A stretch of 64,000 nucleotides of DNA from Streptomyces sp. NBC_01267 (GTDB lineage: Bacteria > Actinomycetota > Actinomycetes > Streptomycetales > Streptomycetaceae), in NCBI RefSeq assembly GCF_036241575.1, contig NZ_CP108455.1, forward strand, positions 3,344,001 through 3,408,000, in the 5' to 3' direction. The translations under genes and the position numbers were made by a program. The notes below the pieces were generated by a model. It was not told the DNA's origin. It saw nothing but the letters and a program-made list of their open reading frames with translations, and did no database searches. This document shows, in pieces, positions 1 through 64,000 of the stretch; within the stretch, counting starts at the first letter, position 1; the number at the start of each line of letters is the position of its first letter.

Positions 1-1353
1 TTCCCCGGCGGCGACGAGACGCTGGACCCCAGCCGTCTGGTGATGCTGCCGCTGCGCCCCGAACCGCTGGTACGGGCGCTGCTCGTCACCTCACTCGTGG
101 GCATCGGCCCGCTGTTCACGCTCTGCCTCGTCCTGGGCTCGGCCGTCGCGGTGGCGACGGGCCCGGCGGGCGCGGTGGTGGCGGTGGTCGCGGTGCCCCT
201 CACGGTGCTGGTCTGTGTGGCGCTGGCCCGGACGGTCGCGGCGGCCAACGTCCGGCTGCTCACCTCGCGCAAGGGCCGCGATCTGGCCGTACTGAGCGGC
301 CTGGTCATCGCGGTGGGCATCCAGGCGGTCAACTTCGGCGTCCAGCGGCTCGGCAGGGCGGGCGGGCTCTCCGCGCTCGACCCGGCCGGGGACGTGGTGC
401 GGTGGCTGCCACCGGCGTCCGCGATCGGCGCGGTGGACTCGGCGGGCCGCGGCTCGTACGGGCAGGCCGCCGCCCAACTCCTCATCGCCGCCGCGGCCCT
501 GGTGGTGCTCCTCCTCGCCTGGCAGCGCACCCTGGTCCGGCTGATGACGTCCCCGGACGGCTCGACGATCGCGGCGGGCGAACCGAGCCGCAAGGAGTCG
601 GCGGCGGGCCTCTCCCGCTTCCTCCCGGAGGGGCGTACCGGCACCGTGATGCTGCGTACCCTGCGCTACATCTGGCGCGACCCGAAGACCAAGGCCGCCT
701 GGATCGCATCGCTCGCGATCGGGCTGATCGTCCCGGTCCTCAACGCGGTCCAGGGCAGCGGGTCGATCTACTTCTCCTGCTTCGCGTCGGGGATGCTCGG
801 CATCCAGATGTACAACCAGTTCGGCCAGGACACCTCGGCGTTCTGGATGGTCGCGCAGACGATCTCCACCCCGCAGGACGCCTACACCGAACTGCGTTCG
901 CGGGCGCTGGCGTTGCTGGTGGTCACCCTCCCGTACACCGCCCTGGTCACCGTCGTCACGGCCGGGCTGCTCGGCGACTGGCGGGCGCTGCCGGAGGCGA
1001 TGGGCCTGGCCTTCGCGCTGCTCGGTGCGATGCTGGCGACGGGCGCCGTGACCTCGGCGCGCTTCCCGTACTCGATCCCCCAGGACAACGCCCACAAGAA
1101 CGTGGCCCCCGGCCAGGCGGGCCTCGCCTGGATCTCCATCTTCGGCGGCATGGTCTCGGCGTCGCTGCTCTGCTCCCCGGTGATCGTCCTGCTGATCACG
1201 CTGCACACCACGGGCAACGAGCCGTTGCTGTGGATCCTGCTGCCGGTGGGCACCGGGTACGGCGCGCTGGCCGCCTGGGCCGGCCTGCGGGTGGCCGCAC
1301 CGCAGGCGGCCACCCGGCTCCCGGAGATCCTGACGGCCGTCAGCAAGGGCTGA
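1..1353 (+). CDS. ABC-2 type transporter permease, 5' partial
   Basis: The frame is open from base 1 (FPGGDETLDPSRL precedes the first possible start at 40), so the true start lies upstream of the window and 450 residues are visible. The protein has many hydrophobic segments, in two blocks (about residues 30-180 and 230-440), separated by a hydrophilic stretch with KESAAGLSRFLPEGRTGTV. This is typical of ABC-2 exporter permeases whose ATPase is usually encoded just upstream. It would form the membrane channel of an exporter. The substrate cannot be told. The gene ends at TGA and is followed by a GTCGGTCC-rich repeat and a convergent hydrolase-fold gene. Confidence 0.75.
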   Translation, partial: FPGGDETLDPSRLVMLPLRPEPLVRALLVTSLVGIGPLFTLCLVLGSAVAVATGPAGAVVAVVAVPLTVLVCVALARTVAAANVRLLTSRKGRDLAVLSGLVIAVGIQAVNFGVQRLGRAGGLSALDPAGDVVRWLPPASAIGAVDSAGRGSYGQAAAQLLIAAAALVVLLLAWQRTLVRLMTSPDGSTIAAGEPSRKESAAGLSRFLPEGRTGTVMLRTLRYIWRDPKTKAAWIASLAIGLIVPVLNAVQGSGSIYFSCFASGMLGIQMYNQFGQDTSAFWMVAQTISTPQDAYTELRSRALALLVVTLPYTALVTVVTAGLLGDWRALPEAMGLAFALLGAMLATGAVTSARFPYSIPQDNAHKNVAPGQAGLAWISIFGGMVSASLLCSPVIVLLITLHTTGNEPLLWILLPVGTGYGALAAWAGLRVAAPQAATRLPEILTAVSKG

Positions 1354-1363
1354 CGGCACCGGG

Positions 1364-1431
1364 GGTCGGTCGGTCCGTCGGCCGGTCGGTCCGTCGGCCG
1401 GTCGGTCCGTCGGTCCGTCGGTCCGTCGGTC
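1364..1431. repeat. GGTCCGTC/GGTCGGTC short tandem repeat
   Basis: The short spacer between two convergent genes is made almost entirely of 4- and 8-bp units (GGTC, CGTC, GGCC). There is no coding potential and no clear terminator stem other than what the repeats themselves can form. It is probably a slippage-prone minisatellite. Confidence 0.75.
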
Positions 1432-1446
1432 ACGGTCGCCCCGGGA

Positions 1447-2313
1447 CTACTTCACGGCCACCGCGTCCAGGAACGGCTCTATCGCGGCGCGCCAGGCGTC
1501 GGGCTGGTCGTAGTGGACCAGATGGGCCGCGTCCGCCACCTCCGCGTACTCACCGCGGGTCAGCACCCGGACCATCTCCTGGGACTCCGCGCGGCCCAGC
1601 TCACCGTCCAGGCCACGGACCACCAGGGCCGGGCACCGGACCTGGGCCAGCTCCTCCCAGTGCGCTTCGAAGACCCAGGTCTCGCGGGACTTCAGCATCT
1701 GCCGGGAGGAGAACACGGGGCGCCAGCCGTCGGCCTGCTCGGCCATGACCTCGGCGAAGAACTCGCCCCTGGCCGGATTCGGGCGCTCCACCCAGGGGTC
1801 GTCCTCGCCGAACCACTTCCGGACGTCGGCGAGCGTCGCGAAGGGGACCGGCCAGGACGCGAACCAGTCCTCCCACTCGCGCTGGGTGGCCGTCCCCAGG
1901 GCCGAGGCCCGCATGTCGCAGATGATCACGGCCCGGACCAGGTCGGGGCGCTTGGCGGCGAGCTGCCAGGCGGTGAGCGCACCCATCGCGTGGCCGATGA
2001 GAGTCACGGGCGCCAGGCCCAGCTGCTCGATCGCCGCCTCGGCGTCGGCGACGTACGCATCGCGGGTGTACGGACCGTCGGCGGGCTTGTCGCTGCGGCC
2101 GTGACCCCGCTGGTCGAGGGCTATCGCGCGGTGGCGTTCGGAGAGCCAGCGCGCCGTGGACGCCCAGTGCGAGGCGCGGCCCATCAGGCCGTGCAGCAGT
2201 AAGACGCCGGGAGCGCGCTCGGCGTCACTGCCGGGCTCCTTGGGCGGGTCGGCGAACTCCCAGGCAGCAAGGCGCACGCCGTCCGGTCCGGTCACGTCGA
2301 TGCGACGCACCAT
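1447..2313 (-). CDS. alpha/beta hydrolase-fold protein without nucleophile Ser
   Basis: A 288-aa single-domain alpha/beta hydrolase-fold protein. The oxyanion region reads LLLHGLMG, the Asp region GLDGELGRAES and the His region AAHLVHYDQP. The nucleophile elbow, normally GxSxG, reads LIGHAMGA: the catalytic Ser is Ala (GCG codon). It may therefore be a non-catalytic or unusual member, or a binding/sensor protein. The ATG at 2313 is chosen because a GGGGG-rich ribosome-binding sequence lies 11 nt upstream; a GTG at 2325 is possible but sits on top of it. A LexA-like palindrome lies about 140 bp upstream. The gene converges on the ABC permease. Confidence 0.8.
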   Translation of the reverse strand: MVRRIDVTGPDGVRLAAWEFADPPKEPGSDAERAPGVLLLHGLMGRASHWASTARWLSERHRAIALDQRGHGRSDKPADGPYTRDAYVADAEAAIEQLGLAPVTLIGHAMGALTAWQLAAKRPDLVRAVIICDMRASALGTATQREWEDWFASWPVPFATLADVRKWFGEDDPWVERPNPARGEFFAEVMAEQADGWRPVFSSRQMLKSRETWVFEAHWEELAQVRCPALVVRGLDGELGRAESQEMVRVLTRGEYAEVADAAHLVHYDQPDAWRAAIEPFLDAVAVK

Positions 2314-2454
2314 GTGATCTGACACCCCCTTCAGTCCCCCGAGTGGATCCGGCCCCGCAAGTGCCGCAGGCCGTTCAGTGACCGTTCCGTTCAGTGGCCG
2401 TTCTGCTCGCCCCTGCGGTCGATCCTGTGCTCGCTGTCGCCACACCGCAGACTA

Positions 2455-2470
2455 TCGAACCCGCATTCGA
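2455..2470. promoter_or_regulatory. possible LexA (SOS) box
   Basis: TCGAACCCGCATTCGA matches the actinobacterial SOS box TCGAAC-N4-GTTCGA at 11 of 12 fixed positions. On the minus strand it is followed directly by TAGTCT, which fits a -10 hexamer for the hydrolase-fold gene starting at 2313, so LexA binding would cover the promoter. This is an inference from motif and position only. Confidence 0.4.
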
Positions 2471-2914
2471 AAACACGGTTTCCTCGCGCAACACCCCACC
2501 TTCGAGTGACACCCCGCAAGGATTGAGGGTTGCTGGCCAGGGGAGATTTTCTGCGGGGGCGGACCACTCGGGGATGAGGGTCCGGCACGACCGACCTTGA
2601 GAGCTCGGGGCTCCAGGTCGGGACAAGGGGAGGTCAGGCCCCGGCGCTCCAGAGCGCCGGGGCCCTCCCCTTGTGAGACGCGGTGCGTGTGCGACGGACG
2701 CATCCACCTGCTCCCTCCCCGACCGGACGGGCGAGCCGAGTCGTACCGGCAGCCGTCAGGTCACAAGCCTCAGCCTTGCACGGGTTGCCCACAGCCGGGG
2801 CCGTTCCTGCGCCATTGCACAGGGGTTGCAGAAGGTTGCCGCGCAAAGCGGCTCCGGCCCTCGCGGACTACCGCGCGGACTACTGCCCGGACTACTGCTA
2901 GGCCACGAAGCGGA
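2471..2914. other. gene-free interval with hairpin and repeats
   Basis: No convincing gene was found in this 444-bp stretch. It holds the strong hairpin at 2623-2674 and, next to dmdR1, a degenerate tandem repeat built on CGGACTACTGC. Short open frames here have repeat-derived, arginine-rich translations and no ribosome-binding sites. Confidence 0.6.
2623..2674 (-). terminator. strong intrinsic-type hairpin
   Basis: Two nested stems: an outer 11-bp pair (ACAAGGGGAGG with CCTCCCCTTGT) and an inner 12-bp pair (GGCCCCGGCGCT with AGCGCCGGGGCC) around a 4-nt loop. It lies about 240 bp beyond the 3' end of dmdR1 on the minus strand and probably ends that transcript. No U-tract is evident, as is common in Streptomyces. 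Confidence 0.6.
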
Positions 2915-2933
2915 CTACTGCTTGGCCACGAAC
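2862..2933. repeat. tandem duplication over the dmdR1 stop codon
   Basis: A 23-bp unit at 2888-2910 and 2911-2933 differs at one base (GCTAGGCC versus GCTTGGCC), and shorter CGGACTACxGC units continue upstream to about 2862. The copy at 2911-2933 encodes the last codons and stop of dmdR1. The adjacent copy carries an extra in-line TAG, so the 3' end of the gene has been locally duplicated. Confidence 0.7.
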
Positions 2934-3607
2934 ACGTGCGAAGCCACCTCGGGGTTGAGCTCCGCGGCCTCCCCGCCGCTCCCGACCAGCACCCCGCCGG
3001 GCGACTCCGTGACGCTCACCACCGAGCCGGGCTGCACACCCGCGCGACGCAGCGTGTACATCAGCTGGGCGTCCGTCTGGATGGGCTCACCGATCCGCCG
3101 TACGACCACGTTCTTCCCGTCCGCACCCGGGTCCAGCTCCGCCAGGCTCACCATGCCCTCGTTCAGGAAGGGATCCGCCTCGGCCTTCTCGCCCAGCTCC
3201 TCCAGGCCCGGAATCGGATTCCCGTACGGAGACTCCGTCGGGTGGCGGAGCAGTTCCAGCACCCGCTTCTCCACCGCCTCGCTCATCACGTGCTCCCAGC
3301 GGCACGCCTCGGCGTGGACCTGCTCCCACTCCAGGCCGATCACGTCGACGAGGAGACATTCGGCCAGCCGGTGCTTGCGCATGACGCGCGTCGCCAGCCT
3401 GCGCCCCTCCTCGGTCAGCTCCAGATGCCGGTCGCTGGCTACGGCCACCAGGCCGTCGCGCTCCATACGCGCCACGGTCTGGCTCACCGTGGGGCCGCTC
3501 TGGTCGAGCCGCTCCGCGATCCGGGCCCGCATGGGAACCACACCTTCCTCCTCCAGTTCGAGGATGGTGCGGAGGTACATCTCCGTAGTGTCGATCAGCC
3601 CACTCAT
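2915..3607 (-). CDS. dmdR1: iron-dependent DtxR/IdeR-family repressor
   Basis: This 230-aa protein is full length for IdeR/DmdR1. It has an N-terminal winged helix (about 1-75, recognition region SGPTVSQTVARMER), a dimerisation/metal domain (75-140) and a C-terminal SH3-like FeoA domain (150-230). Every DtxR metal ligand is in its standard place: Met10, Cys102, Glu105 and His106 (site 2), and His79, Glu83 and His98 (ancillary site). It should bind Fe2+ and repress siderophore and iron-uptake genes in the cytosol. It is divergent from the SIS gene. The symbol rests on similarity to the S. coelicolor regulator; the distinction from dmdR2 is by context. Confidence 0.9.
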   Translation of the reverse strand: MSGLIDTTEMYLRTILELEEEGVVPMRARIAERLDQSGPTVSQTVARMERDGLVAVASDRHLELTEEGRRLATRVMRKHRLAECLLVDVIGLEWEQVHAEACRWEHVMSEAVEKRVLELLRHPTESPYGNPIPGLEELGEKAEADPFLNEGMVSLAELDPGADGKNVVVRRIGEPIQTDAQLMYTLRRAGVQPGSVVSVTESPGGVLVGSGGEAAELNPEVASHVFVAKQ

Positions 3608-3732
3608 ACGTGCCCCTATGTTCCGCTACTGCTTTGGCCCTCATCCAATTCTGACGCATACCTCCGACAACCGGGCCGCGCGTGCCGAAGCGGTATTGAC
3701 ACCACACTGGTCCGGACCGCACCGTGATCGGC

Positions 3733-4503
3733 ATGAGCAGCGAGAGCAGCGGAAGCAGCAGCCTTGCCGGGGAGTTCTTCGATGCCGCGATCGGCCTGCT
3801 GCGGCAGGTCCGGGACGAGGAGTCGGAGAACGTGGCGGCGGCCGGTGCCGCCATCGCCGACACCGTGGAGGCGGGCGGCCGGCTCTTCGCCTTCGGCGCG
3901 GGCCACTCGTCGCTCGCCGCGCAGGACGTCGTCTACCGCGCGGGCGGTCTCGCTCTGATGAACATCCTCGCCGTACCCGGCACCCTCGGCGTCGACGTCA
4001 TGCCGGCCACGCTCGGCTCGGCCCTGGAACGCGTCGGCGGCCTCGCGGGCGCCGTGCTCGACTCCGGCCCGGCGCAGTCGGGGGACGTACTCGTGATCAT
4101 CTCGCTCTCCGGGCGGAACACCCTCCCGGTGGAGATGGCGACGCACGCCCGCGCCCTGGGCATGAAGGTCATCGGCGTGACCTCGGTCGCGTACGCGAAG
4201 GAGACCACGTCCCTGCACTCCTCGGGCACCTTCCTGAAGGACCACTGCGACATCGTGCTGGACAGCCGGATCGCGGTGGGTGACGCGGAGCTGACCGCCG
4301 AGGGCGTCGAGGCACCGTTCGCGCCCGCCTCGACCGTGGTCACCAGCGCGCTGATGCAGGCGATGATGGCGTCCGCAGCGGGCGAGCTGGCCCGGCGCGG
4401 CATCGAGCCGCCGCTGCTGCGGTCCGGAAACGTGGACGGTGGCCACGAGTGGAACCGCCGGGTGATGACGGAGTACGGCGACCGGATCTTCTACCGGCAC
4501 TGA
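3733..4503 (+). CDS. SIS-domain protein (UPF0309-like phosphosugar binding)
   Basis: A 256-aa protein with a sugar isomerase (SIS) fold. The glycine-rich FAFGAGHSSLAAQDV (about 50-65) and the ISLSGRNTLPVEMA segment carry the Ser residues that bind phosphosugars in this fold. It ends in DGGHEWNRRVM, typical of the UPF0309 group. It is probably a cytosolic phosphosugar-binding or isomerising protein with unknown substrate. The ATG at 3733 is preferred over an in-frame GTG at 3724. It is divergent from dmdR1 with about 125 bp between starts, and it converges on the PAS gene. Confidence 0.8.
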   Translation: MSSESSGSSSLAGEFFDAAIGLLRQVRDEESENVAAAGAAIADTVEAGGRLFAFGAGHSSLAAQDVVYRAGGLALMNILAVPGTLGVDVMPATLGSALERVGGLAGAVLDSGPAQSGDVLVIISLSGRNTLPVEMATHARALGMKVIGVTSVAYAKETTSLHSSGTFLKDHCDIVLDSRIAVGDAELTAEGVEAPFAPASTVVTSALMQAMMASAAGELARRGIEPPLLRSGNVDGGHEWNRRVMTEYGDRIFYRH

Positions 4504-4509
4504 CACCGA

Positions 4510-4547
4510 GGGCACGGCGGGCGCGGCGGGCCGCCCTGTCCGTGCCC
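4510..4547. terminator. bidirectional hairpin between SIS and PAS genes
   Basis: GGGCACGG pairs with CCGTGCCC across a GC-rich centre that can itself pair (GGGCG with CGCCC-like stretches). It lies 7 bp after the SIS stop and 29 bp from the PAS gene stop, so it can end both convergent transcripts. Confidence 0.55.
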
Positions 4548-4575
4548 CCCCCTCTCCCCCTTTCCCCCTCGCGCC

Positions 4576-6048
4576 CTACCGTCCGTCCCGCTCCCCGCCG
4601 CCCGCTGCCAGTGCCTGCGCCAGGTCGACCGCCGAAGCCACCCGTACCGCCACGCTCTCCGCGTACACCGCGTCGGGCCGCTCGAACGCGCTACGGCTCG
4701 CTCCGCGCAGGAACGTCACCACCCCCAGCGTCCTCCCCCGGCTCCGCAGCACCACGCACAGCGCGTGCGCGGTGTCCCGTGGCCACCGCCGCTCCACCGC
4801 CCACTCCGCCGCCGGGGAAGCCGCCGCCGCACTGGCCCGTACCGCGCCCACCCGGTCCACCGCCTGGCGTGCCGGATGCCCGGCCGCATACCGCACCGGA
4901 AGGGCGCCCGCGCCCGGCAGGCACGGGCCCGGCGCGCCCCCGGACGGCGTCTCGGCCACCCGCACCAACCGCCCGCCCGAAGCACCCGAGCTGTCCGCCT
5001 TCTCCCCACCCAGGGGAGCAAGATCGATCAGCGCATGGTCGGCGAACCCGGCGAGCGCGAAGTCCAGATACGCCGTCGCCGCCTCCATCGGGTCCTCGCA
5101 CTCGGCGGCCGATCGCGAGGCCCGGGTCAACTGATTGCCGCGGAAGCGCAGTTGGTCCGCCTCCTGCTCGGCCTGCTTGGCCGCGGTGACGTCCCGGAAG
5201 AGCCAGCCCACCCCCAGCGGAACCGGTTCTTCCGCGAGCGGTGAGGCCAGCCGCAGAAACCCGCTGCGCCAGCAGCGCCGCCGCTCACCTTCCGCGGTCC
5301 GTACGGTCACCCACATCTCGGCGGGCGCGGGCAGCGCCCCCTCCGCGAGTACGTGCTGGAGCGCACCCTCCAACTCCTCGACGCCCTGCACGATCAACTC
5401 GCCCAGCGGACGGCCGAGCAGCGTGGTGCGCCCGGTGGAGAGCGCCCGCGCCGCATGGGCGTTGACGACGGTGGGCCGCAGATCGGCGTCGACCAGGACC
5501 ACCCCCCACGAGGCGTCGTCGAACATCGCCTCGCTGAGCGCGATCGCCCGCTCCAGATCGATCTGCGTATGGACCTCGCTGAACGCGCAGTACACCCCGG
5601 CCGGTGTCCCGTCCGCGCCGCGCACCCCGGCGGACTGGGTCCGTACGAGCACCCGCCCGCCGTCCTTGCGCAGCAGCGCGAACTCGTGGACCTGCCGACC
5701 CGGCCGGTCCATCACCGCCATCAGCCGGCCGTGCACCTCGTCGGCGTCGGCGGTCCGCACCGCCCAGCCCGCGAAACCGGCCCGCCCGACGGCCTCGCCG
5801 GCGGACCAGCCGAGGATCCGCTCGGCCTCACGGTTCCAGTGGGTGATCACCCCGTCCGCGCCGAACGCGCAGAGCGCGGCGTCCATCCCGTCGAGCAGCG
5901 CGGCGAGCAGATCGGCGCCGGGGCGGCCGGACTCGTCAGAGACTCCCGGGGCGGGACCCGGCACCGCCGAGGCGCCCACGGAGCCCGCATCGTGCTCCGG
6001 CTCGTCGGGCCCCAGCGCACTGCTCGTCTCGATCCGGGAACCACTCAT
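4576..6048 (-). CDS. PAS-PAS-GAF sensory protein without output domain
   Basis: A 490-aa soluble protein. The N-terminal 45 residues are acidic and disordered. PAS 1 spans about 48-160 (ITHWNREAERILGWSAGEAVG), PAS 2 about 170-290 (VVNAHAARALSTGRTTLLG), and a GAF-like region follows (about 300-480). No histidine kinase, PP2C phosphatase, GGDEF or HTH domain follows, so it is a sensor or adaptor that must act through a partner. No partner lies nearby: the flanking genes are a SIS protein and a short membrane peptide. Ligand and signal are unknown. Confidence 0.75.
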   Translation of the reverse strand: MSGSRIETSSALGPDEPEHDAGSVGASAVPGPAPGVSDESGRPGADLLAALLDGMDAALCAFGADGVITHWNREAERILGWSAGEAVGRAGFAGWAVRTADADEVHGRLMAVMDRPGRQVHEFALLRKDGGRVLVRTQSAGVRGADGTPAGVYCAFSEVHTQIDLERAIALSEAMFDDASWGVVLVDADLRPTVVNAHAARALSTGRTTLLGRPLGELIVQGVEELEGALQHVLAEGALPAPAEMWVTVRTAEGERRRCWRSGFLRLASPLAEEPVPLGVGWLFRDVTAAKQAEQEADQLRFRGNQLTRASRSAAECEDPMEAATAYLDFALAGFADHALIDLAPLGGEKADSSGASGGRLVRVAETPSGGAPGPCLPGAGALPVRYAAGHPARQAVDRVGAVRASAAAASPAAEWAVERRWPRDTAHALCVVLRSRGRTLGVVTFLRGASRSAFERPDAVYAESVAVRVASAVDLAQALAAGGGERDGR

Positions 6049-6214
6049 CCGGCACCCCCAACAGGAAGCGTCCTCCGCGTGAACCGCATGTACCGCACGT
6101 CAGATCATTCAACGCGAACGTGACGCGGCCCACACTCGACTTTCGGAAATCGTTGCGGGGAAAAGCGATCTCAGGCCAAGTCCGGGCCCGCTGCCTCCCG
6201 GCGAACGGATCGGC

Positions 6215-6346
6215 TCAGCGCGGCCACAGGGTGAACAGGGCCACCAGCAACAACACCAGCAACGCCCAGCCGAGCACCCCGACCTTCCGGCGCTGCGGAT
6301 TCCGTCCCTGACGCCATGCGCCGACCTCGTGCGGAGTCTCTTCCAT
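6215..6346 (-). CDS. 43-aa single-pass membrane peptide
   Basis: A short ORF found by reading the gap: a basic N-terminal part (METTP-like start, then AWRQGRNPQRRK), one strongly hydrophobic helix (LGWALLVLLLVALFTLW, about residues 25-41) and a terminal Arg. The positive charge before the helix predicts an N-in topology. It lies downstream of the 177-aa unknown gene on the same strand. Codon use is GC-rich at third positions. Function is unknown. Confidence 0.6.
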   Translation of the reverse strand: MEETPHEVGAWRQGRNPQRRKVGVLGWALLVLLLVALFTLWPR

Positions 6347-6443
6347 GGCCGACAAGCCTATGCCCTCGTGCCCGCATCGAGGCGAAGCCGTACGTAGTCC
6401 GCATCCCCCGGACCGGGCCGACGGTGACCGTCGGGCACCCCGC

Positions 6444-6977
6444 TCACCCCCACACCATGAGCGTAGGTTTCCCGGAGGTCATCAGCGCGTACGAGGCCCG
6501 CGGATCGGCGTTCACCGCACCCACCCACCCGTTGTAGAAGGCCGTTCCCGCCTCCGCGCTCCCGCCCGCGCGGACCTCGAACGAGGCGAACGCCCAGACG
6601 TGCGAGCAGACCAGGACGAATTCCTGCGCGGTGACGTCCCGGAGGGCGGCAACGGCGGCCTTTGACCAGCGCTCGTCGTTCCCCACGAGGTTCTCACCGA
6701 TGAAGGCCCGGAGGTCGGTGTGTGCCGTCTGGTACCGCCGGTACACCCTGCTGTCGAACCGTGCCTGCACAAATTGGGAGTTGAAGGGAAACGGAACCCA
6801 CATCCAGCTCCACCCCGGGCCGGTACGCCCTGAAGAGGACTCCGGGTAATCGTGGTTGGAGATAGCGGACTCGGCCACGCTGCCGTTCGGAGCGTCCAGT
6901 TTCAGCAAGATTCCCCCGGTCATCGCCATCGGTGAACTGCGGCAGCGGGGGCGTGCAGGCCCCCACACATCACTCAT
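6444..6977 (-). CDS. unrecognised 177-aa protein
   Basis: No family was recognised. The sequence is Trp- and aromatic-rich (WSWMWVPFPFNSQF, HVWAFASFEVRAGG) and resembles a compact beta-rich domain. There is no signal peptide or membrane helix. Two internal ATG codons (6929 and 6923) are possible alternative starts, giving 161 or 159 aa; the first 16 residues look less convincing. The gene stands alone between the 43-aa membrane peptide and a divergently read enzyme gene. Confidence 0.55.
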   Translation of the reverse strand: MSDVWGPARPRCRSSPMAMTGGILLKLDAPNGSVAESAISNHDYPESSSGRTGPGWSWMWVPFPFNSQFVQARFDSRVYRRYQTAHTDLRAFIGENLVGNDERWSKAAVAALRDVTAQEFVLVCSHVWAFASFEVRAGGSAEAGTAFYNGWVGAVNADPRASYALMTSGKPTLMVWG

Positions 6978-7198
6978 CGTCCGGCGGCAGCCCCACGCAC
7001 ACTCCGTATTACGACGGTTTCGGGCACCTCTCCACCACTACCGCACGCCTCGTTGCGGCGGTGCCCTCGTTGCCGAAGCTCGCTCGGTCCGAGTAGGACA
7101 CCGCGTCACCCGAGTGCCTCGCGGCCGTGCTGCGCGTCCGCAGCGTCGGCCGTGAAAAACCGATTCCGGTTGATCGGAGCACGGTGTAGAAACCCGGT

Positions 7199-7996
7199 GT
7201 GGAAAAGAATCTTGAGCTTCCTGACCTGCTGCGACTGATAGACGAACGGTCGGCCGCCTTCCGCGCCGCGGTCGCCTCCGCGCCCAGCCTCGATGTACAG
7301 GTGCCGACCTGCCCCGAGTGGACGCTGTTCGATCTGGCGCAGCACATCGGCGAGGGGCGCCGCGACTGGGCCGCCACCGTCGCCGCAGGACCTGCTCCGG
7401 CCAAGTCCGCAGCGGAGGGCGCCCCGGCTGCGCCTCGGGAGCGCGAGGCCCTGCTGGCCTGGCTGGCGGAGTCCACGGAGCAACTGGTGGACGCACTGCG
7501 GAAGGCCGGCCCGGATCGCGGTTGCTGGACGTGGTGGGAGACCTCGCAGTCGCCGCATACCTCCGGTGCCGTAGCTCGGCACCAGCTCCAGCAGTTCGCG
7601 GTGCACACGTACGACGCCCAGATCACCGTGGGTGCCCCGCAGCCGCTGCCGGCCCAGGTGGCGCTCGACGGTGTCGACGAGTTCCTGTCCACCTGCGTCG
7701 CAACGACGAGTGCCTGGCCGCACAAGCCCGCTGCCATCGACTTCCACGCCTCCGAGGGCCGCTCCTGGCGCCTCTTGCTCTCCGCCGACGGCGCACGGAC
7801 CATCCGTCTCCCCGGGCTCGGCACCATATCGGCCACCGCTGCCGGCCAGGGCCCGGACGCGGCCAACGCCTCCGCCCGGGGCACGGCCAGCGAGCTGGTC
7901 CTCATCCTGCACGACCGTATCCCGTTCAACGCCCTGCAACTCGACGGCGACCGACGCCTCTTCGACCAGCTCAGCGCCTGGGACCCGGGCGAGTAG
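7199..7996 (+). CDS. maleylpyruvate isomerase-family (mycothiol-dependent type) enzyme
   Basis: This 265-aa protein has the DinB-like metal-binding N-terminal domain of the TIGR03083/MDMPI group: CPEWTLFDLAQHIGEGRRDW carries the first metal His, and a second His region is HQLQQFAVHTYDAQ. A C-terminal SCP2-like part follows (about 170-265, ending ALQLDGDRRLFDQLSAW). Family members use mycothiol or bind divalent metal; the substrate here is unknown. The start is a GTG. It is monocistronic and followed by a candidate hairpin. Confidence 0.75.
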   Translation: MEKNLELPDLLRLIDERSAAFRAAVASAPSLDVQVPTCPEWTLFDLAQHIGEGRRDWAATVAAGPAPAKSAAEGAPAAPREREALLAWLAESTEQLVDALRKAGPDRGCWTWWETSQSPHTSGAVARHQLQQFAVHTYDAQITVGAPQPLPAQVALDGVDEFLSTCVATTSAWPHKPAAIDFHASEGRSWRLLLSADGARTIRLPGLGTISATAAGQGPDAANASARGTASELVLILHDRIPFNALQLDGDRRLFDQLSAWDPGE

Positions 7997-8241
7997 GCCG
8001 TGACCGTTGCTGCCACGGCGCAACGCCGCCGATATCGCCGTGTTCAGCCCGGACCTGCGACCGCGCGCCCGGAACTCGGGACTTGAGACTCGGGAGTCGA
8101 GGGCCGGGGGCCTCACGTGAAGCGGCCGGTCACTCGTTCGGGGGTACGTACGGGGTCGGTGCGCCCGAAGCTCGGGGCTCGGGATTCGAGAGCCGGGACG
8201 CGGGATCCGAGGGTCGAGCTTCTTCCCAAGTCTGGTAGGTG

Positions 8242-8271
8242 GGTGGGGGTTAGGGAAGTCCTCCCCACCCC
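8242..8271 (+). terminator. candidate terminator hairpin
   Basis: GGGTGGGG and CCCCACCC form an 8-bp stem around a 14-nt loop, about 245 bp after the upstream stop codon. The distance is long, so the assignment to that gene is tentative. Confidence 0.4.
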
Positions 8272-8366
8272 TCCCAACCCCGCTGCGTCGCGTAAGTACG
8301 ACTAATTGGGACCAACTTGCGGCGCGCGGGCGTGGCTGCTTACCGTTCCGACAACGACAACTAAGC

Positions 8367-8403
8367 GACCCCGACGCGGTGTTCTCAGCACCAAGCCGGG
8401 GTC
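8367..8403 (+). promoter_or_regulatory. two-level stem-loop in the 5' leader of the HTH gene
   Basis: An outer stem GACCCCG/CGGGGTC and an inner stem GGTG/CACC with loop TTCTCAG, ending 27 nt before the GTG start at 8431. It could act in translation or attenuation, or be a protein-binding site. No riboswitch class was recognised. Confidence 0.4.
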
Positions 8404-8430
8404 TCACCCCAAGATCGAAAGAGCGATCCC

Positions 8431-9417
8431 GTGGCTACCGAGAATTTTAGCGCCGCCCTGCGCGCGCCCGCATCCGCATCATCCGTACCCTCCACCGCCC
8501 ATCCGATGGCGGCTCCCGGCTACGGCAAACGCTCCGCCCCGGACCAGGCTCCCCGCCGTACGGACGACTTCCTTCTTCTGCCCGAGCGTGAGCGGTACAT
8601 CGCCGCGTTCATCGACCGGCTGCCCGAGGGCGCGGCGATGACGGTCAAGACCCTCGCCCGGCAACTCCCGCGCTACGGGCAGCAAGCTGTCAGCACGGCC
8701 CTCACGGCGCTGTCCGTCGCCGGATACCTGCGGCGCATCCGCCGCCTGGCCGGGGACGGCGACCAAGTCCGCTGGGTCTTCCGGACGTTCTGGTCGCGGA
8801 CCGCACGCGACAACGAGTGGTGGACCACCTTCCTTGCCGCCGAGGACGGCCGATCCCCGGCCGAGACGCAGGTATCGGCGAGCCCCGCGCCCGCCCCGCC
8901 CGCCGTACCGCAGCAGCCGGAACCAGACCCTGCATCAGACCCGGCACCGGACCCGGCACCACACCCCGACCGCCCCTCGCCCGCGTACGACGCACTGTCC
9001 CAACTCGGCTGCACCGACCCCCGGTTAGCCCTCTCGGCAGCCGACTGCGCAACCCTGGAAGACCTCGCGCAGGAGTGGCTGGAGCGCGGCGCCACCCCCG
9101 CCCACCTCGTCCAGGCCCTCACCACAGGACTCCCCGCCGAACCGATCATCTCGCCCCGGGGCTTCGTCCGCCGCAGGCTCACGGACAAGAAACCACCACA
9201 CCGGCCCACCACCAACACCACCACAGCCACACCGCCCCGCCTCCTCGTGGAATGCACCAAGTGCGGCACCCCCGGCCGCCCCGAAGCACTCCCCGACGGC
9301 CTCTGCCGCACCTGCCGCCCCGGTACACCGACCCCACCCGAACCGGCCGCATCGGCGGAAGCGCACCACGTACACCAACGGGTCGACGCCCTGCGCGCCC
9401 TGACCCGGACCCCGTGA
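8431..9417 (+). CDS. winged-helix protein with C-terminal zinc ribbon
   Basis: A 328-aa protein. A winged-helix/MarR-like domain lies at about 50-130 (MTVKTLARQLPRYGQQAVSTALTAL is the recognition area), then a Pro-rich linker (about 150-185, many PDP/PAP units), a second small helical domain (about 185-250) and a C-terminal four-Cys ribbon (CTKC ... CRTC, spacing 2-15-2). This layout recurs in Streptomyces proteins annotated as HTH or MarR-like regulators of unknown target. The GTG start follows GAAAGAG. It could be a DNA-binding protein linked to mobile or accessory DNA; no direct evidence shows this. Confidence 0.65.
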   Translation: MATENFSAALRAPASASSVPSTAHPMAAPGYGKRSAPDQAPRRTDDFLLLPERERYIAAFIDRLPEGAAMTVKTLARQLPRYGQQAVSTALTALSVAGYLRRIRRLAGDGDQVRWVFRTFWSRTARDNEWWTTFLAAEDGRSPAETQVSASPAPAPPAVPQQPEPDPASDPAPDPAPHPDRPSPAYDALSQLGCTDPRLALSAADCATLEDLAQEWLERGATPAHLVQALTTGLPAEPIISPRGFVRRRLTDKKPPHRPTTNTTTATPPRLLVECTKCGTPGRPEALPDGLCRTCRPGTPTPPEPAASAEAHHVHQRVDALRALTRTP

Positions 9418-9516
9418 GGACGGTCGGCCCAGGTCAGAATCCCGTACGCCCGGTACGCGCACGAACGCAGCCGTACGCGTTCGGAAACGGGTGAACTCGC
9501 GTCCCGTACGCGCCTG

Positions 9517-9918
9517 ATGGCCGGTTCCCTGGAACTGTTCGGGTACGGAGGCCAGGTGAACACGGTCCGGCCGGGGGCGACCGCGGTGGCCCAGCGCGAC
9601 GCGGTCATGAAGGCCGACTTCCACACCATCTGGACCGACGAGGCCGACGACGCGGCCAACCTCACCTGGGTACGGGACTTCTACCGTGACGTGTACCAGG
9701 ACACCGGAGGCGTACCCGTGTCCGGCAGGAACTGCGACGGGTCGTACATCAACTACCCGGACACCGACCTGGCCGACCCCGCGTGGAACACCTCGGGGGT
9801 GCCCTGGACCACCCTCTACTACAAGGACAACTACCCGCGCCTACAGCGGGTGAAGGCGCGCTGGGACCCGCGCAACGTCTTCCACCATGCCCTCGCGGTG
9901 CAGCTTCCCGGCCGGTGA
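9517..9918 (+). pseudogene. C-terminal fragment of a BBE-domain FAD oxidoreductase
   Basis: The 133 residues match only the C-terminal substrate/BBE part of berberine-bridge-type flavoenzymes: ELFGYGGQVNTVRPGATA, then WVRDFYRDVYQDTGG, SYINYPDTDL, YYKDNYPRLQRVKARWDPRNVFHH. The N-terminal FAD-binding domain (roughly 350 residues) is absent; directly upstream is the unrelated zinc-ribbon gene and CGTACGC-rich sequence. It is a decayed remnant, and no ribosome-binding site precedes its first ATG. Confidence 0.8.
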
Positions 9919-10018
9919 GGCCCCCGTCCATGTCAACGGCCGCCTCCGGGGGGCCAGTTGTTGCTCTCGGCCGCGAAAATATCAGCACCAGGGCCCGGCA
10001 CCGGGATATCGTCCGCCG

Positions 10019-10774
10019 GTGACTGATGGAGACGGGTACTTCGGAGAAGCAGTAGCTGACCGGTACGACCAGTCCACGGGCTCCGAGTTCCAACCGGATG
10101 CCATCGACAGGACCGTGGGGTTTCTGTCCGAACTCGCTGATGGTGGCCGGGCGCTGGAGTTGGCGATCGGCACGGGGCGCATTGCCGTGCCGCTCGCGCG
10201 ACGGGGCGTTCCGGTCCATGGCATCGACATGTCCAGGGCGATGGTGGCCCGTTTGCACGCCAAGCCGGAGGGCAGGGACATCGGCGTCTCGATCGGCGAC
10301 TTCACCACCACGACGGTGGACACGGAGGCGGACGGGCCCTTCGCTCTTGCGTACCTGGTCTTCAACACGATCATGAATGTGGCCGACCAGGAGGGCCAGG
10401 TCGCCTGCTTCCGCAACGCCGCACGGCACCTCGCGCCGGGCGGCTGCTTCGTCATCGAGGTCATGGTCCCGGAGCTGCGCAAGATCCCGGCCGGGCAGAA
10501 CATCGTCCCGTTCCACACGAGCCCGACCGGGTGGGCCTACACCGTCTACGACACGGTCACGCAGGACGCGACCTGCCACTACATCGACATCACGGAGGAC
10601 GGTCGAGGCGAGGCCCATTCGACGCCCTTCCGCTACGTCTGGCCCGCCGAGCTGGACCTCATGGCCCAGCTCGCGGGGCTGCGCCTGCGCGAACGCTGGG
10701 GCGGCTGGGCACGCGAACCCTTCACGGAGGACAGCACCCAGCACATCTCGGTGTGGGAGAAGCCGGCCGACTGA
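10019..10774 (+). CDS. class I SAM-dependent methyltransferase
   Basis: A 251-aa protein with a Rossmann methyltransferase core: motif I reads ALELAIGTGRIAVPLA (about 45-60), motif II VHGIDMSRAMV, and the post-core FVIEVMVPELRKIP follows. The C-terminal half (YTVYDTVTQDATCHYIDI, FRYVWPAELDLM) resembles the beta-rich cap of methyltransferases acting on small molecules. The GTG at 10019 is chosen because VTDGDGYFGEAVADRYD is the usual N-terminus of this group; the upstream open frame has atypical composition. Substrate is unknown. It may be part of the same accessory insertion as the BBE fragment. Confidence 0.75.
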   Translation: MTDGDGYFGEAVADRYDQSTGSEFQPDAIDRTVGFLSELADGGRALELAIGTGRIAVPLARRGVPVHGIDMSRAMVARLHAKPEGRDIGVSIGDFTTTTVDTEADGPFALAYLVFNTIMNVADQEGQVACFRNAARHLAPGGCFVIEVMVPELRKIPAGQNIVPFHTSPTGWAYTVYDTVTQDATCHYIDITEDGRGEAHSTPFRYVWPAELDLMAQLAGLRLRERWGGWAREPFTEDSTQHISVWEKPAD

Positions 10775-10978
10775 GCGAATCTGACCAGTTCCGACCGACT
10801 GACGGGCGCCTCGTAACAACGGCGGACCCGGGACTCGTGCGTGCTCAAGGCCTGCTCAGCAAGGCGCACCGACAGAGACCGGCCGACACTGTGGCGCGCG
10901 CCACCCGCTCGGAGGGCGCCACCGATTACCCGCCCTGACGCGGATGCCAGACCGCGCGCGAACCGGAGCCCAGCGGAT

Positions 10979-11413
10979 TCAGCTGCCGGACCGTGTGCCG
11001 CATCTCTCGATCGTTGCCACTACTGACCGACGCCCCAGCCCAGCAGCGATGAACTCCATCTCGACCAGCGTGCCGACCAGGCCTGCCTCCTTGAGCATGG
11101 TGGCCGTCGCACGTGCCTGATGCAGGGGCAGATGCAGCACTTCGCGCAGGGCCCGCAGGACGGGGACGAGGTTCGATTCGCCTTCCGCGAGACGGAGTTG
11201 GGCGGGCCCATGTTCCGCCAGCAGGGCGTTCCGGATCTCCTCGGGTTTCGCTCCGCCCGTGTCCTGCTCGCACCACCTGTTGGGGCAGGCCTCACAGGCC
11301 CCTTCGGTGCTCCACCACAACTGCCCGTGGTCGATGTACTGGCCGGTGTCGCGTATCAGCACGCTGCCGCACTCCTCGCATCGCGCTGTGACCTTCGCTC
11401 CTTGAGTGATCAC
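10979..11413 (-). CDS. zinc-ribbon protein of unknown function
   Basis: A 144-aa protein. It begins with two Cys pairs (CEECGS near residue 12 and CEACPNRWC near 40) that form a zinc ribbon. After a linker, the C-terminal 60 residues (VLRALREVLHLPLHQARATATMLKEAG) resemble a short helical domain of the kind seen in ribosomal L7/L12-like folds. The GTG at 11413 is selected because AAGGAG stands 7 nt upstream, which excludes longer frames. It may bind nucleic acid or act as an adaptor; no function is known. Confidence 0.65.
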   Translation of the reverse strand: MITQGAKVTARCEECGSVLIRDTGQYIDHGQLWWSTEGACEACPNRWCEQDTGGAKPEEIRNALLAEHGPAQLRLAEGESNLVPVLRALREVLHLPLHQARATATMLKEAGLVGTLVEMEFIAAGLGRRSVVATIERCGTRSGS

Positions 11414-11828
11414 CTGGCTGCTCCTTGCCTGGAAACTCGGAGCGTGGGACTCGCCCGAAAATGATTCGGTTGATGGCCGCCGCACTGGTGCAGCAAATGG
11501 AAAATTTGACGCCCGGTTGCAAACCGGACACCAGATCTCGTATCGAATTGTGATCGCGGCCGCTAAACGTGCCATTTATCACCATTCACTTACCGTAACG
11601 ACTGGAGTCCGGCGGTTGAGCGGGGGCATCCCCCAGGTCTCACCGAATCGGTAATATCGGACAGCCCTAACACCTTACGTGACTGAATAAAGCGCCTGGG
11701 GTTCCGGATGTGACGGGGAATGAGTTTGTGGTCACGCATACGACATGAAAGCTTTACGGAGTGATCACGAACTCGAACACACGTTCGCTTGATTCATGGG
11801 GATGAATCAGTCAAAAAGGGGAGGATTT
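11414..11828. other. AT-richer intergenic region between divergent genes
   Basis: No gene was seen. The region is AT-richer than its surroundings (for example ACCGAATCGGTAATATCGG) and must contain the promoters of the divergent zinc-ribbon and secreted-protein genes. It also holds a GGGGGCATCCCCC hairpin near 11620 and the LexA-like site at 11773-11788. Confidence 0.5.
11773..11788. promoter_or_regulatory. possible LexA (SOS) box before the secreted-protein gene
   Basis: TCGAACACACGTTCGC matches the SOS box TCGAAC-N4-GTTCGA at 11 of 12 fixed positions. It ends 40 nt before the ATG of the secreted-protein gene, in the region where the promoter or early leader must be. Confidence 0.4.
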
Positions 11829-12206
11829 ATGTCTATCCGTAACTCCATGAGCAAGATCGCCGTAGGGGGTGCCGCTGTGCTCGCACTCTCGGGTGCCGGT
11901 GCCGCGTTCGCCGCCGGTGCGGGCGAGAGCCTCGACTCGTCGACCAATGGGGCGTCCGCCTGGAGCCATGGCACCAACGGCGCCGTTGCGGTGAAGGACA
12001 CAAAGGGGGACAGCCATTCCGTCTACACCCTTTACGACCGTCGTTACAACACGGGCCTGCGCCTGGACAACAACAGCGGCAACGGCAACACCGCGAGCAG
12101 CAGCATGGACACGACCAACTACGTCCGCAAAGTGACCGCCTGCGTCAATATTCAGCTCAAGCCGGACCAGTGCGGCCCGGACGACCGTCCTGGTGACGGC
12201 CGCTGA
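11829..12206 (+). CDS. small secreted protein next to an ABC exporter
   Basis: A 125-aa preprotein with a Sec signal peptide: basic start (MSIRNSMSKIAVGG), hydrophobic core, and a likely cleavage after AFA at residue 28. The mature part, about 97 aa, is polar and rich in Asn, Ser, Thr and Gly, with two Cys near the C-terminus (VTACVNIQLKPDQCGPDD) that could form one disulphide. ATG 11829 follows GGGGAGGA at ideal spacing. No family was recognised. It is followed by a strong terminator and then by an ABC ATPase/permease pair, which suggests but does not prove a functional link. Confidence 0.7.
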   Translation: MSIRNSMSKIAVGGAAVLALSGAGAAFAAGAGESLDSSTNGASAWSHGTNGAVAVKDTKGDSHSVYTLYDRRYNTGLRLDNNSGNGNTASSSMDTTNYVRKVTACVNIQLKPDQCGPDDRPGDGR

Positions 12207-12236
12207 GGCAACTGACGGCTGCTGAAAGCGTCTAAT

Positions 12237-12266
12237 GCGGTGGGGCGGTCCGGAACGCCCCACCGC
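12237..12266 (+). terminator. strong terminator hairpin
   Basis: A perfect 11-bp stem (GCGGTGGGGCG with CGCCCCACCGC) with an 8-nt loop, 30 bp after the secreted-protein stop. It would allow the small protein to be expressed at a higher level than the ABC genes downstream. Confidence 0.8.
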
Positions 12267-12315
12267 TTGCCGTCATTTCCGGGGCAGGATCGGGCGACAG
12301 TGAGGAACAAGGCGA

Positions 12316-13017
12316 GTGGAGAAGGAAAGTGACGCCGCAGCGGCGACTGTGCTGGACATCGAGGAACTGAGTCACGCGATCGGCGAACGGACCCTGTTCG
12401 AGGGGCTGTCGCTTTCCCTGCATTCCGGCGAGTCGGTTGCCGTGACCGGCCCGAGCGGCTCCGGAAAGAGCACGCTCCTGTCCTGCGTTCTGGGCCTCAT
12501 CAAGCCGGACCGGGGTTCGGTGCGCGTCACTGGCACGGACATCACTCAGCTGCGAAGCTCGCAACTCGCCCGAGTGCGGGCGCAGTCGATCGGCATGGTC
12601 TTCCAGTTCGGGGAGCTTCTACCTGAGCTCAGCCCCGTCGACAACGTAGTCCTTGCCTCCTTGCTGGCCCGCGGCAAGCGCACGGATCGCCGGGGGAGGG
12701 CCGCAAGCCTTCTTGAGGACCTGGGTGTCCCGGCGGCCCGGACGAGCCAGGAGCTGTCGGGCGGAGAACGGCAGCGCACAGCGGTGGCTCGGGCTCTGAT
12801 CAACGAACCCGCCCTCGTCCTGGCCGACGAGCCGACCGGGGCCCTGGACGCCGAGACCCGTGACCGCACGGCCGACCTGCTGTTCGCTCTGCCTCGCCGC
12901 TACGCGTGCGGACTGCTGGTGGTCACTCACGACCCAGCCATCGCGGCCCGCGCCGACAAGACCCTGCACCTGACAGCGGGAGTCCTGCAGAACACCACTT
13001 CTCAGGCAGGGATTTGA
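12316..13017 (+). CDS. ABC transporter ATP-binding protein (MacB/LolD type)
   Basis: The 233-aa ATPase has all motifs: Walker A GPSGSGKST (45-53), Q-loop MVFQFGELLPELSP, signature LSGGERQ (147-153), Walker B LVLADEP (167-173), D-loop GALDAE and switch VVTHD. It belongs to the LolD/MacB/FtsE-like group that works with FtsX-type permeases. The stop overlaps the permease start in TGATG, so the two are translationally coupled. The pair likely exports, or mechanically releases, a peptide or lipid-linked substrate. Confidence 0.9.
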   Translation: MEKESDAAAATVLDIEELSHAIGERTLFEGLSLSLHSGESVAVTGPSGSGKSTLLSCVLGLIKPDRGSVRVTGTDITQLRSSQLARVRAQSIGMVFQFGELLPELSPVDNVVLASLLARGKRTDRRGRAASLLEDLGVPAARTSQELSGGERQRTAVARALINEPALVLADEPTGALDAETRDRTADLLFALPRRYACGLLVVTHDPAIAARADKTLHLTAGVLQNTTSQAGI

Positions 13018-15269
13018 TGGTCACCCAACCCCGGAGTCTGTATCGGCATCTGTTGGCCATCGGACGCACCGCAGGCCGCCGGGCCGAAGCCGGCGGTGTC
13101 CGCTTCGCCGGCCTGCTACTTGCCGCCGTGGCACTCGCCCTCGGCCTGGGCAGCCTGGTCGCGGTGCACGGAACCTACGCCGCCAAGGAAGAACAACGCC
13201 TGGCCCGCACCCCTGTCATCGACGACAAGGCCGCCCACGCAGCCGACGCGACGAAATGGCTGGTGGCCTCCGACACCCTGGAAGGGCAGCGGCGTTTCAG
13301 TGTCGTCTACCTCAGCCCGTACCGCGGCAACGCACCGCTACCGCCGGGTCTTCAGCACTGGCCCGAGCCGGGCCAGGCCGTACTGTCCCCGGCTCTTCGC
13401 AAGGCCGGAGCCGCCGAAGGCATTGACGACCGATACGGAACCATGGCCGGCACCATCACGGCCGAAGGCCTGGACGAGCCGACCGAGCGGCTCGCCTATG
13501 TCCGCCCTCGGGAGGCGTTGAGCGCCGCCGGACCCAGCGACATCGTTACTGGCTTCGGCCCCCGCGCCCAGGGGCGTCCGGCACCAGGCGCCGAGCCCGG
13601 ATCGGGGCGCGAGGACGACAAGCCGGAGTGGATGTTCCAGTCCGCCATCCTCTCCATGCTCGTTCTGCCCGCCCTGCTGCTGCTTTTCGTCGCGGTCCGC
13701 ACCGGCGCCCATGCCCGTGACCGGCGAACCGCCCTGGTCACCGCCCTCGGCGGCCAACGCATCGACCGCGCCCTGGTCGCCATCGGCGAAGCCGCCCTGC
13801 CCGCGCTGACCGGCATTTCGCTCGGCGCCGCGGCCCTCGGCACAGCCCTGCTCACCGACCTCACCATTCCGTACGCGCACTACATCGTCTCCGCCGCCTA
13901 CCTGCGCCGGACCGGTGTGTGGATGGCCGCGGCGCCGGTCGCCGCCCTCCTCCTCGTGCTGGGCGCAGTCGTGGCAGCCGACCTCGCTCAGCGCCAGGCC
14001 AATAGCGGCACCCGCCCCCTTGGCCCAAGCCACTCCCGGTGGCTACCGCGCCTGGCCGGCCTGTGCCCGATCATGATCCTGCTCGCAGTCCGAGGCCCCG
14101 ACCTCGTGGGAACCGATTCCATCTGGCGCACCCTGATCAGCTGGGCCGGCATCGCCGGCACCATCCTTACCCTGCCTGCCGCCGTCGCCGCCCTCACCGC
14201 CGCGGCCGGCCGCCTGCTCACACGCGCAGGGCAGACCCGCGGCCTGCCCGGCACCCTCGTCGCCGGCCGACGCACCAGCACATATCCCCAAGCAACCGCC
14301 CGCCTGGTCACCGGCATCGTCGTCGCACTGATCGTGCTCATGCAGGCCGTCGCCTGGCAGGGCCTGTTCGCCTCCCAGAGCACCGAAGCCCAGCACACCC
14401 TGGATCGCATCGGCCGCACTGCTCTGTCCGTCGGGATCCGAGGCAGGACGGACACCGCCGACATGCAGACGTTCCTCCAGCGTCTGCCGAACACCCAAGC
14501 TCTCCTGCTCGAACCCCCGGCACAGGGCCCCAACAGCACCAAGCCCATGACCCTGTACGGAGACTGCGACGCACTCGCCTCCATCCGCATCGAATGTCCC
14601 AAGAACGCCCAACGCCTCGGCGGTGTGCCTCAGGACCCGCGGCTGCAGGAACTGATCCGCTGGACTCCCCACGGCGCACTTCTCCTGGAGATACGCCGTA
14701 CTACCGACCGGGAACTCGCCAAGAGGGCAGCCGCCTCCGCCGAAGAGAGCACCCTGGCCGTCGTGAGTGAAAACGGCCGAACTCTGTCCGTCCCCGCAGT
14801 GAAAAAGCTGTCCTACAAAGTCTTTCCACGCGGCGCCCGCGTGGGAGCCCCTGGGGAAGACCAGCTCACGGCAGGTATCCCCAACCGTGACCAGGGCCGC
14901 TGGAGCACCCTGCTCGGCATCATCGGCATCGCCGTCCTCACCGTGACCGCAGGCTTGAGCGCCATGGCCGAGTTCCTCCGCCAGGGACGCGCCCTGGCAC
15001 CGCTGTCCGTTCTCACCGGAGGTCTGCGTGTCTTCCGCACCAGCGCAGCATGGTCTGTTCTGGCGCCACTGGCCCTGGCCGGGCTTGCGGGAAGCGTCGT
15101 CGCAGCGGGGCTGGCCGCTCCCGTGAACGCCACGGGAGAGTCCTACATCACCCGTGAACTCCTGTGGGCATCCGTGGGAGTTGTCTTCATCATCGGCATC
15201 CTCATGTGGCTCTGGGCGACAACTGTCGCCGTCCGCCAAGCGCGGACCTGGCGTCCACGCGGCGACTGA
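13017..15269 (+). CDS. FtsX-like ABC transporter permease
   Basis: A 750-aa protein, starting at the ATG that overlaps the ATPase stop. A first membrane helix (VRFAGLLLAAVALALGLGSLVAV, about 25-47) is followed by an extracytoplasmic domain (about 50-225), then a three-helix FtsX block with SILSMLVLPALLLLFVAVR. More helices, a second extracytoplasmic domain (about 490-620) and a final FtsX block (LLGIIGIAVLTVTAGLSAM to the end) follow. This duplicated layout is typical of actinobacterial FtsX permeases. Substrate is unknown; the adjacent secreted protein is a candidate partner. Confidence 0.85.
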   Translation: MVTQPRSLYRHLLAIGRTAGRRAEAGGVRFAGLLLAAVALALGLGSLVAVHGTYAAKEEQRLARTPVIDDKAAHAADATKWLVASDTLEGQRRFSVVYLSPYRGNAPLPPGLQHWPEPGQAVLSPALRKAGAAEGIDDRYGTMAGTITAEGLDEPTERLAYVRPREALSAAGPSDIVTGFGPRAQGRPAPGAEPGSGREDDKPEWMFQSAILSMLVLPALLLLFVAVRTGAHARDRRTALVTALGGQRIDRALVAIGEAALPALTGISLGAAALGTALLTDLTIPYAHYIVSAAYLRRTGVWMAAAPVAALLLVLGAVVAADLAQRQANSGTRPLGPSHSRWLPRLAGLCPIMILLAVRGPDLVGTDSIWRTLISWAGIAGTILTLPAAVAALTAAAGRLLTRAGQTRGLPGTLVAGRRTSTYPQATARLVTGIVVALIVLMQAVAWQGLFASQSTEAQHTLDRIGRTALSVGIRGRTDTADMQTFLQRLPNTQALLLEPPAQGPNSTKPMTLYGDCDALASIRIECPKNAQRLGGVPQDPRLQELIRWTPHGALLLEIRRTTDRELAKRAAASAEESTLAVVSENGRTLSVPAVKKLSYKVFPRGARVGAPGEDQLTAGIPNRDQGRWSTLLGIIGIAVLTVTAGLSAMAEFLRQGRALAPLSVLTGGLRVFRTSAAWSVLAPLALAGLAGSVVAAGLAAPVNATGESYITRELLWASVGVVFIIGILMWLWATTVAVRQARTWRPRGD

Positions 15270-15353
15270 ACCTCGGCCCGGTCTGTCCTGGCCCCATGGA
15301 CCAGCCTCCGCGATCGTTGTCGACGCCAGCGAAAGCCACCCGAAATAAATCGC

Positions 15354-15382
15354 TTGATGGCCGCCGCGGCGGTGCCTAACGT
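15354..15382 (+). promoter_or_regulatory. housekeeping-type promoter of the orphan RNA unit
   Basis: TTGATG (-35) and TAACGT (-10) are separated by exactly 17 bp. Predicted transcription would start near 15389, directly before an AAGGGAGG ribosome-binding sequence. No annotated plus-strand protein gene follows for more than 1 kb. Confidence 0.6.
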
Positions 15383-15414
15383 AAGCCGCACGCTAGAAGG
15401 GAGGTGTTCCGGAA

Positions 15415-15453
15415 GTGATTTCTTCTCGGACTTGCGAGGTGGCTGCGGGCTGA
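15415..15453 (+). CDS. 12-codon leader-type peptide
   Basis: GTG start, translation MISSRTCEVAAG, TGA stop. The ribosome-binding sequence AAGGGAGGTG is strong and well placed. One Cys and two Arg/Thr codons could serve as sensing codons in an attenuation mechanism. Such tiny ORFs at the 5' end of a structured RNA are characteristic of leader peptides, but no regulated gene follows in the same direction. Confidence 0.4.
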   Translation: MISSRTCEVAAG

Positions 15454-15517
15454 CGGCCCGTCGTCGCACTCTGTGCAGTGCCGGCAGACCGCCGGCCGCA
15501 ATCCCAAGCAGTCACCG

Positions 15518-15578
15518 ACCCGCGGGCTCGCCGGTTAGTCCGGCCGGCCCCTCTCCGGAGGGACCAGAGCCCGCGGGT
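15518..15578 (+). terminator. long stem closing the orphan RNA
   Basis: ACCCGCGGGCTC pairs perfectly with GAGCCCGCGGGT; the 37-nt interior holds two further small hairpins (GCCGG/CCGGC and CTCC/GGAG), giving a three-way junction. The T-rich TTTCTGCGTT after the 3' arm fits termination on the plus strand. Confidence 0.55.
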
Positions 15579-15689
15579 TTCTGCGTTCCGTACGCGGCCG
15601 GGGTGTGCCGACCGTACGGCGGGTGCCGACCGTACGCCGCCGGGGCCGCGCGGACCGCGCGGACCGCCGGACACCCTGACGCCGGGCGC

Positions 15690-16343
15690 TCACGGGCAGA
15701 GCCGTTCCACCCGCCACCCCGTGTCCTCGCTCACGTACCGCAGCCGGTCGTGCAGCCGGTTCTCGTGGCCCTGCCAGAACTCGACCGCGAACGGGACCAC
15801 CCGGATGCCGCCCCAGTCCTCCGGCACCGGGACCTCCGTACCCAGGGGGTAGCGGGACGCCAACTCCTCGTACTGATCCGTCAGTTCCTCGCGCGAGGAG
15901 ATCACCGCGGACTGGGCGCTGGCCCAGGCGCCGAGCTGGGAGCCGTGCGGGCGGGTGCGGAAGTACGCTGCCGTCTCCGCGCGGGAGACCCGGGACGCCG
16001 TGCCCGTGACGATGACCTGGCGGGCGATCTGGTGCCAGGGGAAGAGCAGCGACACCCGCGGGTTCACCGCCAGTTCGCGGCCCTTGCGGGAGTCGTAGTT
16101 GGTGAAGAAGACGAAGCCGTCCTGGTCGTACCGCTTGAGCAGGACCGTACGGGCCGAGGGGCTGCCCTGCGGGGTCGCCGTCGAGACCACCATCGCGTTC
16201 GGCTCGTGCAGGCCACCGGCGACGGCCTCGGCGAACCAGCGGGTGAACTGCTCCATCGGCCCGGCGGCGAGGTCCTTCTCCGCGAGGACGGTGGTGCGGT
16301 ACTGCTCGCGCATCGCGGCGGGGTCCAGATCAGGTTTCGGCAC
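15690..16343 (-). CDS. pdxH: pyridoxamine 5'-phosphate oxidase
   Basis: A 217-aa FMN enzyme (E. coli PdxH is 218 aa) that oxidises pyridoxine or pyridoxamine 5'-phosphate to PLP in the cytosol. Recognisable blocks are [42 protein letters not shown] (FMN and substrate binding), [29 protein letters not shown] and the C-terminal [16 protein letters not shown] with WRVERLCP as the last residues. GTG 16343 is selected because GGGGCAGGA precedes it. It is divergent from citrate synthase with about 110 bp between starts. Confidence 0.95.
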
Positions 16344-16455
16344 GGGGCCATCCTGCCCCAAGCGGGGGGTGTGCCGGATGTCACGCTTCCCCCCACCGGC
16401 GGGAGCCAGCAGACTCGTCTCTCCGTACATCGTCCCCGTCACGAGGAGCCGCCCG

Positions 16456-17610
16456 ATGTCCGACCCCGTTACCGACTCCGCTGCCGCCCCCGCACCCGCC
16501 TTCGTCCCCGGGCTCGAAGGGGTCGTCGCGTTCGAGACCGAGATCGCCGAACCTGACAAGGAGGGCGGCTCGCTCCGGTACCGCGGTGTCGACATCGAGG
16601 ACCTGGTGGGCCACGTCTCCTACGAGAACGTGTGGGGCCTGCTCGTCGACGGTGCGTTCAGCCCGGGGCTGCCGCCCGCCGAGCCCTTCCCGATCCCCGT
16701 CCACTCCGGTGACGTCCGGGTGGACGTGCAGTCCGCGCTGGCGATGCTCGCGCCGGTCTGGGGGCTGAAGCCGCTGCTCGACATCGACGAGGCGACCGCC
16801 CGCGACAACCTGGCGCGGGCCGCCGTCATGGCGCTCTCGTACGTCGCCCAGTCGGCCCGCGGGCAGGGCAGCCCGATGGTTCCGCAGAGCGAGATCGACA
16901 AGGCCGACACCGTCGTCGAGCGGTTCATGATCCGGTGGCGCGGGGAGCCCGATCCCAAGCACGTCAAGGCAGTTGACGCCTACTGGACGTCCGCCGCCGA
17001 GCACGGGATGAACGCCTCGACCTTCACCGCCCGGGTCATCGCGTCGACCGGCGCGGACGTCGCCGCCGCGCTGTCGGGGGCCGTGGGCGCCATGTCCGGG
17101 CCGCTGCACGGCGGGGCGCCCTCGCGCGTCCTCGGCATGATCGAGGAGATCGAGCGGACGGGCGACGCCCACGCGTACGTCAGGCGGGCCCTGGACAACG
17201 GTGAGCGGCTGATGGGCTTCGGCCACCGCGTCTACCGCGCCGAGGACCCCCGCGCCCGGGTGCTGCGCCGTACGGCCAAGGAGCTGGGCGCGCCGCGGTT
17301 CGAGGTCGCGGAGGCACTGGAGAAGGCGGCGCTGGAGGAACTCCACGCGCGGCGCCCGGACCGGGTGCTGGCCACGAACGTGGAGTTCTGGGCGGCGATC
17401 ATGCTGGACTTCGCGGAGGTCCCGGCGCACATGTTCACGTCGATGTTCACCTGCGCGCGTACGGCGGGCTGGAGCGCGCACATCCTGGAGCAGAAGCGGA
17501 CGGGGCGGCTGGTGCGGCCGTCGGCGCGGTACGTGGGACCCGGGTCGCGGAACCCCCGGGAGATCGAGGGGTTCGCGGACATCAAGGACCTCGCCGACCT
17601 CGCGGGGTGA
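16456..17610 (+). CDS. citA: citrate synthase 2
   Basis: A 384-aa enzyme condensing acetyl-CoA and oxaloacetate. The oxaloacetate and CoA sites are seen in [16 protein letters not shown] and [18 protein letters not shown], followed by [17 protein letters not shown] and the final [12 protein letters not shown]. At the position where classical citrate synthases carry catalytic Asp (NVDF), this protein has Glu (NVEFWAA). ATG 16456 follows GAGGAG. It is transcribed away from pdxH and converges on the TetR gene. It is probably the second, shorter citrate synthase typical of actinobacteria, and 2-methylcitrate synthase activity is an alternative. Confidence 0.88.
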
Positions 17611-17679
17611 GGTGAGCGGGTGGGGTGGGTGGGGTGAAGTGAGCGGGGTGGGCGGAGGGCGCGCCGGGGTGGGTCCCGC

Positions 17680-18327
17680 TCACCCCAGCGCGCCCTCCAG
17701 CAGCTCTCCCCACTGCGCCACCACGCGCTGCCGCCGCCCCGCGTCGTCCGTCAGCAGGTTGGCGAGGCCCAGGCCCCGGGCCATGTCGAGCAGGCCCTGC
17801 ACCGTCTCGCGTACCCCCGGCACGGACTCGTCCGCGCGGAGCAGTTCCACCGCGATGCGGTGCGACTCGCGGCCCACCCGGGCCTCCAGTTCCGTGACCC
17901 GGGCGTGCAGCTGCGGCTCGTTGGACGCCGCGACCCACAGGTGCAGCGCCGCGCGGAACAGCGGGCCGGTGTACAGGTCGACCAGGGCGGCCACCACCGT
18001 CCGGCGGTCCTGCGGGGGGAGGGTGCGCAGGGCCGTGGAGCGTTCCTCGGCCACGTACTCGACCGCCGCCGTGAACAGGTCCTCGCGGGTGGGGAAGTGG
18101 TGCTGGGCCGCGCCGCGTGAGACGCCCGCGCGTTCGGCGACGGCGGACACCGTGGAGCCTGCCCAGCCGTGTTCGGCCAGGCAGGACACGGCGGCCTCCA
18201 GGAGCCGCTGCCGGGTGGCGCGGCTGCGGTCCTGTTTGGGGCCTCGGAGGTGAGGGCCGGTGCCGGCCTGTCCGCCGCTGCCGTTCTGCCGGGGGCCGCC
18301 GTCGGGGCCTCTGCTCACCACACCCAT
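17680..18327 (-). CDS. TetR-family regulator of the acyl-CoA operon
   Basis: A 215-aa regulator; the HTH is at about 35-80 (STVSAVAERAGVSRGAAQHHF, with the adjoining PTREDLFTAAVEYVA) and a TetR C-terminal ligand domain follows. It is the last gene of the seven-gene minus-strand operon. The start is uncertain: ATG 18327, or GTG 18318, which overlaps the hydratase stop as GTGA; both imply translational coupling. It probably binds an acyl-CoA intermediate and represses the operon through the palindrome at 26757-26783. Confidence 0.8.
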   Translation of the reverse strand: MGVVSRGPDGGPRQNGSGGQAGTGPHLRGPKQDRSRATRQRLLEAAVSCLAEHGWAGSTVSAVAERAGVSRGAAQHHFPTREDLFTAAVEYVAEERSTALRTLPPQDRRTVVAALVDLYTGPLFRAALHLWVAASNEPQLHARVTELEARVGRESHRIAVELLRADESVPGVRETVQGLLDMARGLGLANLLTDDAGRRQRVVAQWGELLEGALG

Positions 18328-19064
18328 GCGGGATCCCGTCGTTCGAGGAAGGCCTGCACACCCTCCCGGGCCTCCGCCGAGGCGAAGAGGGCCGCCGAGC
18401 GGGCGGTCAGGTCTTCCGTATTGCGGTCGAAGTTCTCCAGCACCGTAGCGGTGACCAGGGACTTCGATGCGGCCAGGCCCTGCGGGGAGGCTCTGCGGAG
18501 CCCGTCGAGTACGGCGGCCAGCACCTCGTCGACATCGTCGGCGACCGCGGTGACCAGTCCGGTACGGGCCGCTTCCCCCGCGTCGAAACGTTCCCCGGTG
18601 AGGTAGTAGCGGCCCGCCGCGCGCGGGTCCATGCGCGGGAGCAGCGGCATCGAGATGACGGCGGGGGCCAGGCCGAGCCGGGACTCGGTGAACGCGAAGT
18701 CGGCCGCAGGTCCGGCCAGTGCGATGTCGCACGAGCCGAGCAGGCCGAGCCCGCCCGCCCGGACGTGGCCGGTGACGCGGGCGACGACCGGCTTCGGGTG
18801 GGCGACGACCGCCCGCATCAGCGCCACGAACGCCCCGGGGTCCGCCGGTGCCTTCAGGTCCGCGCCCGCGCAGAAGGTGTTCCCGGTGTGGGCGAGCAGC
18901 ACCGCGCGTACCGAATCGTCCGAGCGGGCCGTCTCCAGCGCCTCCCCGAGTTCGGCGACGAGACGCGCGGAGAGCGCGTTGCGGTTCTTCGGCGAGTCCA
19001 GGGTCAGGGTGGTGATTCCCCGCTCGTGGGCGGTCCTGACGGCCTTCGGTTCGGACGTCGGCAT
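18315..19064 (-). CDS. enoyl-CoA hydratase/isomerase family protein
   Basis: A 249-aa crotonase-fold enzyme with the oxyanion loops NTFCAGADLKAP and HVRAGGLGLLGSCDI. The second catalytic Glu is kept (AFTESRLGLAPA), but the first crotonase Glu position is in GGLGLLG and is not Glu, as in 3-methylglutaconyl-CoA hydratases and related branched-chain enzymes. This fits the operon, in which carboxylation of an unsaturated branched acyl-CoA precedes hydration. The stop overlaps the TetR gene. A 20-bp tandem duplication separates it from the dehydrogenase gene. Confidence 0.85.
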   Translation of the reverse strand: MPTSEPKAVRTAHERGITTLTLDSPKNRNALSARLVAELGEALETARSDDSVRAVLLAHTGNTFCAGADLKAPADPGAFVALMRAVVAHPKPVVARVTGHVRAGGLGLLGSCDIALAGPAADFAFTESRLGLAPAVISMPLLPRMDPRAAGRYYLTGERFDAGEAARTGLVTAVADDVDEVLAAVLDGLRRASPQGLAASKSLVTATVLENFDRNTEDLTARSAALFASAEAREGVQAFLERRDPAWVW

Positions 19065-19072
19065 GCGCGCTT

Positions 19073-19112
19073 CCTCTCTCGATCTCGCACTACCTCTCTC
19101 GATCTCGCACTA
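19073..19112. repeat. 20-bp tandem duplication in the operon
   Basis: The unit CCTCTCTCGATCTCGCACTA occurs twice in tandem in the 62-bp spacer between the dehydrogenase stop and the hydratase start. On the coding strand each copy carries an AGG-rich sequence that can serve as a ribosome-binding site. Confidence 0.85.
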
Positions 19113-19126
19113 CCTCGGAGCGGCTG

Positions 19127-20332
19127 TCAGTACGACTTGGGCAGGCCCAGCGTCTGGTGGGAGATGAAGTTCAGGATCATCTCCCGGCTGACCGGCGCGA
19201 TCCGCGCGACGCGGGACGCGGTGATGAGCGCGGCGAGGCCGTACTCCCGGGTGAGGCCGTTGCCGCCGAGGGTGTGTACGGACTGGTCCACGGCCTTCAC
19301 GCAGGCCTCGCCCGCCGCGAACTTGGCCATGTTGGCGGCCTCCCCCGCGCCGAGGTCGTCGCCCGCGTCGCACAGGGCCGCCGCCTTCTGCATCATCAGC
19401 TTGGCCGTCTCCAGCTCGATGTGGGCCTGTGCGAGCGGGTGCGCGATGGCCTGGTGGGAGCCGATGGGCTCCTTCCAGACCTGCCGGGTCTTCGCGTAGT
19501 CGACGGCCTTGGCGAGCGCGTAGCGGCCCATGCCGATCGCGAAGGCGGCGGTCATGATGCGTTCGGGGTTGAGCCCGGCGAAGAGCTGGAGCAGCCCGGC
19601 GTCCTCGTTGCCGACCAAGGCGTCGGCGGGCACCCGTACGTCGTCCAGAACCAGTTCGAACTGCTTCTCCGGGGCCTGGATCTCCATGTCGATCTGCGTC
19701 CGCCCGAAGCCGGGGGCGTCGCGCGGCACGAGGAAGAGGCAGGGCTTGAGACGCCCGGTCCTGGCGTCCTCGGTGCGGCCGACGATGAGCGTCGCGTCGG
19801 CCATGTCCACCCCGGATATGAAGACCTTCCGCCCGGTGAGCAGCCAGTCCTCGCCGTCGCGGCGGGCGGTGGTGGTGATGCGGTGCGAGTTGGACCCGGC
19901 GTCGGGTTCGGTGATGCCGAAGGCCAGGGTGAGGCTGCCGTCGGCGAGGCCGGGCAACCACTTCTGCTTCTGTGCCTCGGTCCCGAAGCGGGCGATGACC
20001 GTGCCGCAGATGGCGGGCGAGACGACCATCATCAGCAGCGGGCAGCCGGCGGCCCCCAACTCCTCCAGCACGATGGAGAGTTCGGTGATGCCGCCGCCTC
20101 CGCCGCCGTACTCCTCGGGGAGGCTCACACCGAGGTAGCCGAGCTTGGCGGCCTCGGTCCACAGGGCCTGCCGGTCGTAGTCACGGTGGGTGCCGCCCGC
20201 GTGCCGCTTGCCGAGTGCGGCGACGGCGGCGCGCAGCGCCTGGTGCTCTTCGGTTTCGAGGACAGTGCTCTTGCGGGCGGTGCTCTTGCCTGCGGTGCTC
20301 TTGCCGGCGGTGCTGTTGCGGGCGGTGCTCAT
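19127..20332 (-). CDS. acyl-CoA dehydrogenase (isovaleryl-CoA-like Glu position)
   Basis: A 401-aa FAD enzyme for alpha,beta-desaturation of an acyl-CoA. FAD/substrate motifs are AFGITEPDAGSNSHRI, WLLTGRKVFISG and SVHTLGGNGLTREYG. At the position of the MCAD-type base (YEGT) it has RIAPVS, whereas GLNPERIMTAAFAIG supplies a Glu in the place used by isovaleryl-CoA dehydrogenases, which suggests a branched substrate. Unusually, the N-terminus has pentapeptide repeats (STAGKSTAGKSTARKST) encoded by 15-bp tandem repeats before the normal start of the family at about residue 22. Confidence 0.85.
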   Translation of the reverse strand: MSTARNSTAGKSTAGKSTARKSTVLETEEHQALRAAVAALGKRHAGGTHRDYDRQALWTEAAKLGYLGVSLPEEYGGGGGGITELSIVLEELGAAGCPLLMMVVSPAICGTVIARFGTEAQKQKWLPGLADGSLTLAFGITEPDAGSNSHRITTTARRDGEDWLLTGRKVFISGVDMADATLIVGRTEDARTGRLKPCLFLVPRDAPGFGRTQIDMEIQAPEKQFELVLDDVRVPADALVGNEDAGLLQLFAGLNPERIMTAAFAIGMGRYALAKAVDYAKTRQVWKEPIGSHQAIAHPLAQAHIELETAKLMMQKAAALCDAGDDLGAGEAANMAKFAAGEACVKAVDQSVHTLGGNGLTREYGLAALITASRVARIAPVSREMILNFISHQTLGLPKSY

Positions 20333-20407
20333 GGCTTCGGTTCCTCCTGAACGGCGGACTGGACAGCGGACTGAGCGACGGGCAGGGGTGTTGCATCGGC
20401 CGTCGAG

Positions 20408-22339
20408 CTAGGCGTCGGGCAGGGCGTCTTCTGCCGGTTCGCGTACGACGGCGAGCAGCGCGCCGACCTCGACCTGGCGGCCGGGGGCGGCGTGGAGTGC
20501 GGTGAGCGTGCCGGAGGCGGGAGCCGTGATGCGGTGCTCCATCTTCATCGCCTCCAGCCAGATCAGCGGCTGCCCGGCGGCGACCTCGGCCCCGACCGCG
20601 AGCCCTTCCGCGACACGGACGACGGTGCCGGGCATCGGGGCCAGCAGCGATCCCGGGGCGGTACGGGTCGTGAGGTCGGGGAAGCGGGGCAGCCGGGTGA
20701 AGGTGTGCGGGCCGACGTGGGTCCGGTCGCCGTACACCGCGACGTCGAACTTCCTCAGTACGCCGTCGACTTCGAGCGCCACACGGTCGGGCGCCGCGCG
20801 GTGCAGCCGCACATCCGGGAAGCCCTCGGCGTGCAGCCCGTCGCGGGTGACCCGGTAGCGGATCTCGTGCGTGGCGCCGTCCGGCTCCGAGCGGTACGTC
20901 TTGGTCTGCGGCTGGGACGGGACGTTCCGCCAGCCGCCGATCCGCGCGCGGGCCGCGTCGGCGAGGGCCGCGGCGAGGGCGGCGAGCGGGTCGGGGGCGG
21001 GGGTGGTGAGCTCGGGCAGATGGCGGTCGTAGAAGCCGGTGTCGATGCGGGCCGCGGTGAAGTCCGGGTGGCGCAGGGACCGTACGAGCAGGTCACGGTT
21101 GGTGGCCGGGCCGTGCACGTGCGCCCGGTCGAGGGCGTGGGCGAGCTTGCGGACGGCTTCGGCGCGGGTGGGCGCGTGGGCGATGACCTTGGCGAGCATC
21201 GGGTCGTAGTGGACGGACACCGTGTCGCCGTCGGTGTAGCCGGTGTCGAGACGCAGGGCAGGCGCCCCGCCTACCGGTAGGTCCGGTAGGCGGAGCCGGT
21301 GCAGGACGCCGGTCTGCGGGGCCCAGTCGTGGGCCGGGTCCTCCGCGTACAGCCGGGCCTCGACGGCATGGCCGTTCGGGGGCGGCGGGCCGTCGGGCGG
21401 GAGCGGTGCGCCCTCCGCGGTACGGATCTGGAGCGCGACCAGGTCGAGGCCGAACACCGCCTCGGTGACGGGGTGTTCGACCTGGAGGCGGGTGTTCATC
21501 TCCAGGAAGTACGCCCGGTCGCCGCCCTCCGCCACCAGGAACTCCACGGTGCCCGCGCCCTGGTAGTCGACCGCACGGGCCGCCGCGGTGGCGGCCTCGC
21601 GGAGAGTACGGCGCAGCGCGTCGGACAGGCCGGGCGCGGGGGCCTCCTCGATGACCTTCTGGTGGCGGCGCTGGAGGGAGCAGTCACGGGTGCCGAGCGT
21701 CCAGACCGTGCCGTACGCGTCGGCCATGACCTGCACCTCGACGTGCCGCCCGCGCTCCACGTACGGCTCGGCGAAGACCTCACCGTCCCCGAAGGCCGAC
21801 CGCGCCTCGGCGACAGCTGCCTCCAACTCGCCTTCCAGGCAGCTCAGTTCCCGTACGACGCGCATGCCGCGCCCACCCCCGCCCGCCGCTGCCTTGAGGA
21901 GGAGCGGCAGGTCGGCTGCGGTCGCGGTGTCCGGGTCGACGGGGGCGAGCAGCGGGACCCCGGCGTCGGCCATCAGCTTCTTGGCGCGGGTCTTGGAGGC
22001 CATCGACTCGATGGCCTCGGCGGACGGGCCGATCCAGGTCAGACCGGCGTCGGTGACGGCGCGGGCGAAGGCGGCGTTCTCGGAGAGGAAGCCGTAGCCG
22101 GGGTGGACGGCGTCGGCCCCGGCCGCGCGGGCCGCCGCCACGAGGAGGTCGCCGCGCAGATACGTGTCGGCGGGGGCGGTGCCCGGCAGCCGTACGGCGG
22201 TGTCGGCCTCCCGTACGTGCAGGGCGTCCGCGTCGGCGTCCGAGTGGACGGCGACCGTGGAGATGCCCAGCTCACGGCAGGTGCGGAAGATGCGGCAGGC
22301 GATCTCGCCGCGGTTGGCGACCAGGAGGGAGGTGATCAC
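20408..22339 (-). CDS. acyl-CoA carboxylase biotin carboxylase/BCCP subunit
   Basis: A 643-aa fused subunit: biotin carboxylase (about 1-445; ATP-grasp loop KAAAGGGGRGM, signature EMNTRLQVEHPVTE), a BT-like linker domain, and a C-terminal biotinyl domain with EAMKMEH, biotinylated Lys near residue 599. With the adjacent carboxyltransferase it should carboxylate a branched unsaturated acyl-CoA such as 3-methylcrotonyl- or geranyl-CoA; acetyl/propionyl-CoA is less likely given the partners. GTG 22339 is preferred (GAGGA 5 nt upstream and VITSLLVANRGEIA is the usual start); an ATG at 22354 lies inside a triplicated repeat. Confidence 0.9.
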   Translation of the reverse strand: MITSLLVANRGEIACRIFRTCRELGISTVAVHSDADADALHVREADTAVRLPGTAPADTYLRGDLLVAAARAAGADAVHPGYGFLSENAAFARAVTDAGLTWIGPSAEAIESMASKTRAKKLMADAGVPLLAPVDPDTATAADLPLLLKAAAGGGGRGMRVVRELSCLEGELEAAVAEARSAFGDGEVFAEPYVERGRHVEVQVMADAYGTVWTLGTRDCSLQRRHQKVIEEAPAPGLSDALRRTLREAATAAARAVDYQGAGTVEFLVAEGGDRAYFLEMNTRLQVEHPVTEAVFGLDLVALQIRTAEGAPLPPDGPPPPNGHAVEARLYAEDPAHDWAPQTGVLHRLRLPDLPVGGAPALRLDTGYTDGDTVSVHYDPMLAKVIAHAPTRAEAVRKLAHALDRAHVHGPATNRDLLVRSLRHPDFTAARIDTGFYDRHLPELTTPAPDPLAALAAALADAARARIGGWRNVPSQPQTKTYRSEPDGATHEIRYRVTRDGLHAEGFPDVRLHRAAPDRVALEVDGVLRKFDVAVYGDRTHVGPHTFTRLPRFPDLTTRTAPGSLLAPMPGTVVRVAEGLAVGAEVAAGQPLIWLEAMKMEHRITAPASGTLTALHAAPGRQVEVGALLAVVREPAEDALPDA

Positions 22340-22342
22340 GTT

Positions 22343-22384
22343 CGTCCTCAACATCTCGTCCTCAACATCTCGTCCTCAACATCT
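22343..22384. repeat. 14-bp unit x3 at a translation start
   Basis: On the coding (minus) strand the unit AGATGTTGAGGACG occurs three times in a row between the carboxyltransferase stop and the biotin carboxylase start. Each copy contains an ATG and a GAGGA sequence. Since 14 is not a multiple of 3, the three ATGs lie in different frames. Confidence 0.85.
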
Positions 22385-22389
22385 CGTGC

Positions 22390-23991
22390 TCACATCCGGA
22401 AGATGCCGAAGCCGCCGCGGGCGCCCTCGACCGGTGCGTTGTGGATGGCGGACAGGCACAGTCCGAGGACGGTCCTGGTGTCGCGCGGGTCGATGACCCC
22501 GTCGTCGTACAGCCGCCCGGACAGGAACATCGGCAGCGACTCCGACTCGATCTGCTGCTCGACCATGGCGCGCAGCGCGGCGTCCGCCTCGTCGTCGTAC
22601 GGCTGCCCCTTGGCCTGCGCGGAGGCGCGGGCGACGATCGACAGCACGCCCGCGAGCTGCTGCGGGCCCATCACGGCGGACTTGGCGCTGGGCCAGGCGA
22701 AGAGGAACCGGGGGTCGTAGGCCCTCCCGCACATGCCGTAGTGGCCCGCGCCGTACGAGGCGCCCATCAGGACGGAGAGGTGCGGGACCTTCGAGTTGGA
22801 GACGGCGTTGATCATCATCGCGCCGTGTTTGATGATGCCGCCCTGCTCGTACTCCTTGCCGACCATGTAGCCGGTGGTGTTGTGCAGGAAGAGCAGCGGG
22901 ATGTCGCGCTGGTTGGCCAGCTGGACGAACTGGGCGGCCTTCTGCGACTCCTCGGAGAACAGCACGCCCTGCGCGTTGGCGAGGATGCCGACGGGGTAGC
23001 CGTGCAGCTCGGCCCAGCCGGTGACGAGGCTCGGGCCGTAGAGCGGCTTGAACGCGTCGAAGTCCGAGCCGTCGGTGATGCGGGCGATGACCTCCAGCGG
23101 GTCGAAGGGGGTCTTCAGGTCGCCGGGGACGATGCCGAGGAGTTCGTCCTCGTCGTGCTTCGGCGGGACAGCCGGTCCCGGCGGATCGGCTTGCGCCTTG
23201 CGCCAGTTGAGGCGGGCGACGACCCGGCGGGCCTGACGCAGGGCGTCCGGTTCGTCGTGCGCGAGGTAGTCGGCGAGGCCGGAGACCCGGGCGTGCATCT
23301 CGGCGCCGCCGAGCGACTCGTCGTCGGACTCCTCGCCGGTCGCCATCTTGACCAGCGGCGGACCGCCGAGGAAGACCTTGGACCGTTCCTTGATCATGAT
23401 GACGTGGTCGGACATGCCGGGGACGTACGCGCCGCCCGCCGTGGAATTGCCGAAGACGACGGCGATGGTGGGGATTCCGGCGGCGGAGAGCCGGGTGAGG
23501 TCCCGGAAGAGCGCGCCGCCGGGGATGAAGATCTCCTTCTGGGACGGCAGATCGGCGCCGCCGGACTCGACCAGGCTGATGCACGGGAGGCGGTTGGCGT
23601 ACGCGATCTCGTTGGCCCGGAAGGCCTTCTTGAGCGTCCAGGCGTTGCTCGCGCCGCCCCGCACGGTGGGGTCGTTGGCGGTGATCAGGCACTCGACGCC
23701 CTCGACGGTGCCGATGCCGGTGACCATGGACGCACCGAGCGGGTAGTCGGTGCCCCAGGCGGCCAGCGGGGACAGCTCCAGGAAGGGGGTGTCCTCGTCG
23801 ATGAGCAGCTCGATGCGTTCGCGGGCGAGGAGTTTGCCGCGCTTGCGGTGCCGGGCGACGTACTTCTCGCCGCCCCCGGCCAGGGACTTGGTGTGTTCGG
23901 CCTCCAGCGCGGCGATCTTGGCGAGCATGGCTTCGCGGTGGGCGGTGTACTCGGTGGAGGTGGGGTCGATCGCGGTACGCAGCGTCGTCAT
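22390..23991 (-). CDS. acyl-CoA carboxylase carboxyltransferase subunit
   Basis: A 533-aa protein of the MCC/geranyl-CoA carboxylase beta type. N-terminal and C-terminal carboxyltransferase halves are visible: RHRKRGKLLARERIELLID, the oxyanion-type glycines LVESGGADLPSQKEIF, GNSTAGGAYVPGMSDH in the first half, and NTTGYMVGKEYEQGGIIKHG and MGASYGAGHYGMCGRAYDP in the second. These long conserved blocks match methylcrotonyl-CoA carboxylase beta better than propionyl-CoA carboxylase. Its ATG overlaps the AtuA-like stop as ATGA. Confidence 0.9.
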   Translation of the reverse strand: MTTLRTAIDPTSTEYTAHREAMLAKIAALEAEHTKSLAGGGEKYVARHRKRGKLLARERIELLIDEDTPFLELSPLAAWGTDYPLGASMVTGIGTVEGVECLITANDPTVRGGASNAWTLKKAFRANEIAYANRLPCISLVESGGADLPSQKEIFIPGGALFRDLTRLSAAGIPTIAVVFGNSTAGGAYVPGMSDHVIMIKERSKVFLGGPPLVKMATGEESDDESLGGAEMHARVSGLADYLAHDEPDALRQARRVVARLNWRKAQADPPGPAVPPKHDEDELLGIVPGDLKTPFDPLEVIARITDGSDFDAFKPLYGPSLVTGWAELHGYPVGILANAQGVLFSEESQKAAQFVQLANQRDIPLLFLHNTTGYMVGKEYEQGGIIKHGAMMINAVSNSKVPHLSVLMGASYGAGHYGMCGRAYDPRFLFAWPSAKSAVMGPQQLAGVLSIVARASAQAKGQPYDDEADAALRAMVEQQIESESLPMFLSGRLYDDGVIDPRDTRTVLGLCLSAIHNAPVEGARGGFGIFRM

Positions 23992-25847
23992 CGGGCCGCC
24001 TCTTCCTGCCCCGCCAACAGGGCTTCCGGTATGTCCAGAAGCAGGGCTTCCGGGATGTCCAGTTCACGGGAGCGCAGCCACTCGCCCAGGGCCTTGGCCT
24101 GCGGGTCGAAGCGGGCCTGCGCGGCGACGCCCTCGCCCAGCAGCCCCTCGACCACGAAGTTCAGGGCGCGCAGATTCGGCAGGGGGTGGCGGGTGACGGT
24201 CAACCGGCCCGTCTCCGGGAGCAGTTCCTTGAACCGCTCCACGGTCAGGGTGTGCGCCAGCCAGCGCCAGGCGTCGTCGGTACGCACCCAAACGCCGACG
24301 TTCGCGTCCCCGCCCTTGTCGCCGCTGCGTGCTCCGGCGACGCGGCCGAGCGGGGCGCGGCGTACGGGGGTGTTCGCGGGCGGTGGGTCGGGCAGGGCAG
24401 GATCGGCCACCGGCTCCAGCGGGCGGGTCACCGGTGGGGCGGGCGGCCTGGGCACCAGGGGATCCGGCACCGGTTCCAACGGGCGGGTCACCGGCGGGTC
24501 GGGTACCGTCACCCGCCGCCCGTCCGGCAGTACGGCCACCTGCCGCACCTCCGCCCGGTCCACGTACACCGCGTCGAAGACCCCGTACGGCGCGCCCTTC
24601 CCCGGCGGGGCCGTCACATGGAACCCGGGGTAGCTCCCGAGCGCCAGCTCGATCGCGGCCCCGGTCACCCCCCGCCCCACGGCCTCCGCCGACCCGTCCC
24701 GCACCACGAGCCGCAGCAGCGCACTCGCGCACTCCTCGGTCGCCGCATCGGGCCGGTCCGTCCGGGACAGCTCCCAACACACCTCTTCCGGACGGGACTT
24801 GCCGAACGCATCCGTCACCTGCTCGCGCACCAGCGCGGCCTTGGCGTCGATGTCGAGGCCGGTCAGGACGAACACCACTTCGTTCCGCCAGCCCCCGATC
24901 CGGGTCACGCCGGCCTTGAGCGTCGGCGGGGGCGCTTCACCGCGTATGCCGCTGCCCGCTGCACCTTCGCTCAGCGCACCGTCGCCCCCTGCACCACCGG
25001 CCCCTTCACCCCCGCCCCCTGTGCCGTCGATCCGCACCCGGTCGGGTCCGTCCTGGGTCAGCCGTACGGTGTCGAGCCGCGCCGTGACGTCGGGTCCCGC
25101 GTACCGGGCGCCGCCCGTCTCGTACAGCAGCTGCGCGGTGACCGTTCCTACGTCGACGACGCCGCCCGTGCCGGGGTGCTTGGTCACGACCGACGAGCCG
25201 TCCTCGTACAGCTCGGCCAGCGGGAAGCCCGGATGCCGTACGTCGTGCCCGGTGAAGAAGGAGTAGTTGCCGCCGGTCGCCTGGGTGCCGCACTCCAGCA
25301 CATGCCCGGCGACCACCGCCCCGGCCAGCCGGTCCAGGTCGTCGGGGCCCCAGCCGAAGTGCCAGGCGGCGGGGCCGGTGACCAGCGCCGCGTCCGTGAC
25401 GCGCCCCGTCACCACCACCTCCGCACCGGCCCGCAGGCACTCCGCGATCCCGGCACCGCCGAGGTAGGCGTTGGCGGTGAGCGCGCCTTCGGGCAACGGC
25501 AGCGCATCACCCTCCACGTGCGCGACGCGCGTGGGCACCCCCACCCGCGTACTCAACTCCCTTACGGCGTCGGCGAGACCGGCCGGGTTGAGACCTCCCG
25601 CGTTGACCACGATCCGCACGCCCCGGTCGTGCGCCTCGCCCAGGTTCTCCTCCAGCTGACGCAGGAAGGTCTTGGCGTAGCCGAGGGCGGGGTTCTTCAG
25701 GCGGTCGCGGCCGAGGATGAGCATGGTCAGCTCGGCGAGGTAGTCGCCGGTCAGGACGTCGAGCTGCCCGCCGGTGAGCATCTCCCGCATCGCGTCGAAA
25801 CGGTCTCCGTAGAAACCGGAGGCGTTGCCTATCCGGAGCGGCCTCAC
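23988..25847 (-). CDS. AtuA-like (DUF1446) acyclic-terpene-utilisation family protein
   Basis: A 619-aa protein with the AtuA/DUF1446 domain (about 1-440; IGNASGFYGDRFDAMREML, VVNAGGLNPAGLADAVREL, GRVTDAALVTGPAAWHFGW) and a C-terminal AtuA-like domain (about 505-600; GARSGDKGGDANVGVWVRT). The two are joined by a Pro-rich linker in which PVTRPLEPV occurs twice. The extreme C-terminus repeats LDIPEALL in tandem. The biochemical role of AtuA is not established; it co-occurs with carboxylase genes for citronellol or leucine-like degradation. The GTG start overlaps the upstream stop as GTGA. Confidence 0.85.
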   Translation of the reverse strand: MRPLRIGNASGFYGDRFDAMREMLTGGQLDVLTGDYLAELTMLILGRDRLKNPALGYAKTFLRQLEENLGEAHDRGVRIVVNAGGLNPAGLADAVRELSTRVGVPTRVAHVEGDALPLPEGALTANAYLGGAGIAECLRAGAEVVVTGRVTDAALVTGPAAWHFGWGPDDLDRLAGAVVAGHVLECGTQATGGNYSFFTGHDVRHPGFPLAELYEDGSSVVTKHPGTGGVVDVGTVTAQLLYETGGARYAGPDVTARLDTVRLTQDGPDRVRIDGTGGGGEGAGGAGGDGALSEGAAGSGIRGEAPPPTLKAGVTRIGGWRNEVVFVLTGLDIDAKAALVREQVTDAFGKSRPEEVCWELSRTDRPDAATEECASALLRLVVRDGSAEAVGRGVTGAAIELALGSYPGFHVTAPPGKGAPYGVFDAVYVDRAEVRQVAVLPDGRRVTVPDPPVTRPLEPVPDPLVPRPPAPPVTRPLEPVADPALPDPPPANTPVRRAPLGRVAGARSGDKGGDANVGVWVRTDDAWRWLAHTLTVERFKELLPETGRLTVTRHPLPNLRALNFVVEGLLGEGVAAQARFDPQAKALGEWLRSRELDIPEALLLDIPEALLAGQEEAAR

Positions 25848-26701
25848 CCGGCGGTCCCTTGTCGCGGCGTGCGGTCGGCGGCCTCCTGCTGCGGCGCACT
25901 CCCGACACCTCCACGTCCCTGTTGCGGCGCGCGCCCGGGGCCCGGCGGCCCGGCGAAGGCCTGCGCGATACCCAGCCACAGATCGGCGTCGGCGCCCTCC
26001 ACCCGCAGGGACAGATCGTCACGGTGCGCACGCTGGGTGACGAGAAGGCAGAAGTCGAGCGCAGGCCCGGTCACCCGCTGGACGGCGTCGACGGAACCGT
26101 ACGACCACAACTCACCACCAGGTGCGGTCAATTCGATGCGGAACTCCTCGTCGGGTACCGGAAGTTCCCGTACCGCGAAGGCGAGGTCCCGCGCCCGCAC
26201 GCCGATCCGCGCCACATGCCGCAGCCGCGCGGTCGGCTGCCGCCGCACACCGAGCGCGTCCGCCACGTCCTGACCGTGCGCCCAGGTCTCCATCAGCCGA
26301 CCGGTGGCCATCGACGCGGCACTCATCGGCGGCCCGTACCAGGGAAACCGCACCCCGCCCGGCGCGGCCCGCAACGCCCGCCGAAGCCCTTCGCGCCCGG
26401 CACGCCAACGGTCGAGCAGCACAGTGGGTTCGAGCACCGCTCCCTCCGCCGCCCCCTCGTCCACGAACGCGTCCGGCGCGGCGAGCGCCTTCTCGACCTC
26501 CCCGGCGAACGCCCCCGCATCGGTCACGGCGAGCAACGCGGCCCGGTCCGTCCAGGCGAGATGAGCGATCTGATGAGCAATGGTCCAGCCGGTCGCGGGG
26601 GTCGGCCGCGCCCACGTCTCGTCGCCCAACTCACCGACAATGGCGTCCAGTTCGGCGGACTCACTGCCCAGATCATCGAGCACGACACCTGCATCGGACA
26701 C
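25844..26701 (-). CDS. TIGR03084-family metal-binding protein (MDMPI-like)
   Basis: A 285-aa protein opening the operon. The DinB/MDMPI-like helical bundle has metal ligands in ATGWTIAHQIAHLAWTD and LMETWAHGQDVADALG, followed by a wHTH-3 like domain (FRIELTAPGGELWSYG to DLSLRVEG). A Gly/Pro/Gln-rich tail of about 35 residues is probably disordered. The GTG at 26701 has GGAGG 9 nt upstream and is preferred over an earlier GTG at 26722. In this operon type it always accompanies the AtuA-like gene; its role is unknown. Confidence 0.8.
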   Translation of the reverse strand: MSDAGVVLDDLGSESAELDAIVGELGDETWARPTPATGWTIAHQIAHLAWTDRAALLAVTDAGAFAGEVEKALAAPDAFVDEGAAEGAVLEPTVLLDRWRAGREGLRRALRAAPGGVRFPWYGPPMSAASMATGRLMETWAHGQDVADALGVRRQPTARLRHVARIGVRARDLAFAVRELPVPDEEFRIELTAPGGELWSYGSVDAVQRVTGPALDFCLLVTQRAHRDDLSLRVEGADADLWLGIAQAFAGPPGPGRAPQQGRGGVGSAPQQEAADRTPRQGTAG

Positions 26702-26756
26702 GGAACGCTCCCTCCGGGACACGGCTTCGTGCCCCGGAGCATGGCAGTGCGCCGAA

Positions 26757-26783
26757 AAACAATCAAGCGTGCTTGCATTGTTT
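26757..26783. promoter_or_regulatory. TetR-type operator of the acyl-CoA operon
   Basis: An inverted repeat centred on CAAGCGTGCTTG (26764-26775) extends into near-complementary arms AAACAAT and ATTGTTT, one base asymmetric. It lies 56 bp upstream of the first start codon of the operon. Operators of this kind are common before acyl-CoA catabolic genes controlled by TetR proteins, and the operon encodes a TetR regulator as its last gene. Confidence 0.65.
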
Positions 26784-26967
26784 TTGCCGTACGGCGCCGC
26801 GCCCGCCGAAGAGCGGTACGGCGATGCCGGCCAGCCTGCTGACAGGGCCCTCCGCCGGCCGGTGCAGCCGACTCGACTGCACTCAGCGGTTCATGTCCCG
26901 GTAGTCGTCCAACATCCGAAGTCCGAGTATGAGCCGGGGCAAGAAGCCCGGACACCGGGTGTCCTGC

Positions 26968-27510
26968 TCAGACCTCGGCGTCCGTGCGGCTCCTGACGCC
27001 AGTCGTAAGCCTCTCCAACAGCCCGATGAGCAGAGCACGTTCGGACTTCGACAGACCTGCGACGAGGGTGGATTCGCGGCCGAGCACCGCGTCCACGGAC
27101 GACTCGATGAGCGCTTGGCCTTCGGCCGTCAACGACACCAGGACGGTTCGGCGCCCGGTAGCCCCCGGTCCTCGCCGTACGAATCCGCTCCGCTCGGCTC
27201 GGGCGACGCGCTGCGAGATGGCGCCGGCGGTCACCAGCGTCCGCTGTGCGATCTGGCGGGTGCTGAGGGTGTACGGCGGCCCGGAACGGCGGATGACGGA
27301 CAACAGGTCGAGGGTGGCCCCGTCGATCCCGGCGGCGCGCAGGACCCGGTTGCGGTCATCCGCGAAGAGCTTCGCCAGGCGCCAGATGGGCGTCACGACC
27401 TCGATCGAATCGGTCGGCGTGCCGGGCCGTTCCCGTCGCCAGGCCGCCGCGATATCGGCAGCGGGGTAGGCGACGGCGGCGTCCCCCGTCACTGGTGCGA
27501 TATCGACCAC
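26968..27510 (-). CDS. MarR-family transcriptional regulator
   Basis: This 180-aa protein has an N-terminal extension of about 35 residues and a MarR winged helix: YTLSTRQIAQRTLVTAGAIS is the HTH and GATGRRTVLVSLTAEG is the wing. Terminal helices give the usual dimerisation interface. It is divergent from the SDR gene; the space between them contains a perfect 26-bp palindrome 22 bp upstream of its start, so it most likely represses itself and the SDR. Ligand is unknown. Confidence 0.85.
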   Translation of the reverse strand: MVDIAPVTGDAAVAYPAADIAAAWRRERPGTPTDSIEVVTPIWRLAKLFADDRNRVLRAAGIDGATLDLLSVIRRSGPPYTLSTRQIAQRTLVTAGAISQRVARAERSGFVRRGPGATGRRTVLVSLTAEGQALIESSVDAVLGRESTLVAGLSKSERALLIGLLERLTTGVRSRTDAEV

Positions 27511-27532
27511 GGCGCCAACTCCCTTCCCTCTA

Positions 27533-27558
27533 CACTACGTTTAGACCTAAACGTAGTG
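27533..27558. promoter_or_regulatory. perfect 12-2-12 palindrome, MarR operator candidate
   Basis: CACTACGTTTAG and its exact reverse complement are separated by AC. The site is centred between the divergent MarR and SDR genes, 15 bp before the SDR start codon, where a bound dimer would block both promoters. TTTAG...CTAAA symmetry is compatible with a MarR-type site. Confidence 0.75.
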
Positions 27559-27573
27559 CATCCAGGAGGAACC

Positions 27574-28293
27574 ATGACCCGCATCGTGCTCGTCACCGGA
27601 GGCACCAGCGGCATCGGCCGCGCCCTCGCGGCGAGGTTCGCCGCCGACCGGGCCGAGGTCTTCGTCACCGGTCGCCATGCCGACACCGTCGAGCAGACCG
27701 CCGAAGAACTCGGTGTGCACGGCGTCGTCTGCGACGCCACCCACCCCGCACAGGTCGCGGCCCTGAGCGCGCGGCTCGGCGACACGGTCGACGTGGTCGT
27801 CAACGCGGCGGGTGGCCTGCCCGAGGACGCACCCACCGACGCCCCGCCGCTGGAATCGCTGCTCGCCCAGTGGCACGCCAACCTGGCCCAGAACCTCCTC
27901 GGCGCGGTCCTGACCACCGCCTCGGTCCAGGACAAGCTCACCCCTGGCAGCTCGATCCTCAGCATCGGCTCGATCGGAGCCGAACGGCGAGGCGGCTCCT
28001 ACGGGGCGTCCAAGGCCGCCCTCGCCGCCTGGAACGCCTCGCTCTCCTCCGAGCTCGGCCCGCGCGGCATCACCAGCAACGTCATCTCGGCGGGCTACAT
28101 CGTGGGCACCAACTTCTTCCGCGGGCAGATGACCGACGAACGCCACCAGGCGCTCGTCCAGGAAACCCACGACAAGCGGCCGGGCACGCTGGACGACATC
28201 ACCGAGACCGCCTACTTCCTCGCCTCCCCCGGCGCCCGGCACATCACCGGCCAGACCATCCACGTCAACGGCGGCGCCTTCACGACGCGGTAG
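27574..28293 (+). CDS. short-chain dehydrogenase/reductase
   Basis: A 239-aa classical SDR: cofactor motif TGGTSGIG (about 8-15), NAAG at the end of beta-4, catalytic Ser region SIGSIGAERRG, and YGASK with the catalytic Tyr and Lys. It ends in ITGQTIHVNGGAF, like FabG-type reductases. TGR after the first strand (VFVTGRHADT) favours NADPH. The ATG follows AGGAGG. It is regulated with the divergent MarR gene through the shared palindrome and may reduce a reactive aldehyde or ketone sensed by that regulator. Confidence 0.88.
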   Translation: MTRIVLVTGGTSGIGRALAARFAADRAEVFVTGRHADTVEQTAEELGVHGVVCDATHPAQVAALSARLGDTVDVVVNAAGGLPEDAPTDAPPLESLLAQWHANLAQNLLGAVLTTASVQDKLTPGSSILSIGSIGAERRGGSYGASKAALAAWNASLSSELGPRGITSNVISAGYIVGTNFFRGQMTDERHQALVQETHDKRPGTLDDITETAYFLASPGARHITGQTIHVNGGAFTTR

Positions 28294-28383
28294 CCGGACC
28301 GCTCGCGAGAACGGCCGAAGCCCGGAACCCACACAAGGCACTCCGGTCACAGCTACGCTGGCTGGGCATCCGAGGAGGACACC

Positions 28384-28737
28384 GTGAGCGCACAGCCAGA
28401 ACATTCCGGCGGAGAACTGATTCCCCGCCCGGACCGCACCCCCGACGCACTCCGGGAGGCACTGGCCGTCGTTGCGCCCGCGCGGATGCCGGAGATGGAG
28501 CGGGAGAAGGACAAGGCGCTCGCCGAGGCCGTGCGACAGAGCAGCATCGACCCGCTGCGCGGCTTTCTGTTGCGCTGGGCCGTCGTGATCGAGATCGAGC
28601 GGCACCCCGCGACCGCACAGCGTTTCCACCGGGCCGAGTACCTCGCCCAGGTCTCCGCCGACCCCGAGACCTCCCGCCGCCATGTCCGGGAGTCCGGTGA
28701 CATCCTCCGCGCCGTGTACGGGGAGCTGGACTCTTGA
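28384..28737 (+). CDS. DUF6247-like protein, possible antitoxin
   Basis: A 117-aa acidic, helical protein (MPEMEREKDKALAEAVRQS, RWAVVIEIERHPATAQRFH). It resembles the DUF6247 group of small actinobacterial proteins. A GGAGGA sequence lies directly before the GTG. It is followed, with a TTGA overlap, by an 83-aa basic-to-neutral beta-rich protein. The order (helical first protein, overlapping small second protein) is like type II toxin-antitoxin operons, but neither partner could be assigned to a known toxin family with certainty. Confidence 0.6.
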   Translation: MSAQPEHSGGELIPRPDRTPDALREALAVVAPARMPEMEREKDKALAEAVRQSSIDPLRGFLLRWAVVIEIERHPATAQRFHRAEYLAQVSADPETSRRHVRESGDILRAVYGELDS

Positions 28738-28985
28738 CCTGGGCTTGGGAGTACGACCCCAGCGAGGAGTACCTCGTCGGCGGTGTGGACCCCGCCGTCG
28801 TGGCCCGCATCGGGGAGCGGGCGGACGAACTGGTCCGTGCCGCCGAGGCCCTCTATCTCGACGGCACGACGTACCAGGGAGACAACCCCAAGGGTGCTAC
28901 GGCGTACATCACGGGCGGCATGTTCGAGTACCTGGTGGTCGTGCGGCACAACCGGCTCTACGTCCGGCAGATCACGATCTTCTAG
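28734..28985 (+). CDS. 83-aa protein, possible RelE-like partner
   Basis: TTG start overlapping the upstream TGA. The end of the protein, GGMFEYLVVVRHNRLYVRQITIF, has the strand-rich pattern of RelE/ParE-type C-termini, and the first half is helical (VARIGERADELVRAAEALYL). Length suits a small toxin, yet the typical catalytic basic residues of RelE are not clear. It could equally be a small accessory protein of the DUF6247 partner. Confidence 0.5.
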   Translation: MTWAWEYDPSEEYLVGGVDPAVVARIGERADELVRAAEALYLDGTTYQGDNPKGATAYITGGMFEYLVVVRHNRLYVRQITIF

Positions 28986-29071
28986 GACCCGTCCACCGGC
29001 GGCGCTGACCGGTATGCGGCGGTCGGCTCCGCGCCGCGTACCAGCCGGTGCGCCGGTGACGAAGGGCGCGT

Positions 29072-30007
29072 CTACTTGCCGGAGATCTGCGTCCGTACCG
29101 CGCCCATGCTCGCCACGATCACCAGCGCGATCGCCAGCGCGTCGACGGCGGACAGCTCCTGGTGCAGGACGAAGAAGCCCGCGGTGGCCGCGATCGCGGG
29201 TTCCAGGCTCATCAGTACGGCGAAGGTCGACGCGGGCAGCCGTCGCAGTGCGAGCAGTTCCAGCGTGTACGGGAGTACGGACGACAGCAGCGCGACCGCC
29301 GCCCCCAGCCCCAGCGTGCTCGGCACCAGCAGTTTCGAGCCCGCGTCGATGATGCCCAGCGGCAGGATCAGCAGCGCGCCGACCGTCATCGCCAGGGCCA
29401 GACCGTCCGCGCGCGGGAAGCGGGCGCCGGTGCGGGCGCTGAAGATGATGTACGCGGCCCACATCCCGCCCGCGCCGAGCGCGAAGGCCGCTCCCACCGG
29501 GTCCAGCCCGCCGAAGCCGCCGCCGCTGAGCAGCGCCACCCCGCAGAGCGCCAGCCCGGCCCAGAGGAAGTTCACCAGCCGGCGCGAGGCCACGACCGAC
29601 AGGGCGAGCGGGCCCAGGACCTCCAGGGTCACCGCCGTGCCGAGCGGGATACGGTCCGCCGCCTGGTAGAAGAGGCCGTTCATGCCGGCCATCGCGATGC
29701 CGAAGACGAGGACCGTGCCCCAGTCGGAGCGCGAGAGCCCGCGCACCTTGGGGCGGCAGGCGATGAGCAGCACGATCGCGGAGACGGTCAGCCGCAGGGA
29801 GACGACGCCGACCGCTCCGGCCCGCGGCATCAGCCAGACGGCGATGGCCGCCCCGAACTGCACCGATATTCCCCCGGCCAGCACCAGACCCAGCGGCCCG
29901 AACCTCCCGCGCAGCCCTTCGGCGGCAGGCTGCTCGGCGACCGTGTCAGCTGAGGTGGTCAGAGCGGTATCGAGCGCCTTGGCGTCGGCGGGGGCTATCG
30001 GATCCAT
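29072..30007 (-). CDS. EamA/DMT-family exporter (RhtA-like)
   Basis: A 311-aa membrane protein with about ten helices in two EamA repeats (about 35-160 and 170-300). Signature stretches are LVLAGGISVQFGAAIAVWLM in the first repeat and VLMSLEPAIAATAGFFVLHQ in the second. It resembles RhtA-type threonine/homoserine exporters. An N-terminal 28-residue polar tail precedes helix 1. A MITE is inserted about 170 bp upstream of its start, in the probable promoter region. Confidence 0.85.
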   Translation of the reverse strand: MDPIAPADAKALDTALTTSADTVAEQPAAEGLRGRFGPLGLVLAGGISVQFGAAIAVWLMPRAGAVGVVSLRLTVSAIVLLIACRPKVRGLSRSDWGTVLVFGIAMAGMNGLFYQAADRIPLGTAVTLEVLGPLALSVVASRRLVNFLWAGLALCGVALLSGGGFGGLDPVGAAFALGAGGMWAAYIIFSARTGARFPRADGLALAMTVGALLILPLGIIDAGSKLLVPSTLGLGAAVALLSSVLPYTLELLALRRLPASTFAVLMSLEPAIAATAGFFVLHQELSAVDALAIALVIVASMGAVRTQISGK

Positions 30008-30177
30008 GCTGTCTACAGTAAGGGGCGTTTGCCGGATCCCTCACTTACCGACCACTGGCCGGGACAGGGGGCGGGCTCCCGGCCCAGCAGACCCGTCGAA
30101 CCGTCCGTGCCGGGGCGTCGACGCACGCACGCCCCCACATCACATGAGTGCGCACTACTGCGCACTACACCGCACTA

Positions 30178-30339
30178 AGGGCTGTCCCGTAATTCCTGGT
30201 GGATCAGCGCACGGCGTCAGATGCGGTGCATCGCAAGGCGGAGGGGCGCCCGAATACTGGATGTATTCGGGCGTTCCGACAACGCCGCGAGGTGCCGTAG
30301 CTGTCGTCGTGCGCCCGCCAGGAATTACGGGACAGCCCT
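30178..30339. mobile_element. 162-bp MITE flanked by TA
   Basis: A non-coding element with perfect 22-bp terminal inverted repeats beginning AGGGCTGTCCCGTAATTCC (left 30178-30199, right 30318-30339) and a TA dinucleotide on each side, the target duplication of IS630/Tc1-type transposases. Inside, CGCCCGAATAC and GTATTCGGGCG form a perfect 11-bp hairpin. It encodes no transposase and must be mobilised in trans. It lies between the EamA promoter and the 3' end of the FAD/Fe-S oxidoreductase gene. Confidence 0.85.
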
Positions 30340-30371
30340 TAGGTAATCTCGGCCGCGCCTGACGCACGACA

Positions 30372-33224
30372 TCAGCGGAGGGGACCACCGGGCAGCCCCT
30401 CCGCCAGTACCTCCGCCAGGTGCCGTGCCGTCCGTCCCTCCAGCTGGGCCAGCTGGGTACGGCACGAGAAGCCGTCCGCCAGGAGTTCCGTCCCCTCCGC
30501 TGCCGCCCGTACCGACGGCAGCAGCTGTTCCTCCGCGCAGGCCACCGACACCTCGTAGTGCCCCATCCCCGGACCCGAGCCCGAATCCGCCCCGTCCCCT
30601 CGCCGCCGGTCCCGCCCCCGCTCGAACCCGAAGTTCCCCGCCAGCCCGCAGCACCCCCCGCTCAGCTCGCCCGTCAGGCCCGCCTTCGCGCGCAGGCGCC
30701 GTTCCGCCGCGTCGCCGAGGACCGCGTGCTGGTGGCAGTGGGTCTGGCCCGCCACCGGGCGGTCGAGACGCGGTGGCTGCCAGTGTGGTGCGTACTCCTC
30801 CAGCGCCTGCGCGAAGGTCCGTACCGCGTCCGCCAGCCGCGCCGCGCGCGGGTCGTCGGCCAGCAGTTCCGGGAGGTCGGTCCGGAGCGCGGCGGCGCAG
30901 CTCGGTTCCAGTACGACGACCGGCAGGCCCGCGTCGAGCAGCGGCTCCACCCGGTCGAGGGTGCGGCGCAGGACCGTACGGGCGCGGTCGAGCTGGCCCG
31001 TCGAGACGTAGGTCAGGCCGCAGCACACGCCCTCCGGCGGCAGCGCGATGCCGAGCCCGGCCGATTCCAGGACCCGGACCGCCGCCCGGCCCACCGAGGG
31101 CGAGAGGTGGTCGGTGAACGTGTCGGGCCACAGGACGACCTGCGCGGGCGGCTGTGCCCGGGTGCCGAACCAGCGGCGGAAGGTCTGCGGGGCGAGCTCC
31201 GGAATGTCCCGTTCGGGGGCGATCCCGCCGAGCCGTTTGGCGAGCGCCGCCAGCGGCCGGACCCGCGCCAGGGCGTTGAGGGCGCGGGCGTACGGGGCGG
31301 CGGCGCGCAGCCAGCGTGGCAGCCGGCCCATCGAGTAGTGGGCGGCGGGGCGGATCCGGCCCGCGTAGTGGTGGTGCAGGAATTCCGCCTTGTACGTGGC
31401 CATGTCGACGCCGACCGGGCAGTCGCTGCGGCAGCCCTTGCAGGAGAGGCAGAGGTCGAGGGCGTCGCGCACCTCCGTCGAGCGCCAGCCGTCGGTGACG
31501 ATCTCGCCCGCGAGCATTTCGTGCAGCAGCCGGGCGCGCCCGCGCGTGGAGTGCTGTTCGTCGCCGGTCGCGCGGAACGACGGGCACATGACATCGGCGC
31601 CGGACGTCCCCTCCGTACGGCACTTGGCGACGCCCACGCAGCGGCGTACGGCGGCGGAGAAGTCGCCGTTGTCGTGCGGGTAGCCGAACTCCACGTCCAC
31701 CGGTTCGCGCGGCAGCACCGCGAAGCGGAGGTTCTCGTCGAGGCGGTGCGGGCGGGCGAGCATGCCCGGGTTCAGCAGGCCGTCCGGGTCCCAGATGTCC
31801 TTGAACCGGCCGAAGAGGGCGACCAGTTCGTCGCCGTACATCTTCGGGAGCAGTTCGGCGCGGGCCTGTCCGTCGCCGTGTTCGCCGGAGAGGGAGCCGC
31901 CGTGGGCGACGACCAGGTCCGCCAGTTCCCCGGAGAAGGTACGGAAGCGGGCGACGCCGCCCGCGGTCAACAGGTCGAAGTCGATGCGGACATGGATGCA
32001 GCCGTCACCGAAGTGCCCGTACGGGGTGCCGTGCAGGCCGTGGGCGCCGAGCAGGGCGCGGAAGTCGCGCAGGTACGCGCCGAGCCGGGCGGGCGGTACG
32101 GCGCAGTCCTCCCAGCCGGGCCAGGCCTCGCTGCCGTCCCGCATCCGGGTCGCGGTGCCGCTGGCGTCCTCGCGGATGCGCCACAGGGCGCGCTGCCCGG
32201 CCGGGTCGTCGACGACCAGCCCGTCCAGGGCGCCCGCCGCCCGTACCAGTTCGGCCGCCCGCGCGCGGGCCTCGGCCGGGCTGTCGCCGCCGGTCTCCAC
32301 GAAGAGCCAGGCGCCGCCGCGCGGCAGTCCGGCGGGCTCGCGCACCAGGTCGGCGGCCATGCCCTCGACGGTCAGCGGGCGGTACGGGAGGAGTCCGGCA
32401 GCCGCGTCGGCGGCGTCGCCCTCGTCGGCGTAGCCGAGTACGGCGAGCGCGCGGGCGCGGGGCGCCTCGACCAGCCGTACGGTCGCCTCGGTCAGCACGC
32501 CGAGGGTGCCCTCGCTGCCGCAGAAGGCGCGGGCCAGATCGGTGCCGTTCTCGGGGAGCAGGGCGTCGACGGCGTATCCGGAGATACGGCGCGGCAGCCC
32601 GGTGGGGTAGCCGGTGCGCAGCAGCGCGAGGTGGCCGTCGACCAGTTCGCGCAGCCCGGCCGGTGCTCCGGCCCAGCCCCGGGCGAGGTGGTGGGTGTCG
32701 CCCCAGAACCCGGTGGTGGTCAGCCGGTGGACGTTGTCGGCGGTGGTGCCCCAGGCCACGGAGTGCGCGCCGCAGGAGTTGTTGCCGATCATCCCGCCGA
32801 GCGTGCAGCGGCTGTGCGTGGACGGGTCGGGGCCGAAGGTCAGACCGTGCGCGCCCGCCGCCGCCCGGAGGTCGTCGAGGACCACGCCCGGCTGCACGAC
32901 CGCGGTCCTGGCCTCCGGGTCCACCGAGAGGATCGACCGCATGTGCCGGGTGAAGTCGAGTACGACACCGGTGCCGGTGGCCTGTCCGGCGATCGAGGTG
33001 CCGCCGCCGCGCGGGACGACGGGTACGCCGTGCAGCCGGCAGACGGTGAGCACCGCGGCCACGTCCTCGGCGTCCCGGGGCGCGACGACGCCCAGCGGGA
33101 CCCGGCGGTAGTTGGAGGCGTCCATGGTCGTCAGGGCCCGTGCGGCGGTCCCGAATTCGACGTCACCGCGTGCCGCGCGACGCAACGCGTGCGCCAGCTC
33201 GCCTCTGTCCGGCTGCCCGCTCAT
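30372..33224 (-). CDS. FAD-linked oxidase with Fe-S and cysteine-rich domains (GlcD-GlcF-like fusion)
   Basis: A 950-aa enzyme. The N-terminal PCMH FAD-binding domain (about 30-250) carries PRGGGTSIAGQATGTGVVLD; an FAD-linked oxidase C domain follows (to about 520). Then come two [4Fe-4S]-type Cys groups (CVGVAKC ... CPSF and CLSCKGCRSDCPVG) and a C-terminal domain with two CCG motifs (GVCCGLTY and GGCCGLAGNFGFE). This is the layout of membrane-associated D-2-hydroxyacid (lactate/glycolate) dehydrogenases of the YdiJ type. ATG 33224 follows GGAGAG. It is divergent from the conservon. Confidence 0.85.
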   Translation of the reverse strand: MSGQPDRGELAHALRRAARGDVEFGTAARALTTMDASNYRRVPLGVVAPRDAEDVAAVLTVCRLHGVPVVPRGGGTSIAGQATGTGVVLDFTRHMRSILSVDPEARTAVVQPGVVLDDLRAAAGAHGLTFGPDPSTHSRCTLGGMIGNNSCGAHSVAWGTTADNVHRLTTTGFWGDTHHLARGWAGAPAGLRELVDGHLALLRTGYPTGLPRRISGYAVDALLPENGTDLARAFCGSEGTLGVLTEATVRLVEAPRARALAVLGYADEGDAADAAAGLLPYRPLTVEGMAADLVREPAGLPRGGAWLFVETGGDSPAEARARAAELVRAAGALDGLVVDDPAGQRALWRIREDASGTATRMRDGSEAWPGWEDCAVPPARLGAYLRDFRALLGAHGLHGTPYGHFGDGCIHVRIDFDLLTAGGVARFRTFSGELADLVVAHGGSLSGEHGDGQARAELLPKMYGDELVALFGRFKDIWDPDGLLNPGMLARPHRLDENLRFAVLPREPVDVEFGYPHDNGDFSAAVRRCVGVAKCRTEGTSGADVMCPSFRATGDEQHSTRGRARLLHEMLAGEIVTDGWRSTEVRDALDLCLSCKGCRSDCPVGVDMATYKAEFLHHHYAGRIRPAAHYSMGRLPRWLRAAAPYARALNALARVRPLAALAKRLGGIAPERDIPELAPQTFRRWFGTRAQPPAQVVLWPDTFTDHLSPSVGRAAVRVLESAGLGIALPPEGVCCGLTYVSTGQLDRARTVLRRTLDRVEPLLDAGLPVVVLEPSCAAALRTDLPELLADDPRAARLADAVRTFAQALEEYAPHWQPPRLDRPVAGQTHCHQHAVLGDAAERRLRAKAGLTGELSGGCCGLAGNFGFERGRDRRRGDGADSGSGPGMGHYEVSVACAEEQLLPSVRAAAEGTELLADGFSCRTQLAQLEGRTARHLAEVLAEGLPGGPLR

Positions 33225-33314
33225 GGTCTCTCCGCACCCCTGCGCAAAATGCGTACCCGAGTCAACAAATTCCACACCAGGAACTTCCCAAACCAATCAC
33301 CAACCCTCCTATAG

Positions 33315-33343
33315 TTGACAAGCGTTGCCCGGCAACCTATGCA
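33315..33343 (+). promoter_or_regulatory. conservon promoter with palindrome in the spacer
   Basis: TTGACA (-35, consensus) and TATGCA (-10) at 17-bp spacing, about 100 bp before cvnA. The spacer contains the exact palindrome GTTGCC-C-GGCAAC (33324-33336), placed so that a bound regulator would block RNA polymerase. Confidence 0.65.
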
Positions 33344-33442
33344 TCCCGTTCATCCCATTCCGTCACGCCCGCACCACTTGCCACTACTTGCCGCTTTCAC
33401 CTTCCCCCCTTCTGCCCCATCCGTCCATGAGGACTCCGCCAG

Positions 33443-35020
33443 ATGACAGAGCGCCCCCCGCTCCGCCCGACCGCGCTGGCTCTGCTGATCTCCGTGATCA
33501 TTTCGGGCCTGCTGTGCGTCTGGGCGGTGTCCGCCGCCCCGGACCAGATACGTACCCCTCTCGGCTGGTGCTCGGCGGTGGCCGCCCTGCTGTTCAGCAC
33601 CGCCGTCACCACCGCCGTGCACGCCGTACGGCTCGCCACCCTCACCTCGCGCAGGCTCGGTGCGCGCATCGGCCAACTGACCGAGGAGTCCGCCCAGTCC
33701 GGACTGCGCGCCGCCCAGCTCGCCACCGACTTCGAGCAGCGGACCGCGCAGCTCACCGCCGAGCACCGGGCGAAGGTCGCCGAACTCACGGCCCAGCGCG
33801 AGGCCACTGCCGCCGGGCTCACCGCGCAGTTCGACGCGAAGACCGTCGAGCTGGCCGCCCGCACCGCCCGCGCCGAATCGGTCCGCGCCGCCGCCATGTC
33901 GGCAGCCGCCAACGCCGCGGGCCGCATGCAGGCCCTCGCCACCGGCATGCTCGCCGACCTGCGCGAGATGGAGCACCGGCACACCGACGAGGACGTACTG
34001 GGCGACCTGCTGCACCTCGACCACCGCACCGCCCAGGCGGGACGGCTCGCCGACTCCATCGCCGTACTGACCGGGGCCCGTTCCGGGCGCCGCTGGGCCA
34101 AGCCCATCGTCATGGAGTCGATCCTGCGCGGCGCGATGGGCCGGATCGCCGGGTACCAGCGCGTACGGCTGCACTCGACCAGTGAGGTCTCCATCGCCGG
34201 CCACGCGGCCGAGGGCGTCATGCACGCGCTCGCCGAACTCCTCGACAACGCGGCGAACTTCTCGCCGCCCACGGCCGAAGTGCACGTGTACGTCGAGGAG
34301 GTACCGGCCGGGGTGATCCTCACCATCGAGGACAGCGGCCTGGTCATGAGCGACGTCCAGCTGCGCCGCGCCGAGCGGGCCGTGACCGCGGAGACCACCC
34401 AGCAGACCGACCTCGCCGGGCTCTCCGGCACCCGCCTCGGCCTCGCCGTGGTGGGGCGGCTGGCCCGCAAGCACGGGCTGACCGTGTCCTTCCGCCCGTC
34501 CGCGCGCGGCGGCACCGGCGTCCTGGTGCTGCTCCCGCAGGAACTGATCTCCCGCCAGTCCCGGGGTACGGCACCGGGCGCGGCGGCACCAGCTCCCGCG
34601 CCTGCCGCCACGGCAGCTCCGGAGACCCGGTCCCGTACGGAGGCGGAGCCCCTGCCGGTACGGGGCACGGACACGGCCGCCGGAACCACGGCGTCCGCCA
34701 CCTCTGCAGAAGCCGCAGAAGCCGCGGACGCCGCAGACACCGCAGAAGCCTCAGACGCCGTAGACGTCACCGAGGTCACCAAGCCCGCCGGAACCCCGGA
34801 GCCCGAACCCGATCACGCCACCGCCGAGTTGGGCGAGAGCGGTCTCCCCAAGCGGCAGCGCGGCCGGACCATGGCCGCGGCGCACCCGGCAGGAACCCAG
34901 ATCCCCGGCTCCACCCAGCCGCGTACCACCACCACACCCACGACATCCGCCGCCAGGTTCAGCACCTTCCGCCAGGCCGTACGTGGCGAATCCCCGAACC
35001 CGGAAGGCAGCACCTCATGA
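33443..35020 (+). CDS. cvnA: conservon sensor-like ATPase CvnA
   Basis: A 525-aa membrane protein: two N-terminal helices (about 11-31 and 42-62), a coiled-coil region (about 75-150, repeated AQLTAE/AELTAQ heptads), the HLDHRTAQAGRLADS helix at the dimerisation position, and a GHKL ATPase (N box ELLDNAANFSPP, G box IEDSGLVMSD, later GLAVVGRLARKHG). The last 120 residues are low-complexity (Ala/Glu/Asp/Thr) with a basic end. In conservons CvnA works with CvnB-D as a membrane GPCR-like signalling complex. ATG follows GAGGA; the stop overlaps cvnB (ATGA). Confidence 0.92.
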   Translation: MTERPPLRPTALALLISVIISGLLCVWAVSAAPDQIRTPLGWCSAVAALLFSTAVTTAVHAVRLATLTSRRLGARIGQLTEESAQSGLRAAQLATDFEQRTAQLTAEHRAKVAELTAQREATAAGLTAQFDAKTVELAARTARAESVRAAAMSAAANAAGRMQALATGMLADLREMEHRHTDEDVLGDLLHLDHRTAQAGRLADSIAVLTGARSGRRWAKPIVMESILRGAMGRIAGYQRVRLHSTSEVSIAGHAAEGVMHALAELLDNAANFSPPTAEVHVYVEEVPAGVILTIEDSGLVMSDVQLRRAERAVTAETTQQTDLAGLSGTRLGLAVVGRLARKHGLTVSFRPSARGGTGVLVLLPQELISRQSRGTAPGAAAPAPAPAATAAPETRSRTEAEPLPVRGTDTAAGTTASATSAEAAEAADAADTAEASDAVDVTEVTKPAGTPEPEPDHATAELGESGLPKRQRGRTMAAAHPAGTQIPGSTQPRTTTTPTTSAARFSTFRQAVRGESPNPEGSTS

Positions 35021-35418
35021 GCACGACCACCACCGACGAGCGGCTCAACTGGCTGCTGGAGAGCCTCCTTGAGCGCACTCCCGGCACCCGGCACGCCCTG
35101 GTCCTCTCCCGTGACGGCCTCAAGCTCTGCCGTACGCCCGGTCTCTCCGTCGACCAGGCCGACCAGCTCGCCGCCATCTCGGCCGGTATCCAGAGCCTGT
35201 CGCACGGCGCCTCCATGGAGTTCGGCGACGGCAGCGGCGGCGTACGCACCGCGATGGCCGAGTTCTACGGCGGCGTGCTGTTCATCGTGGAGGCGGGCGA
35301 CGGCGCGCATCTCTCGGTGATCGCCGACGAGTCGGCCGACGTCGGCCTCATCGGGCACAACATGAGCGAGCTGGTCGAGCAGCTGGGCGAACACCTCAGC
35401 GCGGAGCCCCGCGCATGA
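35017..35418 (+). CDS. cvnB: conservon Roadblock/LC7 protein CvnB
   Basis: A 133-aa protein with a single Roadblock/LC7 fold: LLESLLERTPGTRHALVLSRDGL, MEFGDGSGGVRTAMAEFYGG and LFIVEAGDGAHLSVIADE are the conserved strands and turns. Such proteins regulate small GTPases, here presumably CvnD. Both ends overlap neighbours (ATGA with cvnA and with cvnC), so the four subunits are made in step. Confidence 0.92.
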   Translation: MSTTTTDERLNWLLESLLERTPGTRHALVLSRDGLKLCRTPGLSVDQADQLAAISAGIQSLSHGASMEFGDGSGGVRTAMAEFYGGVLFIVEAGDGAHLSVIADESADVGLIGHNMSELVEQLGEHLSAEPRA

Positions 35419-35789
35419 ACCCCCCGTTGAGCAGGGCCAGGCCGGGACGCGACGACGACCCGGACCGCCTCTACACCGTCACCGGCGGGCGCACCAGGTC
35501 GGACGCCACCGTGTTCGACCTGGTGACCCTGGTGGTCAGCGAGTGCGACCCGACGCCGGGCATGCAGTCCGAGCACGTCTCGATCCTGCGGATGTGCGGC
35601 CGTCCCACGGCCGTCGTCGAGATCGCGGCGGAGCTGAAGCTGCCCGTGTCCATCACCCGGATCCTGCTCTGCGACCTGCTCGACACCGGCCGGATCAGCG
35701 CCCGCCATCCGCGCACGGCACGCGGCGCCGACAGCCTTCCCGACCCTCACATCCTGGAGCAGGTGCTCGTTGGACTCCGCAACCTCTAA
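35415..35789 (+). CDS. cvnC: conservon DUF742 protein CvnC
   Basis: A 124-aa DUF742 protein. It has the typical DPDRLYTVTGGRTRSD start, FDLVTLVVSE, and a winged-helix-like core (HVSILRMCGRPTAVVEIAAE, then LKLPVSITRILLCDLLDTG), ending DPHILEQVLVGLRNL. Its role in conservons is as an adaptor between CvnA and the GTPase. It overlaps cvnB by 4 bp and cvnD by 20 bp. Confidence 0.92.
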   Translation: MNPPLSRARPGRDDDPDRLYTVTGGRTRSDATVFDLVTLVVSECDPTPGMQSEHVSILRMCGRPTAVVEIAAELKLPVSITRILLCDLLDTGRISARHPRTARGADSLPDPHILEQVLVGLRNL

Positions 35790-36483
35790 CCCGAACGCCC
35801 TGGCCGGCACCGCCGACAACGGTCTCAAGATCGTCATCGTCGGCGGGTTCGGCGCAGGGAAGACCACCATGGTCAGGTCCGTCAGCGAGATCCGTCCGCT
35901 GAACACCGAGGAGACGATGACGCAGGCGGGGGCGGCCGTCGACGATCTCAGCGGTGTGCAGGCCAAGACCTCCACCACCGTCGCCTTCGACTTCGGCCGC
36001 ATCACCATCGACGAGCGCACGATCCTGTACCTCTTCGGCGCACCGGGCCAGGAGCGCTTCTGGTTCCTCTGGGACCGGCTGTTCTCCGGCACGCTCGGCG
36101 CGGTCGTCCTCGTCGACACCCGCAGGCTCGCCGACTCCTGGTACGCGATCGACCGCCTGGAGCACCACGGCACCCCGTTCATCGTCGCCTGCAACGACTT
36201 CGGCGGCCCGGTGCACTCCCTGGAGCAGCTCAGGGAGGCGCTGGACCTCTCCCCGGAGATCCCGCTGATCGACTGCGACGCGCGGGACCGTACGTCGAGC
36301 AAGTACGTACTGATCACGCTCCTCCAGCACCTCCACGCCCTGTCCACCGCGTCCGCCGCTTCCGCCACGTCCGACACAGCCACCACGTCCGACGCGTCCG
36401 CCTCCTCTGCCGCGTCCTCCGCATCTGCCACGTCATCCTCCGCATCTGCCGCGTCCTCCGCCCGGGAGCCGAGCACCACATGA
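35770..36483 (+). CDS. cvnD: conservon GTPase CvnD with low-complexity tail
   Basis: A 237-aa small GTPase: P-loop GGFGAGKTT (about 22-30), switch I area TEETMTQAGAAVDDLS, GAPGQERFWFLWDR (DxxG equivalent), and ACNDFGG as the NKxD equivalent. The TTG start at 35770 lies inside cvnC. The core ends near residue 190 (LITLLQHLHAL), and about 45 further residues are almost only Ala, Ser, Thr and Asp, encoded by TCCGCC-type hexamer repeats. This tail is unusual for the family. The stop overlaps the first P450 gene (ATGA). Confidence 0.9.
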   Translation: MDSATSNPNALAGTADNGLKIVIVGGFGAGKTTMVRSVSEIRPLNTEETMTQAGAAVDDLSGVQAKTSTTVAFDFGRITIDERTILYLFGAPGQERFWFLWDRLFSGTLGAVVLVDTRRLADSWYAIDRLEHHGTPFIVACNDFGGPVHSLEQLREALDLSPEIPLIDCDARDRTSSKYVLITLLQHLHALSTASAASATSDTATTSDASASSAASSASATSSSASAASSAREPSTT

Positions 36484-37694
36484 CCACCGAAACCCCGCCC
36501 ACCCCGCTGAGCGGCCCGCGTTTCCAGACGGATCCCACCCAGCTCTACCGGGAGATGCGCCGCGACCACGGCCCGGTCGCGCCGGTGATCCTCGACGGCG
36601 ACGTACCGGCCTGGCTGGTGCTCGACTACCGCGAGCTGCACCAGGTCACCGCCGACCCGGTGCTCTTCAGCCGGGACTCCGACCTGTGGAGCCAGTGGGA
36701 CCGCATCCCCGACGACTGGCCGCTGCTGCCGATGATCGGCCGTAAGCAGCCGTCGATCCTCTACACCGTGGGCGAGCGGCACCGCGAGCGCGCCGCGATG
36801 ATCGGCGACGCGCTGGAGTCGGTCGACCCGTTCGAACTGCGCCGGATCTCCGAGCAGTTCGCCGACGAACTGGTCAACTCCTTCTGCGGCGCCGGAGAGA
36901 CGGAGATCATCGGCCGGTACGCGATGATGCTGCCGGTCCGGGTGCTCGCCCGGATCTACGGCTTCACGGACGACGAGGGCCCGGCCCTGGTCAAGGCGTT
37001 GAACGACATGATCGACGGCCGGGAGCACGCCCTCGCCGGGCAGCAGCACCTCGCGCAGTCGATGGTGAACCTGCTCATCTCGCGGCAGGAGCAGCCCGCC
37101 GAGGACGTCGCCTCGCACATGCTGGGCAACAACGCGGGCTTCACCGCCGAGGAGATCGCCCAGGACCTGATGGTCATGATGGCCGCGGGCCACCAGCCCA
37201 CCGCCGACTGGATCGGCAACTCGCTGCGGCTGATGCTGACCGACGACCGGTTCGCCGCGTCGCTGTCCGGCGGCCGGCACAGCGTCGCCGAGGCCATGAA
37301 CGAGGTCCTCTGGGAGGACACCCCCACCCAGAACGTCGCGGGCCGCTGGGCCTCCCGCGACACCACGCTCGGCGGCCGGCACATCCAGTCCGGCGACATG
37401 CTGCTGCTCGGCATCGCCGCCGCCAACGCCGATCCGCAGGTACGCACCGACGGTTCGGCCCTCACCGGGGGCAACAACGCCTTCTTCTCCTTCGGCCACG
37501 GCGAGCACCGCTGCCCGTTCCCGGCCCAGGAGATCGCGGAGGTCATCGCGCGTACGGGCATCGAGGTCATCCTCGACCGCCTCCCCGACGTCGACCTCGC
37601 GGCACCCGAGGAGAGCCTCACGCGGCGCCCCTCGCCGTGGCTGCGCGGTCTGTCCACCCTGCCCGTCACCTTCACCCCGGTACCGGCGCTGTGA
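36480..37694 (+). CDS. cvnE: conservon cytochrome P450, CYP157-like, lacking ExxR
   Basis: A 404-aa P450-fold protein. The I helix (MMAAGHQPTADW) and the Cys loop (FFSFGHGEHRCPFPAQEIAE) are present, but the K-helix ExxR is replaced by EVLW (Arg to Trp), and Cys is followed by PF instead of xG. Loss of ExxR together with this Cys loop is characteristic of the CYP157 family, which occurs in conservons. It overlaps cvnD by 4 bp. Substrate and activity are unknown; a regulatory or heme-binding role is as likely as catalysis. Confidence 0.85.
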   Translation: MTTETPPTPLSGPRFQTDPTQLYREMRRDHGPVAPVILDGDVPAWLVLDYRELHQVTADPVLFSRDSDLWSQWDRIPDDWPLLPMIGRKQPSILYTVGERHRERAAMIGDALESVDPFELRRISEQFADELVNSFCGAGETEIIGRYAMMLPVRVLARIYGFTDDEGPALVKALNDMIDGREHALAGQQHLAQSMVNLLISRQEQPAEDVASHMLGNNAGFTAEEIAQDLMVMMAAGHQPTADWIGNSLRLMLTDDRFAASLSGGRHSVAEAMNEVLWEDTPTQNVAGRWASRDTTLGGRHIQSGDMLLLGIAAANADPQVRTDGSALTGGNNAFFSFGHGEHRCPFPAQEIAEVIARTGIEVILDRLPDVDLAAPEESLTRRPSPWLRGLSTLPVTFTPVPAL

Positions 37695-37743
37695 CGCGAA
37701 GACCGTCCCGGCCCGGCCCCAACGAAAGACCCAGGAGCCACAG

Positions 37744-40235
<2,492 letters not shown>

Positions 40236-40270
40236 GGCCTCGGGGCCTCTCGCCGACACCCTGTCCTCCC

Positions 40271-40306
40271 AAGTAGCCCCCTACCTCGCGCGGTAGGGGG
40301 CTACTT
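40271..40306. terminator. perfect 15-bp bidirectional terminator
   Basis: AAGTAGCCCCCTACC and GGTAGGGGGCTACTT form a perfect 15-bp stem with loop TCGCGC, 35 bp after the serC stop and 19 bp from the convergent SLOG gene stop. Confidence 0.9.
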
Positions 40307-40324
40307 CGCGTGCGGTGGGGAACC

Positions 40325-40816
40325 TCAGCCTCGCCGTGCGGCACCCGTGGGCCAGACCACATCGACGGCGAGTCCGGCCTTGCGCGCTTCGAGCACCGTG
40401 TCGGCGGTGCCTCCGCCCTTGCCCGACGGGGGCATTCCGTCCCACACGGCGACGAGCCGATCGGCGCGCTCCAGAAGGACGGAGTTCGCAGCCTCGTACG
40501 CCTTCCGGTCCGCAGTGTCGTAGGGCAGCACAACGACTTCGGCGGCAGCCTCGACCAGACGATCGAATACCTGGGCGTGCTCGCCGTGCACCTTGGTCGC
40601 CCGGTAGTTCCTCGACGGAATCACCGCCACGAGCCGACCGCCGACCTCGATCACCATCTCGGCGAACAAGCTGTCGGCTCCGGCAGCGATGCACGACACC
40701 CCGACCAGCCGGTCAGCCGCATGCGACTCCAGCACCTCACGAAGCGCGTTACGCACGAGCGGGACACTTTCGGCTGTGATGTCCATATGCCCAGTGACGG
40801 CAAGGGTGGTTGTCAC
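40325..40816 (-). CDS. SLOG/YpsA-like Rossmann-fold protein
   Basis: A 163-aa protein of the SLOG (LOG/YpsA/DprA-like) nucleotide-binding fold: TLAVTGHMDITAES at the first strand, GVSCIAAGADSLFAEMVIE as the glycine-rich loop, and ADRLVAVWDGMPPSGKGG with GTADTV near the C-terminus. Members bind nucleotides or their derivatives and are often tied to signalling or conflict systems. GTG 40816 has GGAGAG just upstream. It lies 14 bp downstream of the XRE gene and is probably in one transcript with it. Confidence 0.7.
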   Translation of the reverse strand: MTTTLAVTGHMDITAESVPLVRNALREVLESHAADRLVGVSCIAAGADSLFAEMVIEVGGRLVAVIPSRNYRATKVHGEHAQVFDRLVEAAAEVVVLPYDTADRKAYEAANSVLLERADRLVAVWDGMPPSGKGGGTADTVLEARKAGLAVDVVWPTGAARRG

Positions 40817-40829
40817 GTGCACTCTCCGA

Positions 40830-42278
40830 TCAGCTCGCCAGCAGATCGCGGATACTATCGCGCGCCCCTCGCACCGACGGCGACGAACTACGGCCCACGG
40901 TATAGGGATAGAGCGAGCCGAGTTTTCTACGCACCCGACCGGAACGGGTGAGCGAGGCTGCCTCGACAGCGCGGTACGTGTAGTCAGCCGCATCTGACAC
41001 ATCCCCTGCGAGAAACGAGCACTCAGCAAGCCCGATCCAGTCGAGCGCGTGTGACCGGCTGGCCTCGACACCACGTGCAGCGAGCGCCTGCCTGATCTCT
41101 GCGGCAGCTGTCTCCGCATGTGCCCGGGGGTCCGTGCGTGCCATGTCGAGCAGCCTTCCGCCCGTCACACCCGCGAGCTCTGCACGATCGAAGTAGTGGA
41201 TCCAGTAGGGCTCTTCACCGTCGTCAGCGTCAGCGAGTGCATCGACAGCCTGTCCCGTTGCCCGATGGAATGCTCCAGGGCGCCCCTGCGCCGCGTAGCA
41301 CCATGCCTCGCGGGTATGGAGCATGGCACGTACCCGCGGACCAAGCTCATGTCGTGCCCCGTCCTGCGCAAGTCGCACAAGATCGAGGGCATCCTGCGGC
41401 CGATCGCGATACAACATCTGCCGTGCCATGCCGGCAAGCACATTCGCCCCGAATACGGTGTCGCCGCCAGCGTGCGCAGACCGCAAGGCAAGCACGTAGT
41501 ACTGCTGTGCCTGCCGCTGCTGCCCCAAGTCCCAAGCCATCGTCGCGGCAGTTCCCGAAAGCTGCGCCATCACCCGATAGAGGCGGCGTTCGACATCCGG
41601 CCGCTGCTGCTCTTCGAGATTCGACGCAACTTCATTCAGCTGTCCAACCACTGCTTTGCTTCGCAATCCTCCGCCGTACTGGTGGTCCCATGACCGGAAA
41701 TGACGCGTGGTGCGTTCCAGTTGCTCTATGTCATTCTCGCCAAGTCGACCTCGGCGCAATCGTGGTACGACAGCTGCAGCTGGCTGCATCCAGCCTTCGA
41801 GCGAGTTGAGCAGCCCGGATCCGGTCACGGCTGCCCCTGCAAGTGCGCGAGTTGCCGCGCGCCGATCCATCACGAGATCACTCCTGGTCACGTCTGCCGC
41901 AAGCTCAACCGTGCGGTCGGGGTTCCACGGGGTCTCTCCTGTCGGCGTACGTCTCTCCGGCTCTACGGCCTGCTGTTGCTCGTCGGGTTTCGCCTCCCAC
42001 GGCCGACGAGCGAGACCGAGCATGGGGCCGGGGATACAAAGCCCGTCGGAGATACGACAAATCACCGTGAATGCAGTGACCTGTTGCTGCCCGCTAATGA
42101 TGTTCGAGACCTTGCCGGGCGTGAGCTGACACGCCGACGCGATCTTGTTCTGCGACAGTCCGCCCCACTTTTTGAACAGGGCGAACGCCGTGGCGAAGTC
42201 GTGCTCTGCGAGAGCTCGCCCGACTTCCTCACGTTCAAGGACTTCCAGAGCAAGCGGGCCAGGCGAGATGACGTCCAT
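40830..42278 (-). CDS. XRE-family regulator with TPR-like domain
   Basis: A 482-aa protein. The XRE helix-turn-helix is at about 38-85 (GGLSQNKIASACQLTPGKVS, then NIISGQQQVTAFTVICRISD). A linker and a Trp-containing segment follow, then 300 residues of helical TPR-like repeats (RQAQQYYVLALRSAHAGGD, DALDLVRLAQDGARH, AADYTYRAVEAASL). This layout is common in Streptomyces regulators of natural-product or peptide clusters; the TPR part usually binds a ligand or peptide. It is divergent from the DUF6415/radical SAM operon, which it likely controls. Confidence 0.8.
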   Translation of the reverse strand: MDVISPGPLALEVLEREEVGRALAEHDFATAFALFKKWGGLSQNKIASACQLTPGKVSNIISGQQQVTAFTVICRISDGLCIPGPMLGLARRPWEAKPDEQQQAVEPERRTPTGETPWNPDRTVELAADVTRSDLVMDRRAATRALAGAAVTGSGLLNSLEGWMQPAAAVVPRLRRGRLGENDIEQLERTTRHFRSWDHQYGGGLRSKAVVGQLNEVASNLEEQQRPDVERRLYRVMAQLSGTAATMAWDLGQQRQAQQYYVLALRSAHAGGDTVFGANVLAGMARQMLYRDRPQDALDLVRLAQDGARHELGPRVRAMLHTREAWCYAAQGRPGAFHRATGQAVDALADADDGEEPYWIHYFDRAELAGVTGGRLLDMARTDPRAHAETAAAEIRQALAARGVEASRSHALDWIGLAECSFLAGDVSDAADYTYRAVEAASLTRSGRVRRKLGSLYPYTVGRSSSPSVRGARDSIRDLLAS

Positions 42279-42434
42279 AGGTCGGCTCCGAGGCGATCTT
42301 ATGGGGGATGGATAGCGTATCGATAGAGAAACGAGTGCATTGCCGAGTCGGTAACACCCGCTGGTCATAGGCATATTGATCCCCCAGACCGAATCTGGAT
42401 ACCCGAAGGGAAGACGCCGACGACCGGAGGCACC

Positions 42435-42848
42435 GTGCAAACGACTACCGACACGCAACAAACCATCGAGGGGCCAGTCGCCACCGGCTCACAGTGGTCA
42501 GAGGCAGAGGATCCCAGGCCCGTGGATCTCGAAACGATGCGGGCCGTAGCGGATCGGCTTCTCGCCCTGGAAGAGGCGCCCTCGACGGATGATCTCCTCA
42601 CCCTGGTCATGATGCTGCGCGGATTCCTCGCCCTGCTCATCCCCGAGGTCCGCGCACTGGCCGCCGGACGTCCCGTGGACGACGTATGGCGGGCCGCCGC
42701 GCAGGCCGGAATCGGTGAGGCCCGTCGCCGCCTGAACCACACCACCGGGCATCGCGCACCCGTGCTGCTCGCGGAGGCCCAGCGCCTGTCCCGGTCGGTG
42801 CTGGCCCTGTGCACGTACCTGGAGAACCTGGAGGCGTGCGGTGAGTGA
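42435..42848 (+). CDS. DUF6415-family protein
   Basis: A 137-aa all-helical protein (LETMRAVADRLLALEE, LVMMLRGFLALLIPEVRAL, LLAEAQRLSRSVLALCTYLENL). It matches the DUF6415 group, named from its association with natural-product loci in actinobacteria; biochemical role unknown. The GTG start follows GGAGG at short spacing. It overlaps the next gene by 8 bp and opens the putative peptide-modification operon. Confidence 0.7.
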   Translation: MQTTTDTQQTIEGPVATGSQWSEAEDPRPVDLETMRAVADRLLALEEAPSTDDLLTLVMMLRGFLALLIPEVRALAAGRPVDDVWRAAAQAGIGEARRRLNHTTGHRAPVLLAEAQRLSRSVLALCTYLENLEACGE

Positions 42849-43404
42849 CTGCGTCGCACCGTGGAAGCCTCCACAGGGGACCGTGGGCGAGCTGGTGGCC
42901 GCCGGACGCTCCTGGGACGCCGTCCGCGCCCCGTGCAGCATCGGAGCCACCGTCGTCGACCAACTCGGCGAGAACTGCGGCGCGGTGATCCAGGACGGCT
43001 ACGCACAGAAGCTGTACTGGCTCATCAAGCCCCGCACGGCCGATACATGGCAGCACCAGGCAGGGTCGTCCGTGACGGTCCTGGGTACCGCCTCGTACGT
43101 GTTCGTACCTTCGGTGGAACGTACCGAGGGGCCGGGCCTGTGGTGGAAGGTCCCGCTTGAGCCGCTGCGCTACCTCACCGACGCGGACCTGCTGAAGGCC
43201 GTACTTGAGGAGGAGTTGGACGCGGTGCTCGGCCCGCGAACCCTGCTGGCATGCGAACCGTGCATGCACGCCCGGCTCTTCGAGACGAGCCATGACGGGT
43301 GCACAGGCGTCAGCAGTACGGAGTTGCAGGGCAGACGGATGCGCCCGAGTGCGCCCCGGCCCTGCCCCTGCGATCACCAGCTCATCCGGAGTAGCGATGC
43401 GTGA
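42841..43404 (+). CDS. unrecognised 187-aa protein in the radical SAM operon
   Basis: The family was not recognised with certainty. The first 130 residues (APWKPPQGTVGELVAAGRSW, CGAVIQDGYAQKLYWLIKP, TVLGTASYVFVPSVERTEGPGLWWKVP) resemble the small-domain pattern of actinobacterial proteins related to primase-polymerase N-terminal regions; this is weak. The last 50 residues are Cys- and Arg-rich (CEPCMHARLF, CTGVSS, CPCDHQ) and may bind zinc. It overlaps the gene before it and the 32-aa ORF after it, so it belongs to the operon. Confidence 0.6.
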   Translation: MSDCVAPWKPPQGTVGELVAAGRSWDAVRAPCSIGATVVDQLGENCGAVIQDGYAQKLYWLIKPRTADTWQHQAGSSVTVLGTASYVFVPSVERTEGPGLWWKVPLEPLRYLTDADLLKAVLEEELDAVLGPRTLLACEPCMHARLFETSHDGCTGVSSTELQGRRMRPSAPRPCPCDHQLIRSSDA

Positions 43405-43495
43405 GCCGAAGAACCGCCTCGCCGCCCTGACAGTGCTCTCCTGCCTCCTGGCTGTCCCGCTCCTCACGTGCCGCGTACACGACCTGGCCGTATAA
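43397..43495 (+). CDS. 32-aa hydrophobic peptide before the radical SAM gene
   Basis: The ATG overlaps the upstream stop (ATGCGTGA). The peptide has a charged start (MREPKNR), one hydrophobic helix (LAALTVLSCLLAVPLLT) and a polar end (CRVHDLAV), with two Cys. It is followed by a strong hairpin and then by the radical SAM gene. It could be a small membrane protein, a signal peptide remnant or, less likely, a modified peptide precursor. There is no separate ribosome-binding site, so expression depends on coupling. Confidence 0.45.
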   Translation: MREPKNRLAALTVLSCLLAVPLLTCRVHDLAV

Positions 43496-43552
43496 CCCAG
43501 CACCACACCCCATGGCGACCGAATCGGGTTCAAGGGTCGCACCCGACAACAC

Positions 43553-43591
43553 CCGCCCCGGCCGGAGTCCCGTAAGACCCGGCCGGGGCGG
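43553..43591 (+). terminator. 13-bp hairpin upstream of the radical SAM gene
   Basis: CCGCCCCGGCCGG pairs perfectly with CCGGCCGGGGCGG; loop 13 nt. In the middle of an operon this can act as an attenuator that keeps the enzymes at a lower level than the upstream small genes. An AAGGAGG sequence at 43629-43635 has no start codon at usable distance. Confidence 0.75.
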
Positions 43592-43686
43592 CTCTCCCAC
43601 CGCAACGCATCAGGAAGAGACACCGCCAAGGAGGAAAAGCGAAGAGCTTCTTCGCACCCCACCGGTCTCACATCGAAAGGCTCGGC

Positions 43687-44577
43687 ATGACCATCACCAT
43701 CGACAGTCCCGGATTGAACACTTCTCCCGCTGACGGAATTCTTTCCGTCGAGTGCGAGCTGACAGGCCGCTGCCAGTTGGAATGCTCGCACTGCTGCACC
43801 TTGTCCGGACCGAAGGCCGGCCACGGCACGATGACTCGCGCCGACTGGCTTGACGTCGTGGACGACATCGCCGCTGCCGGTATCCCCGCCGTCCAGTTCA
43901 TCGGCGGTGAGCCGACTCTCTCCCCGTCCTTGTTCTCCCTCGTCGACCGCGCGCTCGGGCATGGTCTGGTCGTCGAGGTCTACTCGAACCTCGCGCATGT
44001 CCGGCCCTCTCTGTGGACTGCCTTGGACCAGGCCGGTGTTCGTGTCGCGACCAGCTACTACAGCGACGACCCGGAGCAGCACGACACGATCACCGGAGGC
44101 AGGGGCAGCCATGCCCGCACCCTGGCCAACATCACCGAGGTACTGCGCCGGGGCATCCCGCTGCGTGTCGGCCTGGTCGACCTCGGTGACGGGCAGCGCG
44201 TCGCCGAAGCCGAAGCCCAACTACGGGCGCTCGGCGTGCAGAACATCCGAGTGGACCGGGTACGCGCAGTTGGACGCGCGGCATCGGATTCCGCCACCAT
44301 TCCCCACGTGAGTGAGCTGTGCGGGCGGTGCTTCCACGAGCGCGTCGCAGTGTCCCCGGACGGTGATGTGTACGGCTGCATCCTGTCCCGGCACCTGCCC
44401 ACAGGGAACGTACGCACGACACGTCTGCGTGAGGTCCTGGCCGGCCCCCGGTGGGCCGAAGCGCGGTCCGCCGTGCCCAAAGCGGCTACCCACGCGTGCC
44501 CGCCCAACGACGGCGGCGATTGCAGTCCCGCCAACACCCCTGCTTGCAACCCGAAGTTCCAGGAGAAGCACCGGTGA
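43687..44577 (+). CDS. radical SAM/SPASM-like enzyme
   Basis: A 296-aa enzyme. The radical SAM [4Fe-4S] motif is CQLECSHC (Cys29, Cys33, Cys36), followed by QFIGGEPTLSPSLFSLVDR (SAM-binding GGEPT) and a TIM-barrel core to about 200. The C-terminal part contains LCGRCFHERVAVSPDGDVYGC and further Cys (ACPPND, DCSPAN, ACNPKF), which fits a SPASM/auxiliary cluster domain. Such enzymes modify peptides (cyclophane, thioether, epimer). ATG follows AAAGG. The stop overlaps the methyltransferase start (GTGA), so both enzymes are coupled. Confidence 0.88.
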   Translation: MTITIDSPGLNTSPADGILSVECELTGRCQLECSHCCTLSGPKAGHGTMTRADWLDVVDDIAAAGIPAVQFIGGEPTLSPSLFSLVDRALGHGLVVEVYSNLAHVRPSLWTALDQAGVRVATSYYSDDPEQHDTITGGRGSHARTLANITEVLRRGIPLRVGLVDLGDGQRVAEAEAQLRALGVQNIRVDRVRAVGRAASDSATIPHVSELCGRCFHERVAVSPDGDVYGCILSRHLPTGNVRTTRLREVLAGPRWAEARSAVPKAATHACPPNDGGDCSPANTPACNPKFQEKHR

Positions 44578-45698
44578 ACTGGAAACCCCTTGCCGCAGTC
44601 CTGGCGGACAGCGTCACCCACGCCGGGTCACGCTGGCGGACACCTGTCGCGGCGCTCCCACGGCATCTTTTCGTTCCGAACTGGTGGGCGGGAGAGGATG
44701 GTTGGTCGTTACGCGCAGGGGCTGACACCGAGGAGGGGTGGCGGGCCGCCGCGTACACGGACACGTCACTCGTCACCCGCGTCGGAACCGCTCACGCGGA
44801 CCACGCGCAGCCCGGCGACCGGCCCGTGGGCCGACCGACTTCCTCAGCAACGCTCCCGTCGCTACTGGTGCGCATGTTCCAGCACGCCCGGTTCGGCGAC
44901 GACGACACTCTCCTGGATGTCGGCACCGGCTCGGGATACGGCACTGCCCTCGCCTGTATGCGCCTGGGAGAACGCCGGGTCAGCAGCATCGACGTGGACG
45001 CCTACCTCACCGAGGCAGCTGGGCAGCGTCTCGCCGAGGTTGGACTGCACCCCCGGCTGCACGCCCTGGACGCGAGCAGCGAACTGCCGGACGCCTACGA
45101 CCGGATCGTGGCCACCGTGGGCGTCCGGCCCGTACCCACGAGCTGGCTGACAGCGCTCAAGCCGGGCGGACGACTGGTGACGACCATCGCCGGTACGACG
45201 CTCATCGTCACTGCGGAGAAACAGGCCGATGGCACCGCCAGGGGGCGGGTCGAATGGGACCGGGCGGGTTTCATGGACGCCCGGCACAGTGCCGACTACC
45301 ACGCCCTGCCGGTTGGCCTCGGCGACGCAGCCCGCACGCAGGAAGGAGAGTTCGTCACCGCGGGCCGGTATCCGGTGGTGGATGTGGAACAGGCGTGGGA
45401 CCTGTCGTCGATGCTGGGGATCGAGGTGCCCGGTGTCGTCCACGGATACGAGGAAGACGGGGAGCGGTGTACGGCCTGGCTCGCTCACCCGGACGGTTCG
45501 TGGGCTCGTGCCACCAGCCGTGACGGCGGTACCCCGGTCATTCACCAGAGCGGTTCCCGCCACCTCTGGGACGTCCTCGACAAGATCCGCTCCTACTGGC
45601 TTCAGCACGGCGAGCTTCCTGCACGCGGTGCCCACGTCCTGATCACCCCCGACGGGCGGACACGGCTCGCCCGAGGGGCCTGGCGCGCCACCCTCTGA
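44574..45698 (+). CDS. PIMT-like methyltransferase with C-terminal extension
   Basis: A 374-aa protein. The first 230 residues follow protein-L-isoaspartate O-methyltransferase: PRHLFVPNWW, the SATLPSLLVRMFQ segment at the substrate pocket, SAM motif I LLDVGTGSGYGTAL (113-126), and LKPGGRLVTTIAG. About 140 extra residues (WDLSSMLGIEVPGVVHGYEE to TPDGRTRLARGAWRATL) are typical of the PIMT relatives found in RiPP gene clusters, which methylate Asp in a modified peptide and yield aspartimide. GTG start overlaps the radical SAM stop. Confidence 0.8.
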   Translation: MNWKPLAAVLADSVTHAGSRWRTPVAALPRHLFVPNWWAGEDGWSLRAGADTEEGWRAAAYTDTSLVTRVGTAHADHAQPGDRPVGRPTSSATLPSLLVRMFQHARFGDDDTLLDVGTGSGYGTALACMRLGERRVSSIDVDAYLTEAAGQRLAEVGLHPRLHALDASSELPDAYDRIVATVGVRPVPTSWLTALKPGGRLVTTIAGTTLIVTAEKQADGTARGRVEWDRAGFMDARHSADYHALPVGLGDAARTQEGEFVTAGRYPVVDVEQAWDLSSMLGIEVPGVVHGYEEDGERCTAWLAHPDGSWARATSRDGGTPVIHQSGSRHLWDVLDKIRSYWLQHGELPARGAHVLITPDGRTRLARGAWRATL

Positions 45699-45766
45699 TC
45701 AGAACGCGGCACCCTGCGGTCAGCGCGTCTCCCGTACGGCCTCTCCCGTACGGGAAGGCCGTCCGC

Positions 45767-46420
45767 TCACCCGTCGATCAACCGCTGGAGCGAAGGCCCG
45801 CAGAGCTCGGCCAGCCGTTCGGGCGTGGCCAGTTCACCGGCGCCGGGCCGGTGCAGGCTGAGCGCCGCACCGATGCCCAGCAGTTGGCCGGCGATCAGTT
45901 CCGCGCGCAGTTCGTGGTCCTCGCCGGTGAGGCGGGCGGCCAGCCGGGAGGTGACCTGCTCGCGGAAGCGCTCCTTGAGCAGGGAGCGCTCGTCACGGTT
46001 GCCGAGGGAGAACACGACGCGCAGCAGCGGGTCGGCCTGCTGGGCGCGCCGGCTCCGTACGAGAGTGAGCACCAGGTGGCGGCCCAGTTCGTCCAGGGGC
46101 GCGTCGAAGAGTGTGTCGGCCGCCGCCCCGAAGTCGGCGACCTTGTTGAACAGTTGCTCCTTCGTCCCGAACCGCTTGACGATCAGCGAGGCACTGACCC
46201 CGGCGTCGGCGGCGATCCCGCGCATGGTCACCTCGGCGTACGGGCGCTGGGTGAACGCCCGCCGGGCGGCGAACAGGATGGCGTCCCGGCCGCTCGGGCC
46301 CGTACCCGTACCTGTACCTGTACCTGTACCTGTACCCGCAGCGGTCGCCGTATCCGTACCGGCCCCAGCATCCGTACCCGTGTCCGCGCCCGTATCCGTA
46401 TCCGTACCGCCGACGGTCAT
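45767..46420 (-). CDS. TetR regulator with Thr-Gly repeat N-terminus
   Basis: A 217-aa TetR protein: HTH at about 62-90 (VTMRGIAADAGVSASLIVKRF, adjoining GTKEQLF) and a C-terminal domain of the TetR_C_17-like type (ADTLFDAPLDELGRHLVLTL, LLRVVFSL). The first 42 residues are an unusual low-complexity Thr/Gly/Asp/Ala string (TGTGTGTGTGTGTG), encoded by GGTACA-type hexamer repeats at about 46300-46340; length may vary by slippage. Its ATG overlaps the MFS stop (ATGA), so it is co-expressed with the exporter and probably represses it. Confidence 0.85.
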   Translation of the reverse strand: MTVGGTDTDTGADTGTDAGAGTDTATAAGTGTGTGTGTGTGPSGRDAILFAARRAFTQRPYAEVTMRGIAADAGVSASLIVKRFGTKEQLFNKVADFGAAADTLFDAPLDELGRHLVLTLVRSRRAQQADPLLRVVFSLGNRDERSLLKERFREQVTSRLAARLTGEDHELRAELIAGQLLGIGAALSLHRPGAGELATPERLAELCGPSLQRLIDG

Positions 46421-47913
46421 GCGTCCTCCCGAACAAGCACCTTCGTACCCCGCTCCCCGACGCTACCGGCCGCGGCGGACGTCTTGCCCGGAATGCACAG
46501 TGTGACGGCCAGCGCGGCGAGTGCGACGGCCCCCGCGATCAGGAAGACCAGCAGGTACGCGTGCAGGGTGGGCGCGGTGCGGCCTCCGACCTGTAAGGTG
46601 ACGTTGGCCAGGACGGCGGCGACCACGGCGGAGCAGAAGGCCTGTCCGACCGAGCGCATCAGGGTGTTGAGCCCGTTGGCCGCCCCGGTCTCGCTGACCG
46701 GGACCGCGCGCATCACCAGCGAGGGCAGCGCGGAGTACGCGAGGGCGGTGCCGGAGGCCACCACGGTGGCGCCCACGATGATCAGCCACAGGCTGTGGCT
46801 GGTGAAGAAGCGCACCAGATACCCCACGGCCAGGACGCCCGAGGCGAGCGCGAGGGTGAACTTCGGGCCGTACCTGGCGGAGAGCCGCGCGGAGACCGGC
46901 GACAGCGCCACCATGGAGAGCCCGCCGGGCAGCAGGCACAGCCCGCCGACCACGATCGAGGCGCCGAGGCCGTACCCGGTGTCCTTGGGTTCCTGCACCA
47001 TCTGGGCGGTGGACAGGGAGTTGGCGTAGAAGGCGAAGCCGATGAACAGCGCGGCCAGGTTGGCGAACAGCACCGCGGGCCGCGCCGAGACCCGCAGGTC
47101 GACCATGGGCGAGGAGACGCCCAGCTCGTAACGGCCCCAGACGAGCCCGATCACGACGGCGGCGACGAACAGCCCGATGACCCGGGCGGAACCCCAGCCC
47201 CACTCGCCGCCCTGGGTGGTGGCCAGCAGCAGACAGACCAGCGCCCCGCTCAGCCCGAGCGCTCCCAGCGCGTCGAACCGGCCACGCGTGCGCAGCGGGG
47301 ACTCCGGCACGAAGATCAGTACCAGCACGATGTCCAGCACGCCCAGCCCGGCCGAGGCCCAGAACATGGTGTGCCAGTTGTAGTGCTCGATGACGAACGC
47401 GGCGATGGGCAGCCCGACGGCCGCACCGATCCCCAGCGTCGAACTCATCAGCGCGACGGACGACAGCACCCGGGCGGGCGGCAGCTCGTCCCGCATGATG
47501 CTGATGCCCAGCGGTACGACGGCGAGCGCGGCCCCCTGGAGCGCGCGCCCGGCGATGAGCACCCCGATCTGGGAGCTGACCGCGCAGAGCACGGACCCGA
47601 CGACGAGCACCCCGAGCGCGGCGACGAGCACCCGCCGCTTCCCGTACATGTCCCCGACCCGCCCGAGCACCGGCGTACAGACGGCGCCGGTGAGCAGCGT
47701 GACGGTGACCAGCCAGCTGGCGGCGGCGGGGGTGGACCCGGTGAGCGCGGGCACGTGCGGCAGCAGCGGCACGACGAGCGTCTGCATGACGGCGACGACC
47801 ACACCGCAGAAGGCGAGAACGCCGACGAACATGCGGGGGTGGGCGGCTCTGCCGGGTTCGTCGGATCCCGCGAGCGCTGTCGGCTCTGCGGGTCCGGGTA
47901 TCGCTGGGGACAT
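46417..47913 (-). CDS. MFS drug exporter, DHA2-like (14 TM)
   Basis: A 498-aa transporter with about 14 helices. Typical motifs are GRVGDMYGKRRVLV (motif A), LIAGRALQGAALAVVPLGIS (motif B-like) and STLGIGAAVGLPIAAFVI (motif C, marker of antiporter exporters). It probably expels a drug or antibiotic using the proton gradient. The ATG at 47913 is placed after the 48-bp inverted repeat (47960-48007), which is likely its operator. The gene is coupled to the TetR gene downstream. Confidence 0.88.
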   Translation of the reverse strand: MSPAIPGPAEPTALAGSDEPGRAAHPRMFVGVLAFCGVVVAVMQTLVVPLLPHVPALTGSTPAAASWLVTVTLLTGAVCTPVLGRVGDMYGKRRVLVAALGVLVVGSVLCAVSSQIGVLIAGRALQGAALAVVPLGISIMRDELPPARVLSSVALMSSTLGIGAAVGLPIAAFVIEHYNWHTMFWASAGLGVLDIVLVLIFVPESPLRTRGRFDALGALGLSGALVCLLLATTQGGEWGWGSARVIGLFVAAVVIGLVWGRYELGVSSPMVDLRVSARPAVLFANLAALFIGFAFYANSLSTAQMVQEPKDTGYGLGASIVVGGLCLLPGGLSMVALSPVSARLSARYGPKFTLALASGVLAVGYLVRFFTSHSLWLIIVGATVVASGTALAYSALPSLVMRAVPVSETGAANGLNTLMRSVGQAFCSAVVAAVLANVTLQVGGRTAPTLHAYLLVFLIAGAVALAALAVTLCIPGKTSAAAGSVGERGTKVLVREDA

Positions 47914-47959
47914 GGCTCTCCGTCGGGCTTGCGGCTGGCGTGGGAGCTGCGCACCGCGA

Positions 47960-48007
47960 CTGGGGTGCACAGACGTTCACCCCAGGGTAAACGCTTGTGC
48001 ACCCCAG
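47960..48007. promoter_or_regulatory. 48-bp inverted repeat, likely TetR operator
   Basis: Two contiguous 24-bp arms (47960-47983 and 47984-48007) are reverse complements at 20 of 24 positions; the outer 12 bases (CTGGGGTGCACA) match perfectly. The centre CGTTCACCC/GGGTAAACG forms a second palindrome at 8 of 9. The site is 46 bp upstream of the MFS start, so it could hold two TetR dimers. Confidence 0.75.
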
Positions 48008-48074
48008 GAGCGCACAGGGATACGCGGGGAAGCGGGGAAGCGGCACCATGACACCCATTGGGTATTGTCGAATC

Positions 48075-49214
48075 ATGCTCTACGAGACTCCTGCACTCAC
48101 GCCTCAGGACCGCGACGTCCTCGCGCATGTCGACGCGATGCGGGAGAGCCTCCGGCACCAGGTACAGCGCACGCCGACCAAGTGGACGGCCGACCTGCGC
48201 AAGACCCTCACCGCGCAGGCCATTGCCGGATCGAACAGCATCGAGGGCTACACGGTCGACTCCGTCGATGTCGAAGACCTGCTGGACGGCGAACAGGAAG
48301 TCGCCGTCTCCGCGGAGAACCGGGCGGAGACGCTCGCCTACCAGCACGCCATGACCTACGTGCAGTCATTGCACGACACCCCCGACTTCCGCTACGAGAA
48401 GTCGCTGCTCAACAGCTTGCACTGGATGCTCCAGGGCCATCACCATCCGGGCATGACCGCGGGCCGGTGGCGCAAGGGCGGAGTCTGGATCAACGAACCC
48501 GGCCAGCCGGCACAGGCGGCGTACGTCGCCCCGGACGCCGACGAACTCCCGTCGCTGACACATGAGTTGATCACGTGGCTCAACGAGGGCGACCTGGAAG
48601 CCCACACCCTGGTCCGGGCCGCGATGGCCCATCTGAACCTGGCCAAGATCCACCCGTGGTCCGACGGCAACGGCCGGATGTCACGCTCCCTGCAGACCCT
48701 GGTCATCGCACGCGGCGGGGTCCTGGCCCCGGAGTTCTCCTCGATCGAGTCCTGGCTGGGCGCGCCGGGCAACACCTGGGAGTACTACAAAGTTCTCAAG
48801 CAGGTGGGAGGCCGCGAGTGGTCCCCTGGGCGCGACACCGCCCTCTGGATCCGGTTCAACCTGCTCGCGTACCACCAGCAGACCCAGACGGTGCAGCACC
48901 GCATCGACCGGTCCACCCGCTGCTGGATCCAGCTCGCCGAATTCGGGGAACACAACGGCGTCGACGAACGCCAGGTCACGGCGCTGCACGACGCCGCTCT
49001 GGCTGGACGCGTCCGCCGGGCCCGCTATCAGCGCGCGGAGAATCTCAGCAATCAGCAGTCCGTCCGGGACATCCGCGCGCTCGTGGAGGCCGAATTGCTC
49101 CTGCCGGTGGGGAACACGAAGGCCCGGTACTACGTCCCGGGCCCACGCTTCCCGGCGCCCGTGCTGGAGGAGTTGCGACAGCCGATGTGGCTCGATGACC
49201 CGTACGACGACTGA
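48075..49214 (+). CDS. Fic-domain protein (AMP-transferase type) with inhibitory motif
   Basis: A 379-aa protein. The catalytic Fic motif is complete: HPWSDGNGRMSR (193-204). An inhibitory helix with (S/T)xxxE(G/N) is at SNSIEG (53-58), so it is a class II self-inhibited Fic. The C-terminal 100 residues form a winged-helix (VTALHDAALAGRVRRARYQR). It would transfer AMP, or another nucleotide part, to a target hydroxyl. The ATG at 48075 is chosen; an in-frame ATG at 48048 would add nine residues. It is divergent from the MFS gene. Confidence 0.85.
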   Translation: MLYETPALTPQDRDVLAHVDAMRESLRHQVQRTPTKWTADLRKTLTAQAIAGSNSIEGYTVDSVDVEDLLDGEQEVAVSAENRAETLAYQHAMTYVQSLHDTPDFRYEKSLLNSLHWMLQGHHHPGMTAGRWRKGGVWINEPGQPAQAAYVAPDADELPSLTHELITWLNEGDLEAHTLVRAAMAHLNLAKIHPWSDGNGRMSRSLQTLVIARGGVLAPEFSSIESWLGAPGNTWEYYKVLKQVGGREWSPGRDTALWIRFNLLAYHQQTQTVQHRIDRSTRCWIQLAEFGEHNGVDERQVTALHDAALAGRVRRARYQRAENLSNQQSVRDIRALVEAELLLPVGNTKARYYVPGPRFPAPVLEELRQPMWLDDPYDD

Positions 49215-49502
49215 CCGGCGAACCGGGCTTCGAGTCGGCCGGAGCCCCGACCGGCTCCCCCGCCTGCTTCGGCCGTACCGGCCCGGCGCACAGCGGGACC
49301 TCCCTGACGCGCAGCGCCGCGGCAAAAGCAGCAGCGCCCAGCACCGCTCCCGTCAGCCCCGGCCTGCGCGGCCCTGGCCTGCTTCGCCCTCGAAGCACCG
49401 AGCCTGGCCCGGGGCCGGTCCGATGCCCAACAGGCCGTGCGGGCCGCCTTCGACCTCCTCGAACACGGCTGGCAGGCGACCGACCGCACGGGCCGGTGGC
49501 GG
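49215..49502. other. interval with possible coding remnant
   Basis: No intact gene. From about 49368 one plus-strand frame reads protein-like text (ALACFALEAPSLARG, AVRAAFDLLEHGWQATDR) without a start codon or ribosome-binding site, and it stops inside the GNAT gene. It may be a worn-out 3' end of a gene; family not recognised. Confidence 0.3.
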
Positions 49503-50063
49503 TTACAGCGGGTACGGGGACGACGACCCGGTCGGCGATGCAGGCAGTGACACGGGCAACGACGACTGCCACCGCACCTCCCCGTCCTGCCACTCCCCCG
49601 TCGGCCGGAGACCGACCGCCCCGGCCACAGCGGCGGACGCCGCGTGGTCCGGGTGGATGTGCGCGATCACGTCCCGCACACCGGGTACCGACCCGAGGTG
49701 CGCGACCAGCCCCGCCGCGGCCTCCTTGGCGATGCCACGGCCCTGCCACGGTGTCCCCACCACCCAGGCGATCTCCGCGACCGGCGGCTCGACCGTCGCC
49801 TGCACGGTCCCGGCCAGGCACCCTTCCGTACGCAGCCGGATCACCCAGTTCCACCAGGTCACCGCAGGGTCGGGGGAACCGGCGACCTGCCGTACGTACC
49901 GGGCGCGCAGCTCGTCCACGGTCGCCGGGTCGCCGCCGATGAACGCGTGGAGGGCGGGGTCGGCGAGCACCTCGGCCATCTCCCCGGCGTACGCCACGCG
50001 CAGCGGCAGCAGATCGAGGCGTTCGGTGGAAAAGGCCGCGGGCTCGGCCGCCAGGACAGTCAT
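49503..50063 (-). CDS. GNAT-family N-acetyltransferase (RimJ/RimL-like)
   Basis: A 186-aa protein with the acetyl-CoA fold. STERLDLLPLRVAYAGEM is the usual N-terminal strand-helix of the RimJ/RimL group, EIAWVVGTPWQGRGIAKEAA contains the acetyl-CoA-binding QGRGIA (motif A), and DVIAHIHPDHAASAAVAGAVG is motif B. It probably acetylates a small amine or protein N-terminus; target unknown. The end (PASPTGSSSPYPL) is disordered. Monocistronic. Confidence 0.85.
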   Translation of the reverse strand: MTVLAAEPAAFSTERLDLLPLRVAYAGEMAEVLADPALHAFIGGDPATVDELRARYVRQVAGSPDPAVTWWNWVIRLRTEGCLAGTVQATVEPPVAEIAWVVGTPWQGRGIAKEAAAGLVAHLGSVPGVRDVIAHIHPDHAASAAVAGAVGLRPTGEWQDGEVRWQSSLPVSLPASPTGSSSPYPL

Positions 50064-50099
50064 GCCGCGAGATTACGCAACGGGTGGGCGACCCCGGAC

Positions 50100-50240
50100 A
50101 GCCACCCGGCCCTGATACGGGTACGGGTACGGATATCGGGCCTGATACGGGCACAGGTACAAGTTCGGCCTGATGCGAGTACGGGTGCGGGCCCCGGCCT
50201 GACACGGGTGCGGGCCCGGCCCAGGTACAGATCCAGCCGC
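50100..50240. repeat. degenerate GCCTGATACGGGTACGGG repeats
   Basis: Imperfect units built on CCTGATACGGG and GGGTACGGG/GGGTGCGGG fill most of the 295-bp gap between the GNAT gene and the P450. No gene or clear promoter motif was seen within the repeats; the P450 promoter should lie in the non-repeated 50250-50350 part. Confidence 0.65.
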
Positions 50241-50358
50241 CCGACCTGAGTACGAATCAACCTAGTTGGCCGAACATGGCGTAGCAGCATTAGGTGCCGG
50301 AGGCATCTAGTGGAGGGGACCGGTAGGACACCCTCCACATCTGTTTGTGAGGCCCGCC

Positions 50359-51558
50359 ATGGCAGACACCGAGACCGCCGTCTCGTTCCCGCAGGACCGT
50401 ACCTGTCCCTACCACCCGCCGACCGGATACCGGCTCCCGGACGACGGGCAACAGCCGCTGACGGCCGCCACCCTCTTCGACGGCCGCCGGGTGTGGCTGG
50501 TCACCGGGCACGCCGAGGCGCGTGCGCTGCTGGTCGACCGGCGGCTGTCGTCCGACCGGGAGAACCCGGCGTTCCCCCGGATCACCGAGCGGGTGGCCAG
50601 GAGCTCCGATCAACGGGTCGCGCTGATCGGCATGGACGACCCCGAGCACCACACCCAGCGCCGGATGCTCATCCCGAGCTTCAGCGTCAAGCGGACCGCC
50701 GCACTGCGGCCCCAGATCCAGGAGACCGTCGACCGGCTGCTGGACGCGATGATCGAGCGGGGGCCGTCCGCCGATCTGGTCAGCGCCTTCGCCCTGCCGG
50801 TTCCCTCGATGGTGATCTGCGCGCTGCTCGGCGTCCCGTACGCCGACCACGAGTTCTTCGAGGCCCAGTCCCGCAAACTGCTGCGCGGCCCCGGGGTCAC
50901 CGAGGTGGAGGCCGCCCGGGACGCGCTCAACGACTACTTCCGGTCGCTGATCGAGCGCAAACGCACCGACCGGGGCGAAGGGCTGCTCGACGAACTGATA
51001 GCCCAGCGGCTCGAAACCGGTGCCGTCGACCGCGAGGAACTCGTCCAGATGGCCGTGATCCTGCTCGTCGCCGGGCACGAGACGACCGCGAACATGATCT
51101 CGCTGGGTACCTTCACCCTCCTCCAACACCCGGACCAGCTCGCCCTGTTGCGTTCCTCCGACACCCTGATGCCGACCGCCGTGGAGGAGCTGCTGCGCTT
51201 CCTGTCCATCGCCGACGGCATGGCGCGGCTGGCGACGGAGGACATCGAGGTGGGCGGGGAAACGATCCGGGCCGGTGACGGGGTGGTCCTCTCCACCTCG
51301 GTGATCAACCGCGACGGTTCCACCTACCCGTCACCGGACGAACTGGACCTGTCCCGGGAGGCCCGGCACCACGTCGCCTTCGGATTCGGCGTCCACCAGT
51401 GCCTCGGCCAGAACCTCGCGCGGGCCGAGATCGAGATCGCGCTGCGCACCCTCTTCCACCGGCTGCCGGAGCTGCGGCTGGCGGCCCCGGCCGACGAGAT
51501 CCCGTTCAAGCCGGGCGACACGCTCCAGGGCATGCTCGAACTGCCCGTGACGTGGTGA
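50359..51558 (+). CDS. cytochrome P450, CYP105-like
   Basis: A 399-aa P450 with complete signatures: I helix LLVAGHETTANM, K helix EELLRF (ExxR), and heme loop FGFGVHQCLGQNLARAE. SFPQDRTCPYHPPTGY at the N-terminus and the order P450 then 3Fe-4S ferredoxin are typical of CYP105 hydroxylases of Streptomyces, which act on xenobiotics or macrolides. ATG 50359 follows GTGAGG; an in-frame GTG at 50347 would add four residues. A pyrimidine-rich 130-bp spacer separates it from the ferredoxin gene. Confidence 0.9.
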   Translation: MADTETAVSFPQDRTCPYHPPTGYRLPDDGQQPLTAATLFDGRRVWLVTGHAEARALLVDRRLSSDRENPAFPRITERVARSSDQRVALIGMDDPEHHTQRRMLIPSFSVKRTAALRPQIQETVDRLLDAMIERGPSADLVSAFALPVPSMVICALLGVPYADHEFFEAQSRKLLRGPGVTEVEAARDALNDYFRSLIERKRTDRGEGLLDELIAQRLETGAVDREELVQMAVILLVAGHETTANMISLGTFTLLQHPDQLALLRSSDTLMPTAVEELLRFLSIADGMARLATEDIEVGGETIRAGDGVVLSTSVINRDGSTYPSPDELDLSREARHHVAFGFGVHQCLGQNLARAEIEIALRTLFHRLPELRLAAPADEIPFKPGDTLQGMLELPVTW

Positions 51559-51694
51559 CTCCGCCGACCCGGCCATCCCTACTTCCCCGGTCGCCCCTGC
51601 TGCCCCTGCTGCCCCGCCAGTCCCCACTTCCCCCACTTCCCCGACTTCCCCATTCAACTCGAATGATCCAACTCCCCGTCGAGAGGCGCCTGTT

Positions 51695-51886
51695 GTGACA
51701 GAAATCAATATCGACACAGATGTGTGCATCGGCGCCGGTCAGTGCGCGCTGACAGCGCCGAAGGTCTTCACCCAGGACGACGACGGCTTCAGCGAACTCC
51801 TGCCGGGCAACGAGGACGGCACCGCCGACCCGATGGTCAAGGAGGCCGCCCGCGCCTGTCCGGTGCAGGCCATCACCGTGACGTAG
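51695..51886 (+). CDS. 3Fe-4S ferredoxin (P450 partner)
   Basis: A 63-aa ferredoxin: INIDTDVCIGAGQCALTAP supplies two cluster Cys (C11 and C17) and AARACPVQAITV the third, the CxxxxxC...CP pattern of Streptomyces 3Fe-4S ferredoxins. Acidic, cytosolic. It donates electrons to the P450 directly upstream. GTG start. Confidence 0.92.
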   Translation: MTEINIDTDVCIGAGQCALTAPKVFTQDDDGFSELLPGNEDGTADPMVKEAARACPVQAITVT

Positions 51887-51928
51887 GACATGACGCGGGC
51901 CGGGGCGCAGGCGGCGCAGGAAGGGTGC

Positions 51929-51958
51929 GGTGGTCCTGTCGCTGGGGACAGGACCACC
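51929..51958 (+). terminator. terminator after the ferredoxin
   Basis: GGTGGTCCTGTC and GACAGGACCACC form a perfect 12-bp stem with a 6-nt loop, 42 bp after the ferredoxin stop. Confidence 0.8.
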
Positions 51959-52116
51959 GGCGGCAGGGCCGCCGACGGGACCACCGATGGGACCATCGGC
52001 CAGGCCACCGACGAGAGCTCCGTCCGGGTCACCGAAACCGAAGGGCCTGGGGCCTTTACCATGGGCAGCCCGGAGCAACCGGTCCCGCGCGCCCACACCC
52101 CGGAGGCCCCGTCCCC

Positions 52117-52953
52117 GTGCCCCAGCCCCCGTCCCCGCCCCGACAACTCACCCTGCAGGGCGACTGCGCGAACTGCTTCGGGCTGTGCTGCGTAGCGCTC
52201 CCCTTCGCCGCGTCCGCCGACTTCGCGGCCGACAAGCGCGCCGGCCGGCCCTGTACCCATCTCCGGACCGACTTCCGCTGCGGGATCCACACCCGGCTGC
52301 GCGACCAGGGCTTCCCGGGCTGCACGGTGTACGACTGCTTCGGCGCGGGCCAGCAGGTCTCGCAGGTCACCTTCGGCGGCCAGGACTGGCGGCAGGCCCC
52401 GGAGACCGCCCAGCAGATGTTCGACACGTTCCCCGTCGTCCGCCAACTCCACGAACTGCTCTGGTACTTGACCGAGGCGCTGACCCTGGACCCGGCCCGC
52501 CCCCTCCACCCGGAGCTCCGCCGCCTCCTCGACGCCACCGAAGCCCTCACCCACGGCACACCCGAGGCACTCGCGGACCTGGACGTGGCGGCGCACCGCG
52601 CGGAGGTCAACGTGCTCCTCCTGCGCACCAGCGAACTCGTACGCGCCGGAGCCGGACCCACCGGCCGCAAGAAGAAGAATCGCAGGGGCGCCGACCTGAT
52701 GGGCGCCCGGCTCCGGGGCGCGGACCTCAGGGGCGCCGACCTCCGCGGGGCCTGTCTGATAGCCGCGGACCTCACCGGCGCGGACCTGCGCACCGCCGAC
52801 TTCATCGGAGCGGACCTCCGCGACACGGACCTCACCGGCGCGGACCTCACCGGCTGCTTCTTCCTCACCCAGCCCCAGCTGAACGCGGCACGGGGCGACG
52901 CGACGACGAAACTGCCTCCGTCGCTGGTCAGGCCGGCGCACTGGACGCCGTAG
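52117..52953 (+). CDS. Cys-cluster plus pentapeptide-repeat protein
   Basis: A 278-aa protein. The N-terminal region has a Cys cluster (DCANCFGLCC, then CTHLRTDFRCGIH and GFPGCTVYDCFG) like metal-binding YkgJ-type domains. A helical middle follows (VRQLHELLWYLTEALTLD), and the C-terminal 70 residues are about ten pentapeptide repeats of the A(D/N)LxG type (GADLRGADLRGACLIAADLT), forming a right-handed beta helix. The GTG at 52117 has GGAGG 10 nt upstream. Function is unknown; DNA mimicry is typical only of longer pentapeptide proteins. Confidence 0.75.
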   Translation: MPQPPSPPRQLTLQGDCANCFGLCCVALPFAASADFAADKRAGRPCTHLRTDFRCGIHTRLRDQGFPGCTVYDCFGAGQQVSQVTFGGQDWRQAPETAQQMFDTFPVVRQLHELLWYLTEALTLDPARPLHPELRRLLDATEALTHGTPEALADLDVAAHRAEVNVLLLRTSELVRAGAGPTGRKKKNRRGADLMGARLRGADLRGADLRGACLIAADLTGADLRTADFIGADLRDTDLTGADLTGCFFLTQPQLNAARGDATTKLPPSLVRPAHWTP

Positions 52954-52998
52954 GACGTACTTACCTGACCGGGGGCCGCGGAAACGAACCCGCGTCCT

Positions 52999-54012
52999 TC
53001 ACCTCTTCCCCGACCGCCTCCGTACCCCCAGGAACACCACGAACAGCGCGATCAGCACCGCCGCGCCGCCCCAGGTGATGCCGGAGTGCCCCGAGTCGTC
53101 GCTGTCCCCCGCGACCCGCTGCGAACTCCCCTTCCGGCCGGGCGCCCTGGCCCCGTCCTCGGTCGTGCCCGGGGTGTCCACCGGGAACCGCAGCACCTTG
53201 CTCTGCGCCCCCTCCGAACCCATCATCAGCGCCTTGCCGTCCAGCGTGTACGTCACCGACTCGGCCTGTCCCTGGAACGGCACGTTCAGTACGTGCTCCT
53301 TACCGAGCCCGCCGGAGGCCTTCCAGTCGTACGTCTCCGCCCCGAGGTACCCGCGCAGCGTCAACTGCTTCCCGTCCGGGGAGAACGCGCCGTCGGTCAC
53401 CCACGGCACCTTGTCGATCCGCCGGAAGACGTTGGTGCTGGTCGTGGAGAGCTTCTCGGGCCCCACGTACAGCCCGCCCTTGGTCTGGTTCTTCGACGCG
53501 ATGTAGACCCGGCCGGTCTTCGGGTGCACCATCAGCGCCTCGGCGTTGCGCGGCCCGTCGGCGTACTTCACGGTGAACTGGGTCGCCCGGACCGTCTCGT
53601 TCCGCAACTGCTTCGGCTCGGGGAATCGGTAGATCCAGACGTGGTCCCAGGACCCGTCGAGGTTGTCGCCGATGTCCCCGACGTAGATGTCACCGTCCGG
53701 CCCGATGGAGATCGCCTCCACGTCGCGGGGCGCGCCGACCCCGCTCATGGTCACGGTGGCGACCGTCTGCCCGGTCCTCGAGTCGACCGCGTAGACGTAC
53801 GGCCCGTCGCCGCTGTCGTTGTGCGTCCAGTAGATACCGGGGTGCAGACGGCTGGCGGCCAGCCCGCTGGACTCGGCGATCCGGGGGTCCTTGATCGTGA
53901 ACCCGCCCCCGCCCCCAGCCCCGCCCCCGCCGTCGGCGGCAGCGGGCGTGGCAGGCAGAACGGCGAACAGGACGGTGGCCGCGGCCCCGGCGACGTACGG
54001 AAGCGAACGCAT
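52999..54012 (-). CDS. secreted/anchored beta-propeller protein
   Basis: A 337-aa exported protein: Sec signal peptide (MRSLPYVAGAAATVLFAVLP, cleavage near TPAAA), a Gly-rich stretch, then a beta-propeller-like domain with repeated strand pairs (IYWTHNDSGDGPYVYAVD, AISIGPDGDIYVGDIGDN, AEALMVHPKTGRVYIASK, SVTYTLDGKALMMGSE). A linker, a C-terminal helix (ITWGGAAVLIALFVVFLGV) and RRRSGKR anchor it in the membrane facing out. Ligand is unknown. It is divergent from the SGNH hydrolase gene. Confidence 0.8.
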   Translation of the reverse strand: MRSLPYVAGAAATVLFAVLPATPAAADGGGGAGGGGGFTIKDPRIAESSGLAASRLHPGIYWTHNDSGDGPYVYAVDSRTGQTVATVTMSGVGAPRDVEAISIGPDGDIYVGDIGDNLDGSWDHVWIYRFPEPKQLRNETVRATQFTVKYADGPRNAEALMVHPKTGRVYIASKNQTKGGLYVGPEKLSTTSTNVFRRIDKVPWVTDGAFSPDGKQLTLRGYLGAETYDWKASGGLGKEHVLNVPFQGQAESVTYTLDGKALMMGSEGAQSKVLRFPVDTPGTTEDGARAPGRKGSSQRVAGDSDDSGHSGITWGGAAVLIALFVVFLGVRRRSGKR

Positions 54013-54056
54013 GCCCCCAAGACTGCCATCCGCAGGGCATCGGCGATGATGACGGG

Positions 54057-54758
54057 ATGCGTCCGAGGATGATGTTCGTCGGTGATTCGATGACCATAGG
54101 CCGCGCCGGCGACTACACCTGGCGCTACCGCATGTGGCAGCACCTGGGCGCGTCCCCCGGCGTCGGATACGAGACGGTCGGCCCCCGCACCGAGCTCTAC
54201 GAGTCGAGCACCGCCTACGCCGACCCCGCCTTCCCGGCCGAGGCACGTCGCCATCTGGCGGGCTGGGGCGAGGGCTGGCAGCACATGGCCCCGGTGATCC
54301 GCGAGACGGTACGGACCCACCGCGCCGACCTGCTGCTGATCTCGCTGGGCCTGATAGACCTCGGCTTCTACACGGACGCCGACCAGACCGCCCGCAACGT
54401 CCGCACCTTCCTGGCGGAGGCCCGCGCGGCCAACCCCCGGGTGCAGGCCGTGATCCTCCCGGTGATCCCGAACGTCCGGGCCGAGACGGACGCACCCTTC
54501 GCGGCGGAGGTGGCCCGGTTCAACGTGCTGCTGGCGAAAACGGTCGCGGACCTCGACACCCCGGCATCACCGCTGCTGCTGGCCTCGCGCCCGGAGTCGT
54601 ACGACATCCACCAGGACACGTACGACGGCACACACCCGAACGCGAGCGGCGAGCACAAGCTGGCGGGCGCCTTCGCCGACGCGCTGCACCAGGCGTGGGG
54701 CGTGGGCGGGCGGTACCGGGCACGCCCGGACGGGCGGCCTGGCGTGCACCTCGTGTGA
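54057..54758 (+). CDS. SGNH/GDSL-family hydrolase
   Basis: A 233-aa protein: block I is MFVGDSMTIG with the nucleophile Ser, the later block III Asn region is LISLGLIDLGFY (Asn replaced by a non-standard residue), and block V is DTYDGTHPNASGEHKLA, where Asp and His complete the triad. No signal peptide. It is probably an esterase or deacetylase. It precedes, by 224 bp, a gene for an acetyltransferase of the CatB type; the two could act on the same sugar or antibiotic. Confidence 0.8.
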   Translation: MRPRMMFVGDSMTIGRAGDYTWRYRMWQHLGASPGVGYETVGPRTELYESSTAYADPAFPAEARRHLAGWGEGWQHMAPVIRETVRTHRADLLLISLGLIDLGFYTDADQTARNVRTFLAEARAANPRVQAVILPVIPNVRAETDAPFAAEVARFNVLLAKTVADLDTPASPLLLASRPESYDIHQDTYDGTHPNASGEHKLAGAFADALHQAWGVGGRYRARPDGRPGVHLV

Positions 54759-54859
54759 GCGTGGGCACTGCCCCGACGCGCGGGCGACCTCCCTTACAGC
54801 ACACACCGGTTACGAGCCTCACGGCACCCCGTGCCCCCACCCCAAGAGCCGAAGTACCG

Positions 54860-54970
54860 CAACACGCACCGCATGCACCGCACGCACCGCACGCACCGCA
54901 TGCACCGCACGCACCGCATGCACCGCACGCACCGCACACGCCATACACGCCATACGCGCCGCACGCACCG
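54860..54970. repeat. 9-bp tandem repeat (CACCGCAYG)
   Basis: About twelve units alternating CACCGCATG and CACCGCACG, decaying at the 3' end into CACGCCATA forms, stand directly before the AGAGAAGGA ribosome-binding site of the CatB-type gene. The unit is a multiple of 3, so a plus-strand frame reads a His-Ala-Pro repeat across it without stops. Confidence 0.85.
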
Positions 54971-54982
54971 AGAGAAGGACCC

Positions 54983-55624
54983 ATGCCCGCTCCCGACCCG
55001 AACACCATCCACCCGATGCCCGGCCAGCCACGAGTGGTGCTCCTCAAGCCCCTGGTGACGTCCCCGCTGGTCGAGGTGGGGGACTTCTCGTACTACGACG
55101 ACCCCGACGACCCGACCGCGTTCGAGACCCGCAACGTGCTGTACCACTACGGCCCGGAGCGCCTGGTCATCGGCAAGTACTGCGCACTGGGCGAAGGAGT
55201 GCGGTTCATCATGAACGGCGCGAACCACCGGATGGACGGCCCGTCGACCTTCCCCTTCCCCATCATGGGCGGCTCCTGGGGCGACCACTTCGACCTGCTC
55301 ACCGGCCTGCCGGGCCGGGGAGACACCGTCGTCGGCAACGACGTCTGGTTCGGGTACCGCACCACGGTCATGCCCGGAGTCCGGATCGGCCACGGCGCGA
55401 TCATCGCCTCCGGCGCGGTCGTCGTCGACGACGTCCCCGACTACGGCATCGTCGGAGGCAACCCGGCCCGCCTCATCCGCCACCGCTTCAGCGACCCGGA
55501 CATCGCCCGACTCCTCGCCCTGGCCTGGTGGGACTGGCCCGCCGAACACATCACCGACCACGTACGCGCGCTGATGTCCGGCAACATCGACGAACTGGAG
55601 GCCGCGGCTCCTGCCGCGGGCTGA
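54983..55624 (+). CDS. CatB-related O-acetyltransferase (Vat/xenobiotic type)
   Basis: A 213-aa left-handed beta-helix enzyme. Hexapeptide repeats run from LVIGKYCALGEGVRFIM to VVVDDVPDYGIVGGNPARLI; GNDVWFGYRTTVMPGVRIGHGAII contains the active-site loop, and MNGANHRMDGPSTFPF carries the catalytic His. It is typical of streptogramin/chloramphenicol-type acetyltransferases of the xenobiotic group. The start ATG follows AGAGAAGGA. It uses acetyl-CoA in the cytosol; substrate unknown. Confidence 0.88.
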   Translation: MPAPDPNTIHPMPGQPRVVLLKPLVTSPLVEVGDFSYYDDPDDPTAFETRNVLYHYGPERLVIGKYCALGEGVRFIMNGANHRMDGPSTFPFPIMGGSWGDHFDLLTGLPGRGDTVVGNDVWFGYRTTVMPGVRIGHGAIIASGAVVVDDVPDYGIVGGNPARLIRHRFSDPDIARLLALAWWDWPAEHITDHVRALMSGNIDELEAAAPAAG

Positions 55625-55748
55625 CGCCGGCGAACGGGATGCGGTGCGGGTCGCGCACTTGCCTTGTGCCAGCGATGGTGAACTCGCCATCCTCCAGATA
55701 GCGTTGGCACGCCTCAAGGGGACAACCAGATAGGCGCCTTCTCAATTG

Positions 55749-56297
55749 ATGCATGAAATTGAAGACATCGGACTGGAGAAACTGCGTCTCGCCAGAAGGC
55801 CACCCACGGACACAGCACCTTCCACACTCTGCGTGTTCGACGTTTCCTTGGGCGCCCCTTCCGAAGAATATGAACCGCGACTGCGGTCCATATTGGGCGC
55901 CGCACTGGGAGTAGCGGAATCTGAGTCATTCGACGAAGATGAACTACCTGTAGATACAATCACTGAATGGTTTGCAGCCGTCAGCGGGGAGGTCGCCCAT
56001 GCTGACGAATACTCATTCGCAACCCAGGGGGCGGACCGTTATTCCGCGACCATTGGCGGAGGGCCCTGGAGACTCCAGGAGTGGCTGTTCCAGTTCGATC
56101 CTGAATCTGAGACCAGGGGGTGGTCCTGGTGGGATCTGACGCACTCCGGAGACCTCAAAGTACGGATCGAGGTCGACACTTGGGGAGAATCCTTCTTCGC
56201 CTGTGATGAGCTTCGCTGGGCCATCCTTACCGCTGGCGCCGATACGGTAGAGGGCCCCACCCTCGTGCATAGTGCCGAGTGGGCGGCAGCGACTTAG
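55749..56297 (+). CDS. unrecognised 182-aa protein of lower GC
   Basis: No family was recognised. The protein is acidic and aromatic-rich (WRLQEWLFQFDPESETRGWSW). Its codon use is visibly less GC-rich than its neighbours (for example GAAATTGAAGACATC, GAATCTGAGTCATTC), suggesting recent transfer. It looks like a cytosolic immunity- or SUKH-like small protein, but this is not supported by a motif. ATG 55749 is preferred; TTG 55746 precedes it. The next gene starts at or just after its end. Confidence 0.55.
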   Translation: MHEIEDIGLEKLRLARRPPTDTAPSTLCVFDVSLGAPSEEYEPRLRSILGAALGVAESESFDEDELPVDTITEWFAAVSGEVAHADEYSFATQGADRYSATIGGGPWRLQEWLFQFDPESETRGWSWWDLTHSGDLKVRIEVDTWGESFFACDELRWAILTAGADTVEGPTLVHSAEWAAAT

Positions 56298-56328
56298 TAC
56301 TGCGACAGGCATCGAGTATTGCGGCCGG

Positions 56329-56913
56329 ATGATTCGAGGGCCAGTGACCGAGATGATGGGCTGGGGCGACAACGCCTCCTGGCCCGACGGCGACCTCTCC
56401 GCGCGGCCCCTGGGCGAGATGGAAGCCATGGCCTCAAGGTCGGAACCCCAGGCTGTCGGCGCTCAGGTCTGGGAGACATTGAGAGAACTGGGCAGCGGGA
56501 GAATGCGTCAGAACGACCTAGCCGCCGCGACCCGGCTCCGCTGGGCCCGCCTCGCCCTGCTGGCAGCGACCCGGAAGGCGGAAGCTGCCACAGGCGATGC
56601 ACAGGCCGCGCTGACAGATGCCGTGTACCTGCGGGCCGCGATGATCCGTACATTCGGGACGGGCCCGACCGGCGGGGACCGGGACCCCGCCGACCTCGTA
56701 CGGACCGTGCTCCACACCATCGGCCGGTCTCCTGCCGAGGTGGCCTCCGCGGCCGTCGGCTGGCGGCCGGCGTCCCCGGCCGACATGTTGGGTCTGCGCC
56801 GGATCAAGAACCTGCTGACCGGGCTCAAGGGCCTGGACGCGTATCTCGACCAGGCTGATCCGCTGCGGGAGGAAATGGCTGTATGGCTGTCGCTGATACC
56901 CCGTCTGCCCTGA
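56329..56913 (+). CDS. unrecognised 194-aa helical protein
   Basis: No family was recognised. The core is alanine-rich and helical (LRWARLALLAATRKAEAATG, DAQAALTDAVYLRAAMIRTF, VRTVLHTIGRSPAEVASAAV, LRRIKNLLTGLKGLDAYLD). No signal peptide or membrane helix. The start is uncertain: ATG 56329 is used, while an in-frame GTG at 56272 would overlap the preceding gene and ATG 56353 would shorten the protein. It may be co-transcribed with the low-GC gene in front of it. Confidence 0.5.
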   Translation: MIRGPVTEMMGWGDNASWPDGDLSARPLGEMEAMASRSEPQAVGAQVWETLRELGSGRMRQNDLAAATRLRWARLALLAATRKAEAATGDAQAALTDAVYLRAAMIRTFGTGPTGGDRDPADLVRTVLHTIGRSPAEVASAAVGWRPASPADMLGLRRIKNLLTGLKGLDAYLDQADPLREEMAVWLSLIPRLP

Positions 56914-57055
56914 TCCAGGGGGCTGTTCGACATGAGAAGCGCCGGCGACGAGGACTCAGGATTTCCCCTCCGCTGGCGGCCGTCTCCCGCACCGCGCCCC
57001 GGATGGCCCGCGCATCCTTGATTCGAGCGCACTCCAAGGGGTTGGCTAGGACCTC

Positions 57056-58051
57056 ATGGAGTACACGCAGCTTGGACGCACCGGACTCAAGGTCAGCCGA
57101 CTGGTCCTCGGGACGATGAACTTCGGCCCGCAGACCACCGAGGCCGACAGTCACACGATCATGGACTCCGCGCTCGCCGCGGGCGTCAACTTCTTCGACA
57201 CCGCCAATGTCTACGGCTGGGGCGAGAACAAGGGCCGCACCGAGGAGATCATCGGCACCTGGTTCGCGAAGGGCGGTGAGCGGCGCGACAAGGTCGTGCT
57301 CGCCACCAAGATGTACGGGAACATGGCCGCCGAGGGCGACGCCTGGCCCAACCACGACAAGCTCTCGGCGGTCAACATCCGCCGGTCCGTCGAGGCCTCG
57401 CTGAAGCGGCTCCAGACGGACCACATCGACCTGTACCAGTTCCACCACGTCGACCGGAACACCCCGTTCGAGGAGATCTGGCAGGCGATCGACGTCCTGA
57501 TCCAGCAGGGCAAGATCCTCTACGCGGGCTCGTCGAACTTCGCCGGATACAAGATCGCGCAGGCCAATGAGCTGGCCGCCCGGCGCGGTTCGGTCGGGCT
57601 GGTCAGCGAGCAGTGCATCTACAACCTGATGGAGCGCCGCGCCGAGATGGAGGTCATCCCGGCCGCGCAGGAGTACGGCCTCGGGGTCATCCCCTGGTCC
57701 CCGCTGCACGGCGGGCTGCTCGGCGGCGCGCTCCGCAAGGAGCGCGAGGGCGGCTCCGCGCGCAGCACGACGGGGCGATCGGCGGAGGCGCTGGCGAACC
57801 CGACGGTGCGGGCGCAGATCCAGGCGTACGAGGACCTGCTCGACAAGCACGGCCTTCAGCCGGGCGAGGCCGGGCTGGCGTGGCTGCTGACGCGTCCGGG
57901 TGTGACGGGACCGATCGTCGGCCCGCGTACGCAGGAGCAGCTGGAGTCGGCGCTGCGCGCGGTCGAGCTGGAGCTGCCCGAGGCCGTACTGTCCGGGCTC
58001 GACGAGATCTTCCCGGGGCCGGGGCCGTCGCCCGAGGCGTTCGCCTGGTAG
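57056..58051 (+). CDS. aldo/keto reductase
   Basis: A 331-aa (beta/alpha)8 reductase: MEYTQLGRTGLKVSRLVLGTM start, catalytic Asp and Tyr in FFDTANVYGWGE, Lys in LATKMYG and His in YQFHHVDR. The NADPH phosphate-binding loop is in ITGPIVGPRTQEQL-like sequence at the C-terminus (VTGPIVGPRTQEQLESALRA). It belongs to the YajO/PhnW-type AKR group that reduces aldehydes or ketones. ATG follows AGGA. Monocistronic. Confidence 0.9.
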   Translation: MEYTQLGRTGLKVSRLVLGTMNFGPQTTEADSHTIMDSALAAGVNFFDTANVYGWGENKGRTEEIIGTWFAKGGERRDKVVLATKMYGNMAAEGDAWPNHDKLSAVNIRRSVEASLKRLQTDHIDLYQFHHVDRNTPFEEIWQAIDVLIQQGKILYAGSSNFAGYKIAQANELAARRGSVGLVSEQCIYNLMERRAEMEVIPAAQEYGLGVIPWSPLHGGLLGGALRKEREGGSARSTTGRSAEALANPTVRAQIQAYEDLLDKHGLQPGEAGLAWLLTRPGVTGPIVGPRTQEQLESALRAVELELPEAVLSGLDEIFPGPGPSPEAFAW

Positions 58052-58058
58052 TTCGCCA

Positions 58059-58150
58059 TGCGGCGGATTCCCATGCGGTGGATTCCCAGGCGCTGGTTTC
58101 CCATGCGCCGGCTCGCCACGCGGTGGATCACCACCTGATGGATCCCGTCC
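58059..58150. repeat. 15-bp degenerate minisatellite
   Basis: About six units related to ATGCGGTGGATTCCC stand in tandem directly after the aldo/keto reductase stop. Unit length is a multiple of 3. No function visible; it separates the reductase from the convergent 29-aa ORF. Confidence 0.7.
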
Positions 58151-58189
58151 GGTGCATCACCGCCCGGCGGTTCCCCGGTGCGGCTGCCG

Positions 58190-58279
58190 TCACTGACCGA
58201 CGGCAGCCGCCACGGCGACGACGACGAACAGCAGCACGAGTGCACCGGCCATGATCCGGTTCCTGGTTTTCGGGTCCAC
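58190..58279 (-). CDS. 29-aa single-helix membrane peptide
   Basis: GTG start; a basic N-terminal segment (MDPKTRNRI) followed by one hydrophobic helix (MAGALVLLFVVVAVAAAVG). It lies 9 bp downstream of the thpR stop on the same strand, so it can be co-transcribed with it. Codon use is GC-rich. Recognised only by pattern; function unknown. Confidence 0.55.
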   Translation of the reverse strand: MDPKTRNRIMAGALVLLFVVVAVAAAVGQ

Positions 58280-58288
58280 GCTGCGAGG

Positions 58289-58834
58289 TTACTTGCCCGG
58301 CCCGAGCGGCCAGGCAGCGACCACCTGGTACCGGGGGCTGCCCCCGCTGCGTACGAGAGCCAGCTCCCGCACGGTCCAGGGGGTACTCGTGAACCCGTCC
58401 AGCGCTTCCGCGTACGGCCGCAGGTCGGTGCGGGCATCGTTGCGGGCGAGGGTGAGATGCGGCACGTAGGGGTGCGGATCTTCCGTACGGACCCCCGCGT
58501 CCCGCGCCGCCCTCTCCGCGGCGGCGGCGAGCCGGGCCATCGCGGCCACCTCCCCGGTGGCCCCCGCCCACAGCGACCGCCGCCCGAAGCACCCGCCACC
58601 GGCCAGGCCGAGCCCGAAGGGACGGTGGTCCCGGGCGGCCTGCGCGAGACGGTCCTCGACGGCGGGGACCAGGGCGTCGTCGACCTCCCCCAGGAACGCG
58701 AGCGTGAAGTGCCAGCCGGGACGGTCCGTCCAGCGGAGCCCGGCGGCCCCCGGAAGGGCGTGCAACGGCTCTACGACGAGGGCGAGTTGGCTGACGGCCT
58801 GCTCCGGCGGCAGCACTGCGGCGAACAGTCTCAT
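58289..58834 (-). CDS. thpR: RNA 2',3'-cyclic phosphodiesterase
   Basis: A 181-aa 2H phosphoesterase with the two HxT motifs: HFTLAFLGEVD (about 43-53) and HLTLARNDAR (about 125-134). It opens RLFAAVLPPE, typical of ThpR (formerly 2'-5' RNA ligase). It opens 2',3'-cyclic phosphates to 2'-phosphates in RNA ends. ATG 58834 is the normal family start; it is divergent from the GNAT gene with only 18 bp between start codons. Confidence 0.9.
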   Translation of the reverse strand: MRLFAAVLPPEQAVSQLALVVEPLHALPGAAGLRWTDRPGWHFTLAFLGEVDDALVPAVEDRLAQAARDHRPFGLGLAGGGCFGRRSLWAGATGEVAAMARLAAAAERAARDAGVRTEDPHPYVPHLTLARNDARTDLRPYAEALDGFTSTPWTVRELALVRSGGSPRYQVVAAWPLGPGK

Positions 58835-58852
58835 CACGCTAGTGTCGTCCGG

Positions 58853-59368
58853 ATGGAGAGCAGCCAGGTGAGAATCAGGGAGGGCGGGGCGGACGACGTC
58901 CCCGCGGTGTTCGCGATGCTGGACGGGGCGGTCGCCTGGCTGGTCGCCCACGGCCGCGACGGCCAGTGGGGCACCGGGCCGATATCCGCCCGGCCCAAGG
59001 CGGTGCAGCAGGTCCAGGGGTACCTCGACCGGGGCACGCTGTGGATCGCCGACATCGACGGCGCCGTGGCCGGGGCCGTGATCCTCACCTCGGCACCGGG
59101 CCCGTCGATCGCGCCGGCCGACGAGCCCGAGGTGTATGTGCACTTCCTGGTCAACGACCGCCGCTTCGCGGGCCGGGGTGTGGGCAGCGCCCTCCTCGAA
59201 CACGCCGCGGCGGAGACGGTCCGGCAGGGCGTCTCCCTGCTGCGGGTCGACTGCTACGCGGGCAGCGGGGGCGCGCTCGTCGCGTACTACGAGCGCAACG
59301 GCTTCACCCGGACCGAAGCCTTCAGCGAGGGCGACTGGCCGGGCCAGATCCTGGCCCGGCGGGTCTGA
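58853..59368 (+). CDS. GNAT-family N-acetyltransferase
   Basis: A 171-aa acetyltransferase: VRIREGGADDVPAVFAMLD (first strand/helix), GAVAGAVILTSA, VYVHFLVNDRRFAGRGVGSALLEHA with the acetyl-CoA-binding RGVGSA, and the end YYERNGFTRTEAFSE. A very short divergent spacer links it to thpR. Substrate unknown. Confidence 0.87.
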   Translation: MESSQVRIREGGADDVPAVFAMLDGAVAWLVAHGRDGQWGTGPISARPKAVQQVQGYLDRGTLWIADIDGAVAGAVILTSAPGPSIAPADEPEVYVHFLVNDRRFAGRGVGSALLEHAAAETVRQGVSLLRVDCYAGSGGALVAYYERNGFTRTEAFSEGDWPGQILARRV

Positions 59369-59471
59369 CCTCTGACCCACTGCCGCTACGGCCCGGCGTG
59401 ACTATGCCTCCGCGCATATCGTTGTACCGCGCGACTGCCCGCAGCCTTGCGGCAGCGGGGAGAGCGCCACG

Positions 59472-59602
59472 ATGACCGTCGTCGACGACAGGATCGAGAT
59501 GGCCGGGACGAGCGACGAGCGCACTCTGGACATGATGTTCGAGTGGCTTGAGCCGACCCCCGAGGGAATCAGGGTCGAGATCGTCGAGGGGAACATCGGG
59601 CC
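59472..59602 (+). pseudogene. Uma2-family gene, 5' part (interrupted by IS)
   Basis: The first 43 codons (MTVVDDRIEMAGTSDERTLD, then MFEWLEPTPEG, VEIVEGNIG) match the N-terminus of Uma2 (DUF820) restriction-like proteins. The GGGGAGAG ribosome-binding sequence is good. Reading runs into the IS at 59603 and stops at 59604-59606. Together with the 3' part at 60905-61367 it originally encoded 197 aa. Confidence 0.85.
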
Positions 59603-59666
59603 TTGACCCTGGGTTTTGGACACCGGAGACACTTGGATCTTGATGGTCCAGGAGAACGGAGTCCCC

Positions 59667-59978
59667 GTGGGGATGAAGCATTACCCCGCCGAGTTCAAAG
59701 CGGATGCGGTCGCGTTGTACCGATCGAGGCCGGGAGCGACGATCAAGTCCGTCGCCGGTGATCTCGGGGTGAACACCGAGACGCTGCGGAACTGGATCCG
59801 GGCCGCCGACGGGCGCCGGCCCGGCGCCCACTCCGCACCGCCGGCCGCTTCGCAGACCGGCGGCGACGCTGTTCAGGCGGAGCTGGCCGCCGCTCGCAAG
59901 AGGATCCGTGAGCTCGAGGAAGAACGGGACATTCTCCGCAAGGCGGCCCGGTATTTCGCGACGGAGACGCGCTGGTGA
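59667..59978 (+). CDS. IS3-family transposase OrfA
   Basis: About 103 aa: an HTH_Tnp_1 domain (HYPAEFKADAVALYRSRPGA, DLGVNTETLRNWIRAAD) and a leucine-zipper-like end (ELAAARKRIRELEEERDILR, KAARYFATET). GTG 59667 has GGAG 5 nt upstream; ATG 59673 is the alternative. The stop overlaps the orfB start, and orfB is in the -1 frame, consistent with programmed frameshifting to the OrfAB transposase. Confidence 0.88.
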   Translation: MGMKHYPAEFKADAVALYRSRPGATIKSVAGDLGVNTETLRNWIRAADGRRPGAHSAPPAASQTGGDAVQAELAAARKRIRELEEERDILRKAARYFATETRW

Positions 59979-60877
59979 ACCGCTACCAGTTCGTTGACGA
60001 TCACCAGCGCCGACACGGCGTGAAGCGGCTCTGCGACATCCTCGGCCTGGCCCGCTCGAGCTTCTACTATTGGCGCCGCACCGCATCCGCGAGAGCGGCC
60101 CGCCAGACCGTCGAAGCCGGGATCGCGGCCCGGATACGCAAGGTCCACCAAGACTCCGACGGCACCTACGGAGCCCCCAGGATCACCGCAGAACTCCGCG
60201 ACGAGGGCGGCCCGGTGGTCAACCACAAGCGCGTCGCGAGGATCATGCGGTCCATCGGGCTCGAGGGAGTCCGTCTGCGCCGCCGGCACCGCACCACCGT
60301 CGCGGACCAGACCGCAGCGAAGGCGCCAGACCTGATCGGCCGTGACTTCACCGCGGCCGCAGTCAACAGAAAGTACGTCGGCGACATCACATACCTGCCG
60401 GTCAGCGGCGCGAAGCCGCTCTACCTCGCGACCGTCATCGACCTCGCCTCACGTCGGCTCGCCGGGTGGGCGATCGCTGACCACATGCGGACAGAACTCG
60501 TCATCGACGCCCTCACGGCCGCCGAGCGGACCCGCGGAAACTTGACCGGAGTGATCATGCACACCGACCACGGATCTCAATATTCGAGCAGGGCCTTCGC
60601 GGAACTCTGCAGGTCAGCTGGGGTCCGGCAGAGCATGGGCGCGATCGGGTCCAGCGCCGACAACGCTGCCGCGGAAAGCTTCAACGCCGCCTTCAAGAGG
60701 GAGACGCTCAAAGGCCGCAAAGCCTGGTCGAGCGAGCGTGAGGCCAGGCTCGACGCCTTCCGCTGGCTGACCCGCTACAACACCCGGCGCCGGCATTCCC
60801 GCCTCGGTCAGCGGTCTCCGATTGCCTACGAGAACGCCGTCCAAGCAGCAGCAACTACCCTGACCCAAGCCGCATAG
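59975..60877 (+). CDS. IS3-family transposase OrfB (DDE integrase core)
   Basis: A 300-aa catalytic subunit: HTH_21-like segment (YGAPRITAELRDEGGPVVNHK), then rve core with the DDE residues in YVGDITYLPV (D), IMHTDHGSQYSS (D) and DNAAAESFNAAFKRE (E), and YNTRRRHSRLGQRSPIAYE at the end. All catalytic residues are present. GTG 59975 overlaps the orfA TGA. Confidence 0.92.
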   Translation: MNRYQFVDDHQRRHGVKRLCDILGLARSSFYYWRRTASARAARQTVEAGIAARIRKVHQDSDGTYGAPRITAELRDEGGPVVNHKRVARIMRSIGLEGVRLRRRHRTTVADQTAAKAPDLIGRDFTAAAVNRKYVGDITYLPVSGAKPLYLATVIDLASRRLAGWAIADHMRTELVIDALTAAERTRGNLTGVIMHTDHGSQYSSRAFAELCRSAGVRQSMGAIGSSADNAAAESFNAAFKRETLKGRKAWSSEREARLDAFRWLTRYNTRRRHSRLGQRSPIAYENAVQAAATTLTQAA

Positions 60878-60904
60878 ACGTGTTCAACATCCGGGGTCAA
60901 GGCC

Positions 60905-61367
60905 CATCTTCACGTCGCCGCAGCCGGACGCACACTGGCAGATCATCCGCAGGATCGTGCGAGCGCTGGAGGACGAATTCGGCATGGGCGTCCAGGTGAC
61001 CTCGGATGTCCGTATCGACTTCCCCGGGCATCTGAATGGGTTCGCTCCGGATGTGGCCAAACTCTGCGACAGCGCCGAGAAGGACGAGAAAGGCCGCTGG
61101 CGCTACCAGGACATCGAGTTCGTCGCCGAAGTGGTCTCCAAGAACACCGCGGCCAACGACTACGGCCCGAAGCCGGCGACGTACGCCACCGCCGGTGTCC
61201 CCGTGTATCTCATCGCCGACCCCTGCACCGGCAAGTGGCACCTGCACACCCTCCCGAAGGACGACGGCTACCACGGCCTGGTGACGTTCGACTTCGGTTA
61301 TCCCGTCGACCTGACGGCGACCGTCGTCGGTCTCACCCTGGAGACCGACGACTTCCCCCGCGACTGA
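60905..61367 (+). pseudogene. Uma2-family gene, 3' part (interrupted by IS)
   Basis: The frame continues PIFTSPQPDAHWQIIRRIV, FGMGVQVTSDVRIDFPGHL, and the nuclease-like core APDVAKLCDS, QDIEFVAEVVSKNTAAND (putative D, E and K residues) to VVGLTLETDDFPRD. Joined to 59472-59602 with one GGCC copy removed, 594 nt give an uninterrupted 197-aa protein. Confidence 0.85.
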
Positions 61368-61413
61368 CCGGACGCCTGCGACCGGATCGGACGCCCGGCA
61401 CCGTACTGACGTC

Positions 61414-62742
61414 CTACGCCGCCGTGGCCAGCTGCTCGCGCGGTACGAACGCGACGTGGCGGCGTCCGCGCCTGAGGTCCACTTCCAGGCGGAGGTTGGC
61501 CGCGCGGGCCAGCATCAGGCCGACGCCCATCGCCGCCAGCGCACAGATCCCACCGCCGAGGGTGAAGCTGATCCGGACCCCGTAGGTATCGGTGAGCCAG
61601 CCGAAGAGCGGGCCGCCCAGGGGCGTACCGCCGGTGAAGACCATCATGAAGAGGCTCATCACCCGGCCCCGCATCTCCGGTTCGGTGCCCATCTGGACCG
61701 TCGAGTTGGCGGTGACGTTCGTGGTGAGGCCGAGGATGCCGATCACCACGATCAGCGGGGTGAAGATCCAGACGGACGGCATCCACGCGGCCACCACCTG
61801 GAGCAGGCCGAAGCCGATCGCGGCGCCGACGAGCACCCGTAGCCGCGACGTTCCGCGCCGGGCCGCGAGCAGGGCGCCGACCAGGGAGCCGACCGCCATC
61901 AGGGTGTTGAACAGGCCGTACATGCCGACGCCACCGTGGAAGGTGTCGTTGGCGAAGGCGCTGAGCCAGATCGGGAAGTTGAAGCCGAAGGTGCCGACGA
62001 AGCCGACCAGGACGATCGGCCAGATCAGGTCGGGGTGCTTGGAGACGTAGTTCAGGCCGTCGCGCAGCTGCCCCTTGCCCCGGGCCTTGAGTTTGGTGTG
62101 GTGCAGCTCGCTCGTGCGCATCAGCATCAGGCCGGTGAGCGGGGCGAGGAATGAGAGGCCGTTGGCGAGGAACGCCCAGCCGGGGCCGACGGCCGCGGTG
62201 AGACCACTCGCGACGGCGGGGCCGATGAGGCGGGCGGACTGGAAGTTCGCCGAGTTGAGACTGACGGCGTTACGGACCTGGTCCGGGCCGACCATCTCGG
62301 AGACGAAGGACTGACGGGTCGGGTTGTCCACGACCGTGACGAGTCCGGTGAAGAAGGCGGTGACGTAGACGTGCCACACCTCGACGTGACCGGTGAGGGT
62401 CAGTACGGCGAGGAAGAGACCGCCCAGGCTCATCGCGCCCTGGGTGAAGAAGAGCAGGGTCCGCTTCGGGAAGCGGTCGGCTATGACGCCGCCGTACAGG
62501 CCGAACAGCAGCATCGGCAGAAACTGCATGGCCGTGGTGATACCGACGGCTGCGGAGGAACCGGTGATGCTCAGGACCAGCCAGTCCTGGGTGATGCGCG
62601 CCATCCAGGTACCGGTGTTGGAGACGACCGCACCGGTGGCGAAGAGCCGGTAGTTACGGATCTTCAGCGAGCTGAACATCGAGGTCCGGGTAGAGGTTTC
62701 TTGCGGTGCGGGGGCGGAGTCTGCTCCGGGTCCCGAACTCAA
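61414..62742 (-). CDS. MFS transporter (EntS/TetV-like exporter)
   Basis: A 442-aa transporter with about 12 helices: SLKIRNYRLFATGAVVSNTG and WMARITQDWLVLSITGS at the start (typical of the MFS_3/EntS group), GVIADRFPKRTLLFFTQG (motif A) and a second-half motif EMRGRVMSLFMMVFTGGTPL. TTG 62742 is preferred because AGGAGG lies 9 nt upstream; ATG 62679 would remove 21 residues. It follows the MarR gene on the same strand, and MarR probably controls it. Substrate may be a drug or siderophore. Confidence 0.87.
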   Translation of the reverse strand: MSSGPGADSAPAPQETSTRTSMFSSLKIRNYRLFATGAVVSNTGTWMARITQDWLVLSITGSSAAVGITTAMQFLPMLLFGLYGGVIADRFPKRTLLFFTQGAMSLGGLFLAVLTLTGHVEVWHVYVTAFFTGLVTVVDNPTRQSFVSEMVGPDQVRNAVSLNSANFQSARLIGPAVASGLTAAVGPGWAFLANGLSFLAPLTGLMLMRTSELHHTKLKARGKGQLRDGLNYVSKHPDLIWPIVLVGFVGTFGFNFPIWLSAFANDTFHGGVGMYGLFNTLMAVGSLVGALLAARRGTSRLRVLVGAAIGFGLLQVVAAWMPSVWIFTPLIVVIGILGLTTNVTANSTVQMGTEPEMRGRVMSLFMMVFTGGTPLGGPLFGWLTDTYGVRISFTLGGGICALAAMGVGLMLARAANLRLEVDLRRGRRHVAFVPREQLATAA

Positions 62743-62797
62743 CAGTGGTCGCCTCCTGGGCGTAGACAAGATCAACAGGGTCAAAAAGGGCTTACGG

Positions 62798-62925
62798 GTG
62801 GTGCGGTGCTACAGCGAGCGGGTGGTGCGGAGTTGCACGCAGGTGGTGCGGTGTTGCAGCAGGTGCTGCGGAGTTACAGCTGGTGGTGCGGTGTTGCAGC
62901 AGGTGCTGCGGTGTTACAGCTGGGC
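62798..62925. repeat. about 21-bp degenerate repeat between MarR and MFS genes
   Basis: Six imperfect units of the type GTGGTGCGGTGTTGCAGCAG / GTGCTGCGGAGTTACAGCTG in tandem, with a 41-42-bp higher-order period, occupy the whole spacer and reach into the 3' end of the MarR gene. On the minus strand the region reads CTGCAACACCGCACCAC. Confidence 0.75.
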
Positions 62926-63351
62926 GAGCTTCTCCAGGACGGGGGCGGCAGCGAGCACCTTCGCCCACTCCTCCTCGTCCAGGCCCTCGGCCAGCTCGGC
63001 CAGCCAGACGTTGCGCCTGCGCCTGCTCTCCACGAGCATCGCCTGGGCCTCTTCGGTCTGACTGACCACCTTCTGCCGGCGGTCGTCGGGATGCGGCTCC
63101 AGCCTGACCAGCCCCTTGGCCTCCAGGAGCGCCACGATGCGGGTCATGGACGGCGGCTGCACATGCTCCTTGCGGGCCAGCTCCCCCGGGGTGGCGGAGC
63201 CGCAGCGTGCGAGGGTCGCGAGCACCGACATCTCGGTGGGGCTCAGTGACTCGTCGACGCGCTGGTGCTTGAGGCGGCGGCTCAGGCGCATCACCGTGGA
63301 GCGCAGTGAGTCGACGGCCGCAGCCTTGTCGTCGGGCAGAAGGGCAGGCAT
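62914..63351 (-). CDS. MarR-family transcriptional regulator
   Basis: A 145-aa MarR protein: helical N-terminus (LRSTVMRLSRRLKHQRV), winged helix (MSVLATLARCGSATPGELAR, KEHVQPPSMTRIVALLEAKG), wing (HPDDRRQKVVSQTEEAQAML) and C-terminal dimer helix. It opens a two-gene unit with the MFS exporter. An inverted repeat directly upstream of its ATG is the likely operator. Confidence 0.9.
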   Translation of the reverse strand: MPALLPDDKAAAVDSLRSTVMRLSRRLKHQRVDESLSPTEMSVLATLARCGSATPGELARKEHVQPPSMTRIVALLEAKGLVRLEPHPDDRRQKVVSQTEEAQAMLVESRRRRNVWLAELAEGLDEEEWAKVLAAAPVLEKLAQL

Positions 63352-63356
63352 GTTTG

Positions 63357-63382
63357 TTAGCGTAACTCATTACCTATGCTAA
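63357..63382. promoter_or_regulatory. MarR operator candidate
   Basis: TTAGC and GCTAA arms at the ends of a 26-bp partly symmetric, AT-rich sequence, starting 6 bp upstream of the marR ATG. It must overlap the promoter, since AT-rich -10-like sequence (TAGGTAAT on the minus strand) lies inside it. Confidence 0.55.
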
Positions 63383-63485
63383 AGACCAACCGGGTATGCC
63401 TCCCGGTGAGCGATGTCACCCATATGAGTGAGACGAGGCAGGAAAGTGACGCGCGGCGCCGCGGTGTGCCGCGACCCTGTTCGGC

Positions 63486-63668
63486 ATGGGATCGACCGTG
63501 CTCAGCCTGCGCATAGACGGTGAGCTGCTCGACCGGCTCCGGAATCATGCGGCCAAACGCGGAATGAGCGTCCAGGACTATGTGGTCCGGACGCTCATTC
63601 GCGACGACTTCGACGAGCGCTTCCAGGCGGCCGTCGACGAGACAGAGAAGTTCTACGGGCGCACGTGA
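63486..63668 (+). CDS. ribbon-helix-helix protein
   Basis: A 60-aa protein with a CopG/Arc-like fold: STVLSLRIDGELLDRLRNHA (strand and helix A), AKRGMSVQDYVVRTLIRDDF (turn and helix B), and a short acidic tail. It binds DNA as a dimer or acts as an antitoxin; no toxin gene follows, as the next gene is the convergent permease. Divergent from the MarR gene. Confidence 0.75.
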   Translation: MGSTVLSLRIDGELLDRLRNHAAKRGMSVQDYVVRTLIRDDFDERFQAAVDETEKFYGRT

Positions 63669-63685
63669 CGGCGACCCGCGGGGTG

Positions 63686-63716
63686 GAGAGCGGGGGCTGT
63701 ATGAGGCCCCGCTCTC
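63686..63716. terminator. terminator between convergent genes
   Basis: GAGAGCGGGG and CCCCGCTCTC form a 10-bp stem (extendable by GC) with an 11-nt loop. The 3' arm reaches the stop codon of the NCS2 permease. Confidence 0.75.
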
Positions 63717-64000
63717 TACGTGAGCCCCAGCGCGGGCATCGCGTAGTAGAAGACGAAGACCGCCGACACGATGTACATCGCGACCGGCACCTCGCGCCAG
63801 CGTCCGGCCGCGATCCGCAGCACGGTGAAGGCGATGAAGCCGATGCCGATGCCGTTGGTGATCGAGTAGGTGAACGGCATCATCACCATGGCCAGGAACG
63901 CCGGGACGGCGAGCGTGAAGTCCGTCCAGTCGATGTCCCTGATGGAGCCCGCCAGGATCAGGAAGCCGACCGCCAGCAGTGCCGGGGTCGCCGCCTGCGA
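63716..64000 (-). CDS. NCS2-family permease, 3' end (partial)
   Basis: The last 94 residues of a membrane permease are inside the window. AATPALLAVGFLILAGSI, FLAMVMMPFTYSITNGIGIG and VAMYIVSAVFVFYYAMPAL are helices; MMPFTYSITNGIGIGFI is the signature of the AzgA/NCS2 group of purine (adenine/guanine/hypoxanthine) permeases. The stop is TAG at 63716-63718; the start lies beyond 64000. Confidence 0.88.
   Translation of the reverse strand, partial: SQAATPALLAVGFLILAGSIRDIDWTDFTLAVPAFLAMVMMPFTYSITNGIGIGFIAFTVLRIAAGRWREVPVAMYIVSAVFVFYYAMPALGLT

Follow-up and report, generated by a model that had tools for sequence, protein, structure and literature searches.

The best substrate candidate that we found for the paired radical SAM enzyme and PIMT-like (PAMT) methyltransferase of this Streptomyces sp. 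NBC_01267 locus is the C-terminal tail of the radical SAM enzyme itself. We propose a self-substrate RiPP-like system in which the tail would be cross-linked by its own enzyme and then modified at an Asp residue by the PAMT. We infer the modification, its chemistry and the order of the steps, and regard the proposal as close to an even call. It is drawn from gene order, conservation, a disorder prediction and a correspondence between tail type and downstream partner. As an architecture, the combination of radical SAM enzyme and PAMT has been described before; what is added here is the conserved tail, together with its correspondence to the partner.

We know of no earlier self-substrate radical SAM peptide system, and a literature search for radical SAM enzymes with fused cores, judged by titles and the starts of abstracts, found nothing. 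Should the self-substrate reading hold across the family, these would be the first such systems, and the substrate of the radical SAM-PAMT clusters would be explained. If the enzyme's own tail is the substrate, looking for a separate precursor is misdirected.

The locus and its enzyme pair

The locus lies at 3.384-3.390 Mb of the genome, within a window of 64,000 nucleotides, the whole stretch of DNA that was analysed (Table 1). All the genes described in an earlier note, made from the sequence alone, were found where it had placed them. The divergent regulator and SLOG-fold genes are indeed on the minus strand, the former belonging to the NsdA family with an HTH_31 score (24.5 bits) slightly under the Pfam cut-off of 27, and the latter carrying a label that rests on sub-cut-off DprA matches; the SLOG-like gene was present in only two of the 48 radical SAM loci compared (L044 and L005). 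The GTG start of the methyltransferase gene overlaps the TGA stop of the radical SAM gene, confirming the reported GTGA coupling, and inspection of the operon strand for a protease or transporter gene revealed none. The 187-aa protein gave zero matches in Pfam and NCBIfam profile searches, and a literature search on DUF6415 gave nothing relevant. The hairpin stretch, which has no match in Rfam, is also present in L094, and in L007 it stands immediately 5' of the radical SAM gene.

Table 1. Features of the locus, in window positions
Feature	Position	Strand	Basis or remark
SLOG-like protein	40325-40816	minus	PF02481 (DprA) 13.4 bits, below cut-off
HTH/TPR regulator, NsdA family	40830-42278	minus	NF053720 282.5 bits (cut-off 75)
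DUF6415 protein	42435-42848	plus	PF19979 71.7 bits (cut-off 27.5)
Block with 89.6% identity to the stretch that immediately precedes a graspetide cluster of this genome (L094 3337-4254)	42704-43620	plus	sequence comparison
187-aa protein, no known family	42841-43404	plus	ORF
32-aa hydrophobic ORF	43397-43495	plus	paralogue in L094; divergent relatives in L006, L007
G+C-rich hairpin	43553-43591	plus	fold z-score -2.7 for 43496-43610
Radical SAM/SPASM-twitch enzyme, 296 aa	43687-44577	plus	Radical_SAM and SPASM over Pfam cut-offs
Twitch cysteines C212-x2-C215-x15-C231 of the radical SAM enzyme	44320-44379	plus	invariant in 73 sequences
Radical SAM enzyme's C-terminal Cys-x-Pro/Asp tail (residues 271-291), a putative built-in substrate	44497-44559	plus	conservation
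PIMT-like (PAMT) methyltransferase, 374 aa	44574-45698	plus	TIGR04188-like across whole length

Both enzymes are RiPP-like, as the earlier note had held. Residues 6-362 of the methyltransferase align with positions 1-361 of the 363 in TIGR04188, a full-length match, so that the noted 'C-terminal extension' falls within this model, as its C-terminal portion; the score of 249.3 bits falls under the 380-bit cut-off for assignment as an ATP-grasp-system methyltransferase. Identity to six relatives in the same genome is 27-31% for five and 22% for the sixth. Two matches to TIGR04187 were found in the genome, at 3.315 and 3.627 Mb, and none in the locus operon. The best fold match of the radical SAM enzyme is SkfB; SuiB, CteB and EpeE rank within the top 15 as well. 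A Pfam scan of this enzyme returned no RRE, its sole matches being Radical_SAM, SPASM and a sub-threshold Fer4_12, and the first strand of the AlphaFold2 model starts at residue 20. Among the defence-system models of PADLOC, those for viperin match part of the radical SAM enzyme, at best with 40.6 bits, and mad2 matches part of the methyltransferase with 44.9 bits, while both minus-strand proteins score lower; these matches reflect generic domains.

A PIMT gene follows the radical SAM gene on the same strand in 38 of the 48 loci, immediately in 37 and beyond a 1.4-kb interruption in L061; in L011 it lies upstream on the opposite strand. The association exceeds chance. Two-gene clusters of radical SAM enzyme and PAMT that lack a precursor were reported 249 times by Lee et al. 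(2023; PMC10787088), and the present locus, in which the radical SAM gene adjoins the gene of a PAMT with the RiPP-type C-terminal domain and no precursor was recognised nearby, belongs to them. The suggestion of an undescribed class is thus anticipated by that listing as far as architecture is concerned.

That no recognised precursor accompanies the enzymes was borne out by comparing the flanks of the 48 loci, using all-against-all BLAST of ORF pieces of at least 15 aa at E up to 1e-3. No small ORF family was common to most loci, the broadest on the same strand occurring in 13 of 48. The groups examined (at least three loci, among the 45 largest listed, with family names given by eye) comprised regulators, HATPase, DUF397-like and other accessory families, and pieces of neighbouring genes in other frames. 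A small conserved ORF beside the enzyme pair is rejected within the sensitivity of this comparison, which a very short or diverged precursor ORF could escape.

The C-terminal tail and its partner genes

The earlier note did not remark that the radical SAM enzyme ends in a conserved tail, with the motif C-x-P-x-D-x-x-D-C-x-P-x-x-T-x-A-C-x-P. Over 71 of the 73 rows of alignment A1, mean conservation is 3.57 bits for residues 271-291, whereas the core reaches 3.20, the twitch region 3.27, the linker 2.44 and the positions beyond the tail 1.31; C271, P273, D275, C279, P281, C287 and P289 are found in all 71 rows and D278 in 69. Synonymous codon differences numbered 1055 in 2484 comparisons of tail rows, which were picked by a pattern fixing nine residues, so that zero non-synonymous changes arise by construction. 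AlphaFold2 gives residues 272-296 a pLDDT below 50, whereas most ten-residue blocks of 21-260 exceed 90 and the lowest is 77; in a relative with another tail type, residues 269-299 are likewise below 50. Among the best 120 database relatives, 365 of 377 tail cysteines stand in Cys-x-Pro, compared with 0 of 930 before the tail, and five proteins have two Asp-type units. From the last twitch Cys to the D..DC unit the distance is 43 to 77 residues. With its C-x7-C-x7-C spacing and Cys-x-Pro units, the tail lacks the canonical second SPASM cysteine set, CX2CX5CX3C. It offers a candidate core at the enzyme's C terminus that is conserved, predicted to be flexible and in places repeated. Three short database proteins bear the tail; all read, from their sequences, as fragments from the enzyme's C terminus, and these, the only detached copies found, look like remnants of the enzyme gene.

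The tail varies with the gene downstream. D[STG] occurs in 47 of 50 PAMT-linked tails, the three misses being broken or shortened, although the exact D..DC.P string is absent from 11 of the 50 and D[STG] is not confined to this class, being carried by 15 of 35 PAMT-less tails. In a second class an APH-like kinase gene is downstream in 15 of 15 cases and the tail ends in [ST]-x-C in 13; in a third, one protein of ~115 aa is the partner in 13 of 14. Outside Streptomyces, scored by eye, all 11 PAMT-linked rows with a readable tail carry D[STG] (5 of the 11 with exact D..DC.P) and all four kinase-linked rows carry S-x-C-x-P-R. In a tree of 85 enzymes, those linked to a PAMT form one side of a single branch with weak support (61), implying one partner change; tail type and partner share one origin in the tree, and their match is therefore not independent evidence.

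In the mechanism we favour, the core would be a short disordered C-terminal stretch with three Cys-x-Pro units and a D-x-x-D-C motif. The radical SAM enzyme would act on this tail of its own, probably forming thioether bonds from the cysteines to nearby residues with the assistance of a three-cysteine auxiliary cluster; that of SkfB is held by three Cys, which leaves a site open to the substrate (PMC8326336). The PAMT, encoded by the overlapping gene, would then methylate D275 or D278 of the constrained tail, leading to aspartimide or isoaspartate. As a tentative generalization, somewhat short of an even chance, the whole family may carry its own substrate as a Cys-x-Pro-repeat tail, each branch having recruited one tailoring enzyme for the residue displayed: PAMT for Asp, APH-like kinase for Ser/Thr, and, where the tail is of another kind, an AAA ATPase or small uncharacterised proteins. 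The match of tail and partner would then predict the role of the kinase-linked and other branches.

Weighing the alternatives

The main rival, which we consider rather unlikely, makes the tail cysteines ligands of an auxiliary Fe-S cluster in an unusual SPASM C terminus, the substrate of both enzymes being an unlinked peptide or protein. The first tail Cys does lie 39-42 residues past the last twitch Cys in all 48 PAMT-linked rows that have one, a near-constant distance as expected of a cluster ligand, but in PAMT-less rows it is 41 to 56 residues out. The Pfam SPASM match ends exactly at C271, and another radical SAM enzyme of this genome, encoded beside a kinase-like gene, has a Cys-rich end of different spacing, like SPASM ligands; yet the number of tail cysteines varies (intact PAMT-linked tails have 3 to 6, PAMT-less tails 2 to 8), almost all are Cys-x-Pro, residues other than Cys, among them D275 and T284, are conserved to about the same degree, and the tail is predicted to be disordered. 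A substrate encoded elsewhere in the genome, with a tail of no catalytic role, would agree with the lack of a recognised precursor in the 48 loci and near the pair in Lee et al. (PMC10787088). We judge this unlikely, as it leaves unexplained both the match to the partner and a tail conserved above the active-site domain. Quite improbable, in our estimate, is a tail that serves as a docking motif, recruiting the PAMT, kinase or other partner to a shared external substrate: partner-specific tail types and predicted disorder would suit docking, but no such substrate is known, and duplicated units, Cys-x-Pro repeats and a conserved Asp or Ser/Thr would better suit a substrate.

The 187-aa protein, the DUF6415 protein and the 32-aa peptide share an operon with the enzyme pair, and the first two had been put forward as substrates. 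Any of the three in this role is scarcely credible and is largely refuted by comparison: the 187-aa and DUF6415 genes occur in only three and six of the 48 loci and do not travel with the enzyme pair, and the block in which they stand (~90% identity) is repeated before the graspetide cluster ~70 kb away, the 187-aa protein having a close paralogue there (L094). The 32-aa peptide, rejected as a conserved substrate, was found by tblastn in one locus of 48, that of a sister strain, apart from two further divergent relatives and the copy in the graspetide cluster. Three genes that stand between the 32-aa-like ORF and the radical SAM gene, encoding a protein of 402 aa with no counterpart in Pfam, an LDH-like protein and a weakly HprK-like protein, occur in three of the 48 loci (L006, L007 and L073).

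For the self-substrate system we further count the SkfB-like fold, the lack of a detected RRE and the fact that RiPP PAMTs often require cyclic or hairpin-like substrates (PMC10787088). Counted against it are the single weak tree branch, the constant first-Cys spacing, the end of the SPASM match, the imperfect fit of D..DC.P and D[STG] to the PAMT-linked class, and a possible missed precursor ORF.

Comparison with known systems

The clusters of Lee et al. (PMC10787088) likewise have adjacent genes for a radical SAM enzyme and a C-terminally extended PIMT-type enzyme with no precursor recognised; the portions of that report drawn on here give no substrate, to which the present analysis adds the conserved tail and the partner match. 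Graspetide systems with a PIMT (TIGR04187 plus TIGR04188) share the methyltransferase model and the upstream block, but the operon described here has a radical SAM enzyme in place of the ATP-grasp enzyme. The sacti- and ranthipeptide maturases SkfB and CteB (PMC8326336) are alike in fold, in three twitch cysteines and in a Cys- and Asp-rich candidate core, and freyrasin contains Cys-Asp thioethers (PMC8326336). They differ in having an N-terminal, leader-binding RRE and separate precursor peptides, neither of which was found at this locus. Pamtides (PMC10787088), whose type II motif is CxxCxGxGDCxxCxGxG, resemble it in pairing a PAMT with a candidate Asp near cysteines, but consist of precursor and PAMT, whereas this locus includes a radical SAM enzyme, and a separate precursor ORF was not recognised in it. 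The closest parallel in logic would be the borosins (OphMA; PMC7878506), in which the core peptide lies at the C terminus of its own modifying enzyme. Borosin enzymes are N-methyltransferases, whereas self-modification by a radical SAM enzyme with a separate PAMT is proposed here; if this is true, the enzyme-fused-core logic of the borosins extends to radical SAM chemistry.

The radical SAM-PIMT pair and its neighbours

ORF, Pfam and NCBIfam checks of the window confirmed the gene list of the earlier note. The regulator of the locus belongs to the NsdA family. The radical SAM protein carries Radical_SAM and SPASM domains and has no NCBIfam identity among the matches listed (25 of 47 models), the top model being StsB with 69.7 bits (cut-off 625). 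The methyltransferase matches TIGR04188, which a graspetide survey (PMC8939145) gives as a RiPP-specific PIMT, across its full length, with a score under the model cut-off. A near-identical locus is found in Streptomyces sp. A 4/2 (L005), where a frame change in the assembly splits the radical SAM gene at residue 38.

Coordinates of the features discussed (window positions unless a contig is named)
Feature	Position	Strand	Remark
Front block	42704-43620		89.6% identity to the same-genome stretch directly 5' of the L094 cluster
Radical SAM/SPASM gene	43687-44577	+	
PIMT-like methyltransferase gene	44574-45698	+	
TetR-like regulator ORF and MFS-like transporter ORF	45767-47970	-	by eye; just past the methyltransferase
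L094 graspetide-like cluster	G000:C1:3310000-3321000		~27 kb left of window start

Gene order was compared in 48 loci, made up of eight of nine named records (the fragment L012 was excluded) and 40 stretches around matches in 392 sampled Streptomyces genomes; the counts include L005, from a strain of the same species as the window. In 38 of the 48, the radical SAM gene has a same-strand PIMT gene 3' of it (directly adjoining in 37). DUF6415 is present in six, the 187-aa protein in three, the SLOG protein in two and the 32-aa peptide in one by tblastn; L006 and L007 have diverged versions of this peptide. The pair is therefore the conserved unit. Of the operon described previously, it is this pair that recurs; its DUF6415 and 187-aa neighbours, then put forward as candidate substrates, and the 32-aa peptide are mostly absent from the other loci. 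Elsewhere the 5' genes, named by eye, are XRE-like regulators, DUF397-like, HATPase and assorted small proteins. In three loci (L006, L007 and L073), the radical SAM gene is separated from the front genes by those for a 402-aa protein with no Pfam match, an LDH-like dehydrogenase (above the Pfam cut-off) and a weakly HprK-like protein; these three genes are absent from the window.

The L094 cluster, which carries the second copy of the front block, comprises a TPR regulator, a DUF6415-like protein, paralogues of the 187-aa and 32-aa products, a hairpin, a putative precursor ORF, an ATP-grasp enzyme that scores 384 bits for TIGR04187 (cut-off 350) and a TIGR04188-like methyltransferase whose 354.7 bits fall short of the cut-off of 380. 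Just 5' of its radical SAM gene, L007 has a segment that matches the hairpin stretch. Judged from such sequence matches, RiPP-like cassettes appear to swap their regulatory and accessory front ends.

The window's genome encodes five more TIGR04188-like methyltransferases, each covering most of the model: that of L095 occurs with an ATP-grasp gene, that of L093 scores 500 bits, above the cut-off, with no ATP-grasp gene visible, that of L097 adjoins VWA/FHA-like genes (by eye), as in Lee et al., and those of L096 and L098 have other surroundings. An L093 ORF also contains a Thr-Gly run like that in the long low-complexity Thr/Gly/Asp N terminus of the window's TetR-like ORF.

A conserved C-terminal tail

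In the radical SAM enzyme, the twitch cysteines (C212-x2-C215-x15-C231) are followed by a weakly conserved linker and then by a C-terminal tail with the consensus C-x-P-x-D-x-x-D-C-x-P-x-x-T-x-A-C-x-P-x-[YF]. This tail (residues 271-291) is more conserved than the catalytic core, and residues 272-296 have an AlphaFold2 pLDDT <50. Among the best 120 of 2270 relatives (E up to 1e-20), the Asp-type unit, counted as a fixed pattern, occurs once in 109, twice in five and not at all in six, among which are broken and variant tails. Cys-x-Pro accounts for 365 of 377 tail cysteines versus none of the 930 ahead of the tail. Because synonymous changes are frequent in the tail codons and the distance to the PIMT gene start varies, conservation acts on the protein rather than on a ribosome-binding site.

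Short proteins bearing the tail numbered three in 5.8 billion proteins searched, and all read as C-terminal enzyme pieces. A profile search of 392 genomes, scoring up to 20 candidates per genome, gave 48 matches in 40 genomes, and seven of the odd ones (L148-L154) were inspected. The enzyme core is lost in L148, L150 and L151, which keep a tail segment together with a PIMT that aligns from end to end; the tail unit is intact in L148, altered in L150, and partial and in frame with a regulator in L151. L149 retains an enzyme fragment, with no PIMT seen, L152, L153 and L154 are split into frames or cut, and in L061 ~1.4 kb separates core and tail. From their sequences, the loci with detached tails look like decaying genes, and the joint survival of tail and PIMT in three of them is suggestive at most.

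Tail type and downstream partner

The set was enlarged by 40 stretches and then covered 80 of 94 places, all but the 12 weakest and those of the window and its sister strain. L080 and L135, in which the frame read has no twitch motif, were dropped from 83 loci; adding L008, L009, L013 and the window gave 85 rows. Fifty are PIMT-linked. The motif D..DC.P occurs in 39 of these versus 0 of the 35 others, and D[STG] in 47 versus 15, the three PIMT-linked rows without it being interrupted (L061), frame-changed (L079) or shortened (L107). A kinase-like partner (Pfam APH, 25.3 bits against a cut-off of 23.2 in one example) lies 3' of all 15 enzymes whose tail ends C-x-P-[RF]-x; Ser/Thr stands two before the last Cys in 13 of these 15, versus 0/14 in the CTPPQFLP class, 3/50 PIMT-linked rows and 0/6 others. 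The CTPPQFLP class has a single small protein family 3' in 13 of 14, and two further tail classes (three and two rows) each have their own downstream family; L013 has none.

A class-wide sample (394 genomes, 38 matches) yielded 30 loci, 18 with a PIMT, four with a kinase and eight with neither. Thirteen of the 18 come from outside Streptomyces; with L178 excluded for its partial PIMT match and L183 for an unreadable tail, D[STG] is found in 11/11 and the exact D..DC.P in 5/11. All four kinase-linked tails end S-x-C-x-P-R. On a tree of the 85, one change suffices for PIMT linkage (support 61), and the match of tail to partner is thus one between clades rather than repeated events.

Plasmids, too, carry relatives of the enzyme: of 28 such records, 22 are from Streptomyces, and others come from hosts including Embleya, Amycolatopsis, Paraburkholderia and Rhizobium. 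A prophage radical SAM gene (L185; Mycobacterium phage prophi68-1, near the integrase), annotated as an oxidoreductase, shares 49% identity and has no annotated PIMT next to it. It stops before any Cys-x-Pro tail, with Cys-x-Pro codons apparently in frame past the stop (by eye).

Proposed chemistry and known systems

The fold matches peptide-modifying radical SAM enzymes, with SkfB first and SuiB, CteB and EpeE within the top 15, as are the non-peptide enzymes DesII and BlsE. Based on this fold, the twitch cysteines, the lack of a visible RRE domain and parallels with freyrasin and PAMT sites, we tentatively propose, at slightly under an even chance, that in the window's pair the tail would first be cross-linked and a tail Asp would then be modified. 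Freyrasin contains Cys-Asp thioethers (PMC8326336), and the C271-x3-D275 spacing would, by analogy, allow a similar link. RiPP PAMTs act at sites of the kind in which Asp precedes Gly or Cys, such as the TxDGC of lanthipeptides and the GDC of type II pamtides (PMC10787088). Alternatively, a tail cysteine may ligate the auxiliary cluster, the first above all, which lies at a near-fixed distance; the ligand and substrate roles could also be held together.

The radical SAM-PAMT architecture is already in print (Lee et al. 2023, PMC10787088), with 249 two-gene clusters counted and no precursor among them, and the literature searched names no substrate for such pairs; a term search of the 2026 aspartimide RiPP review PMC13001092 returned neither "radical" nor "rSAM" from the main text. 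SkfB and CteB both have a leader-binding RRE domain, whereas none was seen in the window enzyme, as would be expected if the substrate were attached to the enzyme. The auxiliary cluster of SkfB has three cysteine ligands and an open site for substrate (PMC8326336), and the family of the window enzyme resembles it in having three invariant twitch cysteines.
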